From: Sporocytophaga sp.
GTDB lineage: Bacteria > Bacteroidota > Bacteroidia > Cytophagales > Cytophagaceae
Assembly (NCBI RefSeq): GCF_017745095.1
Contig: NZ_JAGHZZ010000002.1
Location: 1 to 64,000 of the forward strand
Length of the DNA stretch: 64,000 bases
Direction: 5' to 3'
Part shown: one piece after another, positions 1 through 64,000 of the stretch
How positions within the stretch are numbered: the first letter of the stretch is position 1
Layout: each line of letters begins with the position of its first letter
The notes under the pieces: generated by a model
The model's database searches: none
What the model was told of the DNA's origin: nothing
What the model saw: only the letters and a program-made list of their open reading frames with translations
Position numbers and translations under genes: made by a program

Positions 1-92
1 AGCTGTCCTATTTTTGGGGAGGGGTACAAAAGCATGCGGTTGTAAAGCTCTACTCTCTCTATTATCACATCAGCAAGGCATATTTTTTACAC

Positions 93-572
93 AATGTTAT
101 GGTACGTTGCTTAATTGAACTTCCTCAATAAACTCTTAAAAATACTATCAGAATTTAATGATGGATTTAATTGAACTTTTGAGAACCCAACTTTAAATTC
201 ATAATCAGAAGGATCTCTAAAAACACAACTATTATTATATTCTCTTCCTGGGTCATGAGATTCAAACGCTTTACTTACAAATAAATCAAACGAATTTAAG
301 TCAGATGAATCTAAAGTAATATATGTTTGAAAATCAGTATCCTTATCCTTAATTAAAATCCACTCATAAAGATCGTCTCCAATCGCGGCTTTCTTTAAAG
401 TATAATTATTCGTTCCACCTCCTGCAATTCCACCATGAAAATTTTCTTTTATCTGGACTTCGTCAGCGTTTAATATCTTATCCTTTAACTTATCATTTGA
501 AGAAGTACACGCAGTAAGTAGAATCAGTATTAAATTTGTTATCTGTTTTTTCATTTAATGTACCATAACATT
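93..572. repeat. 13-nt inverted repeat framing the lipoprotein gene
   Basis: AATGTTATGGTAC at 93-105 is the exact reverse complement of GTACCATAACATT at 560-572. The arms lie a few bases outside the stop (111-113) and start (552-554) of the lipoprotein gene, so the repeat frames the ORF almost exactly. The match extends to about 15 of 16 positions when the next bases are included. It could be a transcript whose ends pair, or the boundary of an inserted cassette. No integrase or attC structure is recognisable. Confidence 0.6.
111..554 (-). CDS. small predicted lipoprotein, unknown function
   Basis: A 147-residue protein with a lipoprotein signal: two lysines, a hydrophobic stretch and the lipobox LLTAC with the acylated Cys at residue 16. 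The mature part is hydrophilic, contains a Gly-rich HGGIAGGGTNNY stretch near residues 40-51, and resembles no family I can name. Its fate is probably the periplasmic or outer-membrane lipid surface. The ATG directly precedes the signal peptide, so the start is well supported. The gene is isolated and is framed by a 13-nt inverted repeat, which hints at acquisition as a unit. Confidence 0.65.
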   Translation of the reverse strand: MKKQITNLILILLTACTSSNDKLKDKILNADEVQIKENFHGGIAGGGTNNYTLKKAAIGDDLYEWILIKDKDTDFQTYITLDSSDLNSFDLFVSKAFESHDPGREYNNSCVFRDPSDYEFKVGFSKVQLNPSLNSDSIFKSLLRKFN

Positions 573-574
573 TG

Positions 575-604
575 AATATACGTCATGTGGCGTATATTTT
601 TCTT
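575..604. other. hairpin with T-run, upstream of the lipoprotein gene
   Basis: AATATACG and CGTATATT form an 8-bp stem around an 8-nt loop, followed on the + strand by a T-rich run. It looks like a rho-independent terminator for + strand transcription, but no + strand gene lies to the left inside the window. It may instead insulate the lipoprotein gene promoter. Confidence 0.3.
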
Positions 605-1139
605 TTATCACTAATCTAACTAATTTTTAAATTTCACAACGTCCTCAAATAATCATCAGATGCAGATGACCAAATTGCCAACCTCAAATTGCCAGAGCAG
701 AACCGGATAAATTGATCCAACAATGGTCTTTTATAAATGTGATAATTAGATAAAATCTGCTTCTCTATCTAGTTCCTGCTTAGAGGTATGGATCAAAGTT
801 TCATCATGGTTCTGTATTAAAAATATCCTCTTGTCTGCTTGCCTTTCCCAAAATCTTCAAAAATATCCCCGTCAACAAATATATAAAATGTGTTACAACT
901 TACGATAAATTCCAAGCTAAGTTACCTGAGACATATAGATTTAAGTATTTCCCACAATATAATCTCAATAAATACCGCTCAATAAAGAAAGACCTCCAAA
1001 ATTCATAGAAACAGCCATCAGCCAATGCCCTCAGGGCTTTCCCCTTCCTCTGCACTGCTTAAGCCCTTCCCCATAATACTTCAATAATATCTTCTCAGCC
1101 ATTATCCTCCCCCATTTTTGCTTTAGCCTCGAGCTTTTG
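605..1139. other. gene-free stretch
   Basis: About 535 bases with no ORF showing recognisable coding character and no RNA gene I can identify. The right end (from about 1020) becomes C-rich with short palindromes such as GCCCTCAGGGC and grades into the tandem array that follows. Confidence 0.5.
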
Positions 1140-1458
1140 GGCTTTAGCCTGAGGGTTCCAGGCTTTAGCCTCACCGTTCCAGGCTTACTCCCGGAGCTTC
1201 CAGGAGCATCCTGATACTTCCAGGAGCGTTCCTGACGCTTCCGGGAATTCTCCTGGCTCTTTCAGTGGGCTGCTGAAAGGTCCAGGGATAAGCAAAAAGA
1301 TAGGAGGCTATAGCCTGAGAATCCCAGGCTATAGCCTCAAATTTCCGGGCTAAAGCCCGAACGCCCCAGGCTTACTTCCGAAGCTTCCAGAAGTATTCCT
1401 GAAAACTTCAGAAACACTTCTGGAAGAGGCAGGAGCACTTCTGAATCTTCCAGGAGCA
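1140..1458. repeat. degenerate 21-nt tandem repeat array in two blocks
   Basis: About fifteen diverged units of 20-21 nt. Units begin GCT(TTA/ATA/AAA)GCC or GAGCNTTCCTG and end TTCCAG/TTCCGG. Short palindromes GGCTTTAGCC, GGCTATAGCC and GGGCTAAAGCCC recur exactly 21 nt apart (1140 and 1161; 1306, 1327 and 1348). Two blocks, 1140-1285 and 1304-1458, each open with palindrome-type units, pass through a GCTTACTYCCGRAGCTTCCAG-type unit, and end with 'GAGC..TTC' units, so the whole block appears duplicated. In-frame stops argue against coding. It ends about 95 bases upstream of the next gene's start. Confidence 0.75.
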
Positions 1459-1551
1459 ATAACTTAGAAAAAAAGTTGCACGACATTAATTAAAGTTCTA
1501 ACATTGAAGCTGTTAATATTTTTATCTAAACCTAAACTTTTAATTACAGCT

Positions 1552-2256
1552 ATGTCAATCAACAATGGATATCTGCCAAAGGCAGATAAAGAAAAAGCAA
1601 TCTGGCTTAAAAATTTCTCTGGTAAACTTCAAATCCATGCAGCAAACGTGGGCATCGCCTCGGAAGAGGTAATCGGTGTCTCCAATGACGCATTAGCGTT
1701 CTTGTATGCCCTCGAAATGGTGGAAAATTCAAAGAATGAAGCGGCTCAGAAGGTCGCCTTCAAAAACCTGCTTGCAGATGGTTCGGAAGCTGTAGCGCTT
1801 ACCTATCCGGCTTCAATCCCTGCTCTTAATCAACCTGCGTTGGTAAAGGCCGGTATCTTCAAGAGGACAGGAAAACTGGTGCAGAGAATCAAAAATCACC
1901 CCAACTACAATGATTCCATTGGTAAGGATCTCGGCGTTATCGGGGCAGAATATACTCTGGACAGAATTACCATGAAGCCTGAAATCGGTGGTGGACTGGA
2001 CGCTCACCGTCCGCTTATCAAGTGGAAAAAAGGAACTGCGGATTCTATAGACATCTATGTAGATCGCAAAGATGGTAAAGGGTTTGTGTTCCTCGCCAAC
2101 GATTCCACTCCGGACTATATAGACACACATCCTCTGTCTTCAGGCTCTGATACTGCTATCTGGTCTTACAAAGGAATCTATAAGATACAAGATGAACAGG
2201 TAGGTGAATTCTCCAACATCATCAACATCACTGTCACAAGACAGATAGAGGTATAA
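1552..2256 (+). CDS. Bacteroidota orphan protein: helical N-terminus plus Fn3-like C-terminus
   Basis: A 234-residue protein starting MSINNGYLPKADKEK. I recognise the overall layout from Bacteroidota genomes: an N-terminal helical part rich in 'xxALWLxNF'-like residues, a proline-rich middle, then a beta-rich C-terminal domain with motifs KWKKGTADSIDIYVDR and WSYKGIYKIQDEQVGEFS that resembles a fibronectin type III fold. No function is known to me. A TTG 48 bases upstream would add a hydrophobic, unconserved extension; the ATG at 1552 fits the family start better. No signal peptide is evident from that start. It is followed by a strong terminator and preceded by the 21-nt tandem array. Confidence 0.75.
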   Translation: MSINNGYLPKADKEKAIWLKNFSGKLQIHAANVGIASEEVIGVSNDALAFLYALEMVENSKNEAAQKVAFKNLLADGSEAVALTYPASIPALNQPALVKAGIFKRTGKLVQRIKNHPNYNDSIGKDLGVIGAEYTLDRITMKPEIGGGLDAHRPLIKWKKGTADSIDIYVDRKDGKGFVFLANDSTPDYIDTHPLSSGSDTAIWSYKGIYKIQDEQVGEFSNIINITVTRQIEV

Positions 2257-2284
2257 GGGAGCTTTTGCAGTTTTGAATAGATCC

Positions 2285-2325
2285 ATAACCCTCCGGCTTT
2301 AATTGGTCTGGAGGGTTATTTTTTT
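2285..2325 (+). terminator. rho-independent terminator
   Basis: ATAACCCTCC pairs with GGAGGGTTAT across a 16-nt loop and is followed by a run of T. It lies 28 bases after the stop of the preceding orphan gene. Confidence 0.85.
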
Positions 2326-2377
2326 GTGTGGCTGTGGAATAGGGATACTGATTTTAATAAATAATTTATTAATACTA

Positions 2378-2857
2378 TTAATCTAAAACGAAGTTGGTAT
2401 ACCACCCAACAATGCTAGTGAAACCCCAAAGAAAGTAGAATACAATATTGACAATGATTAAGGTGACAAACAGCTTTTTTTCAATGTCAATTTTAGTAAA
2501 ATAAAATTTTAGTATAAACACCATCGGAACAAACCCAATTAGAAATACAAGTGAATACATATAGGCAAGGATAATTTTAAAACCAATCTTCCCGGGAAAA
2601 ATATTCATTGACTTTCCTGAATCACCAATTAACTCAGGAATATAATCTTGCGAAAACGGTACACTTCCAAAAGTTAGATACACACTTAAATAAGAATAAA
2701 CCGAAACTATAAATAGCGTGCAAACCAACAACAATGAGAGATAGCAGATTACCTTAAGCGAGGTATTAATTAATAACATAGAAAAGATTTTAATAAAGTT
2801 TCTGCAATACAGATTTATTTTTTGTTTACTAATATACGCGGAAAAGCGATTAAACAT
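2378..2857 (-). CDS. small integral membrane protein, unknown
   Basis: A 159-residue hydrophobic protein with three likely membrane helices at about residues 34-56, 92-118 and 128-152, and a short exposed loop (about 65-90) between the first two. The N-terminal 30 residues are basic and aromatic, suggesting a cytoplasmic side. No family motif is recognisable. The frame is open and uses a normal ATG. A decayed four-helix-bundle gene fragment starts just upstream on the same strand, so this gene sits beside accessory DNA. Confidence 0.5.
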   Translation of the reverse strand: MFNRFSAYISKQKINLYCRNFIKIFSMLLINTSLKVICYLSLLLVCTLFIVSVYSYLSVYLTFGSVPFSQDYIPELIGDSGKSMNIFPGKIGFKIILAYMYSLVFLIGFVPMVFILKFYFTKIDIEKKLFVTLIIVNIVFYFLWGFTSIVGWYTNFVLD

Positions 2858-2862
2858 TGGAA

Positions 2863-2907
2863 CTATTGCAAGAAATAACTGGTGTTGAGTTTTTCAAAGT
2901 TGAACAT
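2863..2907 (-). pseudogene. 5' relic of a 23S-IVP-type four-helix-bundle gene
   Basis: Read on the minus strand, ATG at 2907 opens MFNFEKLNT..., then reaches TAG after 14 codons. The block 2887-2911 matches 23 of 25 bases of the start region of the intact IVP-type gene at 4756-4780 (MFDFEKLT). Only the first eight or so codons are homologous; the body of the gene is gone. A palindromic repeat lies about 22 bases upstream of the ATG, as it does 17 bases upstream of the intact gene. Confidence 0.65.
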
Positions 2908-2928
2908 AGCTTCATAAGAAAAGAAGAA

Positions 2929-2968
2929 GAGCAACAGTAACAAGTTGAAGATCTTGCTCACGCTCTTG
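2929..2968. repeat. short copy of the IVP-associated palindromic repeat
   Basis: GAGCAACAGTAACAAG on the left and CTTGCTCACGCTCTTG on the right match the arm sequences of the three full-length copies at 4301-4386, 4793-4878 and 4884-4967. The central part is shortened to a few bases. Confidence 0.6.
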
Positions 2969-3143
2969 ATAACTAAAAAAATCTAAACTTTTTCTAAGAC
3001 CAAATTAACCTTTATTCAAAAATTTGGTTTTCCATCCTGGAATTAACACTTAAGGAAAACTTCTGTATTTCCATACATCCTACAAAAGAACTGTATAATC
3101 CGCATCTACGGTTTAAAACATTTAAGTATCAAGAAATATTTTT

Positions 3144-4298
3144 ATGAAGAAAGAAGCACATATTTCGGGCATTGGCACTGCCCTTCCCTACCCGGTTTCA
3201 ACAGAGAGAATGCTGGAAGTTGACGAAGCAATGAGAAGATTTCATGGTCAACCAGATTCTGTTATCTCTAGAATGAAAAGTTTTGTAAAAGGTACTGGCA
3301 TTCATACAAGACATTATTCACACCCAGTCTGGATCGAGGACAATAGATCCATTGATGATTATGAGGAAGCAAAACGTGTAGCGCTTTCACACGATATCTA
3401 TACCCCTAATGATTTTATTCCACCGTATTGGCAACGTATGGAAGTTTTTAATGATACTGCAATAAAACTTGCTGTAGAAGCTGCCCGCAGAGCACTTGAC
3501 AATTGGGGTGGAAAAGCTTCTGACGTTACTCATATTATTACGACCTGCACAAGTGGATGGAGTGAACCAGGTGTTGCCGTTTCTGTTATGGAAGCCTTAG
3601 GACTTTCAGATGATTGTCAGAAGGCAGAATTAAATTTTAACGGATGTTTTTGTGGCGCTACTTGTTTGCGAATCGCAAGAGATATCATTCGAGCCGGTGA
3701 TGCCAAAGCTGTATTGGTCGTTGCCGTTGAAGTTGCCTCATCACATTATGATGTGAATGCCACTGATATTTCTTCACTGGTTGCACATTCTTTGTTTGCT
3801 GATGGAGCTGCTGCAATAATCCTTTCAGATGAAGGGAAATGGAAGTACACTCAAACAGGAATGTCACTTGTACCCCAAAGTCAACATTTATTAGGACTAG
3901 TGCCCCCAACAGGACCAGACCATACAAGTTACCGCATGACATTGAATCGTGAAGTAGGGAAAAAATTAGGTGAATATTTCTGCGATGGAGCGGGAAGTAA
4001 GATCCTTAATAAATTGCATCCTAATGCAGATAAGCCTACACCAGCATTAGGAATTCATCCCGGAGGACCAAATATTTTAGATCATGTGGGAAGCGTATTT
4101 TATGATTTGGGCTGGCCAACAAATGCACTTCAATCATCCTATGATACATTGCAAAGCATTGGCAATTTAGGTGCAGCAGCCATGATGTTTGTATTAGCAA
4201 GAAGATTAGACACAATAGAAGAAGACGAATTGATCACTCTTGCTTTTGGCCCGGGAGTAACAGTAGAGTGGGCTAAGCTTGAAAAAGTAAGTTCATAA
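3144..4298 (+). CDS. type III polyketide synthase (chalcone synthase-like)
   Basis: A 384-residue thiolase-fold condensing enzyme that would extend an acyl-CoA starter with malonyl-CoA, typically giving alkylpyrones or resorcinols. The chalcone/stilbene-synthase layout is visible: catalytic Cys168 in NGCFCGATCLR, LFADGAAAIIL near residue 215, His305 in GIHPGGPNILDHV, Asn341 in IGNLGAAAMMF, and the C-terminal FGPGVTVEW. Length and all three catalytic residues fit a functional enzyme. KAS III of fatty acid synthesis is less likely because of the GPGVTVEW ending and the GCFxGAT active site. It stands alone: no adjacent methyltransferase, oxygenase or desaturase that would tailor the product. A palindromic repeat begins two bases after the stop. 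Confidence 0.85.
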   Translation: MKKEAHISGIGTALPYPVSTERMLEVDEAMRRFHGQPDSVISRMKSFVKGTGIHTRHYSHPVWIEDNRSIDDYEEAKRVALSHDIYTPNDFIPPYWQRMEVFNDTAIKLAVEAARRALDNWGGKASDVTHIITTCTSGWSEPGVAVSVMEALGLSDDCQKAELNFNGCFCGATCLRIARDIIRAGDAKAVLVVAVEVASSHYDVNATDISSLVAHSLFADGAAAIILSDEGKWKYTQTGMSLVPQSQHLLGLVPPTGPDHTSYRMTLNREVGKKLGEYFCDGAGSKILNKLHPNADKPTPALGIHPGGPNILDHVGSVFYDLGWPTNALQSSYDTLQSIGNLGAAAMMFVLARRLDTIEEDELITLAFGPGVTVEWAKLEKVSS

Positions 4299-4300
4299 AT

Positions 4301-4386
4301 CAGCAAGAGTGTGAGCAACAGCAACAGATAAAGCTCTTTATCAAAATGCCTTTTGCCTTGTTGCTGTTGCTCCCTACTGTTGCTGT
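4301..4386. repeat. IVP-associated palindromic repeat, copy 1
   Basis: The left arm CAGCAAGAGTGTGAGCAACA is imperfectly complementary to the right arm ending CTACTGTTGCTG, around a 30-nt centre containing AAGCTCTTTATCAA. It begins two bases after the polyketide synthase stop and ends 33 bases before the 3' end of the minus-strand IVP-type gene. Confidence 0.75.
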
Positions 4387-4419
4387 CCAAAGATCCTTTT
4401 ATTTAAATCGTATCAGAAT

Positions 4420-4776
4420 TCAAGATTTTTTTACAATTAAGCTTTCAGTCATTGCATACAACATTTTTGAAAGTTCTTCCAACTGGCAATAGAGTTTTTG
4501 AAAAATCTCTTTAGAAATAATTCCTTCATCTTTGAGAATATCAAAGATTGCGACACATTCAAAAACAGAACCTCTTGCAATTATAAAGAAGTTGCGCTTA
4601 TCTGCATTGGTCTTTCTTCCTGAGCCCTCAGCAATATTCAGTGCAATACTTAAAGAAGATCTTCTTAATTGATTTTTAATGGCAGAGTCAAAAGCAAATT
4701 GTTTTAAAAGTTTACTAAACTCCAGATTATAACTTTTCGCTTTTAAATAAACGGTGAGTTTTTCAAAGTCAAACAT
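4420..4776 (-). CDS. four-helix-bundle protein (23S rRNA IVP / S23 family)
   Basis: A 118-residue all-helical protein of the family first seen in intervening sequences of 23S rRNA genes and later as free-standing genes. Visible hallmarks: MFDFEKLTVYLKAKSY at the start, the core LRRSSLSIALNIAEGSGR at about residues 38-55, then FFIIARGSVFECVA. Length is typical. Members form pentameric barrels and the related Avd protein works with diversity-generating reverse transcriptases, but no reverse transcriptase or rRNA gene is nearby. The gene is enclosed by copies of a palindromic repeat (33 bases beyond its 3' end, 17 bases upstream of its ATG), and a decayed homologue with the same upstream repeat lies 1.9 kb away. 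The family call is firm; the function is unknown. Confidence 0.85.
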   Translation of the reverse strand: MFDFEKLTVYLKAKSYNLEFSKLLKQFAFDSAIKNQLRRSSLSIALNIAEGSGRKTNADKRNFFIIARGSVFECVAIFDILKDEGIISKEIFQKLYCQLEELSKMLYAMTESLIVKKS

Positions 4777-4792
4777 AGCTGATATTAAAAAA

Positions 4793-4878
4793 AAGCAACA
4801 GTGTGAGCAAGAGCAACAGGTTGTAGCTATTTATTAAGGCGTTTTCCGTCTTGTTGCTGTTGCTCCTTACTGTTGCTG
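4793..4878. repeat. IVP-associated palindromic repeat, copy 2
   Basis: AGCAACAGTGTGAGCAAGAG...CAACAGG opens the element and CTTGTTGCTGTTGCTCC...TGTTGCTG closes it, around a centre with TTGTAGCTATTTATTAAGGC. It lies 17 bases upstream of the IVP-type gene start and may carry or fold near its promoter. Confidence 0.75.
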
Positions 4879-4883
4879 AAAAT

Positions 4884-4967
4884 GGAGCAAGAGTGTGAGC
4901 AAGAGCAACAGATTGTAGCTTTTATCAAGCGTCTTCATTCTGTTGCTCTTGCTCCCCACTCTTGCTG
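4884..4967. repeat. IVP-associated palindromic repeat, copy 3
   Basis: The best palindrome of the set: GAGCAAGAGTGTGAGCAAGA...GCAACAG against CTGTTGCTCTTGCTC...CACTCTTGCTG, centre ATTGTAGCTTTTATCAAGCG. It is in direct tandem with copy 2 and stops seven bases short of the tRNA-Leu 3' end, so it is downstream of that tRNA. Confidence 0.75.
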
Positions 4968-4973
4968 TTCCTG

Positions 4974-5055
4974 TACCCAAGGGGGGATTTGAACCCCCAC
5001 GCCTTACGGCATACGCACCTCAAACGTATATGTCTACCAGTTTCACCACCTGGGC
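4974..5055 (-). tRNA. tRNA-Leu (anticodon GAG)
   Basis: An 82-nt class II tRNA on the minus strand. Acceptor 5' strand GCCCAGG pairs with CTTGGGT (closing G-U), followed by discriminator A. The D-arm holds AAACTGGTAGAC, the anticodon stem-loop is TACGT-TTGAGGT-GCGTA giving anticodon GAG, there is a short variable arm GCCGTAAGGCG, and the T-arm is GGGGG-TTCAAAT-CCCCC. CCA is not encoded. It reads leucine CUC/CUU codons. Confidence 0.93.
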
Positions 5056-5118
5056 ATCCTTATTGGTTTTACAAACTTATGAGTATTTAAAGATAATTCC
5101 AAAATCATAAATCAAATA

Positions 5119-6153
5119 TTACCATTTTTCACGATGATTTTCCAAAGCATGCCTCATACCGCCATAAAGATTATTCCGCATACCATCATTCACCAGGAAA
5201 TCATGAGGAAATCCAAGTTCTATTTTACTTGCTTCATCCAACCTTTTTATCTGATCATGAGTAAGTTTAAAATTAAGACAAGCCATATTTTCTCTCATCT
5301 GATTTTCTTTTCTTGCACCTATCACCGGTATCACCACCTGATTTTTCTGTCTTAACCAGTTCAGTGCCACCTGTGCACAAGAACAGCCTGCCTCTTCTGC
5401 TATTTCTCTTACTGATGATACGATTTCCTGATTGCGGGCATTTAACCTTACACTATCAGCTTTAAGTCTGTTACCATCTCCTCCTCCACCTAAATATTTT
5501 CCGGTTAATGCTCCTCCGGCTATTGGGGCCCATGCAGTCACTGCAATATCAAGGTGCTTTGCCATAGGAAGAAACTCCCGCTCAGGTGTACGTTGCAGAA
5601 GACTATATTCCACCTGCATACCTGCAAAAGAAGACCAGCCTCTTAACTCTGCAATAGCATTGGACATAGAGATGATCCATGCTGGCGTATCACTAATGGC
5701 AATATAAAACACCTTACCTGCTCTTACCAGATCATCTAATGCTCTTAATACCTCTTCTACAGGTGTTGTGAAATCCCAGGCATGAAGATATAGAACATCA
5801 ACATAATCTGTTTTAAGCCTCTTAAGACTTCCTTCCAAGGACTGCACAAGGTTCTTTCTATGATTACCAGATGCATTTACATCATGCATTCTGTTATAAA
5901 GAGAATATTTCGTCGCAACCACAAAGGTAGAACGCTCGCTGGCTATAAAATCACCTACAAATTTTTCACTTGTACCTTCAGTATAGCGGTTGGCAGTATC
6001 TATAAAATTCCCTCCTGCTTTTGTAAAGATGTCGAACATCTTCTGACATTCATCTTTATCAGCACCATATCCCCAGTCTCCGCCGAAAGTCATAGTTCCA
6101 AGACAAAGCTCAGACACTCTGAGACCGCTCTTTCCAAAAAGTTTATATTTCAT
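5119..6153 (-). CDS. aldo/keto reductase
   Basis: A 344-residue NADPH-dependent oxidoreductase with a TIM-barrel fold. The catalytic tetrad is visible as Asp52 and Tyr57 (FIDTANRYTEG), Lys82 (VATKYS) and His124 (LYLHAWD). The N-terminal LGKSGLRVSxLCLGTMTFG and C-terminal VIPVIGARKENQ motifs are typical of the bacterial YajO/Tas-like group that act on small aldehydes and ketones. Substrate cannot be assigned. No signal peptide, so cytoplasmic. It stands alone, 63 bases upstream of the tRNA-Leu gene on the same strand. Confidence 0.9.
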   Translation of the reverse strand: MKYKLFGKSGLRVSELCLGTMTFGGDWGYGADKDECQKMFDIFTKAGGNFIDTANRYTEGTSEKFVGDFIASERSTFVVATKYSLYNRMHDVNASGNHRKNLVQSLEGSLKRLKTDYVDVLYLHAWDFTTPVEEVLRALDDLVRAGKVFYIAISDTPAWIISMSNAIAELRGWSSFAGMQVEYSLLQRTPEREFLPMAKHLDIAVTAWAPIAGGALTGKYLGGGGDGNRLKADSVRLNARNQEIVSSVREIAEEAGCSCAQVALNWLRQKNQVVIPVIGARKENQMRENMACLNFKLTHDQIKRLDEASKIELGFPHDFLVNDGMRNNLYGGMRHALENHREKW

Positions 6154-6313
6154 TTTGCAATAATTAAGAAGTTACTGATACTGATTTGAAAAAGTATGCT
6201 ACAAATTCAAAAGATTATTGTACCACAAAAGACGTTACCATTCTTTTGCATCGCTGCATAACTCAATTCAAGGTAAAAGTGTTTTGTAAAAAACTTATTT
6301 TCTATTTAATAAT

Positions 6314-8434
6314 CTAGAAATTAAATGTCACCCCCGGACCAAATACAGCAAAGAATGTATTGTTCTTCAACAGATATCCACATCCCGCATACAAAGGAAA
6401 ACTAAACTTGGATTCTTTTCTAACAGGGAACAATGAGCCCAGCACTACAAAACCAAGATCTCTCTGCTTGTTATTTTCACTTAAGTTAAAAATATCCAAA
6501 GCAATAAACCCCGCCCCAATCTTATATGGCTTTAGCTTACCCACCTTTTGCTGATCATAGAAACTGAACTGAGCAAGAAAGGCAATACTTATACCTGTTA
6601 AATTGCCAAAACCTGATTGTGAAAATTTCTTAACCAAAAGACCTGTAGGAAAGGAAACCTGAAGATCCAGGGCTGTTACCATTTCTTTAATAAAAGTAAT
6701 CTTCTGAGAATATCCCGGAAGGCTATACTTCTGGTCATTATGTTTTATAATGATCTCTAGTCTCCACCAGCCTTCCATGTCATAGGTTTTATGCAGAAGA
6801 TAATCATTAATATTGATCTCGCCTTTTTTACAGTCTTTTACATCATAGAAAAAATATCTTGGAGACGCTTCTCCAGGACATACTACAACATTATCTATCT
6901 TTTGAAATTCAATAAGATCACTTTTAGTATTATAGATCCTTACCTCAATATTCAGATATTGCTTACCATAAAACCTTGTTTTCGTATCAATATTATTTTC
7001 AAAAAACACAATATTGACATCTTTAATCGGGGCCCTTGTTAGAACGGGCTTATTGAAGACGTTCCCCGAAAGCGGTATTACTTCTTTATCATAACTTACC
7101 CCTACAAAGCCCAATGCCTTGGGAACCTGAAACTCTCTTAATTGCAAATCATACTTAGTGATAGTACCATTCATATAAAGAGAAATTCTTCTTTTAATAA
7201 TATCTGTAGGAATTTTAATAAGATAGAATTTAACATTATCAGAAGTTCTTGTCGTGTCATAACTAACATCTTTCACACCATCAAAATAAAAATCAGCTTT
7301 GGAAAGTCCTCGCCCCTCTATCTTCACTTCTACTCTTTCTCCAGGATATACGACAGTGCTGTTCGTCCAGTCCTGCCCCTCTCTGAGCACTGATATATTT
7401 TCAACATTAGGTTTTTCCAAGACGTTAAAATTTGTAATAAACTCTAATTCATCACCGTCTTTAATAAAAAGATAACCTTCAGATATTTTATGCAGTGTAT
7501 AAGGTCTCAACACTGCAAGAATTTTATTACTGTTTCCAACCACTGATACAGTATACAGTTCTGCAACAAGGCGTCCACCAGGTTTCTGTTGATTTTCTAT
7601 CCTATAGGTTTTTCCAAGTTCAAAGTTTCTGTGAAAATCAATCTGTACTTCTTCAGTTTGAAGAGAACCAGGGTCAAGGAAAAATTCATTCCTGTCAAGA
7701 TTTACATAACCAATCCGACTGGGCTTTATATTAAATTTTAATTTTACAGGAGGCAAATCAAAACTTAATTGGTTATTGTCTTTCAGAAAAGGAGCTACTG
7801 TCCTAAGATTTAAAATCAACTCTTTATAACCCAGGCTTTCCGGGTGAATAAAAAGTTTAATAGTATTATTATCTCCCTTTTGTAACCTGAACTTTAGAGG
7901 TCCAGCTACCTGCCAATCTGAAGGAATTCTGATATTAAAGATGTTTTTTGCCGGAAGATCAATAGTTCTGTCTTCACCTATGTACAGGTCCTGGGCTTCG
8001 GCAGGGGCTCCCACAAAGGTCTCGAAGAAAGGACTCATCTTTATTTCATCCGTGATCAACCCTGCATCTGTCTCCGCAATCATGATCAGTCTAAGGAATT
8101 TGATGTCCGGAAGATTCAGTAATCTTATCTTTCCCCGAAAATATTTATTTCCTATCTCTTTTAAAGAATCAAGTACCATGTAATCTGAAGATCCTGCAAT
8201 ATGTAGTCGCGTTATCTTTATCCCCTCTTCAGGAAAAACTGTAATTTCCATGATCTCATCTTTGTTTTCTGCTTTAAAAAACAAAGTCTTTTCATCTTTA
8301 TAAACTCTTGAATCTTCAGGGTATTGGTATTCAGAAATATCTATACGAAAATTTATTTTCTTAAAAAAATTTGATTGTTGTGCTTGAGCAGATACAACAA
8401 TCAACAGAAATATAATAAACAGAAATGCTCTCAT
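6314..8434 (-). CDS. large secreted/outer-membrane-associated protein, unknown
   Basis: A 706-residue protein with a clear type I signal peptide (MRAFLFIIFLLIVVSAQAQ, cut after AQA). The body looks beta-rich with repeated segments of Ig-like character (for example PGERVEVKIEGRGLSKADFYFDG around residue 360). The last 120 residues alternate hydrophobic and polar positions with many glycines and end in aromatic GPGVTFNF, which suggests an outer-membrane beta-barrel-like C-terminus. I do not recognise a named family. It lies 58 bases downstream of deoC on the same strand, so it may be the last gene of a GH31-deoC-this operon, though no functional link is obvious. Confidence 0.7.
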   Translation of the reverse strand: MRAFLFIIFLLIVVSAQAQQSNFFKKINFRIDISEYQYPEDSRVYKDEKTLFFKAENKDEIMEITVFPEEGIKITRLHIAGSSDYMVLDSLKEIGNKYFRGKIRLLNLPDIKFLRLIMIAETDAGLITDEIKMSPFFETFVGAPAEAQDLYIGEDRTIDLPAKNIFNIRIPSDWQVAGPLKFRLQKGDNNTIKLFIHPESLGYKELILNLRTVAPFLKDNNQLSFDLPPVKLKFNIKPSRIGYVNLDRNEFFLDPGSLQTEEVQIDFHRNFELGKTYRIENQQKPGGRLVAELYTVSVVGNSNKILAVLRPYTLHKISEGYLFIKDGDELEFITNFNVLEKPNVENISVLREGQDWTNSTVVYPGERVEVKIEGRGLSKADFYFDGVKDVSYDTTRTSDNVKFYLIKIPTDIIKRRISLYMNGTITKYDLQLREFQVPKALGFVGVSYDKEVIPLSGNVFNKPVLTRAPIKDVNIVFFENNIDTKTRFYGKQYLNIEVRIYNTKSDLIEFQKIDNVVVCPGEASPRYFFYDVKDCKKGEININDYLLHKTYDMEGWWRLEIIIKHNDQKYSLPGYSQKITFIKEMVTALDLQVSFPTGLLVKKFSQSGFGNLTGISIAFLAQFSFYDQQKVGKLKPYKIGAGFIALDIFNLSENNKQRDLGFVVLGSLFPVRKESKFSFPLYAGCGYLLKNNTFFAVFGPGVTFNF

Positions 8435-8492
8435 GAATTACAATTGCGCAACATAAATAACTCTTCAATCCTGAAAAGATAAGGATAAAAAA

Positions 8493-9152
8493 TCAGAATG
8501 AAAGATAATCCTTCATTATAGCAACAGAAGAAGAAGTGCCAATGCGGTCAGCTCCGGCATCAATCATTGCTTTAACATCCGCTAGCGTTTTAATTCCTCC
8601 GGAAGCTTTGATCCCCGTGGATGAAGGAATATTTTGTTTTATAAGCTTTATATGCTCAGGAGTAGCACCAGCAGGTGCAAGCCCTGTTGATGTTTTGATG
8701 AAGTCGGCTCCAGCGTCGGCTGCAGCTCTACTTGCCTTCACAATCTCTTCATCAGTAAGATATGCTGTTTCAATAATCACTTTTAAAATCTTCTGTTGCT
8801 CATGGCAACATTTGGCAGCTTTCGCAATATCAATCTTAAACCACTCCATTCCGGATTTAAAAGCTGAAATATTCATCACCAGGTCAAGTTCATCTGCTCC
8901 CATTGCAATGGCATGCTTGATTTCTTCAAGCCTTGTTTCTGTAAGCTGGTACCCTAATGGAAAACCGATCACGGTAACCAAACTGATATCTGCATCACCT
9001 ATTTCCCTCTTTGCCCTTTTAAGCCAAAAAGTTGGAACACAAATGCCAAAGAGTTTAAACTCTTTGGCCTCTGCTACCAACTTATCTATGTCTTTATCGG
9101 TAATAACTGGTTTTAAATTAGTGTGCTCTAAGTATAAATTTATTTCACTCAT
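8493..9152 (-). CDS. deoC: deoxyribose-phosphate aldolase
   Basis: A 219-residue class I aldolase that splits 2-deoxy-D-ribose 5-phosphate into acetaldehyde and glyceraldehyde 3-phosphate, feeding deoxynucleosides into glycolysis. The Schiff-base lysine lies in ADFIKTSTG, the proton-relay Asp/Lys in KVIIETAYLTD and KASGGIKTL, and the phosphate-binding loop in AGADRIGTSSS. Length matches the short bacterial DeoC type. Its ATG follows the GH31 stop by one base, so the two genes are almost certainly co-transcribed, although the enzymes act in different pathways. Confidence 0.95.
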   Translation of the reverse strand: MSEINLYLEHTNLKPVITDKDIDKLVAEAKEFKLFGICVPTFWLKRAKREIGDADISLVTVIGFPLGYQLTETRLEEIKHAIAMGADELDLVMNISAFKSGMEWFKIDIAKAAKCCHEQQKILKVIIETAYLTDEEIVKASRAAADAGADFIKTSTGLAPAGATPEHIKLIKQNIPSSTGIKASGGIKTLADVKAMIDAGADRIGTSSSVAIMKDYLSF

Positions 9153-9153
9153 C

Positions 9154-11550
9154 TTATGATATCACTAACTTACCGAAATGAATCGGAACCATTACCTTAA
9201 TTTCATTTTTATCTTGATTCTCCATAGTAAAGGCTACCTCCTGACCATCAACTTCGCACTTTCTAGGTTCAAATGACAGACCATGTACATTGACAGCATA
9301 ACTATGGTAAGTCGGAGTAAATTCTCCTTGAGCAGACTGTTCTATTACAAACTGATTATCCGAACCATTGGTATTGAACGTTCTAACATTATACTGCCCT
9401 TGTTCATATCCATAACCATCGCCTGAATCTTCATAAACAACAGAAGTATGAGACTTGGTATAGTAATAAGCATGAAGAATTAATTCTTTCAATTCAATTT
9501 CTCCAACATATTGCATCACAGGATACATTGGAATAATAGAACCAGCTCTCACGAAAATAGGCACTCTGTTAAGATCTGCTTCTGCCCATACTTCCATATT
9601 TCCATGGAAACGCTCGTCATCCCAGAAGTAATACCATACTCCTGAAGGAAGATACAACCAACGACCATCAGCTTCCGCTTGAGTAACAGGAATTACAAGC
9701 AGATTATCACCTACTCCGAATTCATCCTGACGGAAATAAGTTTCAGTATCGCTCTGATCAAGGAATGTCAATGGTCTTAAGAATGGTGTACCGAATTTTG
9801 AATACTGCCAGAAGGTGGTATACAAATAAGGCAACAACCTGTATCTTAACTCAATGGTCTTTTTAGCCAGCTCTGCATATTCATCCCCAAATGACCATGG
9901 CTCCTGATCTCCGTGATCACCAGATGAGTGTGTTCTGCAGAATGCATGGAATATACCAAGTTGCAGCCAACGTATATACATTTCACCAGAAGGAGTTTCA
10001 ATAAACCCACCTATGTCAGATCCACAGAATGAAATACCTGAAACAGCAAGCCTTTGACACATTACATTAGCAAGCCACAAATGCTCCCATGAAGCTACGT
10101 TATCACCCGTCCACACACTTGAATATTTCTGTATTCCGGAGTAAGCAGATCTTGTAATATTGAAAGGACGATAGTTAGGGGCTAGGAATCTTTTAATGCC
10201 ATCATAAGTGGCTTTTGCCATCTGCATTCCGAATACATTGTGAGCTTTCCTGTGACTGCATGGATCACCATCATAATTGTGTCTTACATCATTAGGAAAT
10301 GTTTCAATCTCAAATACAGCAGGTTCATTCATATCATTCCACACACCCCGAACCCCTGTTTCTATAAGGCCTTTAAACAAGCCTGACCACCACTCTCTCA
10401 CTTCTGGGTTGGTAAAATCAGGGAAGTTACATTTTCCAGGCCATACGGATCCTCGCATGAGCGGGCCGTCTTGTCTTTTACAGAAATAATCCTTTTCAAT
10501 TGCCTCCTGATATACCCAATAATTTTTATCAATCTTGATACCTGGATCTATAATGACTACAAGCTTATAACCATCTTTGGATAATTCGCTGGTCAACCCT
10601 TTAGGATCAGGGAAATAATCTTTATTCCAGGTGAAGCACCTGAAGCCATCCATGTAATCTATATCAAGGTAAAGGGCATCGCATGGTATACTTCTTTTTC
10701 TGAATTCAGCAGCAATGTTCTTTACAACCTTTTCAGGATAGTAACTCCATTTACATTGGTGATATCCCAGAGACCACAGAGGAGGAAGCTCCGGCTTACC
10801 CGTCATATTGGTATAGGTTTCCACTACATCCATAAGCTCAGGACCATAGATGAAATAATAATTCATTTCCCCTCCATGTGCCCAGTAGCTATATACATTC
10901 TTTCTTTCAAAACCGAAGTCAAAAAATGTTCTGAAAGAATTATCAAAAAGAACACCATATCCGATTTTATGGTGAAGCCCCAGGAAAAACGGAATGTTCT
11001 TATATAAAGGATCTGCATTTTTCATAAACCCATAGGTATCTTTCCCCCAGAGTTCAAACCTCTTACCTCTAAGATTCAGATCTGTTGGCTTATCTCCAAG
11101 CCCAAAGAAGTGTTCTCCACTTTGAACCTTTTTACTCATCATTACAATCTCGCCACCATAGTCTTTGTGCTCTTCCCAATGAAACCCCTTTTCATCGTCG
11201 ATCACAACTTTACCTTCTTTATCAAAGATGGTGATAAGAAGACGGTGCTTAGTAATTACGATATCCAAAAAGGCAGTGCCGATTGTAAACTTCTCTTCAT
11301 CTTCTTTAATATCCAGGGCTTTCACCTTTCCCTCATAATTATGAGCACCTGAATAGGAAAAATCTCTTTGAAAAATGCTCTCGGGAGAATACCTGAAGCG
11401 AATCACCTTATCGCTTTTAACACTCACCTCTAACGCAGATTCCGTACAATAGAAATAAAAGGTATAACCATCGCGTTTCCAGCTTTGAACTGTATCGGGA
11501 AACTGTTGAACAGATATCTGATTCTGCCCTAGATTCATGTAACTTTCCAT
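9154..11550 (-). CDS. glycoside hydrolase family 31 alpha-glucosidase
   Basis: A 798-residue retaining alpha-glucosidase. An N-terminal beta-sandwich (about residues 10-230) precedes the TIM barrel with LGYHQCKWSYYPE, the nucleophile Asp406 in GVWNDMNEP, and the acid/base Asp483 in WTGDNVASWEHL, followed by FCGSDIGGF. The C-terminal beta domains contain LPSGVWYYFW and VYEDSGDGYGYEQG. There is no signal peptide from the chosen start, so it is likely intracellular and would trim alpha-glucans or maltodextrins. A start 66 bases further upstream (11616) is open but gives an unconserved aromatic extension; MESYMNLGQN fits better. The gene is divergent from the glycosyltransferase/GH57 pair, consistent with shared alpha-glucan metabolism. 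Confidence 0.92.
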   Translation of the reverse strand: MESYMNLGQNQISVQQFPDTVQSWKRDGYTFYFYCTESALEVSVKSDKVIRFRYSPESIFQRDFSYSGAHNYEGKVKALDIKEDEEKFTIGTAFLDIVITKHRLLITIFDKEGKVVIDDEKGFHWEEHKDYGGEIVMMSKKVQSGEHFFGLGDKPTDLNLRGKRFELWGKDTYGFMKNADPLYKNIPFFLGLHHKIGYGVLFDNSFRTFFDFGFERKNVYSYWAHGGEMNYYFIYGPELMDVVETYTNMTGKPELPPLWSLGYHQCKWSYYPEKVVKNIAAEFRKRSIPCDALYLDIDYMDGFRCFTWNKDYFPDPKGLTSELSKDGYKLVVIIDPGIKIDKNYWVYQEAIEKDYFCKRQDGPLMRGSVWPGKCNFPDFTNPEVREWWSGLFKGLIETGVRGVWNDMNEPAVFEIETFPNDVRHNYDGDPCSHRKAHNVFGMQMAKATYDGIKRFLAPNYRPFNITRSAYSGIQKYSSVWTGDNVASWEHLWLANVMCQRLAVSGISFCGSDIGGFIETPSGEMYIRWLQLGIFHAFCRTHSSGDHGDQEPWSFGDEYAELAKKTIELRYRLLPYLYTTFWQYSKFGTPFLRPLTFLDQSDTETYFRQDEFGVGDNLLVIPVTQAEADGRWLYLPSGVWYYFWDDERFHGNMEVWAEADLNRVPIFVRAGSIIPMYPVMQYVGEIELKELILHAYYYTKSHTSVVYEDSGDGYGYEQGQYNVRTFNTNGSDNQFVIEQSAQGEFTPTYHSYAVNVHGLSFEPRKCEVDGQEVAFTMENQDKNEIKVMVPIHFGKLVIS

Positions 11551-11904
11551 AAGAACAATTTTAAAGCCCTTTATGCAAAACCCGGCAAAAGGTTGCATAA
11601 AAAAGACATAGTACAATTTTAAATTCGTTTATTAACACTTTCCAATAAAGTTCTTCTTTGCTTTACTAGAGTAAAAACTTTTTTTAACAATAAAAAAAGA
11701 AAGCATGAAAACATCTCCTTTTTTTTATTCGTTAATACTCTCTTTGAGCAACTTTCCAATGGTTTCAAAAGTCTCAACTAAAACTATTTTTATAATGTTG
11801 AGTTATTGATAAACTGATTTTGTTCAATTAAGTTTATTTAAAAAAAAGAAAAACACTACGCTGATAATCTGGTTATAAAGTAGATTTTTCAAGGAAAGAC
11901 TAAT
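11551..11904. other. divergent intergenic region, GH31 / glycosyltransferase
   Basis: About 350 bases between divergent genes. It is strongly AT-rich with long A and T runs and should hold both promoters. I see no operator palindrome, riboswitch or RNA gene. Confidence 0.4.
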
Positions 11905-13179
11905 ATGAGAAAACCAAGAGTACTAATGCTCGGATGGGAGTTCCCTCCCATTATAAATGGCGGCCTTGGGGTTGCCTGTCTCGGCTTGTGCAAAGCTTTA
12001 TCCCAACATGTAGAGCTGTCCATGATCATCCCAAAATCAGATCCTAATTACATGGTTAATAATGTGGAACTGATAGGGCTGAATAACGTCGAAGTAGAAA
12101 ATCTTAAAAAGATACGCACTAGCAAATACTATAAAGAATTTGCTCACGTCACTACTGTAGAGGCCAATATTTTTCCTTACGAAACTGCTGAATCAGATTT
12201 TGATATCATTAGAGGAAAGTCTATAGACTTCAAGTTGGATACCAACGTGAATATTTTCAAGGTAGGCGACCTTTACGGAGATGATGTCATCAACAAAGTG
12301 ATTGAATACGCTAAGTTTTGCGCTCGTCTTGCAATGACAAAAGACTTCGATATCATTCATTGTCATGACTGGATGACTTTTCTTGCAGGCATTGAAATTA
12401 AAGCTCTGTCAGGCAAGCCATTGGTGCTTCATGTTCACTCTTTGGATTATGATAGAGGCGGACCTGATAGCAGAGGTTGGGTGTACGATATTGAAAGATG
12501 GGGTATGCACTATGCTGATGCCATAATTCCAGTAAGCCGTTATACAGGTTCAATTGCTAAAAACCATTATGATGTGGATGAAAGAAAAATTTATCCTGTT
12601 CACAATGGAGCAGATCCTGTTCATGTATTCCATGACACGAAGGATTTTCCAGAAAAACTTGTTTTGTTTTTAGGAAGAGTTACAGGCCAAAAAGGTCCTG
12701 AATATTTCCTTGATATAGCTTCTAAAGTTATAGAGCATGCACCCAATTCAAGATTTGTAATGGCTGGAACGGGAGATAAACTAAGAGGACTCATAGAATC
12801 AGGTGCTTACAGACAAATTGGAAATAAATTCCATTTCACTGGATTCTTAAATAAAGAGAAAGTACACAAGCTACTTTCAATTGCTGATGTTTATGTGATG
12901 CCATCTGTATCAGAACCTTTCGGACTTTCTGCTTTGGAAGCTGCTCAGTTTGGAATTCCTTGTGTGATATCCAAGCAATCGGGAGTATCAGAAGTGTTAT
13001 ATGGCGCTCTGAAAGCCGACTTCTGGGATGTTGATAAAATGGCAGGTCATATTATATCCTTGCTTCAGAACGATTCTCTAAGAGAATCCGTAGTTAAAGA
13101 TGCATTCCGTGATCTGGAAAATTTAACATGGGATAAAGCTGCTGATAAAGTAGCAGATGTTTATAAAAGAGTACTTTAA
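11905..13179 (+). CDS. glycogen synthase-like glycosyltransferase (GT4/GT5 type)
   Basis: A 424-residue GT-B glycosyltransferase. The N-terminal nucleotide-sugar/acceptor domain starts VLMLGWEFPPIINGGLGVAC, where the GGLG loop matches the KxGGL motif of starch/glycogen synthases. HCHDWMT and HVHSLDYDRGG sit near residues 150-190. The C-terminal domain has VLFLGRVTGQKGPEYFLD (about 250) and the E-x7-E donor motif EPFGLSALE. It likely transfers glucose from an NDP-glucose donor to an alpha-glucan. The GH57 gene starts 24 bases downstream, a pairing consistent with glycogen or maltooligosaccharide synthesis. A GT4 role in other polysaccharides cannot be excluded. Confidence 0.88.
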   Translation: MRKPRVLMLGWEFPPIINGGLGVACLGLCKALSQHVELSMIIPKSDPNYMVNNVELIGLNNVEVENLKKIRTSKYYKEFAHVTTVEANIFPYETAESDFDIIRGKSIDFKLDTNVNIFKVGDLYGDDVINKVIEYAKFCARLAMTKDFDIIHCHDWMTFLAGIEIKALSGKPLVLHVHSLDYDRGGPDSRGWVYDIERWGMHYADAIIPVSRYTGSIAKNHYDVDERKIYPVHNGADPVHVFHDTKDFPEKLVLFLGRVTGQKGPEYFLDIASKVIEHAPNSRFVMAGTGDKLRGLIESGAYRQIGNKFHFTGFLNKEKVHKLLSIADVYVMPSVSEPFGLSALEAAQFGIPCVISKQSGVSEVLYGALKADFWDVDKMAGHIISLLQNDSLRESVVKDAFRDLENLTWDKAADKVADVYKRVL

Positions 13180-13203
13180 AAATATTTAAAAATCATTCGG
13201 ATT

Positions 13204-14409
13204 ATGCCAGCAGTTTGTTTTTATTTTCAGGTACATCAACCATACCGGCTAAAACAGTATTCGTTCTTCAATATAGGTAATGATCATAATTACTCGGACG
13301 AAAGACTAAACAAAGAAATTCTGAATAAAGTAGCAGATAAGTGCTATTTACCAGCTAACAAGCTGATGCTTGAACTGATCAAAAAGTTCAACAAGCAGTT
13401 CAGAATTTCATATTCCATCAGTGGAATAGCTCTGGAACAATTCGAAAAATACAGACCCGATGTATTGGAGTCTTTTATTGACCTTGCTAGAACGGGCTGT
13501 GTGGAGTTTCTTGGAGAAACCTATCACCATTCACTAAGCTATCTTTATTCTAAAGATGAATTTGTGAGACAGATAGAACTTCATGAAAAGAAAATCAAAC
13601 ATTACTTTAATCAGGAGCCGGTTGTTTTCAGAAACACAGAATTGATATACAATAACGATCTGGCTGATTTTATTCAGAAGATGGGATACAAAGCAATACT
13701 CTGCGAAGGTGTTGATAGTCTTCTCCAAGGTAGAACACCTAATCAGATTTATACGGCTCCAAACAATAAGAAAATAAAATGTCTTCTGAAAAACTTCAGG
13801 CTATCAGATGATATTGCCTTCAGATTTTCAAACAGAGACTGGCCTGAATATCCGCTTACTGCACAAAAATTTGCTTCATGGCTTCACAATGCTCATTCAG
13901 CAGATACAATCAATCTGTTTATGGATTACGAAACCTTTGGCGAACACCAATGGAAAGAAACTGGCATTTTTGAATTTATGGAGCATTTGCCTGGAGAAAT
14001 TTTAAAGAATAAAGATTTTTCATTCAAAACTGTTGGAGAAGTTGCTGATGATTATCAAATCAAAGATGTTTATGATGCACATGCAACTACATCTTGGGCA
14101 GATTCCGAAAGAGACCTCAGCGCCTGGTTGAGCAACTCAATGCAATCTGAATCTCTCTCCAAATTATATGCTATGGAAGAGGATGTAAAAAACTCTGGAG
14201 ATAAAGACCTGATAGAAAGATGGGCAAGGCTGCAATCCTCAGATCTCTTCTATTACATGTGTACAAAATATTGGTCAGATGGTGTGGTACATAAATACTT
14301 CAGTCCTTATAACTCCCCCTACGATTCATACATTTACTTCATTAATGCACTTGCAGATCTGGAAGTAGAGGTAAATAAACATTCATTGGCTACAGCTAGA
14401 GTGTTTTAA
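13204..14409 (+). CDS. glycoside hydrolase family 57 (alpha-amylase / glucan-branching type)
   Basis: A 401-residue GH57 protein with the short N-terminal barrel. Family motifs: HQPYRL (residues 11-16), the turn with GETYHHSL (104-111), the nucleophile Glu146 in FRNTELIYN, the catalytic Asp241 in FMDYETFGEHQ, and a C-terminal helical part with WSDGVVHKYFSPYNSPY. It acts on alpha-1,4-glucans by hydrolysis or transglycosylation. No signal peptide, so cytoplasmic. Coupled to the preceding glycosyltransferase, it probably trims or branches the glucan that enzyme makes. A terminator starts 25 bases after its stop. Confidence 0.92.
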   Translation: MPAVCFYFQVHQPYRLKQYSFFNIGNDHNYSDERLNKEILNKVADKCYLPANKLMLELIKKFNKQFRISYSISGIALEQFEKYRPDVLESFIDLARTGCVEFLGETYHHSLSYLYSKDEFVRQIELHEKKIKHYFNQEPVVFRNTELIYNNDLADFIQKMGYKAILCEGVDSLLQGRTPNQIYTAPNNKKIKCLLKNFRLSDDIAFRFSNRDWPEYPLTAQKFASWLHNAHSADTINLFMDYETFGEHQWKETGIFEFMEHLPGEILKNKDFSFKTVGEVADDYQIKDVYDAHATTSWADSERDLSAWLSNSMQSESLSKLYAMEEDVKNSGDKDLIERWARLQSSDLFYYMCTKYWSDGVVHKYFSPYNSPYDSYIYFINALADLEVEVNKHSLATARVF

Positions 14410-14433
14410 GTTTGCCTTATATTCACTTACTTT

Positions 14434-14478
14434 GCCTTATTGCAAACTTTCTGAGTATGCAATAAGGCTTTTTATTTT
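14434..14478 (+). terminator. rho-independent terminator after the GH57 gene
   Basis: GCCTTATTGCA pairs perfectly with TGCAATAAGGC (11 bp, 13-nt loop), followed by TTTTTATTTT. It overlaps the open N-terminal extension of the next reading frame and so supports the later ATG at 14495 for that gene. Confidence 0.88.
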
Positions 14479-14494
14479 ACAAGAAATCAACTCA

Positions 14495-16372
14495 ATGAAT
14501 TATCTTTCAGGCGAATCTCTCGGAAAATCATACAATGAAAAATGGTTGTTCCAGGATTTAAACTTTGGCATTAGTAAAGGTGAAAAAATAGGACTGGTTG
14601 GCGCAAATGGCGCTGGCAAATCAACTCTGTTTCAGATTCTATCCGGAAAATTAAATCCTGACCGCGGCCATGTTGCTGTTTCATCCGGAATAACTGTGGG
14701 ATACCTTGATCAGGACCCCGAATTTCCAGAAGGCATTACTGTAATGGAAGCATTATTTTCTTCAGAAAGTCCATCTTTACTTGCTATTAAAGAATATGAA
14801 AATGCACTGAACAATAGCGAAGATTCCAACGCTTTGCAAAAAGCCATGGAGAAAATGGATGCTCTGAATGCCTGGGATTACGAAAGTAAAGTAAAGCAGA
14901 TCATCGGCAAAATGGGTATCACCATTCTTGATCAAAAGATAAAGGACCTTTCCGGAGGTCAGAAGAAAAGAATTGCCCTTGCAAGGTTATTGATAGAAAG
15001 CCCTGATTTGTTGATTCTCGATGAACCTACCAACCACCTTGATCTTGATACTGTGGAATGGTTGGAAGGATTTCTTTCCACCAGTAATACAACCCTCCTA
15101 CTTGTAACCCACGACCGATATTTCCTTGACAGAGTTACCAATGAAATTGTAGAGTTAGATGGAGGTAAAATATACCGATACAAAGGTAATTATAGCTTCT
15201 TCCTGGAGAAAAAGGCTGAGCGGCTTTCCATAGAACAAGCTGAAACAGACAAAGCCAATAACCTTTTACGCAAAGAGCTTGAATGGATGCGCAGGCAGCC
15301 AAAAGCAAGAGGAACCAAAGCTAAATCTAGAGTAGATGCTTTCTATGAATTGGAGGAAAAGGCTGGCAAAACTAGAAACGACCAAGCACTTGAACTAAAA
15401 GTTGAAACTTCCAGACAAGGAAATAAGGTCATCGAAATTGACCATATAAGTAAAAAATTTGCGAAGCCGATCATCAATGATTTTTCTTATGTCTTTAAAA
15501 AGAAGGATAGAATTGGAATTATTGGTAAAAATGGTTCCGGTAAATCTACTTTCTTGAATATCATTACCGGAAAAATACAGCCGGACAGTGGAAAAATTGA
15601 CGCCGGATCAACAACCAAGATTGGATACTTTTCACAAACAGGTCTTGATTTTAAAGAAGATCAACGAGTGATAGATATTGTTAAAGAAGTAGCTGAGCAT
15701 ATACCAGTTGGAAACGGTGAGACCCTCAGCGCTTCCCAGTTTCTTCAGAAATTCCTCTTCCCCCCTGCTGTTCAATATACGTATGTCAATAAACTAAGTG
15801 GAGGAGAAAAAAAACGCCTTCAGTTGCTAAGGGTTTTGATCAGCAATCCTAATTTCCTGATTCTGGATGAGCCAACCAATGATCTTGATATCCCTACTCT
15901 AAACGTTCTCGAATCATTTCTGATGACCTATGAGGGATCGCTGGTAATTGTTTCACACGACAGGTACTTTATGGATAAACTGATAGATCATGTTTTCATT
16001 TTTGATGGTTCAGCTACTATTAAAGATTTTCCCGGAAATTACACTGACTATCGTAATCATCTGGAAGAATTAGAGAAACAATCAGAGGGAAAATCAAAAG
16101 AAAAACCCAAAGAAAAGCAAGTAGAGCAAATAACACCTTCAAAACCGGCAGAGGAAAAGAAAAAGCTTTCTTTTAAAGAGAAACAAGAGTTTGAGACGTT
16201 AGAAAAAGAAATTGATAAGCTTGAGAAGAAAAAGGCGGAACTGACGGATAAGTTATCCTCTTCTTCAATTAGCCATGACGAGCTGACTAAACTTTCCAAG
16301 GAGTTTGAAAATGTAAATAGTACTTTGGAAGAAAAAACTTTACGCTGGTTAGAACTATCTGAAAAAGCTTAA
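14495..16372 (+). CDS. ABC-F family ATPase
   Basis: A 625-residue soluble protein with two ABC ATPase domains and no membrane segment. Domain 1 has Walker A GANGAGKST and signature LSGGQKKR; domain 2 has GKNGSGKST and LSGGEKKR. Both have LILDEPTN Walker B regions. The linker between the domains carries WMRRQPKARGTKAKSR, as in ABC-F proteins that act at the ribosomal E-site, and a charged coiled coil follows at about 540-620, as in Uup. It probably relieves translational stalls or helps ribosome assembly; Uup-type is the best subfamily guess. The ATG at 14495 (MNYLSGESLGKSY) is chosen because a terminator overlaps the upstream extension. Confidence 0.9.
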   Translation: MNYLSGESLGKSYNEKWLFQDLNFGISKGEKIGLVGANGAGKSTLFQILSGKLNPDRGHVAVSSGITVGYLDQDPEFPEGITVMEALFSSESPSLLAIKEYENALNNSEDSNALQKAMEKMDALNAWDYESKVKQIIGKMGITILDQKIKDLSGGQKKRIALARLLIESPDLLILDEPTNHLDLDTVEWLEGFLSTSNTTLLLVTHDRYFLDRVTNEIVELDGGKIYRYKGNYSFFLEKKAERLSIEQAETDKANNLLRKELEWMRRQPKARGTKAKSRVDAFYELEEKAGKTRNDQALELKVETSRQGNKVIEIDHISKKFAKPIINDFSYVFKKKDRIGIIGKNGSGKSTFLNIITGKIQPDSGKIDAGSTTKIGYFSQTGLDFKEDQRVIDIVKEVAEHIPVGNGETLSASQFLQKFLFPPAVQYTYVNKLSGGEKKRLQLLRVLISNPNFLILDEPTNDLDIPTLNVLESFLMTYEGSLVIVSHDRYFMDKLIDHVFIFDGSATIKDFPGNYTDYRNHLEELEKQSEGKSKEKPKEKQVEQITPSKPAEEKKKLSFKEKQEFETLEKEIDKLEKKKAELTDKLSSSSISHDELTKLSKEFENVNSTLEEKTLRWLELSEKA

Positions 16373-16536
16373 AACTCAGAAATTAAGATTTATTTTTGAA
16401 TTTGTACATTTACAGGAAAGAGTTGAAAATTAGTATATTTTTTCCCTTATAAAAGTACTTTTAAAGGTAAAAGACAGAAATTTTTGAACTATATTTATAA
16501 ATTATTAAATATTTTATCCAAATAAGGTAAAAAACT

Positions 16537-18318
16537 ATGATTAAATTGGTAAATATCAAAAAGTTAGCACTTTTTTCTCTTCCAATTCTATTACTTACTC
16601 CGGAAGCACAGTCGCAATCAAAACTTACGGAAGATATCCGCCTGAATCAGGTAGGATTTTATCCATCTGGTCCTAAAACAGCAGTCATTGTAGATGCACC
16701 TTCAGACAAATTTTATGTAATAAAAGAAAATCTGAAAGATACAGTTTTTACAGGGCAGTTAACCCCTAGTGTTATATGGGAACATTCTAAAGAAAACGTT
16801 AGCAAAGCTGATTTTTCCAAATTTAAAACTCCAGGTTCTTACCGAGTATTTGTACCAAAATTAGGATATTCATTCCCTTTTGAAATTAAAGACCAGGTTT
16901 TACTTCCTGTAGCCAAAGGAAGTATCAGAGGATATTACTATCAAAGAGCTTCTATCGACCTTCTCCCTGAATTTGCAGGAAAATGGGCAAGACCTGCGGG
17001 TCACCCAGACAACAAAGTAATGGTTCACGGATCTGCAGCTACAGCGACACGTCCTGAGAAATTCGAAATCTCCTCTCCAAGAGGATGGTATGACGCAGGT
17101 GACTACAATAAATATATTGTAAACTCAGGTATAAGCACATACACATTACTTTCTATTTATGAACATTTCCCTAAGTTTGCTGATACATTAAAACTGAACA
17201 TACCGGAAAGCAAAAACAACATACCTGACCTTCTTGACGAGATTCTATGGAATGTAAGATGGATGATGACTATGCAAGATGAAGATGGTGGTGTTTACCA
17301 TAAATTAACCAACCCAAGCTTCGATGGCTACATCATGCCTGCAGATGCCAAAGCTCCAAGATATGTAGTTCAGAAAGGAACAGCTGCATCTCTTGACTTT
17401 GCAGCAGTAACTGCCCAGGCATCAAGAGTATTTGCCAAATACAAAAAAGAACTACCAGGTCTTTCTGATTCTCTATTAAAAGCAAGTGTAAAAGCTTATA
17501 CATGGGCTAAAAAGAACCCTAATATCGAATACAGACAAACTTCAGTAAATCAAAAATTCCAACCAGGCATCAGAACAGGTGAATACCCAGATACAAAATT
17601 TGAAGATGAGTTTCAGTGGGCTGCTATAGAACTCTTTGTTACTACAGGCAAAGGCGCATATTTCGAAGAATCTAAACTTGAATATGCTTTATCAGGTACC
17701 TATTCCGTACCTAACTGGGCAAACGTGTCTACTCTGGCTCTTTATACCATTGCACAAAACACCAATAAACTTGCTGAATTTGAAAACATCAATCCTGATG
17801 TCATTACCAATAAAATCTTGACCACGGCCAATAAGTACAAAGAAAATGCTCAAAAATCCGCATACGGAACGGCAATGGGTACATCAGGAGGAGATTTTAA
17901 CTGGGGAAGTAATAGTAATGCTGCCAATCAAGGTGTACTATTAGTTCAAGCTTATTTAATAAGTAAAGATAAAGCATATCTGGATGCGGCTCAAGCTAAC
18001 ATGGATTATCTATTGGGAAGAAATGCAACTACATATTGCTTCCTAACTGGATTTGGAAGCAAAAAAGTAATGCATCCTCACACCAGACCTTCAGAGGCTG
18101 ATGGTATTGAAGATCCGGTTCCTGGCCTTCTTGCTGGTGGTCCGAACCCAGGCCAGGAAGATAAGGCTGACTGCCCAGGATCTGTATATACATCAACAGC
18201 TCATGCAAAATCTTATATCGATCACAAATGTAGCTATGCGTCCAACGAGATTGCAATCAACTGGAATGCACCATTTGTATATTTAAGCTTTGCATTAGAA
18301 GCTTTAAGAGGTAAATAG
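16537..18318 (+). CDS. secreted glycoside hydrolase family 9 endoglucanase
   Basis: A 593-residue cellulase. A signal peptide (cut near TPEAQSQ, residue 27) is followed by a CelD_N-type Ig domain (about 31-120, IRLNQVGFYPSGPK) and an (alpha/alpha)6 GH9 barrel. Catalytic residues are visible: Asp186/Asp189 in GWYDAGDYNKY and the proton donor Glu571 in ASNEIAINWN; HPHTRPSEADG lies near residue 515. The protein stops 22 residues after the acid, so it has neither a carbohydrate-binding module nor a T9SS C-terminal domain, and is probably periplasmic or surface-bound by other means. It acts on beta-1,4-glucan, probably cellulose. Monocistronic: promoter-like TACATTTAC at 16405-16413 and a terminator downstream. 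Confidence 0.95.
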   Translation: MIKLVNIKKLALFSLPILLLTPEAQSQSKLTEDIRLNQVGFYPSGPKTAVIVDAPSDKFYVIKENLKDTVFTGQLTPSVIWEHSKENVSKADFSKFKTPGSYRVFVPKLGYSFPFEIKDQVLLPVAKGSIRGYYYQRASIDLLPEFAGKWARPAGHPDNKVMVHGSAATATRPEKFEISSPRGWYDAGDYNKYIVNSGISTYTLLSIYEHFPKFADTLKLNIPESKNNIPDLLDEILWNVRWMMTMQDEDGGVYHKLTNPSFDGYIMPADAKAPRYVVQKGTAASLDFAAVTAQASRVFAKYKKELPGLSDSLLKASVKAYTWAKKNPNIEYRQTSVNQKFQPGIRTGEYPDTKFEDEFQWAAIELFVTTGKGAYFEESKLEYALSGTYSVPNWANVSTLALYTIAQNTNKLAEFENINPDVITNKILTTANKYKENAQKSAYGTAMGTSGGDFNWGSNSNAANQGVLLVQAYLISKDKAYLDAAQANMDYLLGRNATTYCFLTGFGSKKVMHPHTRPSEADGIEDPVPGLLAGGPNPGQEDKADCPGSVYTSTAHAKSYIDHKCSYASNEIAINWNAPFVYLSFALEALRGK

Positions 18319-18357
18319 ATACTTTCAAATAATATAAAAGGTTTAACAAACCTAGCA

Positions 18358-18396
18358 AGAGGCTAAAGATCAATTCTTTAGCCTCTATTTTTTTTC
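18358..18396 (+). terminator. rho-independent terminator after the GH9 gene
   Basis: AGAGGCTAAAGA pairs with TCTTTAGCCTCT (12 bp, 5-nt loop), followed by ATTTTTTTTT. Confidence 0.92.
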
Positions 18397-18476
18397 TCCA
18401 ATCAACAACCTGTAATATTTATCTGTTACTTTTTTGAATAGGTGTATATTCTTCAAAATTTAATCTTTTTTTGGGT

Positions 18477-19049
18477 ATGGATAGATTTACAGCGGATGTT
18501 AGAAACAATTACAATAATTATTACCTGCTTTTCTCAACAATGGGGTCCGTGTGGCTTTTAGCAGGTTGTTTAGGCGCATATAACTACCCTCATTTGGCTA
18601 TGCTTGCATTGCTGGGTGGAGCTACATTATTTCAACCAATTTACAGAGTTGTAAGAAAGACCTTTGGAATAAAACAAACTAAAACAGACCATCCCCTAAG
18701 GATGCTCACAACCCTGCTGGCAATAGGAATGCCACTTGGAGTAACTGTCGGTTTTTTCCCGTTCAAAGAAAACATGAACTTGTTTTTTCCGGCTTTCAGC
18801 CTGCTATTTGCAATGATCTTTGGTATTATCGGATATATATATAAGATAAAATCATTTATCATTCTAGGATTAACCAACATGGCCGGAAATGTCTACATTT
18901 CTCACTTCTATTTTGACCACTTTGCCTTTGCCGGCCTGTTTACAGGTATTTTACTACTGGCAACTGCAAGCGCAGGAAAAATTTACGGAGAAATTGACTT
19001 GAGATATATTTCATTAAAGAAGAAAATTAAAATTCCTCAGGGAAATTAA
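18477..19049 (+). CDS. polytopic membrane protein, unknown
   Basis: A 190-residue hydrophobic protein with about five to six predicted membrane helices and short connecting loops. The C-terminus is basic (SLKKKIKIPQGN), suggesting a cytoplasmic end. A TTG six bases upstream is in frame; the ATG giving MDRFTADVRNNYNNYY is preferred. No family motif is recognisable. It is bounded by terminators on both sides and so forms its own transcription unit. Confidence 0.6.
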   Translation: MDRFTADVRNNYNNYYLLFSTMGSVWLLAGCLGAYNYPHLAMLALLGGATLFQPIYRVVRKTFGIKQTKTDHPLRMLTTLLAIGMPLGVTVGFFPFKENMNLFFPAFSLLFAMIFGIIGYIYKIKSFIILGLTNMAGNVYISHFYFDHFAFAGLFTGILLLATASAGKIYGEIDLRYISLKKKIKIPQGN

Positions 19050-19073
19050 AAAGGGCCCGAAAGGGCTTTTTTT
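19048..19073 (+). terminator. rho-independent terminator with GAAA loop
   Basis: AAAAAGGGCCC, loop GAAA, GGGCTTTTTTT: an 11-bp stem with two G-U pairs that overlaps the stop codon of the membrane protein gene. Confidence 0.8.
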
Positions 19074-19300
19074 ATATATGAAACTAGGCGTAAAAATCCT
19101 AACACTAATAAAAATCATTAAAAAAATCCACCAATATTACTTCAAAAAATACATCAAACCACAAACAAGATCCCTAAATAACTCAAAACATTCTAAATAA
19201 AACACAATTAACTAATTGTCAGAAATTTAACGTCATATACTCGTTAAATAGCCTAACACTTCAATACTACAGATCAAATGTAGTATTTATCACATAAACG

Positions 19301-19705
19301 CTATTTTTTATAAGTATTCAACCACTCTATTGCTCTCGACTTTGTTCTAAATAACTCAGTTTTAACCTTAGGTTTATCAAGCAACAAATACAGACGTCCA
19401 CCATAAAATGCAACATAACTATGCATCAAAAATGCTGATGCACTTATAAATTGCAAGGAATGAGGACTTGAAAACAACCTCCTTGTCTCATTATCTACAG
19501 ACTTAAGATTTGCAAAATCAACAAACAAAGGCATTGTAACGCCATTGGAAACTTTCAACCTATCCTCTATTACCCTCTTTGCTACCTGGGGAGTAAGAGA
19601 TGTAATGTCAGGTTTAAAAACTTCCATTAAAATTCCATCCTCAATCCAGAATTCTGCAAATTCATTTTCAAAATATGAATTTTTAATCATCTTTTTTTCA
19701 ACCAT
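19301..19705 (-). CDS. STAS/SpoIIAA-like small protein
   Basis: A 134-residue soluble protein. The alternation of strands and helices and the segment MPLFVDFANLKSVDNETRRLF resemble small SpoIIAA/STAS-type proteins common in Bacteroidota, where a conserved Asp/Asn region lies before a helix. The role is unknown; STAS-like proteins often regulate partners by binding. It is divergent from the alpha-oxoamine synthase/GNAT fusion gene with 55 bases between the starts, so the promoters overlap. An internal ATG at residue 6 is an alternative start. Confidence 0.6.
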   Translation of the reverse strand: MVEKKMIKNSYFENEFAEFWIEDGILMEVFKPDITSLTPQVAKRVIEDRLKVSNGVTMPLFVDFANLKSVDNETRRLFSSPHSLQFISASAFLMHSYVAFYGGRLYLLLDKPKVKTELFRTKSRAIEWLNTYKK

Positions 19706-19760
19706 ATCCGTATAAACTTTTGATAAAACCTTACACCTAACTAAAACTAAAATCTAAATT

Positions 19761-22169
19761 ATGAAAAATGTTCTAGAACTCATTAATGAGATTGTAACAA
19801 ATGGAAAAAATCGTGGGGTTGGGCAGTTTACTACAGAAGATGAATTTTATGACGGAAGAATTATTACCGTTGAGGGAAATAAGCTAATTAACTTTGGTTC
19901 TTGCAGTTACCTTGGTCTTGAACTAGATCAAAGACTTAAAGATGGAGCCATTGAGGCGATAAAAAAATTTGGCGTACAATTTTCATGTTCCCGTACATAT
20001 ATGTCATGTACATTATATAGAGAACTTGAAAGTCTGGTCAGGAAAATTTTTGATGCCCCAGTAGTATTATCAACTTCTGTTTCACTCGGACATCATGCAG
20101 TGATTCCTGTAGTGGTAGGAGAAAATGATGCTATAATAATGGACCAACAGGTTCATGCAAGTGTTCAAGATGCAGCTATAAAAATGAAAGCAAAAGGAGT
20201 CTTTGTCACAATTGTTAGGCATAATGACATGGATGAACTAAGAAAAAAAGTAACCGAACTTAGCCATTCATATAATAAAGTTTGGTACATGATGGATGGA
20301 GTTTATAGTATGTATGGCGACTTCGCTCCAATGGAGCAAATTTCCGAAATGTTAAAAAGTCACAAAAAATTCCATATTTATGCAGATGATGCTCATGGAT
20401 TAGGTTGGATGGGACGACATGGACGCGGATATGTACTCAATCAGATAAACCTACATCCTAAAATGATTGTAGCCACTTCGCTTAATAAAGCATTTGCAGC
20501 CGGTGGAGGTGCTTTTGTAATTCCGGATGAAGAACTTTGCCAAAAAGTAAGAAACTGTGGAGGTGCATTTATTTTTTCAGGACCACACCAGATTCCGGTT
20601 CTGGGAGCCGGCATAGCATCCGCTAAAATTTTATTATCAGATGAAATTTACGATAAACAAGCTGCACTTGCCGAAAAGATAGCTTACTGTCATGAACTTT
20701 TGGAAAGTCACAACCTACCTGTAGTATCCAACCCCAAAACTCCAATATTCTTTATAGGATTAGGATTGGTAAGAGTAGGCTATAATCTGGTTAAAAGAAT
20801 GCTTGGAGAAGGTTGTTTTGTAAATATCTCGGCCTTTCCTGCAGTGCCAGAAACCTGCACAGGAGTTAGATTTACCATTACATTGCACCATACCAAAGAA
20901 GATATTGAAAAACTTGTAAAAGGACTAGCATACCATTTTCCAAAAGCTCTTGAAGAAGAAGGCAGAACTATTAATGATGTTTACAGAGCATTTAGAAGAA
21001 TAGCTAATTTTAAGGAGAAAGAGGAAATCTCAATTCCTACATCAACGTCAGGGTTTTCAATTCAATATGAACACTCCATTTCCAAAATCGACAAAAATCT
21101 TTGGAATAAACTTTTAGGAACAGAAGGAATTATCGATCACGAAAGCCTTGAAATAATGGAAAGAAGTTTTTCCCAAAACTTTGAACCGGAAAATAATTGG
21201 AACTTCCATTATTATATTATAAGAGACAAGATTGGCATACCGGTACTTGCTACTTTTTTCACAACAGCTCTAACAAAAGATGATATGCTTGCTCCCCCTG
21301 AATCATCAAAAATTATTGAATCTGGAAGGCAAAAAAATAAATATTTCCTAACCTCAAAATCCCTGATCATGGGTACATTGCTTACTGAGGGTAAACATAT
21401 GTACCTTAATCAAAATCATAATGAATGGCAGAAAGCATTAATGTTATTACTCGACACTATCTGGAAGCTTCAGGATACAGAAAAAGCCGTCGTTTTAAAC
21501 CTAAGAGATTTTTACAAAAAAAATACGGATCTATATAATTTCTTTAAAGACCAGGGGTTTATTCCTGTTCCTCTTCCTGACACACATGTAATTGAAAATT
21601 TCAATTGGAAATCTGCTGATGACTTCATTGATCAGGTAACTAGTGAGAAACGCTACTATATTAAGAAAAGGGCCCAAAATTTTGAATCTTTATATGATGT
21701 AAATATTATTACTAATCCTTCTGAAAATAGGATTGACGAATACTATGAGCTATATAAAAATGTAGCGGCAAAAAGTTTCGTTTTAAATACCTTTTTACTT
21801 CCTAAAAAACTATTCCTGAATATGGCAAAGAAAAATTCGTGGGAATTTATTGAACTAACCATAAAAGGAACCAATCATCCTGCAGGTATTGCAATTTGTC
21901 ATAAGTCTGCAACAGAGTACTGCTTTCTGCTCACAGGAATGAACTATGAATTTGTTGATTCTCATAATTTATACCCTCAGATACTTTGGCAAATAGTTAA
22001 AAGAGCTGGTGACCTGAATGTTCCGACTGTTTCTCTAGGATTTACTGCTTCACAAAATAAAAGGAAATTTAATGCTAGTGTGATTGAAAAAATTGGTTTT
22101 GTTCAAATGAAAGACAGCTTCTCTGTTTCATTCATCAATACCCTTGCAGGTGGCGGAAAAGCAGCCTAA
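19761..22169 (+). CDS. alpha-oxoamine synthase / GNAT acyltransferase fusion
   Basis: An 802-residue two-domain enzyme. Residues 1-400 are a PLP-dependent alpha-oxoamine synthase of the serine palmitoyltransferase/BioF/KBL group: INFGSCSYLGLE (43-54), YADDAHGLGWMG with the PLP Asp209 and His212, and the Schiff-base Lys243 in ATSLNKAFAAGGGA. Residues 430-800 are a GNAT-type acyltransferase region ending LGFTASQNKRKFNAS..EKIGFVQM. The first half would condense an acyl thioester with an amino acid and release CO2; the second could acylate the resulting amine. Family members of this architecture are annotated only as bifunctional aminotransferase/GNAT. A sphingoid or sulfonolipid (capnine) product is my inference, not shown by sequence. 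Confidence 0.88.
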   Translation: MKNVLELINEIVTNGKNRGVGQFTTEDEFYDGRIITVEGNKLINFGSCSYLGLELDQRLKDGAIEAIKKFGVQFSCSRTYMSCTLYRELESLVRKIFDAPVVLSTSVSLGHHAVIPVVVGENDAIIMDQQVHASVQDAAIKMKAKGVFVTIVRHNDMDELRKKVTELSHSYNKVWYMMDGVYSMYGDFAPMEQISEMLKSHKKFHIYADDAHGLGWMGRHGRGYVLNQINLHPKMIVATSLNKAFAAGGGAFVIPDEELCQKVRNCGGAFIFSGPHQIPVLGAGIASAKILLSDEIYDKQAALAEKIAYCHELLESHNLPVVSNPKTPIFFIGLGLVRVGYNLVKRMLGEGCFVNISAFPAVPETCTGVRFTITLHHTKEDIEKLVKGLAYHFPKALEEEGRTINDVYRAFRRIANFKEKEEISIPTSTSGFSIQYEHSISKIDKNLWNKLLGTEGIIDHESLEIMERSFSQNFEPENNWNFHYYIIRDKIGIPVLATFFTTALTKDDMLAPPESSKIIESGRQKNKYFLTSKSLIMGTLLTEGKHMYLNQNHNEWQKALMLLLDTIWKLQDTEKAVVLNLRDFYKKNTDLYNFFKDQGFIPVPLPDTHVIENFNWKSADDFIDQVTSEKRYYIKKRAQNFESLYDVNIITNPSENRIDEYYELYKNVAAKSFVLNTFLLPKKLFLNMAKKNSWEFIELTIKGTNHPAGIAICHKSATEYCFLLTGMNYEFVDSHNLYPQILWQIVKRAGDLNVPTVSLGFTASQNKRKFNASVIEKIGFVQMKDSFSVSFINTLAGGGKAA

Positions 22170-22195
22170 AAGCGGAAACCCTAAAGCTAAAAGCT

Positions 22196-22248
22196 AAAAG
22201 CTGAAAGTTTAAAGTCTCAAAATGACATTTTAAACTTTCAGCTTTTTT
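22196..22248. terminator. terminator, possibly bidirectional
   Basis: AAAAGCTGAAAGTTTAAA pairs with TTTAAACTTTCAGCTTTT around an 11-nt loop with some unpaired bases, and runs into TTTTTT. It lies between convergent genes and its opposite side is also T-rich on the minus strand. Confidence 0.75.
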
Positions 22249-22313
22249 AAGTCGTGAGATTAAATTTTATGAATATTATGTGTATATCATATTTAAGCTT
22301 TGTGCTTTCTGCT

Positions 22314-22964
22314 TTAAGCTTTTAACTTTATCAAATAAATGATATTCTCTACCTTCCCTGCCTGCATAATTAAAGAAACATTCAATACAGAAGAGATCAA
22401 ACTACCATTCCATCGAAATTGAATAGGAATATTATTAAGGCTGCCATCCCACAGCATCAATTCCTCAATATTGCAATAGTTTTCAATTATTGTCTCAATT
22501 TTTTGCCCAATCAAAGTCTCTTCCTTAAAATCAGTCAGATCTTTAGCAGTTGAATTGGCAAAAAATATGTTCCCATTTATTCCTGTAATGAAAATAACTC
22601 TGTCTTTATTTTCCATTACATCAATAACCTTATGAACTCCATGTTTTGAAAGGGAATTTTCAGCAAGCTGCTCATTAATCATATTTATCCCTAAAGTCAA
22701 GAAGCTTAAAAAATCATGCTTAAAGCCAATATCCGTCGGCAGTCTTTTACTGAAATCGTGTAAAGCCATAGAAGCAAACACATCTACCATTTCCTCATAA
22801 ATAGTATCATATTTCCCCAAAATAAAATCAACTTCCTGAAGCATTTCAAAAATTTTGGTTTTATTCTCAGGTTTGATGTTTTGCTCTTCAAGGATTAGCT
22901 TTTTTAACTCTTTTAAAGTTTCAATTGTAAATGCTTTGTCCGAATCAAAAATGTTATCCTTCAT
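22314..22964 (-). CDS. PAS-domain protein
   Basis: A 216-residue soluble protein. The N-terminal about 110 residues are helical, containing LHDFSKRLPTDIGFKHDFL. Residues about 110-215 form a PAS domain (VIFITGINGNIFFANSTAKDLTDFKEETLIGQKIETII). No kinase, cyclase, HTH or other output domain follows, so it would act by protein contact or as a small-molecule sensor feeding another protein. It converges on the alpha-oxoamine synthase fusion with a shared terminator between them. Confidence 0.7.
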   Translation of the reverse strand: MKDNIFDSDKAFTIETLKELKKLILEEQNIKPENKTKIFEMLQEVDFILGKYDTIYEEMVDVFASMALHDFSKRLPTDIGFKHDFLSFLTLGINMINEQLAENSLSKHGVHKVIDVMENKDRVIFITGINGNIFFANSTAKDLTDFKEETLIGQKIETIIENYCNIEELMLWDGSLNNIPIQFRWNGSLISSVLNVSLIMQAGKVENIIYLIKLKA

Positions 22965-23267
22965 TTCAATTAATAGTTAAGTACTGATTAAAAATATAAA
23001 CTAGAAGATAAACAGGCCCTTATAAAAGACAAGTATAAAACGTTAATTCCTTAAAACCAAATGATTCCCACAATTTTATACCAAATATCCGATTAAAAAT
23101 CACTGAAAAAAACAGAGTAAAAATATATCGTATTTTTATTCATTAAGATTTTACTCTTCATTCTCCTTACTTACTGAAAACTCATTTTCCCCTATTGTAG
23201 TTATTTATTTGAAGGGCATTTATTTGGATGTCTATGGTATCTGTGTCGACTAGAATTTATATTTCTG
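22965..23267. other. divergent intergenic region
   Basis: About 300 AT-rich bases between the PAS gene and the first L,D-transpeptidase gene. It must hold both promoters. I see no palindromic operator, hairpin or small ORF that I would support. Confidence 0.35.
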
Positions 23268-24938
23268 ATGAGGGCATTATCAATAGTTTTTTTCTTACTT
23301 TTTTTGAATTCATGTGATTCTAAAAAAACAACTACTTTTCAGAGAGACTACAATGACAGTGTCTCATTCAACATTGTGATGCCAGAACAAATCACAATTT
23401 CTCACACTGAAATAAAAAACTTTATTAAGAAACATCCGGAATACCACCCCTTTCAGAAAAAACTGGAAAAATTTTACATGCGAAGGAACTTCCAGCCAGC
23501 CTGGTCAAAAGACTACAAGTTCATTCCTCAGGCACAAATGCTGGTAAATTATCTCAACCATATGAACAAACATGGCTTGCGAACCGACAGTGCAAATCTG
23601 ATCGCATTAAAGGATGCCATAAAAAAAAGTAATGACGCACAATGGTTTAGATTTAAAGACAAGCAGGAGACGTACACCTATGCTGATATTCTGTTGTCTG
23701 CTTCTTTTTTTAAGGATTCCCAAAAGATCTGGAGAGGCCACTTTAAAAACGATGATTTGGAAAACTTATGGAAAATCAAACACAAAAAAGTAAAGTACGG
23801 CAAAACCCTTGATTCCATTCTGTCTTCTAACTCTAGCGATCCTTTTTCTGAGTTTGAACCGTTACATAAAGATTATAAAGAGCTCAAGACTGTACTAAAT
23901 AAATATGCAGAAATTGCCGGAAACGGCGGATGGCCTACTATCAATCCCCAAGGCAAGGTACTAATCAAAGGAGATATTGATCCTGAAATTATACAGCTGA
24001 GAAAACGACTATATCTCTCTTCAGACCTTAGTCATTTTGAAGATAACAAAACCTTTGATCGAGAACTTGAGCAAGCTGTTATGCATTTCCAATACAGACA
24101 CAAGCTGAAAGAGGATGGCATAGTCAAAGGTGAAACGCTTAAAGAAATGAATGTCCCGGTCGAAGATAGAATAGATCAGATTACGATCAATATGGAACGC
24201 TGGAGATGGGTACCTGAAGAGCCTTCGGAAAAATACATACTCGTAAATATTCCTGAATTTAAAATGCATATTTTCGAAAAGAACTCCGAAATTTTTAACA
24301 TGAAAGTTATCGTAGGCAGAAGCGGAGCTTACACACCTATTTTTAGCGACCAGATAGAAAAAATAGTTATTAATCCATCCTGGATAGTACCCGCTAATAT
24401 CGCGGTAACAGAGCTTGTACCTTTGATCAAAAGAGATACTAGCATACTTTCTAAGCAAAATATAGAAATCTATACAGATTATTCGTTTAACACAATGGTT
24501 AAGCCTGACTCCATAGACTGGCTTAATCTTGACAGTCAAAAATTCAACTATGTGTTAAAGCAAAAACCGAACTTCTACAATCCATTAGGACATATTAAAT
24601 TTTTATTTCCCAACGAATACGATATATACCTGCATGATACTCCATCGGATTATCTCTTCGAGGAAAGTGAACGAAACTTTAGTCATGGATGCATAAGAAT
24701 CGAAGATCCTGTATGGCTAGCTTCTTATCTCTTGAAAGATGAACCTGATTGGAATAAAAAGAAACTTTATCAGGCTATTTACAGACAGGAGGAAAAAACC
24801 ATTTTATTAAAGAAAAAACTACCCGTTTACATCCTTTACTTTACTACATGGGTTGATGAGAAAGGAGCTATCCATTTCCTAAAAGATATCTATGACCACG
24901 ACAAACAGCTCAGATCTATTCTGGAATCAAAAGAATAA
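23268..24938 (+). CDS. L,D-transpeptidase lipoprotein, YcbB type (copy 1)
   Basis: A 556-residue lipoprotein (lipobox LFLNSC, Cys16) that would crosslink or anchor peptidoglycan through meso-diaminopimelate. Layout as in YcbB/LdtD: an N-terminal scaffold domain, a peptidoglycan-binding-like helical part (LRKRLYLSSDL...LEQAVMHFQYRHKLKEDG at about 245-290), then the YkuD catalytic domain beginning near residue 320 (ILVNIPEFKMHIFEK) with YLHDTPS, and SHGCIRIEDP holding His473 and the nucleophile Cys475. The catalytic motif is intact. The next gene is a paralogue starting 44 bases downstream. Confidence 0.92.
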   Translation: MRALSIVFFLLFLNSCDSKKTTTFQRDYNDSVSFNIVMPEQITISHTEIKNFIKKHPEYHPFQKKLEKFYMRRNFQPAWSKDYKFIPQAQMLVNYLNHMNKHGLRTDSANLIALKDAIKKSNDAQWFRFKDKQETYTYADILLSASFFKDSQKIWRGHFKNDDLENLWKIKHKKVKYGKTLDSILSSNSSDPFSEFEPLHKDYKELKTVLNKYAEIAGNGGWPTINPQGKVLIKGDIDPEIIQLRKRLYLSSDLSHFEDNKTFDRELEQAVMHFQYRHKLKEDGIVKGETLKEMNVPVEDRIDQITINMERWRWVPEEPSEKYILVNIPEFKMHIFEKNSEIFNMKVIVGRSGAYTPIFSDQIEKIVINPSWIVPANIAVTELVPLIKRDTSILSKQNIEIYTDYSFNTMVKPDSIDWLNLDSQKFNYVLKQKPNFYNPLGHIKFLFPNEYDIYLHDTPSDYLFEESERNFSHGCIRIEDPVWLASYLLKDEPDWNKKKLYQAIYRQEEKTILLKKKLPVYILYFTTWVDEKGAIHFLKDIYDHDKQLRSILESKE

Positions 24939-24982
24939 TTTCCTAAATTGATCCCGAAAAATTATTAACCGTTTAGATATTT

Positions 24983-26641
24983 GTGAAATCAAAGCAACTC
25001 CTAGTTCTACTTTTCTCACTCCTCAGTATGATTTTATTTTCCTGCAAGGGAAAAGTTAATTCTCAAAAAAAAGTACATTCCGTAAAACTTCCGGGTATTG
25101 AGAAAACAGATGAGAACCTTATAAATCTATATTTTCACAACCAACCTGAAGACAGCATTTGGAAGGAAGATGTACATGCTTTTTATAAGAAGAGAAATTA
25201 TAAACTTGCCTGGTCATATAAAGGAAAATTCATTCCACAGGCTAATTATGTCATCAATATGATCAAGCATATTGATGAAGAAGGATTCTCTATGGAATGT
25301 TTTCCTACCAATGATATTTGGCATCATTATATTCAGCTTTCCGACTATCAGAAGTCTATACAACCTGAACATATAAAGGCCAGAGAAGAATTTGACATTT
25401 TCCTTTCCATAACTTTTTTTAAATATGCACGGAAAATCTGGGCAGGTATCAACAATCCGGAAAAGTACGATTGGTTTATCTCCAAAAAAACAATAAACGA
25501 AAGAGAACTACTAAGCTCCGTTCTCAAAGCAGACCTGGACAGCAATTTTTCTGCATCCAAATTCCATCCATTGCACAAACAATATAATCTATTAAAGAAA
25601 ACACTTATTGAATACCGAAAAATAGCTCGTCAGGGAGGCTGGGGAAATATTGCCAAGAGCACTTATAACATTAAACCAGGTGATACTTCTGAAATTATAA
25701 AGCAACTGCGTTATCGACTTTCTTTTGAAAACAAAACATTAAAAGTAGATACAAGCTCATATTTTGATTCGACTTTGCTAAAAGCTCTAAAGAAATTTCA
25801 GTTCTGTCATGGTCTTGATACAACAGGAATTCTGGATCCTTTCACTACGGACGAACTGAATATTCCGGTTGAAAAAAGAATCTTACAAATCTCCGCAAAT
25901 ATGGAAAGATGGAGATGGCTTCCGGAAAAAGGCGGAGACCTTTATTTGGCCATTAATATTCCTGAGTATGCCTTACATGTATATGAAGATAATAAACATG
26001 TATGGCAAATGAATGTCATTGTAGGAAAGACGTTATCGCATACTCCAATATTTTCAAATGAAATTCAATTTCTCGTATTTAACCCTTCCTGGAACGTACC
26101 CAAAAGTATTGCGATTAAAGAATTACTTCCAATGCAAAAAAAGGATCCTGCTTATTTATCAAGCCATCATATGCAGATTTTCCTTGGAAATAAGCTGAAC
26201 AACCCTGTACATCCCGATAGCATCGTATGGCATTCGATCAACGAACAAAATTTCAATTTAACCTTCATACAAACACCTGGCCCTGAAAATCCATTAGGCA
26301 AAGTGAAATTTTTATTTCCTAATACCTTTGATGTTTACCTTCATGATACTCCCTCCAAATACCTTTTCACACAGAAAGAAAGAGGATTTAGCCATGGATG
26401 CATTCGTTTGGAGGAACCCATGAAGCTTGCTCAATACCTTTTAGAACAACAAGGCATGTGGAAAGAAAAAGAAATTAACAAACTGCTGGGAAAGGAAAAA
26501 GAGGTATTTATGAAACTCAAGAAAAAAGTACCTGTTTATATAGTATACTTCACCACCTGGATGGACGGTAAAGAAAATGTCCATTTTAGAAAGGATATTT
26601 ACGGTCTGGATAAGAAACTTATTGACGAACTGAACTTTTAA
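24983..26641 (+). CDS. L,D-transpeptidase lipoprotein, YcbB type (copy 2)
   Basis: A 552-residue paralogue of the preceding gene, with the same domain order. The start is GTG, giving MKSKQLLVLLFSLLSMILFSC with the lipid-attachment Cys at residue 21. The peptidoglycan-binding part has LRYRLSFENKTL...LKKFQFCHGLDTTG, and the YkuD site is SHGCIRLEEP with nucleophile Cys473. Strong conservation in the catalytic half (NMERWRWxPE, FNPSWNVP, NPLGKVKFLFPN) and weaker conservation in the N-terminal scaffold suggest tandem duplication followed by divergence of the substrate- or partner-binding part. Probably co-transcribed with copy 1. Confidence 0.92.
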   Translation: MKSKQLLVLLFSLLSMILFSCKGKVNSQKKVHSVKLPGIEKTDENLINLYFHNQPEDSIWKEDVHAFYKKRNYKLAWSYKGKFIPQANYVINMIKHIDEEGFSMECFPTNDIWHHYIQLSDYQKSIQPEHIKAREEFDIFLSITFFKYARKIWAGINNPEKYDWFISKKTINERELLSSVLKADLDSNFSASKFHPLHKQYNLLKKTLIEYRKIARQGGWGNIAKSTYNIKPGDTSEIIKQLRYRLSFENKTLKVDTSSYFDSTLLKALKKFQFCHGLDTTGILDPFTTDELNIPVEKRILQISANMERWRWLPEKGGDLYLAINIPEYALHVYEDNKHVWQMNVIVGKTLSHTPIFSNEIQFLVFNPSWNVPKSIAIKELLPMQKKDPAYLSSHHMQIFLGNKLNNPVHPDSIVWHSINEQNFNLTFIQTPGPENPLGKVKFLFPNTFDVYLHDTPSKYLFTQKERGFSHGCIRLEEPMKLAQYLLEQQGMWKEKEINKLLGKEKEVFMKLKKKVPVYIVYFTTWMDGKENVHFRKDIYGLDKKLIDELNF

Positions 26642-26702
26642 TCCTGATTTTTAGGTTAATAAATATTAAATCTGCCAAACTGTCAGTTTGAAATAAATTT
26701 CT

Positions 26703-26710
26703 TATCTTTG
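26703..26710 (+). promoter_or_regulatory. Bacteroidota -7 promoter element for miaB
   Basis: TATCTTTG matches the Bacteroidetes primary sigma factor -7 consensus TAnnTTTG exactly and ends 17 bases before the miaB ATG, which implies a very short leader. A TTTG at 26687-26690 is closer than the usual -33 spacing, so the -33 element is uncertain. Confidence 0.5.
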
Positions 26711-26727
26711 CAAAAATAAATTATTAA

Positions 26728-28182
26728 ATGGAAGACAGGATCAATCATAAGGAATCAATGACAGCAGAGGAAAAAGCCGCCTGTGACTTACCTAGAATTA
26801 GTACTGAACAAAATACTGGTAACAAGAGAAAATTATATATAGAAAGCTACGGTTGTCAGATGAATTTTTCTGACAGTGAAATCGTGACTTCTATTATGCA
26901 TAAGAACGGTTTTGATACAACCAACAGCATGGAACTTGCTGATGTGATTTTTATCAATACCTGTTCTATTAGGGAAAATGCCGAGCAAAAGGTAAGAAAC
27001 CGTCTTGCCCAGTTTAACGCTTTGAAAAAAAGAAAGCGATCACTCACCATCGGTGTTTTAGGGTGCATGGCAGAAAGGTTAAAATCCAAATTTCTGGAAG
27101 AAGAGAAAATTGTTGACCTCGTTATAGGGCCAGATGCTTACAGAGACCTGCCTAATTTAATGGCAGAAGCAGATGAAGGAAATAAAGCCGTTAATGTCTT
27201 TTTATCCAAAGAAGAGACTTATGCTGATATCAGTCCGGTAAGGTTAAATTCAAATGGAGTCAGTGCATTCGTATCCATTATGCGAGGCTGTGACAACATG
27301 TGTTCATTTTGTGTTGTTCCTTTTACGAGAGGCCGCGAGCGCAGCAGAGACCCTCAGTCTATACTAAAAGAAACCCGAGAACTTGTAGAACAAGGCTATA
27401 AAGAAGTAACTCTTCTTGGCCAAAATGTTGATTCCTATAAGTGGCAATCAGAAGACGGAAGCGAAAAAGTAAACTTCGCTCAGTTACTTGAAAAAGTAGC
27501 GCTTGTCACTCCAGATCTGAGAGTAAGGTTCTCAACTTCACATCCAAAAGACATTACAGATGAAGTACTTTACACAATCAAAAAGTATGAGAACATCTGT
27601 AACTACATACACCTTCCTGTTCAAAGCGGCAACAGCAGAATACTGGACTTGATGAACCGTACTTATACCAGAGAGTGGTACCTAGACAGAGTAAAGGCTA
27701 TAAGAAATATTATCGGTGAAGACTGTGGTATATCGTCAGATATGATCACTGGATTCTGCACCGAAACAGAAGAAGAGCATCAGGAAACGTTATCTCTTAT
27801 GGAAGAGGCAAAGTTTCATTTTGCATATATGTTTGCCTACTCTGAAAGACCTGGAACCCTTGCTCAGAAAAAGTATGCTGACGATATTCCAGAAGAAACC
27901 AAAATGAGACGACTTACTGAGGTAATCAACCTACAGCAAGAGCATTCTTTATATAGAAATAAGGAAGCGTTGGGGAAAGTACACAAAGTACTTGTTGAAG
28001 GAGAATCTAAAAAGTCAGATCTGGAATATAAAGGTAGAAACTCTGAAAACACAGTGGTAGTATTTCCTAAAGGAGATAGCAAAATTGGTGATTATGTGAA
28101 TGTACTTGTGACAGACTGTTCGCTTGCCACTCTTTTTGGAGAGATTATTGAAATAATTCCTTCTTCAACAAAAATCAGTTAA
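26728..28182 (+). CDS. miaB: tRNA (N6-isopentenyl adenosine(37)-C2)-methylthiotransferase
   Basis: A 484-residue radical-SAM methylthiotransferase that adds the methylthio group to i6A37 of tRNAs reading UNN codons. The N-terminal UPF0004 domain supplies three cluster cysteines ([27 protein letters not shown]). The radical SAM core carries [22 protein letters not shown] with the CxxxCxxC cluster, and a TRAM domain ends the protein (about 415-480). An N-terminal extension of roughly 35 residues precedes [11 protein letters not shown]. It heads a conserved Bacteroidota gene series with the sigma-54 activator following after 21 bases. Confidence 0.96.
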
Positions 28183-28203
28183 TTAAAATCGAAGGGAGAA
28201 TCC

Positions 28204-29475
28204 GTGAATCTGAATGAAGAAATACAAAGCGTAAAGCAAAGATTTGGGATTATTGGCAATGCTCCTGTTTTAAATCATGCAATACAGGTCGCTATTCAGG
28301 TAGCACCGACTGATATGACAGTTTTGATTACCGGAGAAAGTGGTAGCGGAAAAGAATCCTTTTCCAAAATAATACATTCCCTAAGCTCTCGTAAACATGG
28401 GCAATTTATTGCCATTAACTGTGGTGCAATTCCAGAAGGTACTATAGACTCTGAACTATTTGGTCATGAGAAAGGATCGTTTACAGGAGCCCATGAAGCC
28501 CGAAAAGGATATTTTGAAGTAACTAACGGAGGTACTATTTTTCTTGACGAAATAGGTGAAATGCCGGTAGGAACGCAGGCCAGACTCTTAAGGGTACTTG
28601 AAAATGGTGAATTTATAAAGGTAGGTTCTTCCAAAGTTCAGAAGACAAATGTAAGAGTTGTAGCCGCAACCAACGTAGACCTATATCAGGCAGTGGAAAA
28701 AGGGAAGTTTCGTGAAGACCTGTATTACAGATTAAATACAGTGCCCATTTTCGTGCCTCCACTGAGAGATCGTGAAGGCGACAAAGAATTACTTTTTAGA
28801 AAATTCGCTGCCGATTTTGCCGATAAATACAAAGTACAGCCGATTAGGCTCAATGACGAAGCAAAGGTTGCCCTTAACAACTTTAGATTTCCGGGGAATA
28901 TTCGTCAGCTTAAAAATATTGTTGAGCAAGTCTCTGTTCTGGAAACCAATAGAGATATCACTAAAGAGACTTTATTAAAATATCTTCCTGAGCCTCACAG
29001 TGGCATTCCAGCGGTATATAATAAAGATAAGAACAAAACCGACGATTTTTCAGAAAGAGATATTCTCTATAAAATTCTTTTTGATATGAAGAAAGACATG
29101 ACGGAGTTAAAAAAACTCGTTTTTGACCTTCTTCAAAATGAAAATTATGGCTCACAGATGATCAAAGATCATCCTGACTTGTTTACAGGAATCACAGAAG
29201 AGATATATCCCAGAGAACAACGTCCGGCTAAGTTTTTGCTTCCTCCTCCTCCCGAAGAGCATATACACGAACATGCACCTATTGAAATAGAAAAAATAGA
29301 GGATGCAATTCAGGAATCGGAAGAAGAATCTCTTTCTCTTGAAGACAAGGAAAAAGAGATGATTTTAAAGGCTCTAAAAAGAAATCACAATAAAAGAAAA
29401 AATGCTGCACGTGACCTTGGCATTTCCGAACGAACATTGTACAGGAAATTAAAGCAGTACGAAATCGAAGAATAA
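28204..29475 (+). CDS. sigma-54-dependent transcriptional activator without receiver domain
   Basis: A 423-residue enhancer-binding protein that remodels RNA polymerase-sigma-54. The AAA+ domain starts almost at the N-terminus: Walker A GESGSGKE (about 41-48), the sigma-54 contact loop as GSFTGA instead of the usual GAFTGA (about 96-101), Walker [13 protein letters not shown], and R-finger region [10 protein letters not shown] variable, acidic linker (about 260-375) leads to a Fis-type [22 protein letters not shown]. There is no REC, GAF or PAS domain, so activity must be controlled by expression, by the linker or by a partner. Start is GTG with GGGAG upstream. It lies between miaB and lptE, and a sigma-54 promoter precedes groES 4.4 kb downstream. 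Confidence 0.92.
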
Positions 29476-29510
29476 TTTTGATTTAATAAAAGAATTTTGA
29501 ATATAGTATC

Positions 29511-30056
29511 ATGAATAAATTTATCCCTGCCAGAAACCTGTTTAAATTAAGCATCAATGCACTTATTCTGGTATTTATTCTTTCTTTCCTTACAGGTTGT
29601 GGCGTATATTCCTTTACTGACGGAAGAATTCCTCCGGAAGTAAAAAATATTTCTATTCTGAATTTTCCAAATGACGCAGGTAACGGTCCTCCTACTCTTT
29701 CTCAGAATTTCACTGAAAAACTAAGAAGCTACTACCAGCAAAACTCTAACCTTGTTTTAGTAAAAAGTAATGGAGACTGGCAACTTGAAGGACGAATAGT
29801 TGGTTATAACATTACCAATGCTGGAATTCAGGCTAATGAAATTGCCGGTATCAACAGATTGGTCATCAAGATCGAAGTAAAATTTATTAATACACTGGAT
29901 GAAAAGGCAAGCTTTACCAATGTATTCACCAGCCCGCCTACAAGCGGTGACTTTCCTGCCAATCAGTCATTGTCACAAGTTGAAGGAACATTGGTAAACA
30001 AGATGCTGGACCAGATGGTATTGGATATCTTCAGCAAAACAACTTCCAACTGGTAA
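29511..30056 (+). CDS. lptE: LPS-assembly lipoprotein LptE
   Basis: A 181-residue outer-membrane lipoprotein with lipobox FLTGC followed by GVYSFTDG, the typical LptE start in Bacteroidota. LptE plugs the LptD barrel that inserts lipopolysaccharide in the outer leaflet. The beta-strand/helix pattern (VKNISILNFPNDAG, LSQNFTEKLRSYYQQ, WQLEGRIVGYNIT) matches the family. It lies 35 bases after the sigma-54 activator and 21 bases before the next gene, so probably in the same transcript. Confidence 0.88.
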   Translation: MNKFIPARNLFKLSINALILVFILSFLTGCGVYSFTDGRIPPEVKNISILNFPNDAGNGPPTLSQNFTEKLRSYYQQNSNLVLVKSNGDWQLEGRIVGYNITNAGIQANEIAGINRLVIKIEVKFINTLDEKASFTNVFTSPPTSGDFPANQSLSQVEGTLVNKMLDQMVLDIFSKTTSNW

Positions 30057-30077
30057 AATTTTAAACACCAGATAATA

Positions 30078-31304
30078 TTGAATAAGCAACGTTTCATAGA
30101 TTTAATCACAAACTCCACGGAAGTTTCTTCTACAGATCTCAAAGATCTTGAAGAAGTCGTGAAGATTTTTCCTTACTGCCAGGCAGCACATATCCTGTTT
30201 GCCAAGGCTTCCTATGAAACAGACAATATGCTTGCTGAAAAAAGAATCCGAAAAGCAGCGGCCTATTCTTTTGACAGGAAAAATCTAAAAAAGATTATTC
30301 ACCATTCTAAGTATTCTTTTAAATCAGAGAATAAATCATTTAATCCTATAGTGCAGGCTCCTGCACCGGAAAATCTTCTTGAAGAAAAAGTACTCATTGA
30401 AGAAATTGAAGAAGAAAACATTGCCATTAGTGAAACAGCAAATGAAACTTCCAGCATTGCTGAAGAGGAAAAAGCCGAACTGATTTCTGAACCACCTAGT
30501 AATGACAAAGCGATAGTTGAGGATGAAAAAGAAAGTCCTCCTCAAATAAAAAAAGCTGCTCCGGTTGAAACTGAAAAATATTCCCCTCCTACAGGGCAGG
30601 TTATAACGAATTCAAAAGAATTCTTCGAAGACCTTCAGAAAAACCTGCAAGATCTCAGAAAACTGAAAGAAGAAGCTGCCAGAGATAATTCTATCAATAC
30701 AGAGTCCAAAGAAGAAAAACCTACTTCTGGTCCTCTTCCAACCGTCCAACCAGCGGTAATGCCTGAAAAAAAATATGCTTTTCCTGAAGACAAAATATTA
30801 GAAGAACTTTCTCAGAAAGAAGCATTTAAAGGCAAAAACAAAATCAATATCGAGAAATTCCCTTGGGAAAAAGTTGAAATCTTTTTAAAGAAAGAAGAAG
30901 AGAAAAACGCTTTTCTTGAGAAAAAAATCATCGAAAAAAATATTGATAATGAGGAAATCAGTAATAATGATGCAGATTTGCACATTCAATACCTTGAATT
31001 CCTTGATAGAGGTAGAAAACAGCTTGATAAAAAGCAAGTTGAAAATATCATAGACAAATTTATAAAAGAGGATCCGACAATTCCTCCATTAAATCCAAGA
31101 ACTATTGCTGAGGAACAAGAAGACCTATCTGCAAAATCTGGCGTAGAATCCAAAGGATTGATATCTGAAAATTTTGCTAAAATTTTGATAAAACAAGGTA
31201 AAATTCAGAAAGCCATTGATATTTACACACAATTAAGTTTGAAAAATCCTGAAAAAAGTACTTACTTTGCAGGCCTTATTAATGAATTAAAAAACGAAAA
31301 ATAA
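30078..31304 (+). CDS. acidic TPR-like protein between lptE and secG
   Basis: A 408-residue soluble protein. The N-terminal 70 residues are helical (FIDLITNSTEVSSTDLKDLE..FPYCQAAHILFAKASYE). A long, charged Glu/Lys-rich low-complexity middle follows (about 90-330), and the last 40 residues look like a tetratricopeptide unit (FAKILIKQGKIQKAIDIYTQ). The start is TTG (MNKQRFIDL); no ATG lies nearby in frame. Position in the lptE-secG interval is one I associate with Bacteroidota, but I know of no assigned function. Confidence 0.75.
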   Translation: MNKQRFIDLITNSTEVSSTDLKDLEEVVKIFPYCQAAHILFAKASYETDNMLAEKRIRKAAAYSFDRKNLKKIIHHSKYSFKSENKSFNPIVQAPAPENLLEEKVLIEEIEEENIAISETANETSSIAEEEKAELISEPPSNDKAIVEDEKESPPQIKKAAPVETEKYSPPTGQVITNSKEFFEDLQKNLQDLRKLKEEAARDNSINTESKEEKPTSGPLPTVQPAVMPEKKYAFPEDKILEELSQKEAFKGKNKINIEKFPWEKVEIFLKKEEEKNAFLEKKIIEKNIDNEEISNNDADLHIQYLEFLDRGRKQLDKKQVENIIDKFIKEDPTIPPLNPRTIAEEQEDLSAKSGVESKGLISENFAKILIKQGKIQKAIDIYTQLSLKNPEKSTYFAGLINELKNEK

Positions 31305-31310
31305 TTTATA

Positions 31311-31667
31311 ATGGAAATTTTAGTCACGGTTTTAATATTTATTGCCTGTTTTTTCCTTGTTGTTCTGGTACTTGCGCAAAATTCTAAAGGTGGTGGTCTT
31401 TCCGGAAACTTTGCAGGTGGTTCTACTCAATTCATGGGTGTGAAAAAAACCGGTGATTTACTTGAAAAATTAACTTGGGGATTTGCAATAGCACTAGTTG
31501 TTCTTTGCCTTGGCATTAATCTTCTTTACAAAAACAATGTTGAAGATAATGATGGAGGTATAAACAGTGTGAATGTTGAAAGAGCTCAGGAAGGAAATAA
31601 ACTGATGCCTAAAGCTCCGGGAGAAGGTCAGGAAAAAGCTCCTGCTAAAAATGATACAGCTAAATAA
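31311..31667 (+). CDS. secG: preprotein translocase subunit SecG
   Basis: A 118-residue membrane protein with two hydrophobic helices (about 2-22 and 55-76) joined by the conserved loop LAQNSKGGGLSGNFAGGSTQFMGVKKT, which marks SecG of SecYEG. A charged, low-complexity cytosolic tail follows (about 85-118). It starts six bases after the upstream gene and is followed by a strong terminator. Confidence 0.95.
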   Translation: MEILVTVLIFIACFFLVVLVLAQNSKGGGLSGNFAGGSTQFMGVKKTGDLLEKLTWGFAIALVVLCLGINLLYKNNVEDNDGGINSVNVERAQEGNKLMPKAPGEGQEKAPAKNDTAK

Positions 31668-31687
31668 TGCTATTGTAAAAAGAATAA

Positions 31688-31722
31688 AAAAAACGCCTCT
31701 AAATCAGAGGCGTTTTTTTTTA
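31688..31722. terminator. bidirectional rho-independent terminator
   Basis: AACGCCTCT pairs with AGAGGCGTT around AAATC; the T-run to the right and A-run to the left let it serve both secG and the convergent minus-strand gene. Confidence 0.93.
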
Positions 31723-31750
31723 TCTCTACCATAATAGTTCTTACTTTAAT

Positions 31751-32470
31751 TTATTGAGCTTCGGAATAAAGCTTTTTTACTAGCAATCTTTTGGTTATCG
31801 GCATTACAGTTTCTTCAAAAGGATAGTTTATTTTTGAATTCACTAGAAAGGTAGCGGGGTTGGGTAACTTTTTATACTTTTTAATCAACTCCAATTTTAT
31901 ATTTTCAAAAGTATTCCCAATAGTCTTACTTATACTTTCGACAAAGTGTGTATGAATTCCTCTGTATTTAGCTTCTGCTGTTTGAAATAACGTCACCTGA
32001 TACTCATAAACCTGCGTTTCACTTCTGTTATTTGTATGAAATAAAAGGTATCCAGCATCCAAATTAAGAGGAGACAATCCTATCGGACTTATTGACAGCT
32101 TGTCTTCAATCTCTTCATAAATCTCCTTTCCTTCCACCAACTGATCTTTAAGTTTAGGTATTGCGAACAAAACAATTTCCTCAAGTTCCCTCATAATCTT
32201 GTCGTCATTGACTAATTCCTCATAGATGACTTCTAGCTTTTCGAAATCAGCACTAGAAATTTGTTTAGGAAAATGTTCCTTCAGAAGCTGTTTATTTTCC
32301 TTTAAACGCAAAAGATTCTGATAGTGAAAAAGTAGATCGGAAAGGAATGGATAAAGTTTTTTTTCATTAAAGCTTCCCTTTACATCGTGAAGGTAAGCGA
32401 GGAGCATATATTTTTTATACTCAAAATCTATAAGTCCTTCTGTCAGCCAGTTTTTATTTAACTCTTTCAT
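31751..32470 (-). CDS. conserved Bacteroidota protein, unknown
   Basis: A 239-residue soluble protein without signal peptide or membrane segment. The N-terminal half is helical and charged (LLAYLHDVKGSFNEKKLYPFLSDL). The C-terminal half has a beta-rich stretch (AGYLLFHTNNRSETQVYEYQVTLFQ...YRGIHTHFVES) and ends in PITKRLLVKKLYSEA. I have seen similar proteins beside chaperonin genes in Bacteroidota, but know no function. It is convergent with secG and divergent from groES, so it may share the groES upstream region. Confidence 0.7.
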   Translation of the reverse strand: MKELNKNWLTEGLIDFEYKKYMLLAYLHDVKGSFNEKKLYPFLSDLLFHYQNLLRLKENKQLLKEHFPKQISSADFEKLEVIYEELVNDDKIMRELEEIVLFAIPKLKDQLVEGKEIYEEIEDKLSISPIGLSPLNLDAGYLLFHTNNRSETQVYEYQVTLFQTAEAKYRGIHTHFVESISKTIGNTFENIKLELIKKYKKLPNPATFLVNSKINYPFEETVMPITKRLLVKKLYSEAQ

Positions 32471-32646
32471 AATCCCAAAAAAGTTATACTAGATATACGA
32501 TTTCAATGCCATTTTGTTAGCTCTCACATAATTTATCCAATTCTCCTCAAAAAACCAAATGAAAAAATGACAGGTTTTAAAACAAAAAAGGCAGATCTTG
32601 GTTTAGTTGCCTCACCGTTCACTGACAAATCTTCAGCTTTTTACCT

Positions 32647-32663
32647 CTGGCACAGGAAATGCA
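32647..32663 (+). promoter_or_regulatory. sigma-54 (-24/-12) promoter upstream of groES
   Basis: CTGGCACAGGAAATGCA matches the sigma-54 consensus YTGGCACGNNNNTTGCW at all the key positions, with the invariant GG (32649-32650) and GC (32661-32662) separated by exactly ten bases. Transcription would begin near 32674, giving a 5' leader of about 50 bases before the groES ATG. A palindrome GTTTTAAAAC about 70 bases upstream could be an activator site. No CIRCE element is seen. Confidence 0.75.
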
Positions 32664-32725
32664 GAACTGGCAGTATCCAAGAATTAAATAACTTTTAAAC
32701 GTATAAAATTAAACGCTTTAACAAA

Positions 32726-33007
32726 ATGAGTAACAACGTAAATATCAGACCACTAGCAGACAGAGTTTTGATTCAACCTGCTCCTGCTGAAGAAAGAACC
32801 GCTTCTGGTATCATTATTCCTGATACAGCTAAAGAAAAACCTCAAAGAGGATCTGTTGTTGCAATTGGAACAGGGAAAAAAGATGAGCCTCTGACTGTAA
32901 AAGTAGGCGATACTGTTCTTTACGGTAAATATTCAGGCACTGAGATCACCATTGATGGAAAAGAGTATCTTATGATGCGCGAAGCAGATATTTTCGCAGT
33001 TCTTTAA
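32726..33007 (+). CDS. groES: co-chaperonin GroES
   Basis: A 93-residue Gro[22 protein letters not shown] at the start, the mobile loop that contacts GroEL around [18 protein letters not shown], and the C-terminal [15 protein letters not shown]. It caps the GroEL cavity. It is 56 bases upstream of groEL in one operon, and a sigma-54-type promoter precedes it instead of the HrcA/CIRCE control common elsewhere. Confidence 0.98.
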
Positions 33008-33015
33008 TCACTTAA

Positions 33016-34698
<1,683 letters not shown>

Positions 34699-34727
34699 TA
34701 GCCTGTTTTACAAAACAATAACAAAAA

Positions 34728-34765
34728 TACCTCTGTTAAATTAACAGAGGTATTTTTTTGTTATT
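34728..34765 (+). terminator. rho-independent terminator after groEL
   Basis: AAATACCTCTGTTAA and TTAACAGAGGTATTT form a long, nearly perfect stem followed by a T-run. Confidence 0.92.
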
Positions 34766-34806
34766 TACAAAAGGATTAAATTTACAATGTTAAACCTTTT
34801 AAGTTT

Positions 34807-35181
34807 ATGGTTCATCAAAATGTGACGATGAATTGGGTTTACGAACACTTCCTTGCTTATTTGCATTTAAGCATTGCGGACTGTGATTGTATCGTATCCC
34901 AAAAAGAGCTGAGCAATCTTTCATGTTTCACTCTTCTTAAAAATCTAAGCCCTGAAAGAGGCTTAAAGCTTGTAAAAGAGGTCTATATAGAATTTCTTTC
35001 TCACACGGAAGAAGAAAAGAGGGCTTATATCAGGGAGAATGTCTCCAAATTTCTCCGCACAGATTCCATTAAAAACAGAGTAATAGTCGATTTAGAAGAC
35101 GCTGTCGTTCAAAAAGATGAGGAAAGTGAAGAATATATCATGTTTAGATATATCAGAAAAGTGATCAATAATTGTAAATAG
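34807..35181 (+). CDS. small TerB-like helical protein
   Basis: A 124-residue all-helical protein. The segment FLAYLHLSIADCDCIVSQKELSNL has the spacing of the TerB-like motif (aromatic/hydrophobic helix, 'iAkaDg.is..E'), which binds metal or contacts partners in TerB proteins. The rest (KLVKEVYIEFLSHTEEEKRAYI) continues the helical bundle. The similarity is weak and the function unknown. A second in-frame ATG at 34828 (MNWVYEHF) may be the true start. A terminator follows 29 bases after the stop. Confidence 0.6.
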   Translation: MVHQNVTMNWVYEHFLAYLHLSIADCDCIVSQKELSNLSCFTLLKNLSPERGLKLVKEVYIEFLSHTEEEKRAYIRENVSKFLRTDSIKNRVIVDLEDAVVQKDEESEEYIMFRYIRKVINNCK

Positions 35182-35210
35182 CCAATCTCCCCTTTCCAAT
35201 TTACACCTCT

Positions 35211-35240
35211 CATACTTTTCAGGGGAAAAGTATGCTTTTA
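35211..35240 (+). terminator. rho-independent terminator
   Basis: CATACTTTTC pairs perfectly with GAAAAGTATG around AGGG, followed by CTTTTA. It lies 29 bases after the TerB-like gene. Confidence 0.78.
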
Positions 35241-35243
35241 TAA

Positions 35244-35345
35244 TTAAAGCGACCTGATACTTAACAGTATTGCTGCAGTGATAACCATTATTAGAGTCAG
35301 CAGGTCAAAATCCGGTAAATTTGATTTTAAGAAATTAAAGTTCAT
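35244..35345 (-). CDS. 33-residue putative single-pass membrane microprotein
   Basis: ATG at 35345 opens a 33-codon frame: a polar N-terminus (MNFNFLKSNLPDFD), then a hydrophobic helix LLTLIMVITAAILLSI, then RSL and TAA. The polar head, one membrane span and short basic tail resemble small regulatory subunits such as KdpF-like peptides, but no partner gene is adjacent. The frame is short enough to be chance; the well-formed hydrophobic segment is the only support. Confidence 0.35.
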   Translation of the reverse strand: MNFNFLKSNLPDFDLLTLIMVITAAILLSIRSL

Positions 35346-35435
35346 TTCTTTTCTACTTTGTTTTTTACAACACAAAGGTAGAATGCTAATGTAAACTTAT
35401 TGTAAGCCTAAAATTAAAAAATCCTTTTTCCCAAC

Positions 35436-36785
35436 TTAACTCACAGCCTTACGGACATGTGATTGTTCTTTATATTTAAGTCCCACAAAAATAAATATAA
35501 CAGCTGTAATCAACATAAGTCCGGAAAAAAACCAGAAGTATGCAGGACCAGCTAACTTTGAAGTTTTATCAGGATTCTGAATAAACCAATTTATTAAAGC
35601 TGTAAACAAACTTCCCAGAGAAACCGAAAGTAGGAAAAAACCCATGATAAGTGATTTCATATCATTTGGAGCTTGAGTATATGAAAACTCCAACCCAGTT
35701 CCATAAATCATTACTTCTGATATAGTAAGGATCAAATATGCAAAACACTGCCATAAAATCGAAATATCTTTTCCTGCATAAAGGCTTGTTTCCATATACG
35801 CAACAATGGCGAATGAAGAAGCACACACAAACATGCCTATCGTAATTTTTCTTAATGAAGTTAAATTCATAAACCTCCCAAGAAAAGGATATACAACCAA
35901 ATCAAATAAAGGCACCAAGATTAATACAAAAATCGGATTTAAAGCCTGAACCTGATCAGGAAGAATTTCAATTTTATATCCAAATAATTCAAATGATTTA
36001 ATCATATGTGGATTCATAGCTTGAATCACCCATGAAGAACCTGTCTGCTCATATAATGACCAGAAGACTGCAATAAAAAGATATATCACAACAAGTCCTC
36101 CCAGTGCCTTCATCCCTTCTTTACTAAGTATCTCTTCTTTATATTTTTTCCAACCAACAGGAGGTATAACTGCATATTTTGATCTACCTAACCAAAATAT
36201 CACAGTAGCTAAAAGCATTAAAGCTCCAGGAACGCCAAAGGCTACGGAAGGACCAAATCTTCTCAGAAGGATGGGTGTAAAAATGGTTGAAACAAAAGCA
36301 CCCATATTTACTGATAAATAAAAATAGTTAAATATTTTAGGTAATAAGTCTTTATTCTCCTCTGTAAACTGATCTCCTACATTCGCAGATACACATGGCT
36401 TAATACCTCCTGAACCAATTGCTATCATTGTTAATCCGAAAGAAAGTCCAAGTCTGGTTTCATCCAGAGACAGTGCCAAGTGGCCTAAGCAGTATATTAT
36501 AGAAAGAGAGATAATGGTTTTGTATTTTCCCCATAAAATATCAGAAAGTAAAGCTCCTAGAATTGGGAAAAAATAGTTAGCACTCACAAACATGTGATAC
36601 CAAAATTTACTTTCCTCTCCAGACATCACATCAAGGTTTCCTGTACTATCCATTAAGTATTTGGTCATGAAAACAGTAAGAATAGTTTTCATCCCGTAAT
36701 AACTAAATCTCTCAGCCAGCTCATTACCTATAATATATGGTATACTCTCTGGCATTCCTTTCCTTCTAACTTCTCTACTGCTCAT
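35436..36785 (-). CDS. proton-dependent oligopeptide transporter (POT/PTR family)
   Basis: A 449-residue polytopic MFS transporter with about 12 membrane helices that imports di- and tripeptides with protons. The ELAERFSYYGMKTIL segment near residue 28 is the family ExxERFxYYG proton-coupling motif. The signature IAIGSGGIKPCVSANVGDQF (about 142-161) and FNYFYLSVNMGAF are also present. Inner membrane. It stands alone between convergent and divergent neighbours. Confidence 0.94.
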   Translation of the reverse strand: MSSREVRRKGMPESIPYIIGNELAERFSYYGMKTILTVFMTKYLMDSTGNLDVMSGEESKFWYHMFVSANYFFPILGALLSDILWGKYKTIISLSIIYCLGHLALSLDETRLGLSFGLTMIAIGSGGIKPCVSANVGDQFTEENKDLLPKIFNYFYLSVNMGAFVSTIFTPILLRRFGPSVAFGVPGALMLLATVIFWLGRSKYAVIPPVGWKKYKEEILSKEGMKALGGLVVIYLFIAVFWSLYEQTGSSWVIQAMNPHMIKSFELFGYKIEILPDQVQALNPIFVLILVPLFDLVVYPFLGRFMNLTSLRKITIGMFVCASSFAIVAYMETSLYAGKDISILWQCFAYLILTISEVMIYGTGLEFSYTQAPNDMKSLIMGFFLLSVSLGSLFTALINWFIQNPDKTSKLAGPAYFWFFSGLMLITAVIFIFVGLKYKEQSHVRKAVS

Positions 36786-36974
36786 AAAAAATCGAATAGT
36801 TCAAAAACTAAATTTAATGTGTATGATTTCTTAATTGTATTTTATATTTAAAGATTTAAATATACAAACTTTAAAGAATTTAAAAATCACCCTTGTCGAG
36901 TCTCAAATATTAAGTTTATTCTCTTTTAACATTTGTTTATCCACCTTGTTTAATTTGCATAAAACAATATAACC

Positions 36975-37307
36975 ATGCACTTTATTATACATCTTTTAGT
37001 AGATGCTTTTGCTGTTTGGCTGGTGTCTGCAATATTGCCAGGCGTATCAGTAAAAAGTTTTGGCACTGCATTATGGGTCGCCATACTTTTGGGACTTATC
37101 AATGCAACATTAGGTTGGCTTCTCAAATTTCTAGCATTTCCATTAAATTGGCTTACACTCGGTCTTGTTAACTTTATAATTAGCGTATTTATGATTATGC
37201 TGGTAGACAAGCTTGTAAAAGGATTTGAGATCAAAAACTTCTGGTGGGCAGTTATATTTGCCATTCTGATCTCGGTTGTAAATAATATTGTATTCTGGAT
37301 CTTTTAA
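36975..37307 (+). CDS. phage-holin-4-like small membrane protein
   Basis: A 110-residue protein with four closely spaced membrane helices and motifs LPGVSVKSFGTALWVAILLGLINA and FPLNWLTLGLVNFIIS, typical of the widespread chromosomal 'phage holin family' (mycobacterial four-TM holin-like, PF04020 type). There is no phage context, so a housekeeping membrane role is more likely than lysis. It is convergent with the ferritin-like gene, with a shared hairpin between them. Confidence 0.82.
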   Translation: MHFIIHLLVDAFAVWLVSAILPGVSVKSFGTALWVAILLGLINATLGWLLKFLAFPLNWLTLGLVNFIISVFMIMLVDKLVKGFEIKNFWWAVIFAILISVVNNIVFWIF

Positions 37308-37337
37308 CTAAAGATCTGAATTAGGCAAGAAACAAAA

Positions 37338-37370
37338 ATGGCACTTTAAACAAGTGCCATAAATATTTCT
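37338..37370. terminator. terminator between convergent genes
   Basis: ATGGCACTT pairs with AAGTGCCAT around a 5-nt loop. The stop codon of the minus-strand ferritin-like gene lies in the loop region, and a T-run follows on the minus strand; AT-rich sequence follows on the + strand. Confidence 0.75.
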
Positions 37371-37825
37371 TCTGAGATCTTATCTAGCCTGTTGTCCTGA
37401 TCATATTCTTCATCCAGGCATTTCTGAAGAGTTTCACAATCACTTTTATAATCCAGAATTTTAGCACAAGTAAGAGCGCTTGAATATGAAGCAATCTCAA
37501 GATGTTCGATTTTTTGCAAAATCATGGTGAGATTTGCTGCATTATCTTCTTTCTTCTGCATTACCAAAGCACGCGCTTCTTCAAAAAGTTTTTCCATAGG
37601 TTCGGAAACTGAAGAAGCTACTTTTGATATTCCAAATCTTCTCATGATCTCAATACATCTGGAAAAATGCTTTTGGGTATAATACAAATGCTCCTTTATG
37701 GCTTCTCTTAATTCTTTATTAGTAGTATGTTTGAGAAGAACCGGTAATAACTGAGCCTGCTTTTTTTCCATTGCATATAGCTCAGTGAGACGAGTCAGGT
37801 AAACTTTATCCAATCCTTTTTCCAT
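37346..37825 (-). CDS. ferritin-like protein, DUF892/YciE type
   Basis: A 159-residue four-helix protein. LTELYAMEKKQAQLLPVLLKHTTNKELREAI and HLYYTQKHFSRCIEIMRRFG place Glu and His residues as in the DUF892 ferritin-like diiron proteins, and LEIASYSSALTCAKIL supplies the third helix. Such proteins are stress-linked; the reaction is not established. The ATG at 37825 (MEKGLDKVY) is chosen over a TTG 36 bases upstream. Confidence 0.8.
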   Translation of the reverse strand: MEKGLDKVYLTRLTELYAMEKKQAQLLPVLLKHTTNKELREAIKEHLYYTQKHFSRCIEIMRRFGISKVASSVSEPMEKLFEEARALVMQKKEDNAANLTMILQKIEHLEIASYSSALTCAKILDYKSDCETLQKCLDEEYDQDNRLDKISEEIFMALV

Positions 37826-38042
37826 GGCACCAATCCATTTCCGTTTATCTAGAATTAACAATTAAACCATTAAGAGAAGGTTTTTGTTATTTGTAAAATA
37901 TTCATGTTTTAATTAGCTTATTCAAATACCAACCAATAATCTACTGAGAATCACTTAAAGATAACAATCAGATCATCAGTAGTTATCAGGATTACAGCCC
38001 TATCAATTAAAAGAATAATCGTTAAAATCCGATTTTTAATTG

Positions 38043-38051
38043 TATCTTTAC
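38043..38051 (+). promoter_or_regulatory. promoter -7-like element for the DEAD-box operon
   Basis: TATCTTTAC resembles the Bacteroidetes TAnnTTTG element and ends 64 bases before the helicase ATG, giving an untranslated leader of roughly 55-60 bases. Confidence 0.4.
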
Positions 38052-38115
38052 AGTTATTCCAAATTTCTTTGGGGTATTTTGAATATTTCTTTCTTTTATT
38101 TTGTTTCAATTTTCA

Positions 38116-39891
38116 ATGACAAAAATCAAATTTGATTCGCTGCCTCTTTCAGAAGAGACACTCAAGGCATTAACAGAAATGGGCTTTGAAGAGGCATCAC
38201 CAATCCAATCGCTTGCTATTCCAGTCGTACTTCAGGGAAAAGACGTAATCGGGCAGGCGCAAACGGGGACAGGGAAAACAGCAGCCTTCGGCATACCGGC
38301 CGTAGAACTATGCGACCCTGCAATTAAGTCTCCCCAGACAATCGTCCTATGTCCTACACGTGAACTTGCCGTACAGGTTAGCAATGAGTTAAAGAAAATT
38401 GCCAAGTTCAAGAAAGGTATTAACGTACTACCTATTTTCGGTGGAGAGTCTTTCGAAAGACAAGTTACTGCACTTAAAAGAGGCGTACAGATTGTAGTCG
38501 GAACTCCAGGTAGAGTGATCGACCACTTAACAAGAAAAACATTGTCGCTTCAAAATGTTAAGCAAGTAATTCTTGACGAAGCTGATGAAATGCTGAACAT
38601 GGGTTTTGTTGAAGATTTGGAAAGAATTTTATCTTCTATTCCAAAAGAAAGACAAACAATCCTGTTCTCTGCTACAATGGCAGAACCTATCATGAAACTG
38701 ACAAGAAAGTATCAGACTAATCCTGAACTTGTCAAAGTAGTAGGAAAAGAACTTACTGTTGATTCTATCGAGCAATTGTTCTACGACATTTCCGATAATC
38801 AAAAAGTTTTATTGCTTAAGCACCTTGTAGAAATCCACCAGGTGAAACTTGCTCTTGTCTTCTGCAATACTAAGAGAGCGGTTGATGAACTAGTTGAAGA
38901 AATGCAGAAACATGGCCTGAAAGCTGAAGGTCTTCACGGTGATCTAAGCCAGAATCAGCGTAACCATGTAATGGGCAAATTCAGAAATTATACATTAAAT
39001 CTACTTGTAGCGACAGACGTTGCAGCTAGAGGTATAGATGTAAATGGTGTTGATGCTGTATTTAACTATGACGTTCCTCTCGATAATGAATTTTATGTTC
39101 ATAGAATCGGAAGAACCGGTAGAGCTGGTAACACAGGAAAAGCCTTCACATTTGTATCCAATGGTAAAGACTTCTTAAGACTAAAAGACATTCAGAACTA
39201 CTGCAAAGTTAAAATAGCAAGAGGTCCGCTTCCTACGGGAGAAGAAATTCTGAAATTGAAAAAGCAGAATTTATTCGATCAGATCTCTTCCCTATTAACT
39301 CAAGGTGTTCCTGATTTTTACTCATCAGTAGCTGAAGAGTTTAATGGAACAGGTATTTCAAATGAAATGCTTTCTGCTGCTCTTGTGAGAATTGCTTTAG
39401 GAACTGTTGAAGAACTAAAAGACGATCGCAGAAGAGATGGTCGATCAGACAGAAACTCAAGAGGTGATAGAGATAGATCCGACAGAGGTTTCAGAGGTGA
39501 TAGAGATAGAGGACCAAGAGGTGATAGAGACAGAGGTTCTAGAGGGGACAGATTTGACAGAGGCTCTAGAGGGGATAGATTCGAAAGAGGTTCTAGAGGC
39601 GAAAGATCTGAAAGAGGTCCAAGAGAGGATAGAAACAATGGAGAGAAAATGGTTAGACTCTTCATCAACCTTGGAAAAAAAGACAGAATCAGTCCTGGTG
39701 ATATTGTAGGTGCATTTGCATCAAACTCATCTATTCAGGGAAAATCAATAGGAAGTATAGATATCTATGATAGCTATTCTTTTATTGAAGTTCCTGAAGC
39801 TAAAGTTGATGTTGTGATGAGCTCAATGGACAACAATAAAATCAAAGGCAAAACAGTTAGCCTTGAACTAGCAAGTAAAAGGAGAGCTTAA
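38116..39891 (+). CDS. DEAD-box ATP-dependent RNA helicase with RGD-repeat tail
   Basis: A 591-residue helicase of the DeaD/CsdA group that unwinds RNA during ribosome assembly and cold adaptation. Helicase motifs are intact: Q-motif, AQTGTGKT, PTRELA, DEAD in VILDEADEML, SAT, and HRIGRTGR. Residues about 440-515 are an Arg-Gly-Asp low-complexity repeat (units like RGDRDRG, RGDRFDRG), and the C-terminal about 75 residues form a DbpA-like RNA-binding domain (VRLFINLGKKDRISPGDIVGA). The ATG at 38116 (MTKIKFDSLPLS) is preferred over a TTG 15 bases upstream. It heads an operon with rsmE, which starts three bases after its stop. Confidence 0.94.
   Translation: MTKIKFDSLPLSEETLKALTEMGFEEASPIQSLAIPVVLQGKDVIGQAQTGTGKTAAFGIPAVELCDPAIKSPQTIVLCPTRELAVQVSNELKKIAKFKKGINVLPIFGGESFERQVTALKRGVQIVVGTPGRVIDHLTRKTLSLQNVKQVILDEADEMLNMGFVEDLERILSSIPKERQTILFSATMAEPIMKLTRKYQTNPELVKVVGKELTVDSIEQLFYDISDNQKVLLLKHLVEIHQVKLALVFCNTKRAVDELVEEMQKHGLKAEGLHGDLSQNQRNHVMGKFRNYTLNLLVATDVAARGIDVNGVDAVFNYDVPLDNEFYVHRIGRTGRAGNTGKAFTFVSNGKDFLRLKDIQNYCKVKIARGPLPTGEEILKLKKQNLFDQISSLLTQGVPDFYSSVAEEFNGTGISNEMLSAALVRIALGTVEELKDDRRRDGRSDRNSRGDRDRSDRGFRGDRDRGPRGDRDRGSRGDRFDRGSRGDRFERGSRGERSERGPREDRNNGEKMVRLFINLGKKDRISPGDIVGAFASNSSIQGKSIGSIDIYDSYSFIEVPEAKVDVVMSSMDNNKIKGKTVSLELASKRRA
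39463..39630 (+). repeat. in-frame RGD/RGG-type coding repeat
   Basis: Tandem, slightly diverged units of about 18-27 bases such as AGAGGTGATAGAGATAGAGG encode alternating RGDRDRG / RGDRFDRG / RGERSERG. The length could vary between strains by slippage without changing the frame, since the units are multiples of three. Confidence 0.75.
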
Positions 39892-39894
39892 TCA

Positions 39895-40596
39895 ATGCAT
39901 TTATTTTATTTACCTGGATTTATTCCCGGAGAAATAAATGAATTACCGGAAGATGAGTCTAAACATGCTTTAAAAGTATTACGACTTTCTTCCGGTGATA
40001 AAATTGAAGTAACTGACGGAAAAGGCACATTATACCTTGCCGAGGTTAAAGATTCAGGAAATAAAGCATGCCGCTTTAAAATCCTTTCACAGACCACCAG
40101 CAAACCCAAAGATTTTTATATCCACATAGCAATTGCTCCCACCAAGAATGCTGATAGAATAGAATGGTTTGTAGAAAAATGTATAGAAATAGGCATTGAT
40201 GAGATAAGCTTTATTCAATGTTCCCGTTCTGAAAGAAAAAATATCAATCTGGATAGAATTGAAAAAATTGCGGTCAGTGCCATGAAGCAGTCACAGACAA
40301 CATCATTTCCAATATTGAATCCTTTGACTTCTATTAAATCCTTTGTTGAAAACTGCAAAGAAAACGATAAGTTCATAGGATACCTTTCTGAAGAACACAA
40401 AGAACTCCTTCAAAAAGCAGCACCGGCCAATTCAAGGTACTGCATTTTAATAGGACCTGAAGGCGATTTTACAAAAGATGAAGTCTCTCTTGCTTTTAAA
40501 AATAATTTTAAACCTGCATCTTTGGGAAACAGCAGGTTAAGAACAGAAACAGCAGGTATTGCAGCTTGTCACATTTTGAACATCATCAACAGCTAA
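39895..40596 (+). CDS. rsmE: 16S rRNA (uracil(1498)-N(3))-methyltransferase
   Basis: A 233-residue SPOUT-class methyltransferase that modifies U1498 of 16S rRNA. The N-terminal PUA-like domain has SKHALKVLRLSSGDKIEVTDGKG. The C-terminal trefoil knot has QCSRSERKNINLDRIEKIAVSAMKQS, IGPEGDFTKDE and LGNSRLRTETAGIAA, the SAM-binding signature. Length is normal. It is translationally adjacent to the helicase gene and 4 bases from DUF4159, forming a three-gene operon; the helicase and methyltransferase both act on rRNA. Confidence 0.95.
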   Translation: MHLFYLPGFIPGEINELPEDESKHALKVLRLSSGDKIEVTDGKGTLYLAEVKDSGNKACRFKILSQTTSKPKDFYIHIAIAPTKNADRIEWFVEKCIEIGIDEISFIQCSRSERKNINLDRIEKIAVSAMKQSQTTSFPILNPLTSIKSFVENCKENDKFIGYLSEEHKELLQKAAPANSRYCILIGPEGDFTKDEVSLAFKNNFKPASLGNSRLRTETAGIAACHILNIINS

Positions 40597-40600
40597 CACA

Positions 40601-41272
40601 ATGAAAAAGATATTTCGATTCTCACTTCTACTGCTTTCTTACATACTCATTTCCAATTTTACTTTTGCCCAGCAGCCATCATTTAAAATAGCAAAACTTA
40701 AGTATAACGGAGGTGGAGACTGGTATGCCAACAAAACGTCTCTACCCAACCTAATAAAATTTTGTAACCAGCAGTTAAGATTAAATCTATACCAGGAAGA
40801 AGATGTAGTCGAAGTAGGAAGCCCTGAGCTTTTCTCCTACCCTTTTGTACACATGACGGGGCACGGTAACGTAGTCTTTTCAAGACAGGAAGCTGAAAAC
40901 CTCAGAACTTATCTCACCGGAGGAGGTTTTCTTCACATAGATGACAATTATGGTATGGATAAATTTATTAGACTGGAAATGAAAAAAGTATTTCCGGAGC
41001 TGGATTTTGTGGAATTACCTTTTAATCACCCTATTTATCATCAGAAATTTGAATTCAATAATGGCCTGCCAAAAATCCATGAACATGATAACAAGCCTCC
41101 CAAAGGCTACGGTATAATTTTTGAAGGAAAACTTGTCTGCTTTTATACCTATGAAACAGATCTTGGCAATGGATGGGAAGACCAAACTATTTACAACGAT
41201 CCGGAAGAAAAAAGGCAAAAGGCACTTCAAATGGGGGCAAATATTATCTCATTTGCATTAACAACCTTTTAA
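40601..41272 (+). CDS. DUF4159 secreted protein
   Basis: A 223-residue protein with a signal peptide (cut after FTFAQQ). The body has KLKYNGGGDWYANKTSLPNL, VHMTGHGNVVFSRQEAENLRTYLTGGGFLHIDDNYG and ELPFNHPIYHQ, a pattern I associate with DUF4159, a glutamine-amidotransferase-like fold without the catalytic Cys. Periplasmic. The function is unknown. It is the last gene of the helicase-rsmE operon. Confidence 0.85.
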   Translation: MKKIFRFSLLLLSYILISNFTFAQQPSFKIAKLKYNGGGDWYANKTSLPNLIKFCNQQLRLNLYQEEDVVEVGSPELFSYPFVHMTGHGNVVFSRQEAENLRTYLTGGGFLHIDDNYGMDKFIRLEMKKVFPELDFVELPFNHPIYHQKFEFNNGLPKIHEHDNKPPKGYGIIFEGKLVCFYTYETDLGNGWEDQTIYNDPEEKRQKALQMGANIISFALTTF

Positions 41273-41432
41273 CTAATAAGTTAAATATACCCAAAACGAA
41301 TTCATCGCATAATTTAGGCAAACAATTATCCTTCTTTATAGAATTTTTGCTTAACTTGCGACGTATTCAATAATTCCCATTACACTCATGGGAGCTTATT
41401 AAATAATATTTACAAAACAATTCAATCCGATA

Positions 41433-42173
41433 ATGTATATAGTTCTCACATTCTTTATTATTCACTGGTATCTCTCTCTGTTTAGTCAGACATTCTTCCT
41501 GCACAGGTATAGTGCACATAAGATGTTTACCATGTCAGCTTTCTGGGAGAAATTCTTTTATTTTCTGACTTATCTCTCACAAGGTTCTTCATATCTGAAC
41601 CCAAGAGCATATGCAGTGTTACACCGTATGCACCATGCTTATAGTGATACCCCTAAAGATCCTCACTCTCCACATCATACCAAAAACCTTTTGACTATGA
41701 TGGTTAAAACTAAAGATACCTACAATGATGTCCTTAATCACAGAGGCGACATTGAAGAAAAATTCCAGAAAGACGTACCTACTTGGAACTTCATAGATAC
41801 TTTAGGTGACATGTGGGCATCTAGAATTGGCTGGGGAGTTGCTTATGCATTATTTTATATCTGGATTTCTCCCCCATGGTTTATGTTCCTTTTATTACCA
41901 ATCCACTTTTTGATGGGCCCTGTTCATGGTGCCATTGTAAACTGGAGTGGTCACAAATACGGTTACTCAAATTTTGACAACAACGATAAATCAAAAAACA
42001 GCCTTTTTATCGATTTCCTTCTTGGAGGCGAGTTATTTCAGAATAACCACCACAAGTATGCAGGAAGAGCGAATTTCGCAATGAAATGGTTTGAATTTGA
42101 CCCTACATATCCTGTTATTAGAATCTTGTCCTTCTGCAGAATAATAAGACTAACTAAAACAGCTTTGGCTTAA
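41433..42173 (+). CDS. acyl-CoA/acyl-lipid fatty acid desaturase
   Basis: A 246-residue membrane diiron desaturase. The three histidine boxes are HRYSAHK (about 25), HRMHHAYSD (about 66) and NNHHKYAG (about 206), and SGHKYGY lies before the last. Several membrane helices are interspersed. Likely a delta-9-type enzyme that introduces a double bond into membrane fatty acyl chains, adjusting fluidity. Shorter than eukaryotic stearoyl-CoA desaturases but normal for bacterial relatives. Monocistronic, with a terminator downstream. Confidence 0.92.
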   Translation: MYIVLTFFIIHWYLSLFSQTFFLHRYSAHKMFTMSAFWEKFFYFLTYLSQGSSYLNPRAYAVLHRMHHAYSDTPKDPHSPHHTKNLLTMMVKTKDTYNDVLNHRGDIEEKFQKDVPTWNFIDTLGDMWASRIGWGVAYALFYIWISPPWFMFLLLPIHFLMGPVHGAIVNWSGHKYGYSNFDNNDKSKNSLFIDFLLGGELFQNNHHKYAGRANFAMKWFEFDPTYPVIRILSFCRIIRLTKTALA

Positions 42174-42197
42174 CTTATCTTTTAAAAATTATAAAAT

Positions 42198-42236
42198 AAA
42201 AAACTCCCGGGGTAATAAACTTCGGGAGTTTTTTTA
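42198..42236 (+). terminator. rho-independent terminator after the desaturase
   Basis: AAAACTCCCG pairs with CGGGAGTTTT across a 13-nt loop, followed by TTTATTTT. Confidence 0.9.
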
Positions 42237-42298
42237 TTTTACATGCTTCCATTAACTAATTAATAACAAGATTTTTACCTCAAAATTTAACAATAGTA

Positions 42299-42312
42299 TA
42301 ATCTTAGCTAAA
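42299..42312 (+). promoter_or_regulatory. promoter-like motif upstream of smc
   Basis: TAATCTTAGCTAAA occurs here and again, identically, at 46596-46609 upstream of the E1/nitroreductase gene. It resembles a -7 element (TAnnTTxG). It lies 162 bases before the smc ATG; between them is an imperfect hairpin (AGAACGTTTTT at 42364-42374 with AAAAACGGTTCT at 42393-42404). Confidence 0.4.
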
Positions 42313-42474
42313 TAATCAAGCATATTTTGACTAAGAAAATATTCACTACTTATCCCCAGTCTAAGAACGTTTTTGTTGATAATCCTGTTGAGAAAAACGG
42401 TTCTCTGCACTACTATATATCCGTTAGTATCCTGTAATTTTAAACTTCCATAATTCCAAAAAAGGGGTTAATTC

Positions 42475-45400
42475 ATGCAGTTAAGCAAATTAGAGATTAA
42501 AGGATTCAAGAGTTTTGGTGATAAAGTAACCATCAATTTTGATGAAGGTATTACAGGTATTGTTGGGCCTAATGGCTGTGGAAAATCCAATGTTGTAGAT
42601 GCTATAAGATGGGTTTTGGGTGAACAAAAGACAAAGGCTCTCCGGTCCGAAAAAATGGAGAATGTGATCTTTAATGGTACCAAAACACGTAAGCCACTGC
42701 AAATGGCCGAAGTTTCCCTAACTTTTAATAATACAAAAAATCTCCTTCCTACTGAATATTCTCATGTTACAATCACCAGAAGATATTACAGATCCGGTGA
42801 AAGCGAATATTTGCTAAATGGTGTAACCTGCCGTCTTAAAGATATTACCAACCTTTTCCTTGATACAGGTATCGGTTCAGATAGCTATGCCATCATTGAG
42901 CTAAAAATGGTGGATGACATCCTTAATGACAAAGACAACTCCAGAAGAACATTATTTGAAGAAGCTGCTGGAATTTCCAAGTTTAAGGTTAGGAAAAAAC
43001 AAAGTCTTAAAAAACTTGAAGATACAGACAAAGATCTTGAGCGCGTAGAAGACCTACTTTTTGAGATCAATAAAAACCTGAAATCACTAGAAAAACAGGC
43101 CAAACAGACAGAAAAATACTTTCAGGTAAAAGAACAATATAAACAAGTTAGTATCGACCTAGCGAAGGTCACCATTCAGGGACAAAAAGAAGATTTCTTA
43201 TCAATTCAGAAACAGCTTGAGGAAGAAACAGACAAGAGAATAGGATACAATACTCAGATAGCAGAAAAAGAAGGTGGAGTTGAAAAAGAAAAAGCTGAGC
43301 TTGTAAACAGAGAAAAAACGCTTGCTTCCAGACAAAAAACGCTGAATGAACATGTTAATAAAATAAGAAATTACGAAAGTGATAAGAAGATAAAGCATGA
43401 AAGACTTTCTTTCCTGAACGATAAGAATAATAACCTTCGTGAACAAATAGAGCAGGATAAGAAGAGTAATGAGAGAGCCGAATTCAGCATTTCCAGTCTT
43501 CAGGCAGAAGCTGAAACTGCTGAAAAAATAATGGCGGAAATCGAGGTTAAAGTACAGGCATATAAAGAAGAATACGAAAACCAAAAGGCAAGTACAAGTC
43601 GCTTACAGGAAGAACTTTCGGTATTGAGCGGACAGCTAAGAAAAAAACAGGAAGAAGTATTTCATCTAAACAAAAACATTGAGATATATCAGATTCAGGC
43701 AAGTTCATTGAAGCAGGAGCTTGAGAAAACTACATCTGATTCATCAGCACACTCTGCCAGCCTTGCTGATTTTGAAGGAAAGGTTCAAGAGATTTCAGAG
43801 GAACTTGAATCCAAAAACCTGAAATTGGAGAAACTTGAAAATCAAGAAAAAACTCTTCAGGAAGAAATCGCCCAGCTTGAAAAGGAAATTGAAACGATAA
43901 AGGATCAAATCACTCAGATCAACAGGAAGCTCGATTCTAAACAGAACGAGTATAGTCTTACTAAATCTCTTGTTGATAATCTTGAAGGATTTCCTGAAGC
44001 AATAAAGTTCCTGAAGAAAAACTCTCATTGGGGAAAGGAAGCTCCTCTACTTTCTGATATTCTTACCTGTGAAGATCAATATAGAGTCTCTATAGAAAAT
44101 TACCTGGAGCCTTTCATGAACTACTATGTAGTTGAAAATGAAGCCCAGGCTGTGCAGGCTGTAAATCTCCTTAGTGATTCTGCAAAAGGAAGAGCCAATT
44201 TCTTTGTACTATCCACCTTTGAAAATTTCAACTCTACTCCTGCCAAGTCATTTGACCATTGCAAAGCGGCAAAGGACATTATAGAATTTGACCCGAAATA
44301 CAAACACCTGGTATCATTTATACTGGACAATGTATACATCATTACCAACAATCAGGAAGAACTTCCTAATGATAGTGATGCTATCTTCATTACTCAGAAT
44401 GGAAAACTCACCAAAAGAAAATTCAGTATTTCCGGAGGTTCTGTAGGTCTATTTGAAGGAAAAAGAATCGGACGGGCCAAAAACCTCGAAAAGCTTCAAC
44501 AGGAAATCAAAGACCTTTCTGCAGAATTGGATGAGTTAAAGCTAAGTCTAGAGAAAAAACAAAGAGAACTTTTCAAATTCAAGGAAAGCACTTTAAAAGT
44601 AAGTATAGAAGAGCTTAAAAAAGAAATCAACCTAACCAGTCAGAACTATATATCTGTAAAAACAAAGCTTGAGCAGTTTACAGAAATGATCAATAGCAAT
44701 GCTCTGAAAAGAGATGATATTATTGACAAATTAGAAAAACTCGAAGAGGATATACAGGACGCCAAACCAAGAGCAGAAGAAGAAAAATCTTTTCTTCGAG
44801 ACCTTGAAAGCAGACAACAAGAGCTGAATGAAGATCTGATTATCCAAAATGAACAACTCACCAATAAGAGTGCAATATTCAATCAGGAGAATATTATTTA
44901 CCATCAGCAAAAAAACAAGATTTCAAGCCTGCTCCAGGAAATTGAATACAAACAGGCTGCATATGACAATAGCAAACAAAGGATAGAAAAAAACCTTGAA
45001 GATGCTCAAAAAACAGAAGAAGAGATAAGTATCCTTCTGGAAAGAGCTGATGTCAGTGATGATGAGCTTGTTGAGTTTTACAAGGAAAAAGAAGCTATAG
45101 AACAAGGAGTTAATGAAGCTGAAAAAGAATATTACGGAGCAAGAGCATTCATTGACGAATTAGAAAAAGAATCCAGGGATTTAAGGAGATTGCGCGACAA
45201 CTGCGATGCCCTCCTTTTAGAACTTCAGACAAGATTAAACGATAATAAACTAAGCCTTAGCTCAATCAAAGAAAGATTATCTGTTGAATTCAACATAGAT
45301 ATAGATGAACTTCTTTCTCAGGATAGTAATGTTGACGCCAGTGAAGAAGAGCTAAAGCAAAAAGTAGTGCAAATAAAGAACTCTCTTGATAAAATGGGGC

Positions 45401-45999
45401 CGATAAACCCTATGGCTATGGAAGCATACCAGGAAATTCAGGAGAGACATAAGTTTATAAGTGAACAAAAAGATGACCTTACGAAAGCTAAGGATTCTTT
45501 ATTGCAAACGATCAATGAAATTGACTCTGTTGCAAAAGATACCTTTATGGAGGCTTATGATAAAATCAGAGAGAACTTCGTGCGAGTGTTCAGGTCTTTA
45601 TTTTCAGAAGAGGATAGCTGCGATCTTAAACTAGAGCATCCTGACAATCCACTTGAATCTTCTATAGATATCATAGCAAAACCCAAAGGTAAGAGACCGT
45701 TAACGATTAATCAGTTGTCTGGAGGGGAAAAAACACTTACAGCAATTTCACTATTGTTTGCGATTTACCTGATAAAACCAGCACCATTCTGTATTTTCGA
45801 TGAGGTAGATGCACCATTGGATGATGCCAATATTGACAAGTTCAACAATATCATCAGAAAGTTCTCACAAGAATCACAATTTATAATTGTGACACACAAC
45901 AAGAGGACAATGTCAAGTACAGATATTATTTATGGAATTACAATGGTAGAGCAAGGCGTATCAAGGCTAGTACCGGTGGATTTGAGATCGTTAGCCTAA
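42475..45999 (+). CDS. smc: chromosome segregation protein SMC
   Basis: A 1174-residue SMC ATPase. The N-terminal head has Walker A GPNGCGKSN (about 32-40) and QTKALRSEKMENVIFNG. Two long coiled coils flank a hinge near residues 500-660 (EGFPEAIKFLKK...FVLSTFENF...ISGGSVGLFEGKRIGR). The C-terminal head has the ABC signature LSGGEKT (from residue 1081) and Walker B FCIFDEVDAPLDDAN. It forms condensin with ScpA/ScpB (not in this window) and organises newly replicated chromosomes. The gene is convergent with the receiver protein downstream, with an inverted repeat at their junction. Confidence 0.98.
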   Translation: MQLSKLEIKGFKSFGDKVTINFDEGITGIVGPNGCGKSNVVDAIRWVLGEQKTKALRSEKMENVIFNGTKTRKPLQMAEVSLTFNNTKNLLPTEYSHVTITRRYYRSGESEYLLNGVTCRLKDITNLFLDTGIGSDSYAIIELKMVDDILNDKDNSRRTLFEEAAGISKFKVRKKQSLKKLEDTDKDLERVEDLLFEINKNLKSLEKQAKQTEKYFQVKEQYKQVSIDLAKVTIQGQKEDFLSIQKQLEEETDKRIGYNTQIAEKEGGVEKEKAELVNREKTLASRQKTLNEHVNKIRNYESDKKIKHERLSFLNDKNNNLREQIEQDKKSNERAEFSISSLQAEAETAEKIMAEIEVKVQAYKEEYENQKASTSRLQEELSVLSGQLRKKQEEVFHLNKNIEIYQIQASSLKQELEKTTSDSSAHSASLADFEGKVQEISEELESKNLKLEKLENQEKTLQEEIAQLEKEIETIKDQITQINRKLDSKQNEYSLTKSLVDNLEGFPEAIKFLKKNSHWGKEAPLLSDILTCEDQYRVSIENYLEPFMNYYVVENEAQAVQAVNLLSDSAKGRANFFVLSTFENFNSTPAKSFDHCKAAKDIIEFDPKYKHLVSFILDNVYIITNNQEELPNDSDAIFITQNGKLTKRKFSISGGSVGLFEGKRIGRAKNLEKLQQEIKDLSAELDELKLSLEKKQRELFKFKESTLKVSIEELKKEINLTSQNYISVKTKLEQFTEMINSNALKRDDIIDKLEKLEEDIQDAKPRAEEEKSFLRDLESRQQELNEDLIIQNEQLTNKSAIFNQENIIYHQQKNKISSLLQEIEYKQAAYDNSKQRIEKNLEDAQKTEEEISILLERADVSDDELVEFYKEKEAIEQGVNEAEKEYYGARAFIDELEKESRDLRRLRDNCDALLLELQTRLNDNKLSLSSIKERLSVEFNIDIDELLSQDSNVDASEEELKQKVVQIKNSLDKMGPINPMAMEAYQEIQERHKFISEQKDDLTKAKDSLLQTINEIDSVAKDTFMEAYDKIRENFVRVFRSLFSEEDSCDLKLEHPDNPLESSIDIIAKPKGKRPLTINQLSGGEKTLTAISLLFAIYLIKPAPFCIFDEVDAPLDDANIDKFNNIIRKFSQESQFIIVTHNKRTMSSTDIIYGITMVEQGVSRLVPVDLRSLA

Positions 46000-46007
46000 A
46001 CAATAAA

Positions 46008-46073
46008 AGTCTTTTAAGAGCAAATCAACAACTTGAATTCTACCTTCGTCAGAAGCTGATCTCTTAAAAGACT
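46008..46073. repeat. 13-nt inverted repeat at the smc / receiver gene junction
   Basis: AGTCTTTTAAGAG (46008-46020) is the exact reverse complement of CTCTTAAAAGACT (46061-46073), with a 40-nt loop. The stop codon of the minus-strand receiver gene lies in the left arm. It may serve as a 3'-end structure for both convergent transcripts. Confidence 0.55.
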
Positions 46074-46475
46074 CTTAACCAACTCCTTATTTTCCATTTT
46101 TAAACGATATACTTCGTAAGCTTTTTCAATGATTATTTTCAAATGCTGCTCTTCCCAGGGCTTGCTAATGTATTGATAGATATGCCCTTTATTTACTGCA
46201 TCTATAACTGCCTGAAGATCTGAATATCCCGTCAATAAGATTCTGATAGGGTCAGGATAAGTTTCAATAATTGATGAAAGAAACTCAACACCTGTCATTA
46301 CCGGCATCCTCTGATCGGTAATAATGATCTCAACCTTTTCAGCTTCAAGAACTTTCCTTCCCTCCTCAGCAGATTCAGCTATAAATATTTTAAAATACGG
46401 TCTGAATGTGGCCTTGAAAGCTGTCAGATTATTTTTTTCATCATCTATATATAGAATCCGTATCTTATCTTCCAT
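46014..46475 (-). CDS. single-domain response regulator
   Basis: A 153-residue receiver protein. Phospho-acceptor Asp54 lies in IITDQRMP, the acidic pair in YIDDEKNN, the switch Thr in LLTGYSD, and Lys in ISKPWEE. The 'TDQRMP...LLTGYSD' form is that of the RpfG-like/HD-GYP and ATPase-linked receivers, but no output domain follows; only a short helical tail (about 120-153) is present. The N-terminal 120 residues are closely similar to the receiver of the receiver-kinase hybrid at 52060, and the two bracket the E1/acyltransferase/kinase operon. Confidence 0.9.
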   Translation of the reverse strand: MEDKIRILYIDDEKNNLTAFKATFRPYFKIFIAESAEEGRKVLEAEKVEIIITDQRMPVMTGVEFLSSIIETYPDPIRILLTGYSDLQAVIDAVNKGHIYQYISKPWEEQHLKIIIEKAYEVYRLKMENKELVKSLLRDQLLTKVEFKLLICS

Positions 46476-46595
46476 AATTTTTTTGAAAAGTTTTTACGCA
46501 AAAACAAACGTATTTGTTGAATTTTTCCTTATTAAAGATATCTTAAATTGAATCAAGTAAAAATATAACCAATAATTAACTTTTTATCGTAAACG

Positions 46596-46609
46596 TAATC
46601 TTAGCTAAA
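46596..46609 (+). promoter_or_regulatory. promoter-like motif upstream of the E1/nitroreductase operon
   Basis: TAATCTTAGCTAAA is identical to the motif upstream of smc and ends only ten bases before the ATG, which would imply a nearly leaderless transcript if it is the -7 region. Confidence 0.45.
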
Positions 46610-46619
46610 AAATACTCAG

Positions 46620-48935
46620 ATGCATAACAAACTAAATTTACTAATTGAAAAAACAGAGAACCTGAGGGCTACCTATAAGCCTCTGTTATTCAGACTTAAT
46701 AGAGAAGAAGAGTTTGTTAAATTTAATGATCTCCTTAAATCCGAGTCTAATCTTTTAGTATTTGACGAGTTGCGCGGCCAGGTAAAAGAGCTGATTAAGT
46801 TAAGAAATCCTAAGACGAATCTGACTCAGGCAGAAATGGAGAATGAGATAAATAAATATTTTGCCAATAAAGATTCTGATAAATTAGGTGTTTGGGCATA
46901 TTATCCATGGGCAAATAAAATAGTACATTTACTTGATGAAGAGGAATTTGTAGAAGTAAGAACAAACAGAAATTTTTACAAAATCACTCCTGAAGAAAAA
47001 GATATACTTGCTCAGAAAAAAGTAGGAATTATAGGGCTGTCGGTAGGCCAGTCTGTATCGATGACAATGGCTATGGAAAGAAGTTTCGGGGAGATAAGAC
47101 TAGCGGACTTTGACATACTTGAACTTAGCAATTATAATAGAATAAGAACTCCATTATCCAATCTTGGAGTTTCCAAAGCCATCTCAGTAGCCAGAGAGAT
47201 TGCAGAAATAGATCCGTATCTTAATATTAAATGTTTTCCAGAAGGCCTTAATCAAGAAAACATGGACAAATTCTTCTGCGAAGGAGGAAAACTAGATTTG
47301 CTAATTGATGAATGTGATGGTTTTGACATAAAAATTTTAGCCAGGGTAAAAGCAAAAGAGTTAAAAATTCCAGTGGTGATGGAAGCCAGCGACAGATGTA
47401 TGCTTGATGTCGAACGTTTCGATCTTGAACCTGAAAGACCTTTACTTCATGGACTTGTTGGTGAATTGAATTTGGAGACGCTAAAATCATTAAAAACCAA
47501 TGAAGAAAAAATTCCATATCTACTGGCTATGATTGGCGTAGAAACCATTTCTACCCGATTAAAATCTTCAATGCTTGAAATTGAAGAAACAATAACGACC
47601 TGGCCACAACTTGCTTCGGCAGTTACATTAGGAGGCGGTATCACTGCAGATATCTGTCGGCGAATATTTACAGACGAATTTAAAAGTTCAGGGAGGTATT
47701 ATGTAGATCTCGAGGAACTAATATGTGATGACAAAGAGGATCATTCAAAATTATCAGAACCTGAGCATAATTCACCTCTTACCAAACCAGATCTAATTGA
47801 GCTGAGTAAGACCATTGCAGTAAATAGTCAGCCCTCGATTAAAGTATCCTCAGATCAAATTCAGGAACTTGTCTCTAGCGCTATCTTAGCGCCATCAGGG
47901 GGAAATAATCAACCATGGAAGTGGTTGTTTTCTGATAATAAGTTATACCTCTATCTTAACCCTCCATTTCAGAATTCATTACTTGACTTTGACTATAATG
48001 CTTCAACGATATCATTGGGAGCAGCTACAGAAAATCTATTACTTAAAGCAAAGGAAATAGGATTAAATATAGAAACTCATCTTTTTCCTAATCCGGAAGA
48101 TGATAAATTGGCAGCTATTTTTAATTTTATAAGGGAAAAGAATGAAGAGAATCAAAAAACAGAACATGGTTTTGAATATCTTTCAAAATACATCGATAGA
48201 AGAAATACAAACAGAAGTTTAAAAAATACTGGCAAAATTTCTTCCAAAGATATAATAGAATTAACAAAGGTAGTTGAATCAATCCCAGGCGCAAGCTTAC
48301 AGATAATTTCAGAAGAAGAAAAACTAATAAAACTCGGAATGATGATGGGCGTTGCTGACCGCCTAAGGGTTACTAATCCAAAAGGACACGCTGAATTTGT
48401 CTCCGAAATTAGGTGGAGTAAAGAAGAATCTGAAGATAAAATGGATGGAATTCCGGTAAGCGCCATAGACTTCACCCCTACAGAGTTGATAGGATACAGA
48501 CTTGCTAAAGACTGGAAAGTTGTGGAAAATCTGATTAAGTGGAACAAAGGCAAAGGATTTGAAAAATTATCCAGAAAACTAACGAATGCTTCCTCTGCAT
48601 TTGGACTAATTACAATGCCCTCTACATCTAAGGAGGATTACTTTAAAGGTGGCAGGGCTCTTCAAAGACTGTGGCTTCACGCAACAAGCATGAATATTAA
48701 TATCCAACCCAATACCGCACTGATATTCTTATTCGCCCAAATGTTCGGACAGAACAAAACATTAAATAAAAATTTACTAAGTGAACTTAATTTAATTCGG
48801 CCAGATTTCGAATCATTATTTAACCTTAATAATGCACAATGTTCAGAAATTTTTCTTTTCAGACTTTTCAAAACAGATATGACATTTGAAATTTCTAAAA
48901 GAAAGCCTATTGATAGTGTTTTATATTTCAATTGA
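46620..48935 (+). CDS. E1-like ThiF domain / nitroreductase fusion (Rv1355c-like)
   Basis: A 771-residue two-enzyme fusion. After about 125 N-terminal residues comes a ThiF/UBA-type adenylation domain: KVGIIGLSVGQS (nucleotide loop, 135-146), ADFDILELSNYNRIR (162-176, the Asp and Arg that contact ATP), and LLIDECDGFDIK. From about 415 the protein is a nitroreductase-fold FMN enzyme: LVSSAILAPSGGNNQPWKW and DRRNTNRSLKN. The pairing matches the Rv1355c family of actinobacteria and Bacteroidota, whose role is unknown to me. I see no CxxC zinc pairs of canonical MoeB/ThiF. It probably adenylates a carboxylate and oxidises or reduces the product. First gene of a three-gene operon. Confidence 0.85.
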   Translation: MHNKLNLLIEKTENLRATYKPLLFRLNREEEFVKFNDLLKSESNLLVFDELRGQVKELIKLRNPKTNLTQAEMENEINKYFANKDSDKLGVWAYYPWANKIVHLLDEEEFVEVRTNRNFYKITPEEKDILAQKKVGIIGLSVGQSVSMTMAMERSFGEIRLADFDILELSNYNRIRTPLSNLGVSKAISVAREIAEIDPYLNIKCFPEGLNQENMDKFFCEGGKLDLLIDECDGFDIKILARVKAKELKIPVVMEASDRCMLDVERFDLEPERPLLHGLVGELNLETLKSLKTNEEKIPYLLAMIGVETISTRLKSSMLEIEETITTWPQLASAVTLGGGITADICRRIFTDEFKSSGRYYVDLEELICDDKEDHSKLSEPEHNSPLTKPDLIELSKTIAVNSQPSIKVSSDQIQELVSSAILAPSGGNNQPWKWLFSDNKLYLYLNPPFQNSLLDFDYNASTISLGAATENLLLKAKEIGLNIETHLFPNPEDDKLAAIFNFIREKNEENQKTEHGFEYLSKYIDRRNTNRSLKNTGKISSKDIIELTKVVESIPGASLQIISEEEKLIKLGMMMGVADRLRVTNPKGHAEFVSEIRWSKEESEDKMDGIPVSAIDFTPTELIGYRLAKDWKVVENLIKWNKGKGFEKLSRKLTNASSAFGLITMPSTSKEDYFKGGRALQRLWLHATSMNINIQPNTALIFLFAQMFGQNKTLNKNLLSELNLIRPDFESLFNLNNAQCSEIFLFRLFKTDMTFEISKRKPIDSVLYFN

Positions 48936-48940
48936 TAATA

Positions 48941-49627
48941 ATGTATTATTTCAAGGCTTTTAAGGCAACGAGCAGTATAGAAACTTGCAGAAAATTTAGA
49001 GAAGGCCATAAAAAAGTCTTATTTGATTACGGAATTTCCAATATCACTACCAATAATGATGATTGGATGTTTTATGAATCGGTCTATGGAATTACTGCAG
49101 AAGATGAACACGGCGAAATAGTTGGCGGTATTCGTATACATGTTGCAGACGATGACCACCCTTTGCCTGTAGAAGATGCGGTAGGAGAAATAGATCCTAA
49201 GATATTTGGGCTTATCAGGCAATACTCAAATACCGGAACAGGCGAACTTTGTGGCTTATGGAATGCTAAATCAGTTGCAGGAATAGGCATTAGTTTGCTT
49301 TTGATCAGAGCAGGTATTTCTGTTGTTAATCAAATTAAACTCAATTCGCTTTTCACTATTTGTGCAGACTACACAATGCCAATGGTTAAAAAAGTTGGTT
49401 TTGAAGTAGAAGATTCTTTAGGCAATAAGGGCGAATTTATTTATCCTAATGAAAATTATATAGCAAGGGTCTTAAGAAGGATGAATGCCATTACCCTTGA
49501 AACTGCTCAGCCAGAAGATAGAGAAAGAATTTTAAATCTAAGAAACAATCCTGTTCAGATTACCTCAGAACAAGGACCAAAGGGAGATATCAGCATAAAT
49601 TATAATCTCATTATTTCCAATGTCTGA
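48941..49627 (+). CDS. GNAT-fold / autoinducer-synthase-like N-acyltransferase
   Basis: A 228-residue protein. FREGHKKVLFDYGI at the start, GEIVGGIRIHVADDDHPLPVE in the core strand, GELCGLWNAKSVAGIGISLLLIRAGI as the acyl-carrier pocket region and FTICADYTMPMVKKVGFEVE near the end resemble the GNAT-fold LuxI/FeeM-type acyl transferases that make acyl-homoserine lactones or N-acyl amino acids. The exact substrate is not evident. ATG at 48941 follows the upstream stop by five bases, and its own stop overlaps the downstream kinase start by eight bases, so translation of all three is probably coupled. Confidence 0.7.
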   Translation: MYYFKAFKATSSIETCRKFREGHKKVLFDYGISNITTNNDDWMFYESVYGITAEDEHGEIVGGIRIHVADDDHPLPVEDAVGEIDPKIFGLIRQYSNTGTGELCGLWNAKSVAGIGISLLLIRAGISVVNQIKLNSLFTICADYTMPMVKKVGFEVEDSLGNKGEFIYPNENYIARVLRRMNAITLETAQPEDRERILNLRNNPVQITSEQGPKGDISINYNLIISNV

Positions 49628-51800
49628 AAGAACTTCAATAGTTAAGGTTTTTATTACACTTTTAACCATAATATTATTCCAGGTATGTTATTCAACGCAT
49701 TCTTTTGCAGCTGAATCAAATAAACCACTCATTGTAAAAAACAATGATACACCTTACATGCTGGGAAAATATATCTCAGTTTACAAAAGCCTTAATAACT
49801 CTGAAACTATTAGTGATATTCTTAATGAAAATAAATTTGTAAAATCGGAAAATGAAGTCCCAAACCTTGGAATATCACCTTATTCCTTCTGGTTAAAGTT
49901 CTCTATCAAAAACGAAAGTGGACAGGACACCCTACTCCTATCTATAGAACAACCTTATCTCGACTCTATAGAATTTTATTCTCCTGAAAAAGGTACTTAT
50001 AAAGTCTTTAAAACAGGTGATAATTATACCTTCAGCAAAAGGCAATTTAAAAATCATAACTTCATCTTTAAGTTACCTGTAAAAAATAATCAGCTCCAAA
50101 CCTATTTTCTAAAAATCAAAACAGGAGAACAACTACTACTGCCCATGAAAGTGGGCACTTCCAAATCTATCTTTGAAGAAAACCATACAAAGGATATTAT
50201 CTTCGGAATTTACTGTGGAATCATCTTCGTGATGTTCTTTTACAATCTATTCTTATTCTTCACCGTGAAGGATAATATTTACCTGTCGTATGTTATTTAT
50301 ATATTATTTATCGGTTTAACTCAAGCATCAATATTAGGTTATCCAAATCAGTACCTATGGCCTGAATCTCCTTACATTGCCAATCTTAGTGTTTATATAT
50401 TTTCATGTCTGGTCAGCCTTTCTGCACTTGAATTTGTAAGGGTATTTCTATTGACTAAACAATATCTACCTACTATCCATAATTTATCTTATTTGATTAT
50501 TGCCGCATATTTAGTAACTGCTATTCTTGCCATATTAAAAATATATAACATAAGCTATTTCCTGGTTTTGTTTAATGCAGCAATGGTTTCTGCATATATG
50601 TTAATTGTCGGTTTTTTGATATTAAGGAAAGGATATAAACCAGCTAAATTCTTTTTACTCGGCTGGTCCTGGATGCTTGTTGGAATTATTATTTATGTTT
50701 TAAAAGATTTCCAGATACTTGGTAACAATATTTTTACAAATTATACAATGCCAGCGGGATCAGCAATGGAGGTCATTCTTCTTAGCTTCGCTCTTGCTGA
50801 TCGTATTAACACTTTAAAACAGGAAAAAGAAATTTCTCAAGCTGAAGCTATTAGAGCTATGGCAGAGAATGACAGAATTATAAGAGAACAAAATATAATC
50901 CTTGAGTCCAAAGTAGAAGAGCGTACGTCGGAACTACAACAATCTAATCAAGACCTTAACAAAGCACTGACTAACTTACAGGAAGCTCAATCGCAGCTTG
51001 TTGATGCTGAGAAAATGGCATCCCTCGGTCAGCTTACTGCTGGTATTGCACATGAAATTAATAATCCAATTAACTTTGTAAGCTCAAGTATAAATCCACT
51101 TAAGAGGGATATCCAGGGCCTAATGCAGATTCTTGAAGAATATGAAAAACTTCATAAGCAGGAGCCTCAGAATGTAAATCTCAAGGAGATCGAAAGATTA
51201 AAAGAAGACCTTGAATATGATTATCTGAAAGAAGAAATAGATATGATGCTCAGCGGAATTGCAGAAGGTGCCACCAGAACAGCTGAGATAGTTAAAAGTT
51301 TAAGAAACTTCTCTCGCCTCGATGAGGATGCTTTAAAACCTTCAGATCTAAACCAAGGTATTGATTCTACTTTAGTGCTTCTAAACAACAGCATGGATGG
51401 AAAAGTAAAAATTTCCAAATGCTACAATGATATACCATTTATTGAATGCTTCCCTGGAAAGATCAATCAGGTATTTATGAATATCCTTACCAACTCTATC
51501 CAGGCTGTGAAAGCAAAAAACATTGTAGATGGAGAAATTTCAATATCAACATTTGAGAAAGATGAATTTATAGGAGTTTCAATCAAAGACAATGGGATCG
51601 GAATGTCAGAAAAAACTAAGATGAAAATTTTTGAGCCCTTTTTTACTACAAAAGATGTTGGGGAAGGCACAGGCTTAGGATTATCTATCGTTTACACCAT
51701 TATTGAAAGTCATAAAGGAAAAATTGAAGTACATTCTGAGGAAGGCATTGGAACTGAATTCATCTTATACCTTCCTAAAAATCTCCAATCTTTAAAATAA
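49620..51800 (+). CDS. 7TMR-DISM sensor histidine kinase
   Basis: A 726-residue membrane receptor kinase. A signal peptide (about 1-30) is followed by an extracytoplasmic 7TMR-DISMED2 beta domain (about 40-185, PYSFWLKFSIKNES), a 7TMR-DISM seven-helix region (about 190-400), a coiled coil (400-465), a HisKA-type dimerisation domain with His478 in TAGIAHEINNPINF, and an HATPase with NSIQAVKAK, DNGIGMS and [10 protein letters not shown]. The DISMED2 domain is thought to bind carbohydrates or other small ligands. Overlaps the acyltransferase stop by eight bases, so it may sense a product of the two enzymes upstream. No receiver is fused; a receiver-kinase hybrid follows 259 bases later. Confidence 0.93.
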   Translation: MSERTSIVKVFITLLTIILFQVCYSTHSFAAESNKPLIVKNNDTPYMLGKYISVYKSLNNSETISDILNENKFVKSENEVPNLGISPYSFWLKFSIKNESGQDTLLLSIEQPYLDSIEFYSPEKGTYKVFKTGDNYTFSKRQFKNHNFIFKLPVKNNQLQTYFLKIKTGEQLLLPMKVGTSKSIFEENHTKDIIFGIYCGIIFVMFFYNLFLFFTVKDNIYLSYVIYILFIGLTQASILGYPNQYLWPESPYIANLSVYIFSCLVSLSALEFVRVFLLTKQYLPTIHNLSYLIIAAYLVTAILAILKIYNISYFLVLFNAAMVSAYMLIVGFLILRKGYKPAKFFLLGWSWMLVGIIIYVLKDFQILGNNIFTNYTMPAGSAMEVILLSFALADRINTLKQEKEISQAEAIRAMAENDRIIREQNIILESKVEERTSELQQSNQDLNKALTNLQEAQSQLVDAEKMASLGQLTAGIAHEINNPINFVSSSINPLKRDIQGLMQILEEYEKLHKQEPQNVNLKEIERLKEDLEYDYLKEEIDMMLSGIAEGATRTAEIVKSLRNFSRLDEDALKPSDLNQGIDSTLVLLNNSMDGKVKISKCYNDIPFIECFPGKINQVFMNILTNSIQAVKAKNIVDGEISISTFEKDEFIGVSIKDNGIGMSEKTKMKIFEPFFTTKDVGEGTGLGLSIVYTIIESHKGKIEVHSEEGIGTEFILYLPKNLQSLK

Positions 51801-51809
51801 GCAATTAAG

Positions 51810-51858
51810 CTTTATACTTTGAAATGGAAACCTTATTGGAAGATTTCCAGTATAAAAG
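51810..51858 (+). other. hairpin after the 7TMR-DISM kinase gene
   Basis: TTTATACT (51811-51818) pairs with AGTATAAA (51849-51856), with an inner GGAAA/TTTCC pair. There is no clean T-run after it, so it is a weak terminator or 3' stabilising structure. Confidence 0.35.
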
Positions 51859-52059
51859 GTTCGTTTATATGCAAGCGTGGGATCTGAAACATTAGATTTT
51901 ACTTCTTCCTAACTACTATACTCTTATTTTTTGGTACTTTTCACCTTTTTAAAGGGAAAGAAATATAAGTAATCCGGGAATAAAGTATTTGGTATAAATT
52001 TTATATTATATTTACTAAAAAAACAAAACACTTTGAAATAGAATAATTTTCAACACCTT

Positions 52060-53163
52060 ATGGAAGACAAAATCAGGGTTTTGTATGTTGATGACGACGA
52101 ATACAATTTGAGAGTGTTCAAAGCTTCTTTTCGATTTGATTATCAAATTTTTCTTGCAAAATCAGCAAAAGAAGGTCTTGAAGTACTTAAGGATAACGAA
52201 ATTCACGTAATCATAGCTGACCAGAAAATGCCTGAGGTGACCGGTGTTCAGTTTTTTGAATCTCTGATCAGCCAATACCCGGAAACCATTAGAATATTAC
52301 TTACCGGATATAGCGATATAGAATCCGTTATTGATGCCATTAACAAGGGAAAGATTTTTTATTATATCAAAAAACCCTGGAACGAGACAGATATCAAACT
52401 GGCTATTGAAAAAGCAGGAGAAATATATCTTACCAAAAAACTTCTAAAAAAAAGAACTGAGGACCTGCAGAAGGCAAATGAAGAACTTACAAGATTTGTG
52501 TACAGTGCTTCACATGAGTTAAAAGCCCCGCTTATGACCATTATTGGGGTTTTGAAAGTAGCAGATATGGATCAAAATAAAACCGACGATATGTATCTCA
52601 GCATGATCGAAAAATCTGTCAAAAACCTTGATCTCTTTGTAAGAAACATTGTCAACTACTACAAAAACTCCAGAATAGAAGAAACACTTTCAGAAATCAA
52701 TTTTGACCAGATACTGGATGAAAATATAAAAAGCTTTGATGGCTTTAATGGAATTAATTTCGCAATCGATATTGTCAACCTTTCTCCTTTTAAAAGTGAT
52801 GATTTTCGGATTAAGGTAATCCTCAACAATATTTTATCAAATGCGGTCAAATATCAGAAGAAAGACAATCCTGAAAAGAAAATAGAAATCAAAATCCATA
52901 CTACACCCGAAAAAGCAGAAATTTCTATCACAGATAATGGTATTGGCATTCAGGAAAAACATCTTCCAAGTATCTTTAAAATGTTTTTCAGAGGTACTCA
53001 TTATAGCGATGGTTCTGGTATAGGATTATACATTGCCAAAGAAGCTGTTGACAAGCTAAATGGTTCTATCAAGGTTGAATCTGAAGAAGGAAAATTTACC
53101 AGATTTATGATAGAAATTCCAAACAGCTTTGCAACATCTCTTCAGGCAGCTGCTTTGAGATAA
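52060..53163 (+). CDS. receiver-histidine kinase hybrid
   Basis: A 367-residue soluble protein: receiver domain (1-120, phospho-acceptor Asp54 in IIADQKMP, acidic pocket in YVDDDEYN), short coiled coil, HisKA with His152 in YSASHELKAP, and HATPase (DNGIGIQ, GSGIGLYIAKEA). The receiver is a close paralogue of the single-domain regulator at 46014. In this arrangement the receiver probably controls the kinase. The upstream 259 bases hold a TATATTTAC promoter-like motif near 52006. Its 3' end overlaps by 22 bases the 3' end of the convergent PAS kinase gene. Confidence 0.92.
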   Translation: MEDKIRVLYVDDDEYNLRVFKASFRFDYQIFLAKSAKEGLEVLKDNEIHVIIADQKMPEVTGVQFFESLISQYPETIRILLTGYSDIESVIDAINKGKIFYYIKKPWNETDIKLAIEKAGEIYLTKKLLKKRTEDLQKANEELTRFVYSASHELKAPLMTIIGVLKVADMDQNKTDDMYLSMIEKSVKNLDLFVRNIVNYYKNSRIEETLSEINFDQILDENIKSFDGFNGINFAIDIVNLSPFKSDDFRIKVILNNILSNAVKYQKKDNPEKKIEIKIHTTPEKAEISITDNGIGIQEKHLPSIFKMFFRGTHYSDGSGIGLYIAKEAVDKLNGSIKVESEEGKFTRFMIEIPNSFATSLQAAALR

Positions 53164-55325
53164 ACCTTAAATGTGGTTCCTTTGTCAGGAGCTGATTCCA
53201 CTTCAATTCTCCCTCCATTTTTATCTACTATTCTTTTCACCAAGTACAAACCGATTCCGCTTCCATCCACATGAAAATGTAATCTTTTGAACATTGAAAA
53301 AATATTATTTTTCAGACTTGGGTCAAAACCAATACCGTTGTCACTCACTTCAAAATATACATAATCATTCTCACAACCTGTCTTTATCACAACACTCGGT
53401 GTTCTGAAAGGAGATCTGTATTTGATAGCATTAGATAGAAGGTTATATAAAATGCTCTTTAGATTCGTGCGAGAAAACCGGATATTGGGACAATTAGAGA
53501 AATCTGTGATTACTTCTGCATTGCAGGAAGAAATCATTTCTTTAATATTTTGTTTGATTTCATCAACGACCTGACCTATTTCAATTATTGCATGATCATC
53601 AGAAGACGCGTCACTTATTTTTGCTATGTCTGTAAGACCTTGCAAAGTATCTTTAAAGTTACCAATTGACCTGTGTATTAAATCCATTATCATAGAGGTA
53701 GCTTTGCTGTTCCCTGCTTTAAGCTCAGCATCCAAGGTAAAAATTAACCCTTCAATGTTCGACATCGGAGCTTTTAGATCATGAGAAGCGCTATAGACAA
53801 AATTGTCCAGGTCATCGTTAATTCTGAGTAATTCTTCATTCCTTTGTTTTAACTCTCCTTCAGCTTTCTCTCTTTCAATTACTTCCTTTTGAAGCTCTTC
53901 ATTTAATACTGAAAGCTGAAAAGTTCTTTCTTCTACCCTTTCCTCCAATTCATTATTGATTACAATCAATGCCTCTTCAGCTTTTTTGAGTTCTTCATTC
54001 TTCTCTGACAAAGCCTGATGTTTTGCCCTTATCTCCTCTTCTATTCTTCTACGTTCAGATATATCCAGAATGATGCCTTTAAGCTTATAAGGGCGATTAT
54101 GAATTGAAATGACCTTTCCCTTTATAAATAAAAACTGATCTTTATCTTTTATCCTTATCTCTGTCGAAAATGACTTATTTCCCTCAACAGATTCCTTAAT
54201 AAGCTCTTCTAATATTTCACAATCAACAGGATTAATAAAATCCTTAAAGCTTGTAAAGGTTAAATCTCCAGTATTATCCAGATTAAATAGTTTTAAAATC
54301 TCCTCTGAACATTTTAGTTTATTGGATTTTATATTCCATTCCCATATGCCTAACCTAGCTATATCCTGCACTTCCTTTAATTCCGCAAGGCTGTTCTTCA
54401 ATCTATCTTCAAGAACCTTCCTTTCTGAAATATCATTAACTATGCAGATCCCACCTGTAATCTTCTTTTCCTCATGTTTCAAAGGTATCAGGACTGCATC
54501 GAAAAAACCTTTTTTACCATTGCGGTTTAAATCTTCTAGGTTTATAATAACTCCTTCCAGTACATTTCTAAAAAACACTTCTTCGCCTGAAAATTTGTAT
54601 TCCGGGAACAAATCAAATAAGTGTCGCCCTATAACATCTTCTTTCTTCAGATTATTATGCTCCTCTAACAGTCTATTCCATGTAGTTATCCTGAAATTTC
54701 TGTCAAAAGAAAGAACACCGAAATTCACATTGTTGATCAAGGTATCTTTAAATCTCCTTTCTCTGGCTACAATTTTCACAGCTTTTTCTTTTTCCCTGAT
54801 TTCTCTTATCAGCAGCTCATTGGAAATTTGTAACTCTTCATTTTTCTTTCGGATTATATCATTATGAATTTCTGAAGAAAGCTTTAAAATAAGCTCTTCT
54901 ATATGCAAATGGTAATCATTCAATTCCTGTACAATGGAAAGAGCCTTCTTTACATCTTTTGTAAATTCTGGTAAGAACTGAAGTAAAATATCTTTTCGAA
55001 TTCCAAATCCTATAAGCAAATCAGAAGGTTGTACTGAATATTTATTCACCTCATAAGGCAAAGCACCATGCTTCCATTGGTCAGTAAGTTGCATTATCTC
55101 CTCCAGACACCTGTTGGCAATAGCATCATTTAAAAATAACACCAACCTGTCTCTGAAAAATGACATCAGCACTTTTTCCGGAACATCCCGAAACAGGGTG
55201 ATCAAAGGCAAATCAAGTGACTTTATATTATTAAAATAACTTACACAAATTTCCTCCAAAACATTGCTCAAACAAAACTCAGCAAACTCTTTAAAATGGT
55301 TAAATATAAAACTTGTAGTTTTCAT
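53142..55325 (-). CDS. soluble PAS-domain sensor histidine kinase
   Basis: A 727-residue kinase without membrane segments. The N-terminal about 170 residues are an RsbR-like helical sensor (FEQWKHG..., QPSDLLIGFGIRKDILLQF). Two PAS domains follow at about 200-320 (GVLSFDRNFRITTWNRLLEE, with SERKVLE) and about 325-450 (LGIWEWNIKSNKLKCSEE, SERRRIE), then a long coiled coil, HisKA with YSASHDLKAPMSNIEG, and HATPase (DNGIGFD, GSGIGLYLVKRI). The ATG at 55325 (MKTTSF) is preferred over a TTG 21 bases upstream. The kinase core closely resembles the hybrid at 58877. Confidence 0.9.
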   Translation of the reverse strand: MKTTSFIFNHFKEFAEFCLSNVLEEICVSYFNNIKSLDLPLITLFRDVPEKVLMSFFRDRLVLFLNDAIANRCLEEIMQLTDQWKHGALPYEVNKYSVQPSDLLIGFGIRKDILLQFLPEFTKDVKKALSIVQELNDYHLHIEELILKLSSEIHNDIIRKKNEELQISNELLIREIREKEKAVKIVARERRFKDTLINNVNFGVLSFDRNFRITTWNRLLEEHNNLKKEDVIGRHLFDLFPEYKFSGEEVFFRNVLEGVIINLEDLNRNGKKGFFDAVLIPLKHEEKKITGGICIVNDISERKVLEDRLKNSLAELKEVQDIARLGIWEWNIKSNKLKCSEEILKLFNLDNTGDLTFTSFKDFINPVDCEILEELIKESVEGNKSFSTEIRIKDKDQFLFIKGKVISIHNRPYKLKGIILDISERRRIEEEIRAKHQALSEKNEELKKAEEALIVINNELEERVEERTFQLSVLNEELQKEVIEREKAEGELKQRNEELLRINDDLDNFVYSASHDLKAPMSNIEGLIFTLDAELKAGNSKATSMIMDLIHRSIGNFKDTLQGLTDIAKISDASSDDHAIIEIGQVVDEIKQNIKEMISSCNAEVITDFSNCPNIRFSRTNLKSILYNLLSNAIKYRSPFRTPSVVIKTGCENDYVYFEVSDNGIGFDPSLKNNIFSMFKRLHFHVDGSGIGLYLVKRIVDKNGGRIEVESAPDKGTTFKVYLKAAA

Positions 55326-55515
55326 CCTTATGATATTGCCTATCAAATGAAAAAACAGGGTATACCTAGAATTGTTTGTTATTACAATAATTGATTATGG
55401 AATCCTTAATTTTAAGGAGTAGTTTTTTTTATAACATTCATGAATTAAAAAAATGTAAAAAATAGATATCCTTGAAATATCTAACCAAAATCTTATGACT
55501 CTTTAACCTAATTTT

Positions 55516-56307
55516 TTATTCTATTACATCCGAGGATATCAATTCAAGGGTATTTGAAATATTAGCACTTAAAAGGTCCGCAAAATATCCCCCATGGACC
55601 ATAGCAGAAGACTGACTCGCAAGGGAATAAAAGGAACCATTTCCATTTACTAACATTTTCTGAATATCAAACTTCAATATAATCCTTGTAGTTTTTCCTT
55701 TTTCAACCTTAAACGAAGTTTTAGGACTAAGCACATTTCCGAAGGAGAAAGGCATAATCCTTTTATCTTCTCCTATGCCAAAATGGAACTTATTCTGATA
55801 AACATCCGGACCATTCCCTTCAGCCAGGAAAAATATGTATCCTGAATTCCAGCTCCAGTACATATCTGATTGAGCTAGGTTCAGCGGAGGCAGCGCAACT
55901 GTAGGATCTGCATGATTTACATCTCTTGGTAGTCCAATATTAAAGCGTAATCCTTTATATTCCCCTGTTTTCACATCAAACTCTAGTTTTTCACTATTCG
56001 GTAAAGAGGTGAAATTTACAAGAAATATATTCCTACCTGAACTATCTTTAGCAGCCTCTTCAGAGGAATTACCTGAAGCCAGGCCAATATCTGACACAAA
56101 AAACTTTAATTTGGTTAGTCTGAATTGTTCTCCTGCCCCATTTATGTAAATAGAATCCATCAACAAATTATCGCTTCCTGCAACTGGAACAAAAATCAAT
56201 TCTACCTTGCCATAATCCTGATCCGCGGCAATAGGTAATACTCCTTTATCTTTTTTGCAGGCGCTTATCAGTAGAAGCAGAAATACCCCGAAAACAATAT
56301 TTTTCAT
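55516..56307 (-). CDS. MbnP-like lipoprotein
   Basis: A 263-residue lipoprotein (lipobox LLISAC, Cys17). The beta-rich body has FRLTKLKFFVSDIGL, LRFNIGLPRDVNH, the Trp-rich MYWSWNSGYIFFLAEG, and FHFGIGED, which I recognise from the MbnP family found with methanobactin operons and more widely with copper handling. In characterised pairs the diheme partner MbnH oxidises a Trp of MbnP to kynurenine. Here the partner gene ends only 12 bases upstream on the same strand. No methanobactin precursor or synthesis gene is nearby. Periplasmic or outer-membrane attached. Confidence 0.82.
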   Translation of the reverse strand: MKNIVFGVFLLLLISACKKDKGVLPIAADQDYGKVELIFVPVAGSDNLLMDSIYINGAGEQFRLTKLKFFVSDIGLASGNSSEEAAKDSSGRNIFLVNFTSLPNSEKLEFDVKTGEYKGLRFNIGLPRDVNHADPTVALPPLNLAQSDMYWSWNSGYIFFLAEGNGPDVYQNKFHFGIGEDKRIMPFSFGNVLSPKTSFKVEKGKTTRIILKFDIQKMLVNGNGSFYSLASQSSAMVHGGYFADLLSANISNTLELISSDVIE

Positions 56308-56319
56308 AGTAATAAGAAT

Positions 56320-57360
56320 TTATCTCTTTGTATTAGCATTCACAAAAGAGGTATCTGTAAGAGTTTTGAGAAAGTTAATTACATCTTTCTTTTCCTGATC
56401 GTTAAGACTTTCTTCATGGTAATGCACATGCGGTGATTTATTGGTATTGAATTTTCCTCCCCTTAGATAATGTTCAAGAACTTCTTCCAGCGTTGCTATG
56501 CTCCCATCATGCATATATGGTGCAGTCAATTCTACATTTCTAAGAGTCGGTACTTTGAACTTTCCCTTATCTGATTCATCTCCTGTAATTAAATATCTTC
56601 CCTGGTCAGGGTAAACTACATAAAGCCCGGTATTCTGAAATGAACCATTAGTGAAGTTTATTCCACTATGACAAGAAGCACAATGTAGTCTATCACTGAA
56701 GAAAAGATTCATACCATTTATTTCTGATTCAGAAAAGATCTCTTTTTTCTGATAAAAATATTGGTCGTACTTTGAATTTCCACTTATAAGGGTCCTTTCA
56801 TAGGCTGCAATAGCCCTGAACAATGAAAAATCATCGGGGTCTCTGTCATATGCCTTTTTAAATAAGGAAGGATAAACAGGATGCTTTTTAAGGCGGGAAA
56901 TAGCTTCTTCTAAGGGTAGATTCATTTCTAAATGATTCGTAACAGGAGCCAATACTTGTAGCTCCAAAGAAGGGATTCCGCCGTCCCACATGAATGAATT
57001 AAACCAGGCTAGATTCATGAGTGGCATTGTATTTCTGGTCCCCATTTGTCCATCCACTCCCATACTTAGAGAAGACATATCACTGAAAGCTATAGCCGGA
57101 TTATGGCATGATCCACATGAAATGGATGAATCGGCTGAAAGAATCGGATCAAAAAATAACATTTTACCAAGTGCTATCCTTTCCCTCGTAAGCTGATTGT
57201 CTGTTGGAATTTCAGGTTGAGGGAAACCTTCAGGGATTATTAACTCATATGCAGGTTCAATAGAATTCTCTTTTTTTCCTTCTTTTTTGCATCCAGAAAT
57301 TGATACTATAAAAAGAAACAAAGCGAAGCCAGCAAACGACTTTAAAACGGAAGTGCTCAT
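56320..57360 (-). CDS. diheme cytochrome c peroxidase / MbnH-like lipoprotein
   Basis: A 346-residue lipoprotein (ISGC, Cys24) of the bacterial CcpA/MauG superfamily. Two c-type haem sites: CGSCH (Cys82-His86) and CASCH (Cys227-His231). LTRERIALGKMLFFDP and TLRNVELTAPYMHDGSIATLEEVLEHY are family signatures. It could act as a peroxidase, but the downstream MbnP-like gene points to an MbnH-type protein-modifying role. Short leader; divergent from the T9SS-exported protein with 118 bases between starts. Confidence 0.9.
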   Translation of the reverse strand: MSTSVLKSFAGFALFLFIVSISGCKKEGKKENSIEPAYELIIPEGFPQPEIPTDNQLTRERIALGKMLFFDPILSADSSISCGSCHNPAIAFSDMSSLSMGVDGQMGTRNTMPLMNLAWFNSFMWDGGIPSLELQVLAPVTNHLEMNLPLEEAISRLKKHPVYPSLFKKAYDRDPDDFSLFRAIAAYERTLISGNSKYDQYFYQKKEIFSESEINGMNLFFSDRLHCASCHSGINFTNGSFQNTGLYVVYPDQGRYLITGDESDKGKFKVPTLRNVELTAPYMHDGSIATLEEVLEHYLRGGKFNTNKSPHVHYHEESLNDQEKKDVINFLKTLTDTSFVNANTKR

Positions 57361-57478
57361 TAGTTCAAATTTAATTCAAAATCGGAAATTCAGTGTTTCC
57401 AGCTTTCCTTTTAATGAAGTCAAAAGGAAGAGACTTACTTTTTCGGAATAGTATTTTTTTTGGTAACTTTCCATAAAT

Positions 57479-58390
57479 ATGGTAAAAAAGCTATTATTTC
57501 TATTGATTTTCCTGGTTAATTCATTTTACGTATTTAGCCAAGATACACTTAAGCATATACATCTTGGAGAAGAAATGACAGCATACAGGTCTGATTACTA
57601 TGGTTATACTTGCGGATATGCTACAGGCCAGAATTGCTGGTTTTCTGAAAACTATGCCGAAAAATACAGAATAATGGGATCTGCTGAAGTTATAGGAGTT
57701 ATCAGTTATCATAAAGGTTATCTGAATAAACCAAACCGACAGCTGACTTTTGATATATGGTCTGTTGGTCCAGACCACCTTCCTGCGGATTCCTTGGGTG
57801 GAAGATTTATGAGTTACAGAAATATTCTTGTTTATGGAACCCCTGTTCAAACCCTTTTCTATGAGCCTGTACCTGTACAAGATTCATTTTTTGTAGCTTG
57901 TAACTTTTTACTTTATGCCCATGAACCCTTTACTGATACCCTTGCTATTTTAACTTCTCTGGACGGCTCACGCCCAGACAGTGATCTTGCTAATATAGGA
58001 ACGAATGCAGTCAGATATCATCATTCCAATTGGAAGGATTTGTATAGTAAACTTGGATATAAATTCCATCTTGCGCTTTTTCCGATTGTAAAATACAATA
58101 CTGTTGCTGGAAATATAAATTATCAAGATGCAGTTAGCTTCGTGTCAGCATATCCAAACCCTTGCCCTGATGAGGCACTTGTTTCCTTTTCCATAGGAAT
58201 TGAATCAAATATCAAAATAAAAATTAACAACTTAGATCAGAAGGAAATAATGTCGATAGATCTTGGTCGAAAATATCCCGGACTATATCATGAAAATATT
58301 AACGTAAATGAATTGTCTTCCGGAATATATATGTTAAGGGTTGAATCGGATTTTTCCAGTCAGGTTTACAAATTTATAAAGGGACAATAA
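57479..58390 (+). CDS. secreted protein with type IX sorting domain
   Basis: A 303-residue exported protein: signal peptide (MVKKLLFLLIFLVNSFYVFSQ), a beta-rich body with YGYTCGYATGQNCWFSENYAEKY whose two cysteines may form a disulfide, and a C-terminal T9SS type A domain beginning SAYPNPCPDEALVSFS and ending SSGIYMLRVESDFSSQVYKFIKG. It would cross the outer membrane by T9SS and be released or anchored at the surface. The body belongs to no family I can name. Divergent from the MbnH-like gene, so the two might share regulation. Confidence 0.85.
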   Translation: MVKKLLFLLIFLVNSFYVFSQDTLKHIHLGEEMTAYRSDYYGYTCGYATGQNCWFSENYAEKYRIMGSAEVIGVISYHKGYLNKPNRQLTFDIWSVGPDHLPADSLGGRFMSYRNILVYGTPVQTLFYEPVPVQDSFFVACNFLLYAHEPFTDTLAILTSLDGSRPDSDLANIGTNAVRYHHSNWKDLYSKLGYKFHLALFPIVKYNTVAGNINYQDAVSFVSAYPNPCPDEALVSFSIGIESNIKIKINNLDQKEIMSIDLGRKYPGLYHENINVNELSSGIYMLRVESDFSSQVYKFIKGQ

Positions 58391-58477
58391 AGTCTTTTAA
58401 ATGTGTGGGAGAATTAAAGATTAAGAGAATATTATCTAAATTAGAGTTTTAATTAAATTTTTGAATTAAGTTTTTTA

Positions 58478-58864
58478 ATGACATCTACATCTGCACAATT
58501 GGAATCAGTAATGATTATTGATGATAATGAAATGGATAACTTACTGAACAAAATTATCCTGGAAAAATATAACTACTCTCAAAACATTCAACTTTATAAT
58601 AGCCCTACAGTTGCTATCAAAGACCTGACAGAGGGGAAAATAACGCCAGATGCAATTTTTGTAGATATAAATATGCCGGAAATGACCGGATTTGAATTTG
58701 TCGAAGCATTTGAAAAAATTGAAAGGCCGGAACTACTCAAGTCAAAGCTATTTATCATTTCCTCCTCGGATGATAAGCAAGACATAAGGAAGGCATTCAG
58801 CTTTAAATCTGTTTCTAAATACTTGACCAAACCATTGGACATTATTCAACTAACATCAGAATAA
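58478..58864 (+). CDS. single-domain response regulator
   Basis: A 128-residue CheY-like receiver: acidic pair in MIIDDNEMD, phospho-acceptor Asp63 in IFVDINMPEMTG, the Ser in FIISSSDD and Lys in YLTKPLD. No output domain. The IIDDNEMD start is common in Bacteroidota receivers that relay phosphate from soluble kinases. It is convergent with the receiver-kinase hybrid, with 12 bases between stops and a weak 7-bp hairpin (58856-58876) at the junction. Confidence 0.9.
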   Translation: MTSTSAQLESVMIIDDNEMDNLLNKIILEKYNYSQNIQLYNSPTVAIKDLTEGKITPDAIFVDINMPEMTGFEFVEAFEKIERPELLKSKLFIISSSDDKQDIRKAFSFKSVSKYLTKPLDIIQLTSE

Positions 58865-58876
58865 GATCCATTCTGA

Positions 58877-60106
58877 TTAAATAAGGACAATTTCCGGATT
58901 AACTCTAATAAAAACAGAGAAGGTAGTACCTTTACCCTGTTCACTATCTACTTCTATTCTTCCTCCACAGTTTTCTACAATTTTCTTCACTATGTAAAGG
59001 CCAATACCTGTGCCTTCCACATGATCATGGAGGCGTTTAAACATGGTAAAGATTTTTTCTTTATCATTCGGATTAAAGCCAAGACCATTATCAGATACGG
59101 ATATTATGATATATTCATCTATCCTTCCGATATTGATTTCCACTTCGGGAATTCTATCTGCGGACCGATATTTTATTGCGTTGCTGATGAGATTGTACAA
59201 TACACTTTTAAGATTTTTTCTTGAGAAACTGACTTTAGTATCGCCATCATGAACAATATTTAAAATGGCTCCAGTGTTCTCTATCATGTCCCTTATGCCA
59301 ACCTTAACATCCTCAATAACATCCAAAATATCAATAGTATTCACATCTTCATCTATACTCTTCTGTATCTTGGTAACTTCAGTAAGATCATGAATTGTCA
59401 CCTTAAAACGGGATATTGATTCATTGATCATTCCAATAATCATTTTCACATTGTCATCCTCAAGCATATCCGGAGAAAAGAAATCGGTAAGAGAGGCTAA
59501 CAATCCTTCAATATTTGAAACCGGAGCTTTCAAATCATGCGAGGCTGCGTACACAAAGCTATCAAGATCATTATTAACCTTCTTTAATTCGAAGTTAGCT
59601 CTCTCCAGCTCTACGTTTTTATCAGTAAGTTCTTCTGTCCTTTGGCGCACACGATCCTCAAGTTCATTGTTCATTTCCCTGAGCTGCTTTTCATGAGCAA
59701 CCAATAGATGTGTCTTCCTGTATAATTCAGCAAACACATTAACCTTAGCTCTTAAAAGTTCCGGGTTAATTGGTTTATAAATATAATCTACCGCCCCTGC
59801 CTGATAGCCTTTGTAAACGTACTCATCACTATAGCTATGAGCTGTTACAAAAATAACAGGAATGTGCTTAAGCTTGTCTCTTTCATAGATAAGAGAAGCT
59901 GTCTCGTATCCGGAGAGATCCGGCATCTGTACGTCCAGCAATATCAGGGTGAAATCATGTTCTTTCAAAAGAATCTTCAGTGCTTCCCTTCCCGATCTTG
60001 CTGTGCGAATTACATAGCCATCCCTTTCAAGGACAGTACTCATTGAGAACAAATTATCCTCCCGGTCATCTACTAATAATACTTTAATCTCGGGCTTGGT
60101 TTCCAA
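58877..60106 (-). CDS. receiver-histidine kinase hybrid
   Basis: A 409-residue soluble protein: receiver (1-125, LLVDDREDN and LILLDVQMPDLSGYE, then FVTAHSYSD and YKPINPE), coiled coil (130-185), HisKA with YAASHDLKAPVSNIEG, and HATPase (DNGLGFN, GTGIGLYIVKKI). The kinase part is a close paralogue of the PAS kinase at 53142. It follows the multi-HAMP kinase on the same strand after 33 bases, so they are probably co-transcribed and the receiver here may take phosphate from that kinase. Confidence 0.92.
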   Translation of the reverse strand: METKPEIKVLLVDDREDNLFSMSTVLERDGYVIRTARSGREALKILLKEHDFTLILLDVQMPDLSGYETASLIYERDKLKHIPVIFVTAHSYSDEYVYKGYQAGAVDYIYKPINPELLRAKVNVFAELYRKTHLLVAHEKQLREMNNELEDRVRQRTEELTDKNVELERANFELKKVNNDLDSFVYAASHDLKAPVSNIEGLLASLTDFFSPDMLEDDNVKMIIGMINESISRFKVTIHDLTEVTKIQKSIDEDVNTIDILDVIEDVKVGIRDMIENTGAILNIVHDGDTKVSFSRKNLKSVLYNLISNAIKYRSADRIPEVEINIGRIDEYIIISVSDNGLGFNPNDKEKIFTMFKRLHDHVEGTGIGLYIVKKIVENCGGRIEVDSEQGKGTTFSVFIRVNPEIVLI

Positions 60107-60139
60107 TTCCTTAATAATTTTAAAGATTCTCTATTATAT

Positions 60140-63100
60140 TTACTTTCTCATCCATACTCGCATCAGCGCCAAAAGTTGATCAATTTTAACAGGTTTGGTA
60201 ATGTAATCTGAAGCACCTGCTTCTATACATTTTTGCCTATCACCTTTCATAGCCTTTGCTGTAACAGCAATTATAGGAAGATTGAAATTCTTATTTTCTC
60301 TTCTGATTTTCTGAATGGTTTCATAACCATCCATCTCCGGCATCATAATATCCATTAAAATCAGATCAACGTTATCGTTGGAATTTAAGATATTTATTGC
60401 TTCTTTCCCACTTTCCGCCGTAATTGAATTGATATTTAATCTCTCAAAAACAGTGGTTAAAGCGAAAAGATTCCTAATATCATCATCTACTACTAGAACA
60501 TTCTTTCCATTTAATATATCCTCTTCACGTTGTATTTTTATTATTCTGTTTTTAATATCCTGAGGCAAATCATTAAATGAAATATGCATGTGAATGATAG
60601 CCTCTTCAAGTAATTTGTCCAGGGAATTAACATCCTTCAGAAGGATGCTTTTGGTTATTTTTTTGATTTGAGTTGCTTCTGCTGGAGAAAAGTCTTTAGC
60701 AGTGTAAATTATCACCGGTGTATACTGAAGCTGCTTCTTATCATTAAACTGACGTATAAGGTCTTTCACTTCTATATCAGGTAGTTTATAATCCAGTATT
60801 ATCGCATCAAAGCCATTTGCATACCATTCACTTACTGCTTCTTTGCCGGTGGAAACAACAGTTACATTGATTGTTTGGATCTGTAGAAAAAGATCTTTAA
60901 TTCTTGAAGAATCAATTTCATTATCTTCTACTACCAGGAGATTTCTGGTCTTCCTCGAATGAAAGTCTTGAATATCCTTAAATAATTGATCGAGGACGTC
61001 CTTTTTCACAGGTTTCATCAAAAAGCTTCTAGCTCCTCTATGATATGCCAGATCTGCGTTTTCTTCACCTGAGATCATATAAACAGGAATATGTCGAAGG
61101 TTGGGATCATTTTTGAAGAGGTCAAGTACACGCCATCCACTGCTTACTCCTGGCATTTTAATATCCAGAGTTACAGCAGCGAGTTTATATGTAATGGCCA
61201 TTTCAAAGACTTCCCCATAGCTCGCAGCAATTATTGCTTTAAACCCATAATCGTGGGCCTTGTCAAGAATAATTTTTGCAAACCTCTGATCATCCTCTAC
61301 GATCATCATCACATTATCTCCAGGCTTCACTGTATTTCTATCATCCCCAGGATCGGGAAACATTTCAGATAACAACTCAAAGTCAGGAATCTCAATATCC
61401 AGGCCTCCTACTTCAGAAGGATTAAGAAGACTTCCCAATGTTTTAGCTGTTCCGGAATTAACCGCATCAAGTGATACTATTTTGGTTTCCGGTACTTTGG
61501 TGATTTTTAAATCTTCCGGAGTGGATTTTACCGGAATATATAGAATGAATGTACTTCCTTGGTCTACTTCACTTTCAAGTTCAATGGTTCCGCCTAAAAG
61601 TTCCGCAAGACCTCTGGAAATTGAAAGTCCAAGCCCTGTTCCTCCATATTTTCTTGATGTAGATCCTTCTGCCTGTTGAAAGGCTTCAAAAATAATATTC
61701 TGTTTGTCAATTGGAATACCTATACCAGTATCCGAAATTGCAAATGCTATAACTTTATCAGCATTTTCAAGCTGCCTGTTTCTCTGTTTCCAGGATTTTT
61801 CAGCATTGTATATTTTTAACCTTACTTCACCTTTTTCAGTAAATTTAAATGCATTGGAAAGCAGATTTTTTAATATCTGATTTAACCTTTGCATGTCTGT
61901 TTCTATTGATTCAGTGAGATCTTCAACTATAATGTTGAACTTAACTTTTTTAGTCTCAGCGACAGGCTTAAATGTTGTCTCAACAAAGCCAGTAATTTCA
62001 CTGATAGGAATTTTAGATACCTGAATAGATATATACCCAGATTCAATTTTGGAAAGATCAAGAATATCATTGATCAATTGTATCAGATCGTCTCCGCATG
62101 AATATATGGTGCGAGCGTAATTAACCTGTCTATCCGAAAGATTTCCTTCAGGATTTTCAAACAGCTGTTGTGCAAGTATTAACAAGCTGTTAAGCGGAGT
62201 TCTCAGCTCATGTGACATATTCGCCAAGAACTCCGATTTATATTTGGAAGTCAGAGTAAGCTGTTCTGCCTTATCTTCCAGAGATCTTCTTGCTTCTTCA
62301 ATAACTCTGTTTTTCTCTTCCACTTCCTGCTTTTGTTTCTCCAACAGGAAGGCTTTATCCTGAAGCTCTTCATTGGTTCTTGTAAGTTCGTCAGCAAGCG
62401 ACTGAGACTGTATAAGCAGTTCTTCTGTTCTTGTATTGGTTTCAATAGTATTAATTACTATACCGATACTTTCTGTCAGCTGATCAAGGAAATCAAGGTG
62501 AGTGCTGGAGAATGTATCAAAAGAAGCCAGCTCAATTACGGCCTTGATCTGATTTTCGAATAATACCGGAAGCACTATAATTGACAAAGGACTTGCTTCT
62601 CCAAGGCTGGAGCTTATTTTAAGATAGTCTATAGGTACATTCTGTAAATGTATTTTCTCTTTTTCAAGCGCACATTGTCCTACCAGGCCTTCTCCAATAT
62701 TAAACTCTCTTGGAATGCTGGTATCATCTGCATAGGAGGCAAATAGCTTCAGCTTTACCTGATCCCCTTCATCATTCAGGATATAGAAGGATCCTTTTTG
62801 AGCTACCACTACCTGAGCAAGTTCTGAAAGAATTTTCTTAGCAACAGTATTTGTGTCTCTTTGTCCTTGAAGCATTTGAGTGAATTTGGCAAGGTTGGAT
62901 TTTAGCCAATCCTGCTCGTGGTTTCTGAGTGTAGTTTCCTTCAGATTGGCAATCATCTGATTGATTGTATCTTTAAGTGCCTCCACTTCTCCACTCGCTT
63001 CTAGCCTGATCGTTCTTGTTAAATCGCCTTTGGTAACAGCAGATGCTACTTCTGAAATAGATCTAACCTGAGTGGTAAGATTTGCAGCAAGCTGGTTTAC

Positions 63101-64000
63101 GTTCTCTGTAAGATCTTTCCAGATACCTGAAGCACCTGGTACACTTGCCTGTCCACCCAATCTTCCTTCTACTCCTACTTCCTTCGCCACAGTTGTTACC
63201 TGATCAGCAAAGATCGCAAGGGTATCAATCATTTCATTGATAGTATCAGTCAGCTGCGAAACTTCTCCAGAAGCATTAATATTTAATTTTTGTTTCAGAT
63301 TACCTTTCGCAACAGCAGTTACAACTTTAGCAATTCCACGGACTTGACTTGTAAGGTTTGAAGCCATGAAGTTTACACTGTCTGTCAAATCTTTCCAAGT
63401 ACCTGCAACACCTTTTACCTGTGCCTGTCCTCCTAGTTTACCTTCAGAACCTACTTCCCTTGCAACACGGGTTACCTCAGATGCAAAAGAATTCAGCTGA
63501 TCCACCATGGTATTAATAGTATTTTTCAAATCAAGGATTTCTCCTTTTACATCCACCATGATTGTTTTAGAAAGGTCGCCACTGGCCACGGCTTTAGTTA
63601 CTTCCGCAATGTTACGCACTTGGGAAGTCAGGTTACCGGACATGTGGTTTACAGAATCAGTAAGGTCTTTCCAAATACCAGCAACACCAGGTACAAATGC
63701 CTGACCACCCAACTTACCTTCAGTACCTACTTCCCTTGCCACACGGGTTACTTCTGATGCAAATGCTCTCAACTGGTCCACCATGGTATTGATGGTTTCC
63801 TTTAACTGAAGGATTTCACCACGGACATCAACGGTAATTTTCTTAGACATATCACCGTTTGCCACTGCTATCGCAACATCTGTAATATTACGTACCTGAG
63901 CTGTAAGGTTACCAGCCATCTGGTTTACGGAATCTGTAAGATCTTTCCAAACACCTCCAACACCTTCTACACTGGCCTGGCCACCAAGTTTACCTTCCGT
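60140..64000 (-). CDS. multi-HAMP hybrid histidine kinase with three receivers (5' end cut)
   Basis: At least 1286 residues; the frame stays open to the right edge, so the N-terminus is missing. In order: part of one HAMP-type unit at the edge, then HAMP units of 92 residues (276 bases) starting at about 63919, 63643, 63367 and 63091, each with GDLSKxIxVDVxGEI, KLGGQA and WKDLTDSVN; a GAF domain ([19 protein letters not shown]); coiled coil; HisKA with His in [12 protein letters not shown] (codon at 62210-62212); HATPase ([16 protein letters not shown]); then three receivers ([50 protein letters not shown]). This is the Nik1/group III-like layout known from osmosensing. Likely co-transcribed with the hybrid at 58877. 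Confidence 0.95.
63092..64000 (-). repeat. 276-bp HAMP-coding tandem repeat
   Basis: Units of exactly 276 bases, in phase with the reading frame, at 63919-63644, 63643-63368 and 63367-63092, plus a partial unit at the right edge and a divergent one beyond 63091. The 3'-most units differ most; those near the right edge are nearly identical over stretches such as ACCTTCAGTACCTACTTCCC-like segments, suggesting recent expansion or homogenisation. Confidence 0.85.

Follow-up and report, generated by a model that had tools for sequence, protein, structure and literature searches.

A putative synthase-receptor cassette for oxazolone-type signals in Sporocytophaga and related Bacteroidia

Why should a cyclase fused to a flavin-dependent oxidase, an acyltransferase and a membrane receptor kinase share one apparent operon? 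The question is raised by a 64,000-nucleotide stretch of a Sporocytophaga contig (the whole of which is called the window here), in which three genes (Table 1) are packed with a gap of 5 bases between genes 1 and 2 and an overlap of 8 bases between genes 2 and 3. A previous sequence-only reading of the window had described this packing, which the ORF coordinates bear out, and had proposed that genes 1 and 2 make a signal, that gene 3 detects it, and that two flanking paralogous receivers relay it. The two receivers are 57% identical to each other over 126 aa, but the downstream one proved to be part of a receiver-histidine kinase hybrid. No DNA-binding domain was found with Pfam in any protein of the window's cassette. 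The order of genes 1, 2 and 3 is kept in nine of ten related loci, eight of which also have the divergent receiver; in the exception (L008) the sequence begins at a contig end within the neighbourhood of gene 1, and the tenth locus (L012), although just a contig stub, carries the acyltransferase and the kinase. Three congeners (L055, L057 and L053, the last being the same record as L003) have separate receiver and kinase ORFs in place of the window's single hybrid, about 1 kb apart in L003, and the position of the PAS kinase is repeated in the same loci of the genus (L003/L053, L055, L057).

Table 1. Features of the cassette and its immediate surroundings, in window coordinates.
Feature	Position	Strand	Basis or remark
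Stand-alone response-regulator receiver	46014-46475	-	PF00072; divergent from operon
Intergenic, presumed promoter region between divergent receiver and operon	46476-46619	.	Position alone
Gene 1, ThiF-like cyclase fused to flavin-dependent oxidase (Rv1355c/TrzS family)	46620-48935	+	NF005901; ThiF, Nitroreductase (Pfam)
Gene 2, GNAT-fold, FeeM-like, probable N-acyltransferase and N-acyl amino acid synthase (from sequence and predicted structure)	48941-49627	+	228 aa; ATG at 48941
Gene 3, 7TMR-DISM receptor histidine kinase (DISMED2 sensor, 7TM, HisKA-like, HATPase)	49620-51800	+	
Receiver-histidine kinase hybrid	52060-53163	+	367 aa; PF00072, PF00512, PF02518
PAS histidine kinase, convergent on receiver-kinase hybrid	53142-55346	-	Neighbour, outside cassette count

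Gene 1 encodes a ThiF-like cyclase fused to an oxidase of the nitroreductase family, which confirms its earlier description as an E1-like domain with a flavin oxidoreductase, and it scored 773.7 bits against the NF005901 'Rv1355c family' model (cut-off 476). Rv1355c is TrzS, which together with TrzA (Rv1356c) makes N-acyl tryptazolones in Mycobacterium and Rhodococcus; in the available text of that study, ATP-dependent cyclisation of N-acyl tryptophan is assigned to the ThiF domain, and desaturation of the product with O2 to the flavin domain; oxazolones are opened by acid and by methanol (PMC12856293). TyzACB of Mtb is described as carrying out the same chemistry on tyrosine with unfused genes (PMC10404671), and OxzAB of Pseudoalteromonas rubra as converting an N-acyl amino acid to an oxazolone with the same activities (cited in the available parts of PMC12856293 and PMC10404671). 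By analogy, the acylated, cyclised and oxidised product that had been guessed from the sequence matches the reactions reported in these texts for TrzAS, TyzACB and OxzAB. The accompanying claim that no such pathway had been described does not hold for the chemistry of genes 1 and 2, but it stands for a receptor: no report linking a receptor to acyl-oxazolone-type genes was found in the literature searched, which left out most subscription papers and preprints, and with the same coverage no publication was found on a 7TMR-DISM protein with an acyltransferase, or on a synthase of N-acyl amino acid methyl ester signals, in Bacteroidetes.

Among actinobacterial plasmid proteins, 11 align with most of gene 1, at 32-33% identity; TrzS itself lies outside this comparison. 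With four actinobacterial Rv1355c-family proteins, gene 1 has in common D233 and D236 (an ECD..D motif), R528, R583 and APSGGN-QPW, and D233/D236 and R583 are invariant across eight aligned TrzS-like rows. The distance from D to R is 322 or 325 in two mycobacterial relatives, 323 in TrzS (D217/R540) and 347 or 350 in the window. The spacing in the mycobacterial relatives agrees with that of TrzS, and these residues of gene 1 may correspond to its active-site pair D217/R540, a mapping inferred with the M. smegmatis sequence outside the comparison.

Gene 2 reached no family cut-off in Pfam or NCBIfam. Its predicted structure had FeeM as the top structural match (PDB 2g0b, 10% identity over the aligned part) and conforms to both the FeeM fold and the AHL-synthase fold; the model used had a pLDDT of 84.3 after a paralogue and a partial row had been added, a first, poor model with a pLDDT of 58 having been discarded. 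The suggested resemblance of gene 2 to the LuxI/FeeM group survives at the level of the modelled fold but not at that of sequence families. Membership of the LuxI family was dropped as a candidate, as six Pfam families in all matched any of 47 members of the acyltransferase set (E 0.1), none of them an autoinducer synthase. Searches of PDB sequences with the acyltransferase profiles gave chance matches alone, and a plasmid search with gene 2 gave nothing at E 1. Judged by sequence and model, gene 2 is probably an N-acyltransferase that acts as an N-acyl amino acid synthase.

Outside the phylum, the acyltransferase profile matched the protein beside Rhodococcus/Nocardia Rv1355c-family genes (93%, E 3e-7; three sequences, two of them nearly identical), with the known partners TrzA, TyzA and OxzA themselves lying outside this comparison. 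The idea that an acyltransferase also accompanies the actinobacterial Rv1355c-family genes is supported by this match but not by the one neighbour each that was compared in L151 and L155 (no match, 0.1-0.5%). There was likewise no match (0.1-0.5%) to a GNAT protein beside a Streptomyces ThiF gene, the N-terminus of another Streptomyces ThiF protein or a Nitratidesulfovibrio fusion protein, and none to three controls (3.1% or less). The two Streptomyces plasmid ThiF proteins (L152:6155-9069 and L153:6923-8721) are 41-43% identical to gene 1 over 43-46% of its length and come without an oxidase; one is extended at its N-terminus and has a ketoacyl synthase III gene beside it, and the other has the GNAT neighbour. 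The Nitratidesulfovibrio plasmid (L154:4237-7161) encodes a 974-aa ThiF and nitroreductase protein with an N-terminal region of ~300 aa beside PEP-CTERM genes. On two Rhodococcus plasmids (L150, L157), a GGDEF gene lies beside the acyltransferase-like and Rv1355c-family genes, echoing the c-di-GMP genes at trzAS.

Gene 3 had been called a 7TMR-DISM kinase, and it has the full DISMED, 7TM and kinase output architecture of this class: PF07696 (7TMR-DISMED2, 112.8 bits), PF07695 (7TMR-DISM_7TM, 167.8 bits) and the HATPase domain (84.4 bits) all scored above their cut-offs, while HisKA (24.7) fell slightly below its cut-off of 26.9. HEINN, DNGIG and GEGTGL motifs are present.

Relatives of gene 2 (E<=1e-6) were found in 94 of 390 genomes of the window's order and in 76 of 395 of its class, corresponding to 27 of the 129 genera sampled in the order and 44 of the 197 in the class, with Pedobacter among the named genera. 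The nearest named record is a Sporocytophaga MAG (94% identity for gene 2), followed by Pedobacter and by Bacteroidia/Sphingobacteriaceae MAGs. The Rv1355c family (NF005901, E<=1e-60) was matched in 10 of the 395 genomes of the phylum sample, of which five exceed the family cut-off and six match just its ThiF half. An acyltransferase and a DISM kinase adjoin the Rv1355c-family gene in all ten. This co-occurrence, which the sequence-only reading had put forward as a check, strengthens its guess of a signalling role, with detection of the product by the kinase remaining conditional; it does not extend to the four annotated actinobacterial plasmid loci read, where no kinase was found beside the Rv1355c-family gene.

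The order search (98) and the class search (77) shared 5 places and together gave 170 distinct places with an acyltransferase, one of which is the window. Of the other 169, 152 were fetched, one lies inside L188 and the remaining 16 were left out. Five fetched loci in which no acyltransferase ORF was called (L076, L113, L149, L225 and L238) were excluded from the 147 that were counted, which represent 143 genomes. One of these five (L225:7853-11827) holds a cassette with ThiF and a DISM kinase and no acyltransferase ORF called between them, yet the DNA search matched there. Gene order was read without counting antisense ORFs of <130 aa.

In 139 of the 147 loci of the window's class, the acyltransferase is followed on the same strand by a 7TMR-DISM gene, in a sample where distant receptor-less acyltransferases would be under-represented, the search profiles having been built from cassettes. 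The receptor is the next gene in 121 loci and one gene further in 18. Where at least 3 kb of downstream sequence was available, the linkage was 133 of 138, and 25 of 28 families show it, so that both genes stay linked across lineages as expected of a synthase-receptor pair. The median spacing between them is -4 nt, and 76 of the 139 pairs overlap, both figures on longest-ORF starts that make the overlaps upper bounds. Among the linked loci, 118 have a receiver-only gene on the opposite strand, no more than four genes before the acyltransferase, 105 have a receiver-kinase hybrid no more than five genes downstream, and in 129 the receptor carries a kinase domain; the ten receptors without one comprise six of the SpoIIE type and four that are broken or cut by a contig end (L068, L079, L094, L202). 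Eight loci have no receptor. Two of them are contig-cut (L141, L146) and one rests on a doubtful 137-aa ORF (L148), but five stand: in L136, L143, L145, L147 and L239, which are uncut at the next gene, no receptor was found beside the acyltransferase, and this counts against a synthase-receptor reading. Copy number varies in places, with one acyltransferase followed by four consecutive DISM kinases in L064:9703-18685, possibly a case of receptor diversification, two acyltransferases before one receptor in L188, and the cassette present twice in genome G559 (L054, L060).

While receptor and synthase stay together, the enzymes around them change. Beside the acyltransferase, the 139 linked loci have ThiF with an oxidase (86), ThiF without an oxidase (37), an oxidase alone (1; L208, where gene 1 runs off the contig) or neither (15). 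Among the 87 ThiF-oxidase fusions in the fetched set, the APSxGNxQPW motif of the oxidase was found in 57 and RxTNR in 70, which is why the oxidase part may be degenerating in certain lineages. Given these motif counts and the 37 loci without an oxidase, a desaturated product is not general. Pfam identified a FAD_binding_4 oxidase beside or near the acyltransferase in L066, L137, L138 and L139, and an unscanned ORF of like size and place is present in L140, L142 and L144. In L211, L218, L223 and L224 a class I methyltransferase (Pfam) replaces the ThiF-oxidase, with an unscanned gene of the same size in L228 and L241, and in L226 its place is taken by a protein of the ICMT (isoprenylcysteine carboxyl methyltransferase) family (Pfam). 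I read these tailoring enzymes as acting on the N-acyl amino acid. Output changes as well: DISMED2 and 7TM are retained in the receptors of families f57 and f59, whose output is a SpoIIE phosphatase (three of the six were tested with Pfam). The linkage is kept through swaps of both tailoring enzyme and output, and the sensor class and the synthase are therefore the constants of the cassette.

The history of the sensors was examined in a tree of 67 linked and 20 unlinked sensors, the latter picked by me from eight genomes. All 61 linked kinase-type sensors fell into one group of 63 members (SH-aLRT 97) that also holds two unlinked intruders (L247, L260), while 18 of the 20 unlinked sensors clustered apart from them. 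The six SpoIIE-type sensors sit in a nine-row group together with three unlinked ones. The hypothesis that the linked receptors all form a single clade was rejected with 87 rows (p-AU 2.5e-6) but survived with 49 rows (p-AU 0.08), a set from which four unlinked sensors, L260 and L247 included, had been dropped and in which the kinase-type sensors had been thinned to 27. The links to SpoIIE-type and to kinase-type receptors may thus have a single origin or two separate ones. Across 33 loci, taken at no more than two per family from the 110 with all modules, median identity was 26% for the sensor domain, 38% for the acyltransferase, 42% for the 7TM region, 49% for ThiF, 52% for the kinase and 54% for the receiver. 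Sensor and acyltransferase are the most divergent modules, as would be expected if the signal and its sensor changed while the transduction machinery was conserved. Periplasmic domains generally evolve fast, and for this reason the divergence of the sensor domain is weak evidence. Acyltransferase distances track those of the sensor domain weakly (Spearman 0.19; 0.40 for 7TM), and such correlations between acyltransferase and receptor were set aside as too weak to serve as evidence of co-evolution.

I lean towards reading the gene set as a synthase-receptor signalling cassette for oxazolone-type signals, with a logic like that of LuxM/LuxN. In the LuxM/LuxN and CqsA/CqsS quorum-sensing pairs, the gene of a signal synthase lies beside that of a membrane sensor kinase, as it does here, whereas their synthases and sensor domains are unrelated to those of the window, and the output regulator of the window is not among the known parts. 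In the proposed scheme, gene 2 would transfer the fatty acyl group of a thioester onto an amino acid, the ThiF domain of gene 1 would adenylate the carboxylate and thereby close an oxazolone ring, and the flavin domain would desaturate the oxazolone wherever the oxidase domain is intact. The neutral, lipophilic product would leave the cell, and the gene 3 kinase would detect it with its periplasmic/7TM sensor and hand phosphate on to both the divergent receiver and the receiver-kinase hybrid. The oxazolone is predicted by analogy with the characterised relatives, and export, recognition by gene 3 and the phosphorelay would follow as steps of the same model.

Those relatives share the chemistry predicted for the window and differ in what surrounds it. 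TrzAS pairs an acyltransferase gene with an adjacent ThiF-flavin oxidase fusion belonging to the same NCBI family, but the available text mentions c-di-GMP genes nearby and no histidine kinase or receptor (PMC12856293). TyzACB and OxzAB have the same three activities, and the nearest folds of TyzA are FeeM and BjaI, as for gene 2; in contrast, the TyzACB genes are unfused, and the text seen mentions neither a histidine kinase nor a receptor (PMC10404671). The stieleriacine, thalassotalic acid and kyonggic acid clusters are also described as having ThiF and nitroreductase genes alongside one for an N-acyl amino acid synthase, but they belong to other phyla, and no histidine kinase is mentioned in the portion of the text available; the Stieleria cluster has a methyltransferase gene in addition, and methylation of stieleriacines is expected on the tyrosine ring (PMC12479983).

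The main competing explanation, possible if unlikely, is that the kinase senses an external stress and controls the synthesis of an oxazolone that is used as a membrane lipid, an inhibitor or an antibiotic. Tight operon linkage alone fits this as well, and the tryptazolone study, as far as available, reports that sub-inhibitory antibiotics induce oxazolone production in several proteobacteria and that there are genetic links to stress in mycobacteria (PMC12856293). However, the proteins of the window's cassette include no DNA-binding regulator, the receptor class stays constant while the enzymes that alter the product are swapped, and in the loci with SpoIIE-type receptors it is the output that varies and the sensor class that is fixed. 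It is doubtful, secondly, that the N-acyl amino acid is itself the signal and that gene 1 trims, masks or inactivates it, with the oxazolone as a by-product or off-switch. In one locus (L222), acyltransferase and receptor have no tailoring gene either between them or immediately in front, and acyl-tryptophans were found mainly in the supernatant while oxazolones were more abundant in cells, according to the text available (PMC12856293). Against this, ThiF is kept beside the acyltransferase in 123 of the 139 linked loci, and among the 15 that lack both ThiF and oxidase, nine have another enzyme identified by Pfam and five an unscanned gene that matches one. Chance association of unrelated genes, or general operon inertia, is very improbable and, judged informally, not credible for adjacency in 139 of 147 loci, because genomes carry 2-16 DISMED2 genes (E<=1e-8; ten genomes examined) and the linkage is kept through enzyme replacement.

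A synthase paired with its receptor is the reading that I favour, and it bears on a question that the discoverers of the tryptazolone pathway call major and unresolved, namely the role of oxazolones, for which they offer the likeness to acyl-homoserine lactones and the nearby c-di-GMP genes as hints of signalling (available text of PMC12856293). Here, enzymes of the same family share one apparent operon with a receptor kinase, which makes that role testable, and the cassette offers a concrete ligand-receptor hypothesis outside mycobacteria. It may also supply a ligand class for part of the large set of orphan 7TMR-DISM receptors. If the reading is true, oxazolones would have gained a first function, as a signal, and DISMED2 receptors the first lipid-type ligand class known to me.
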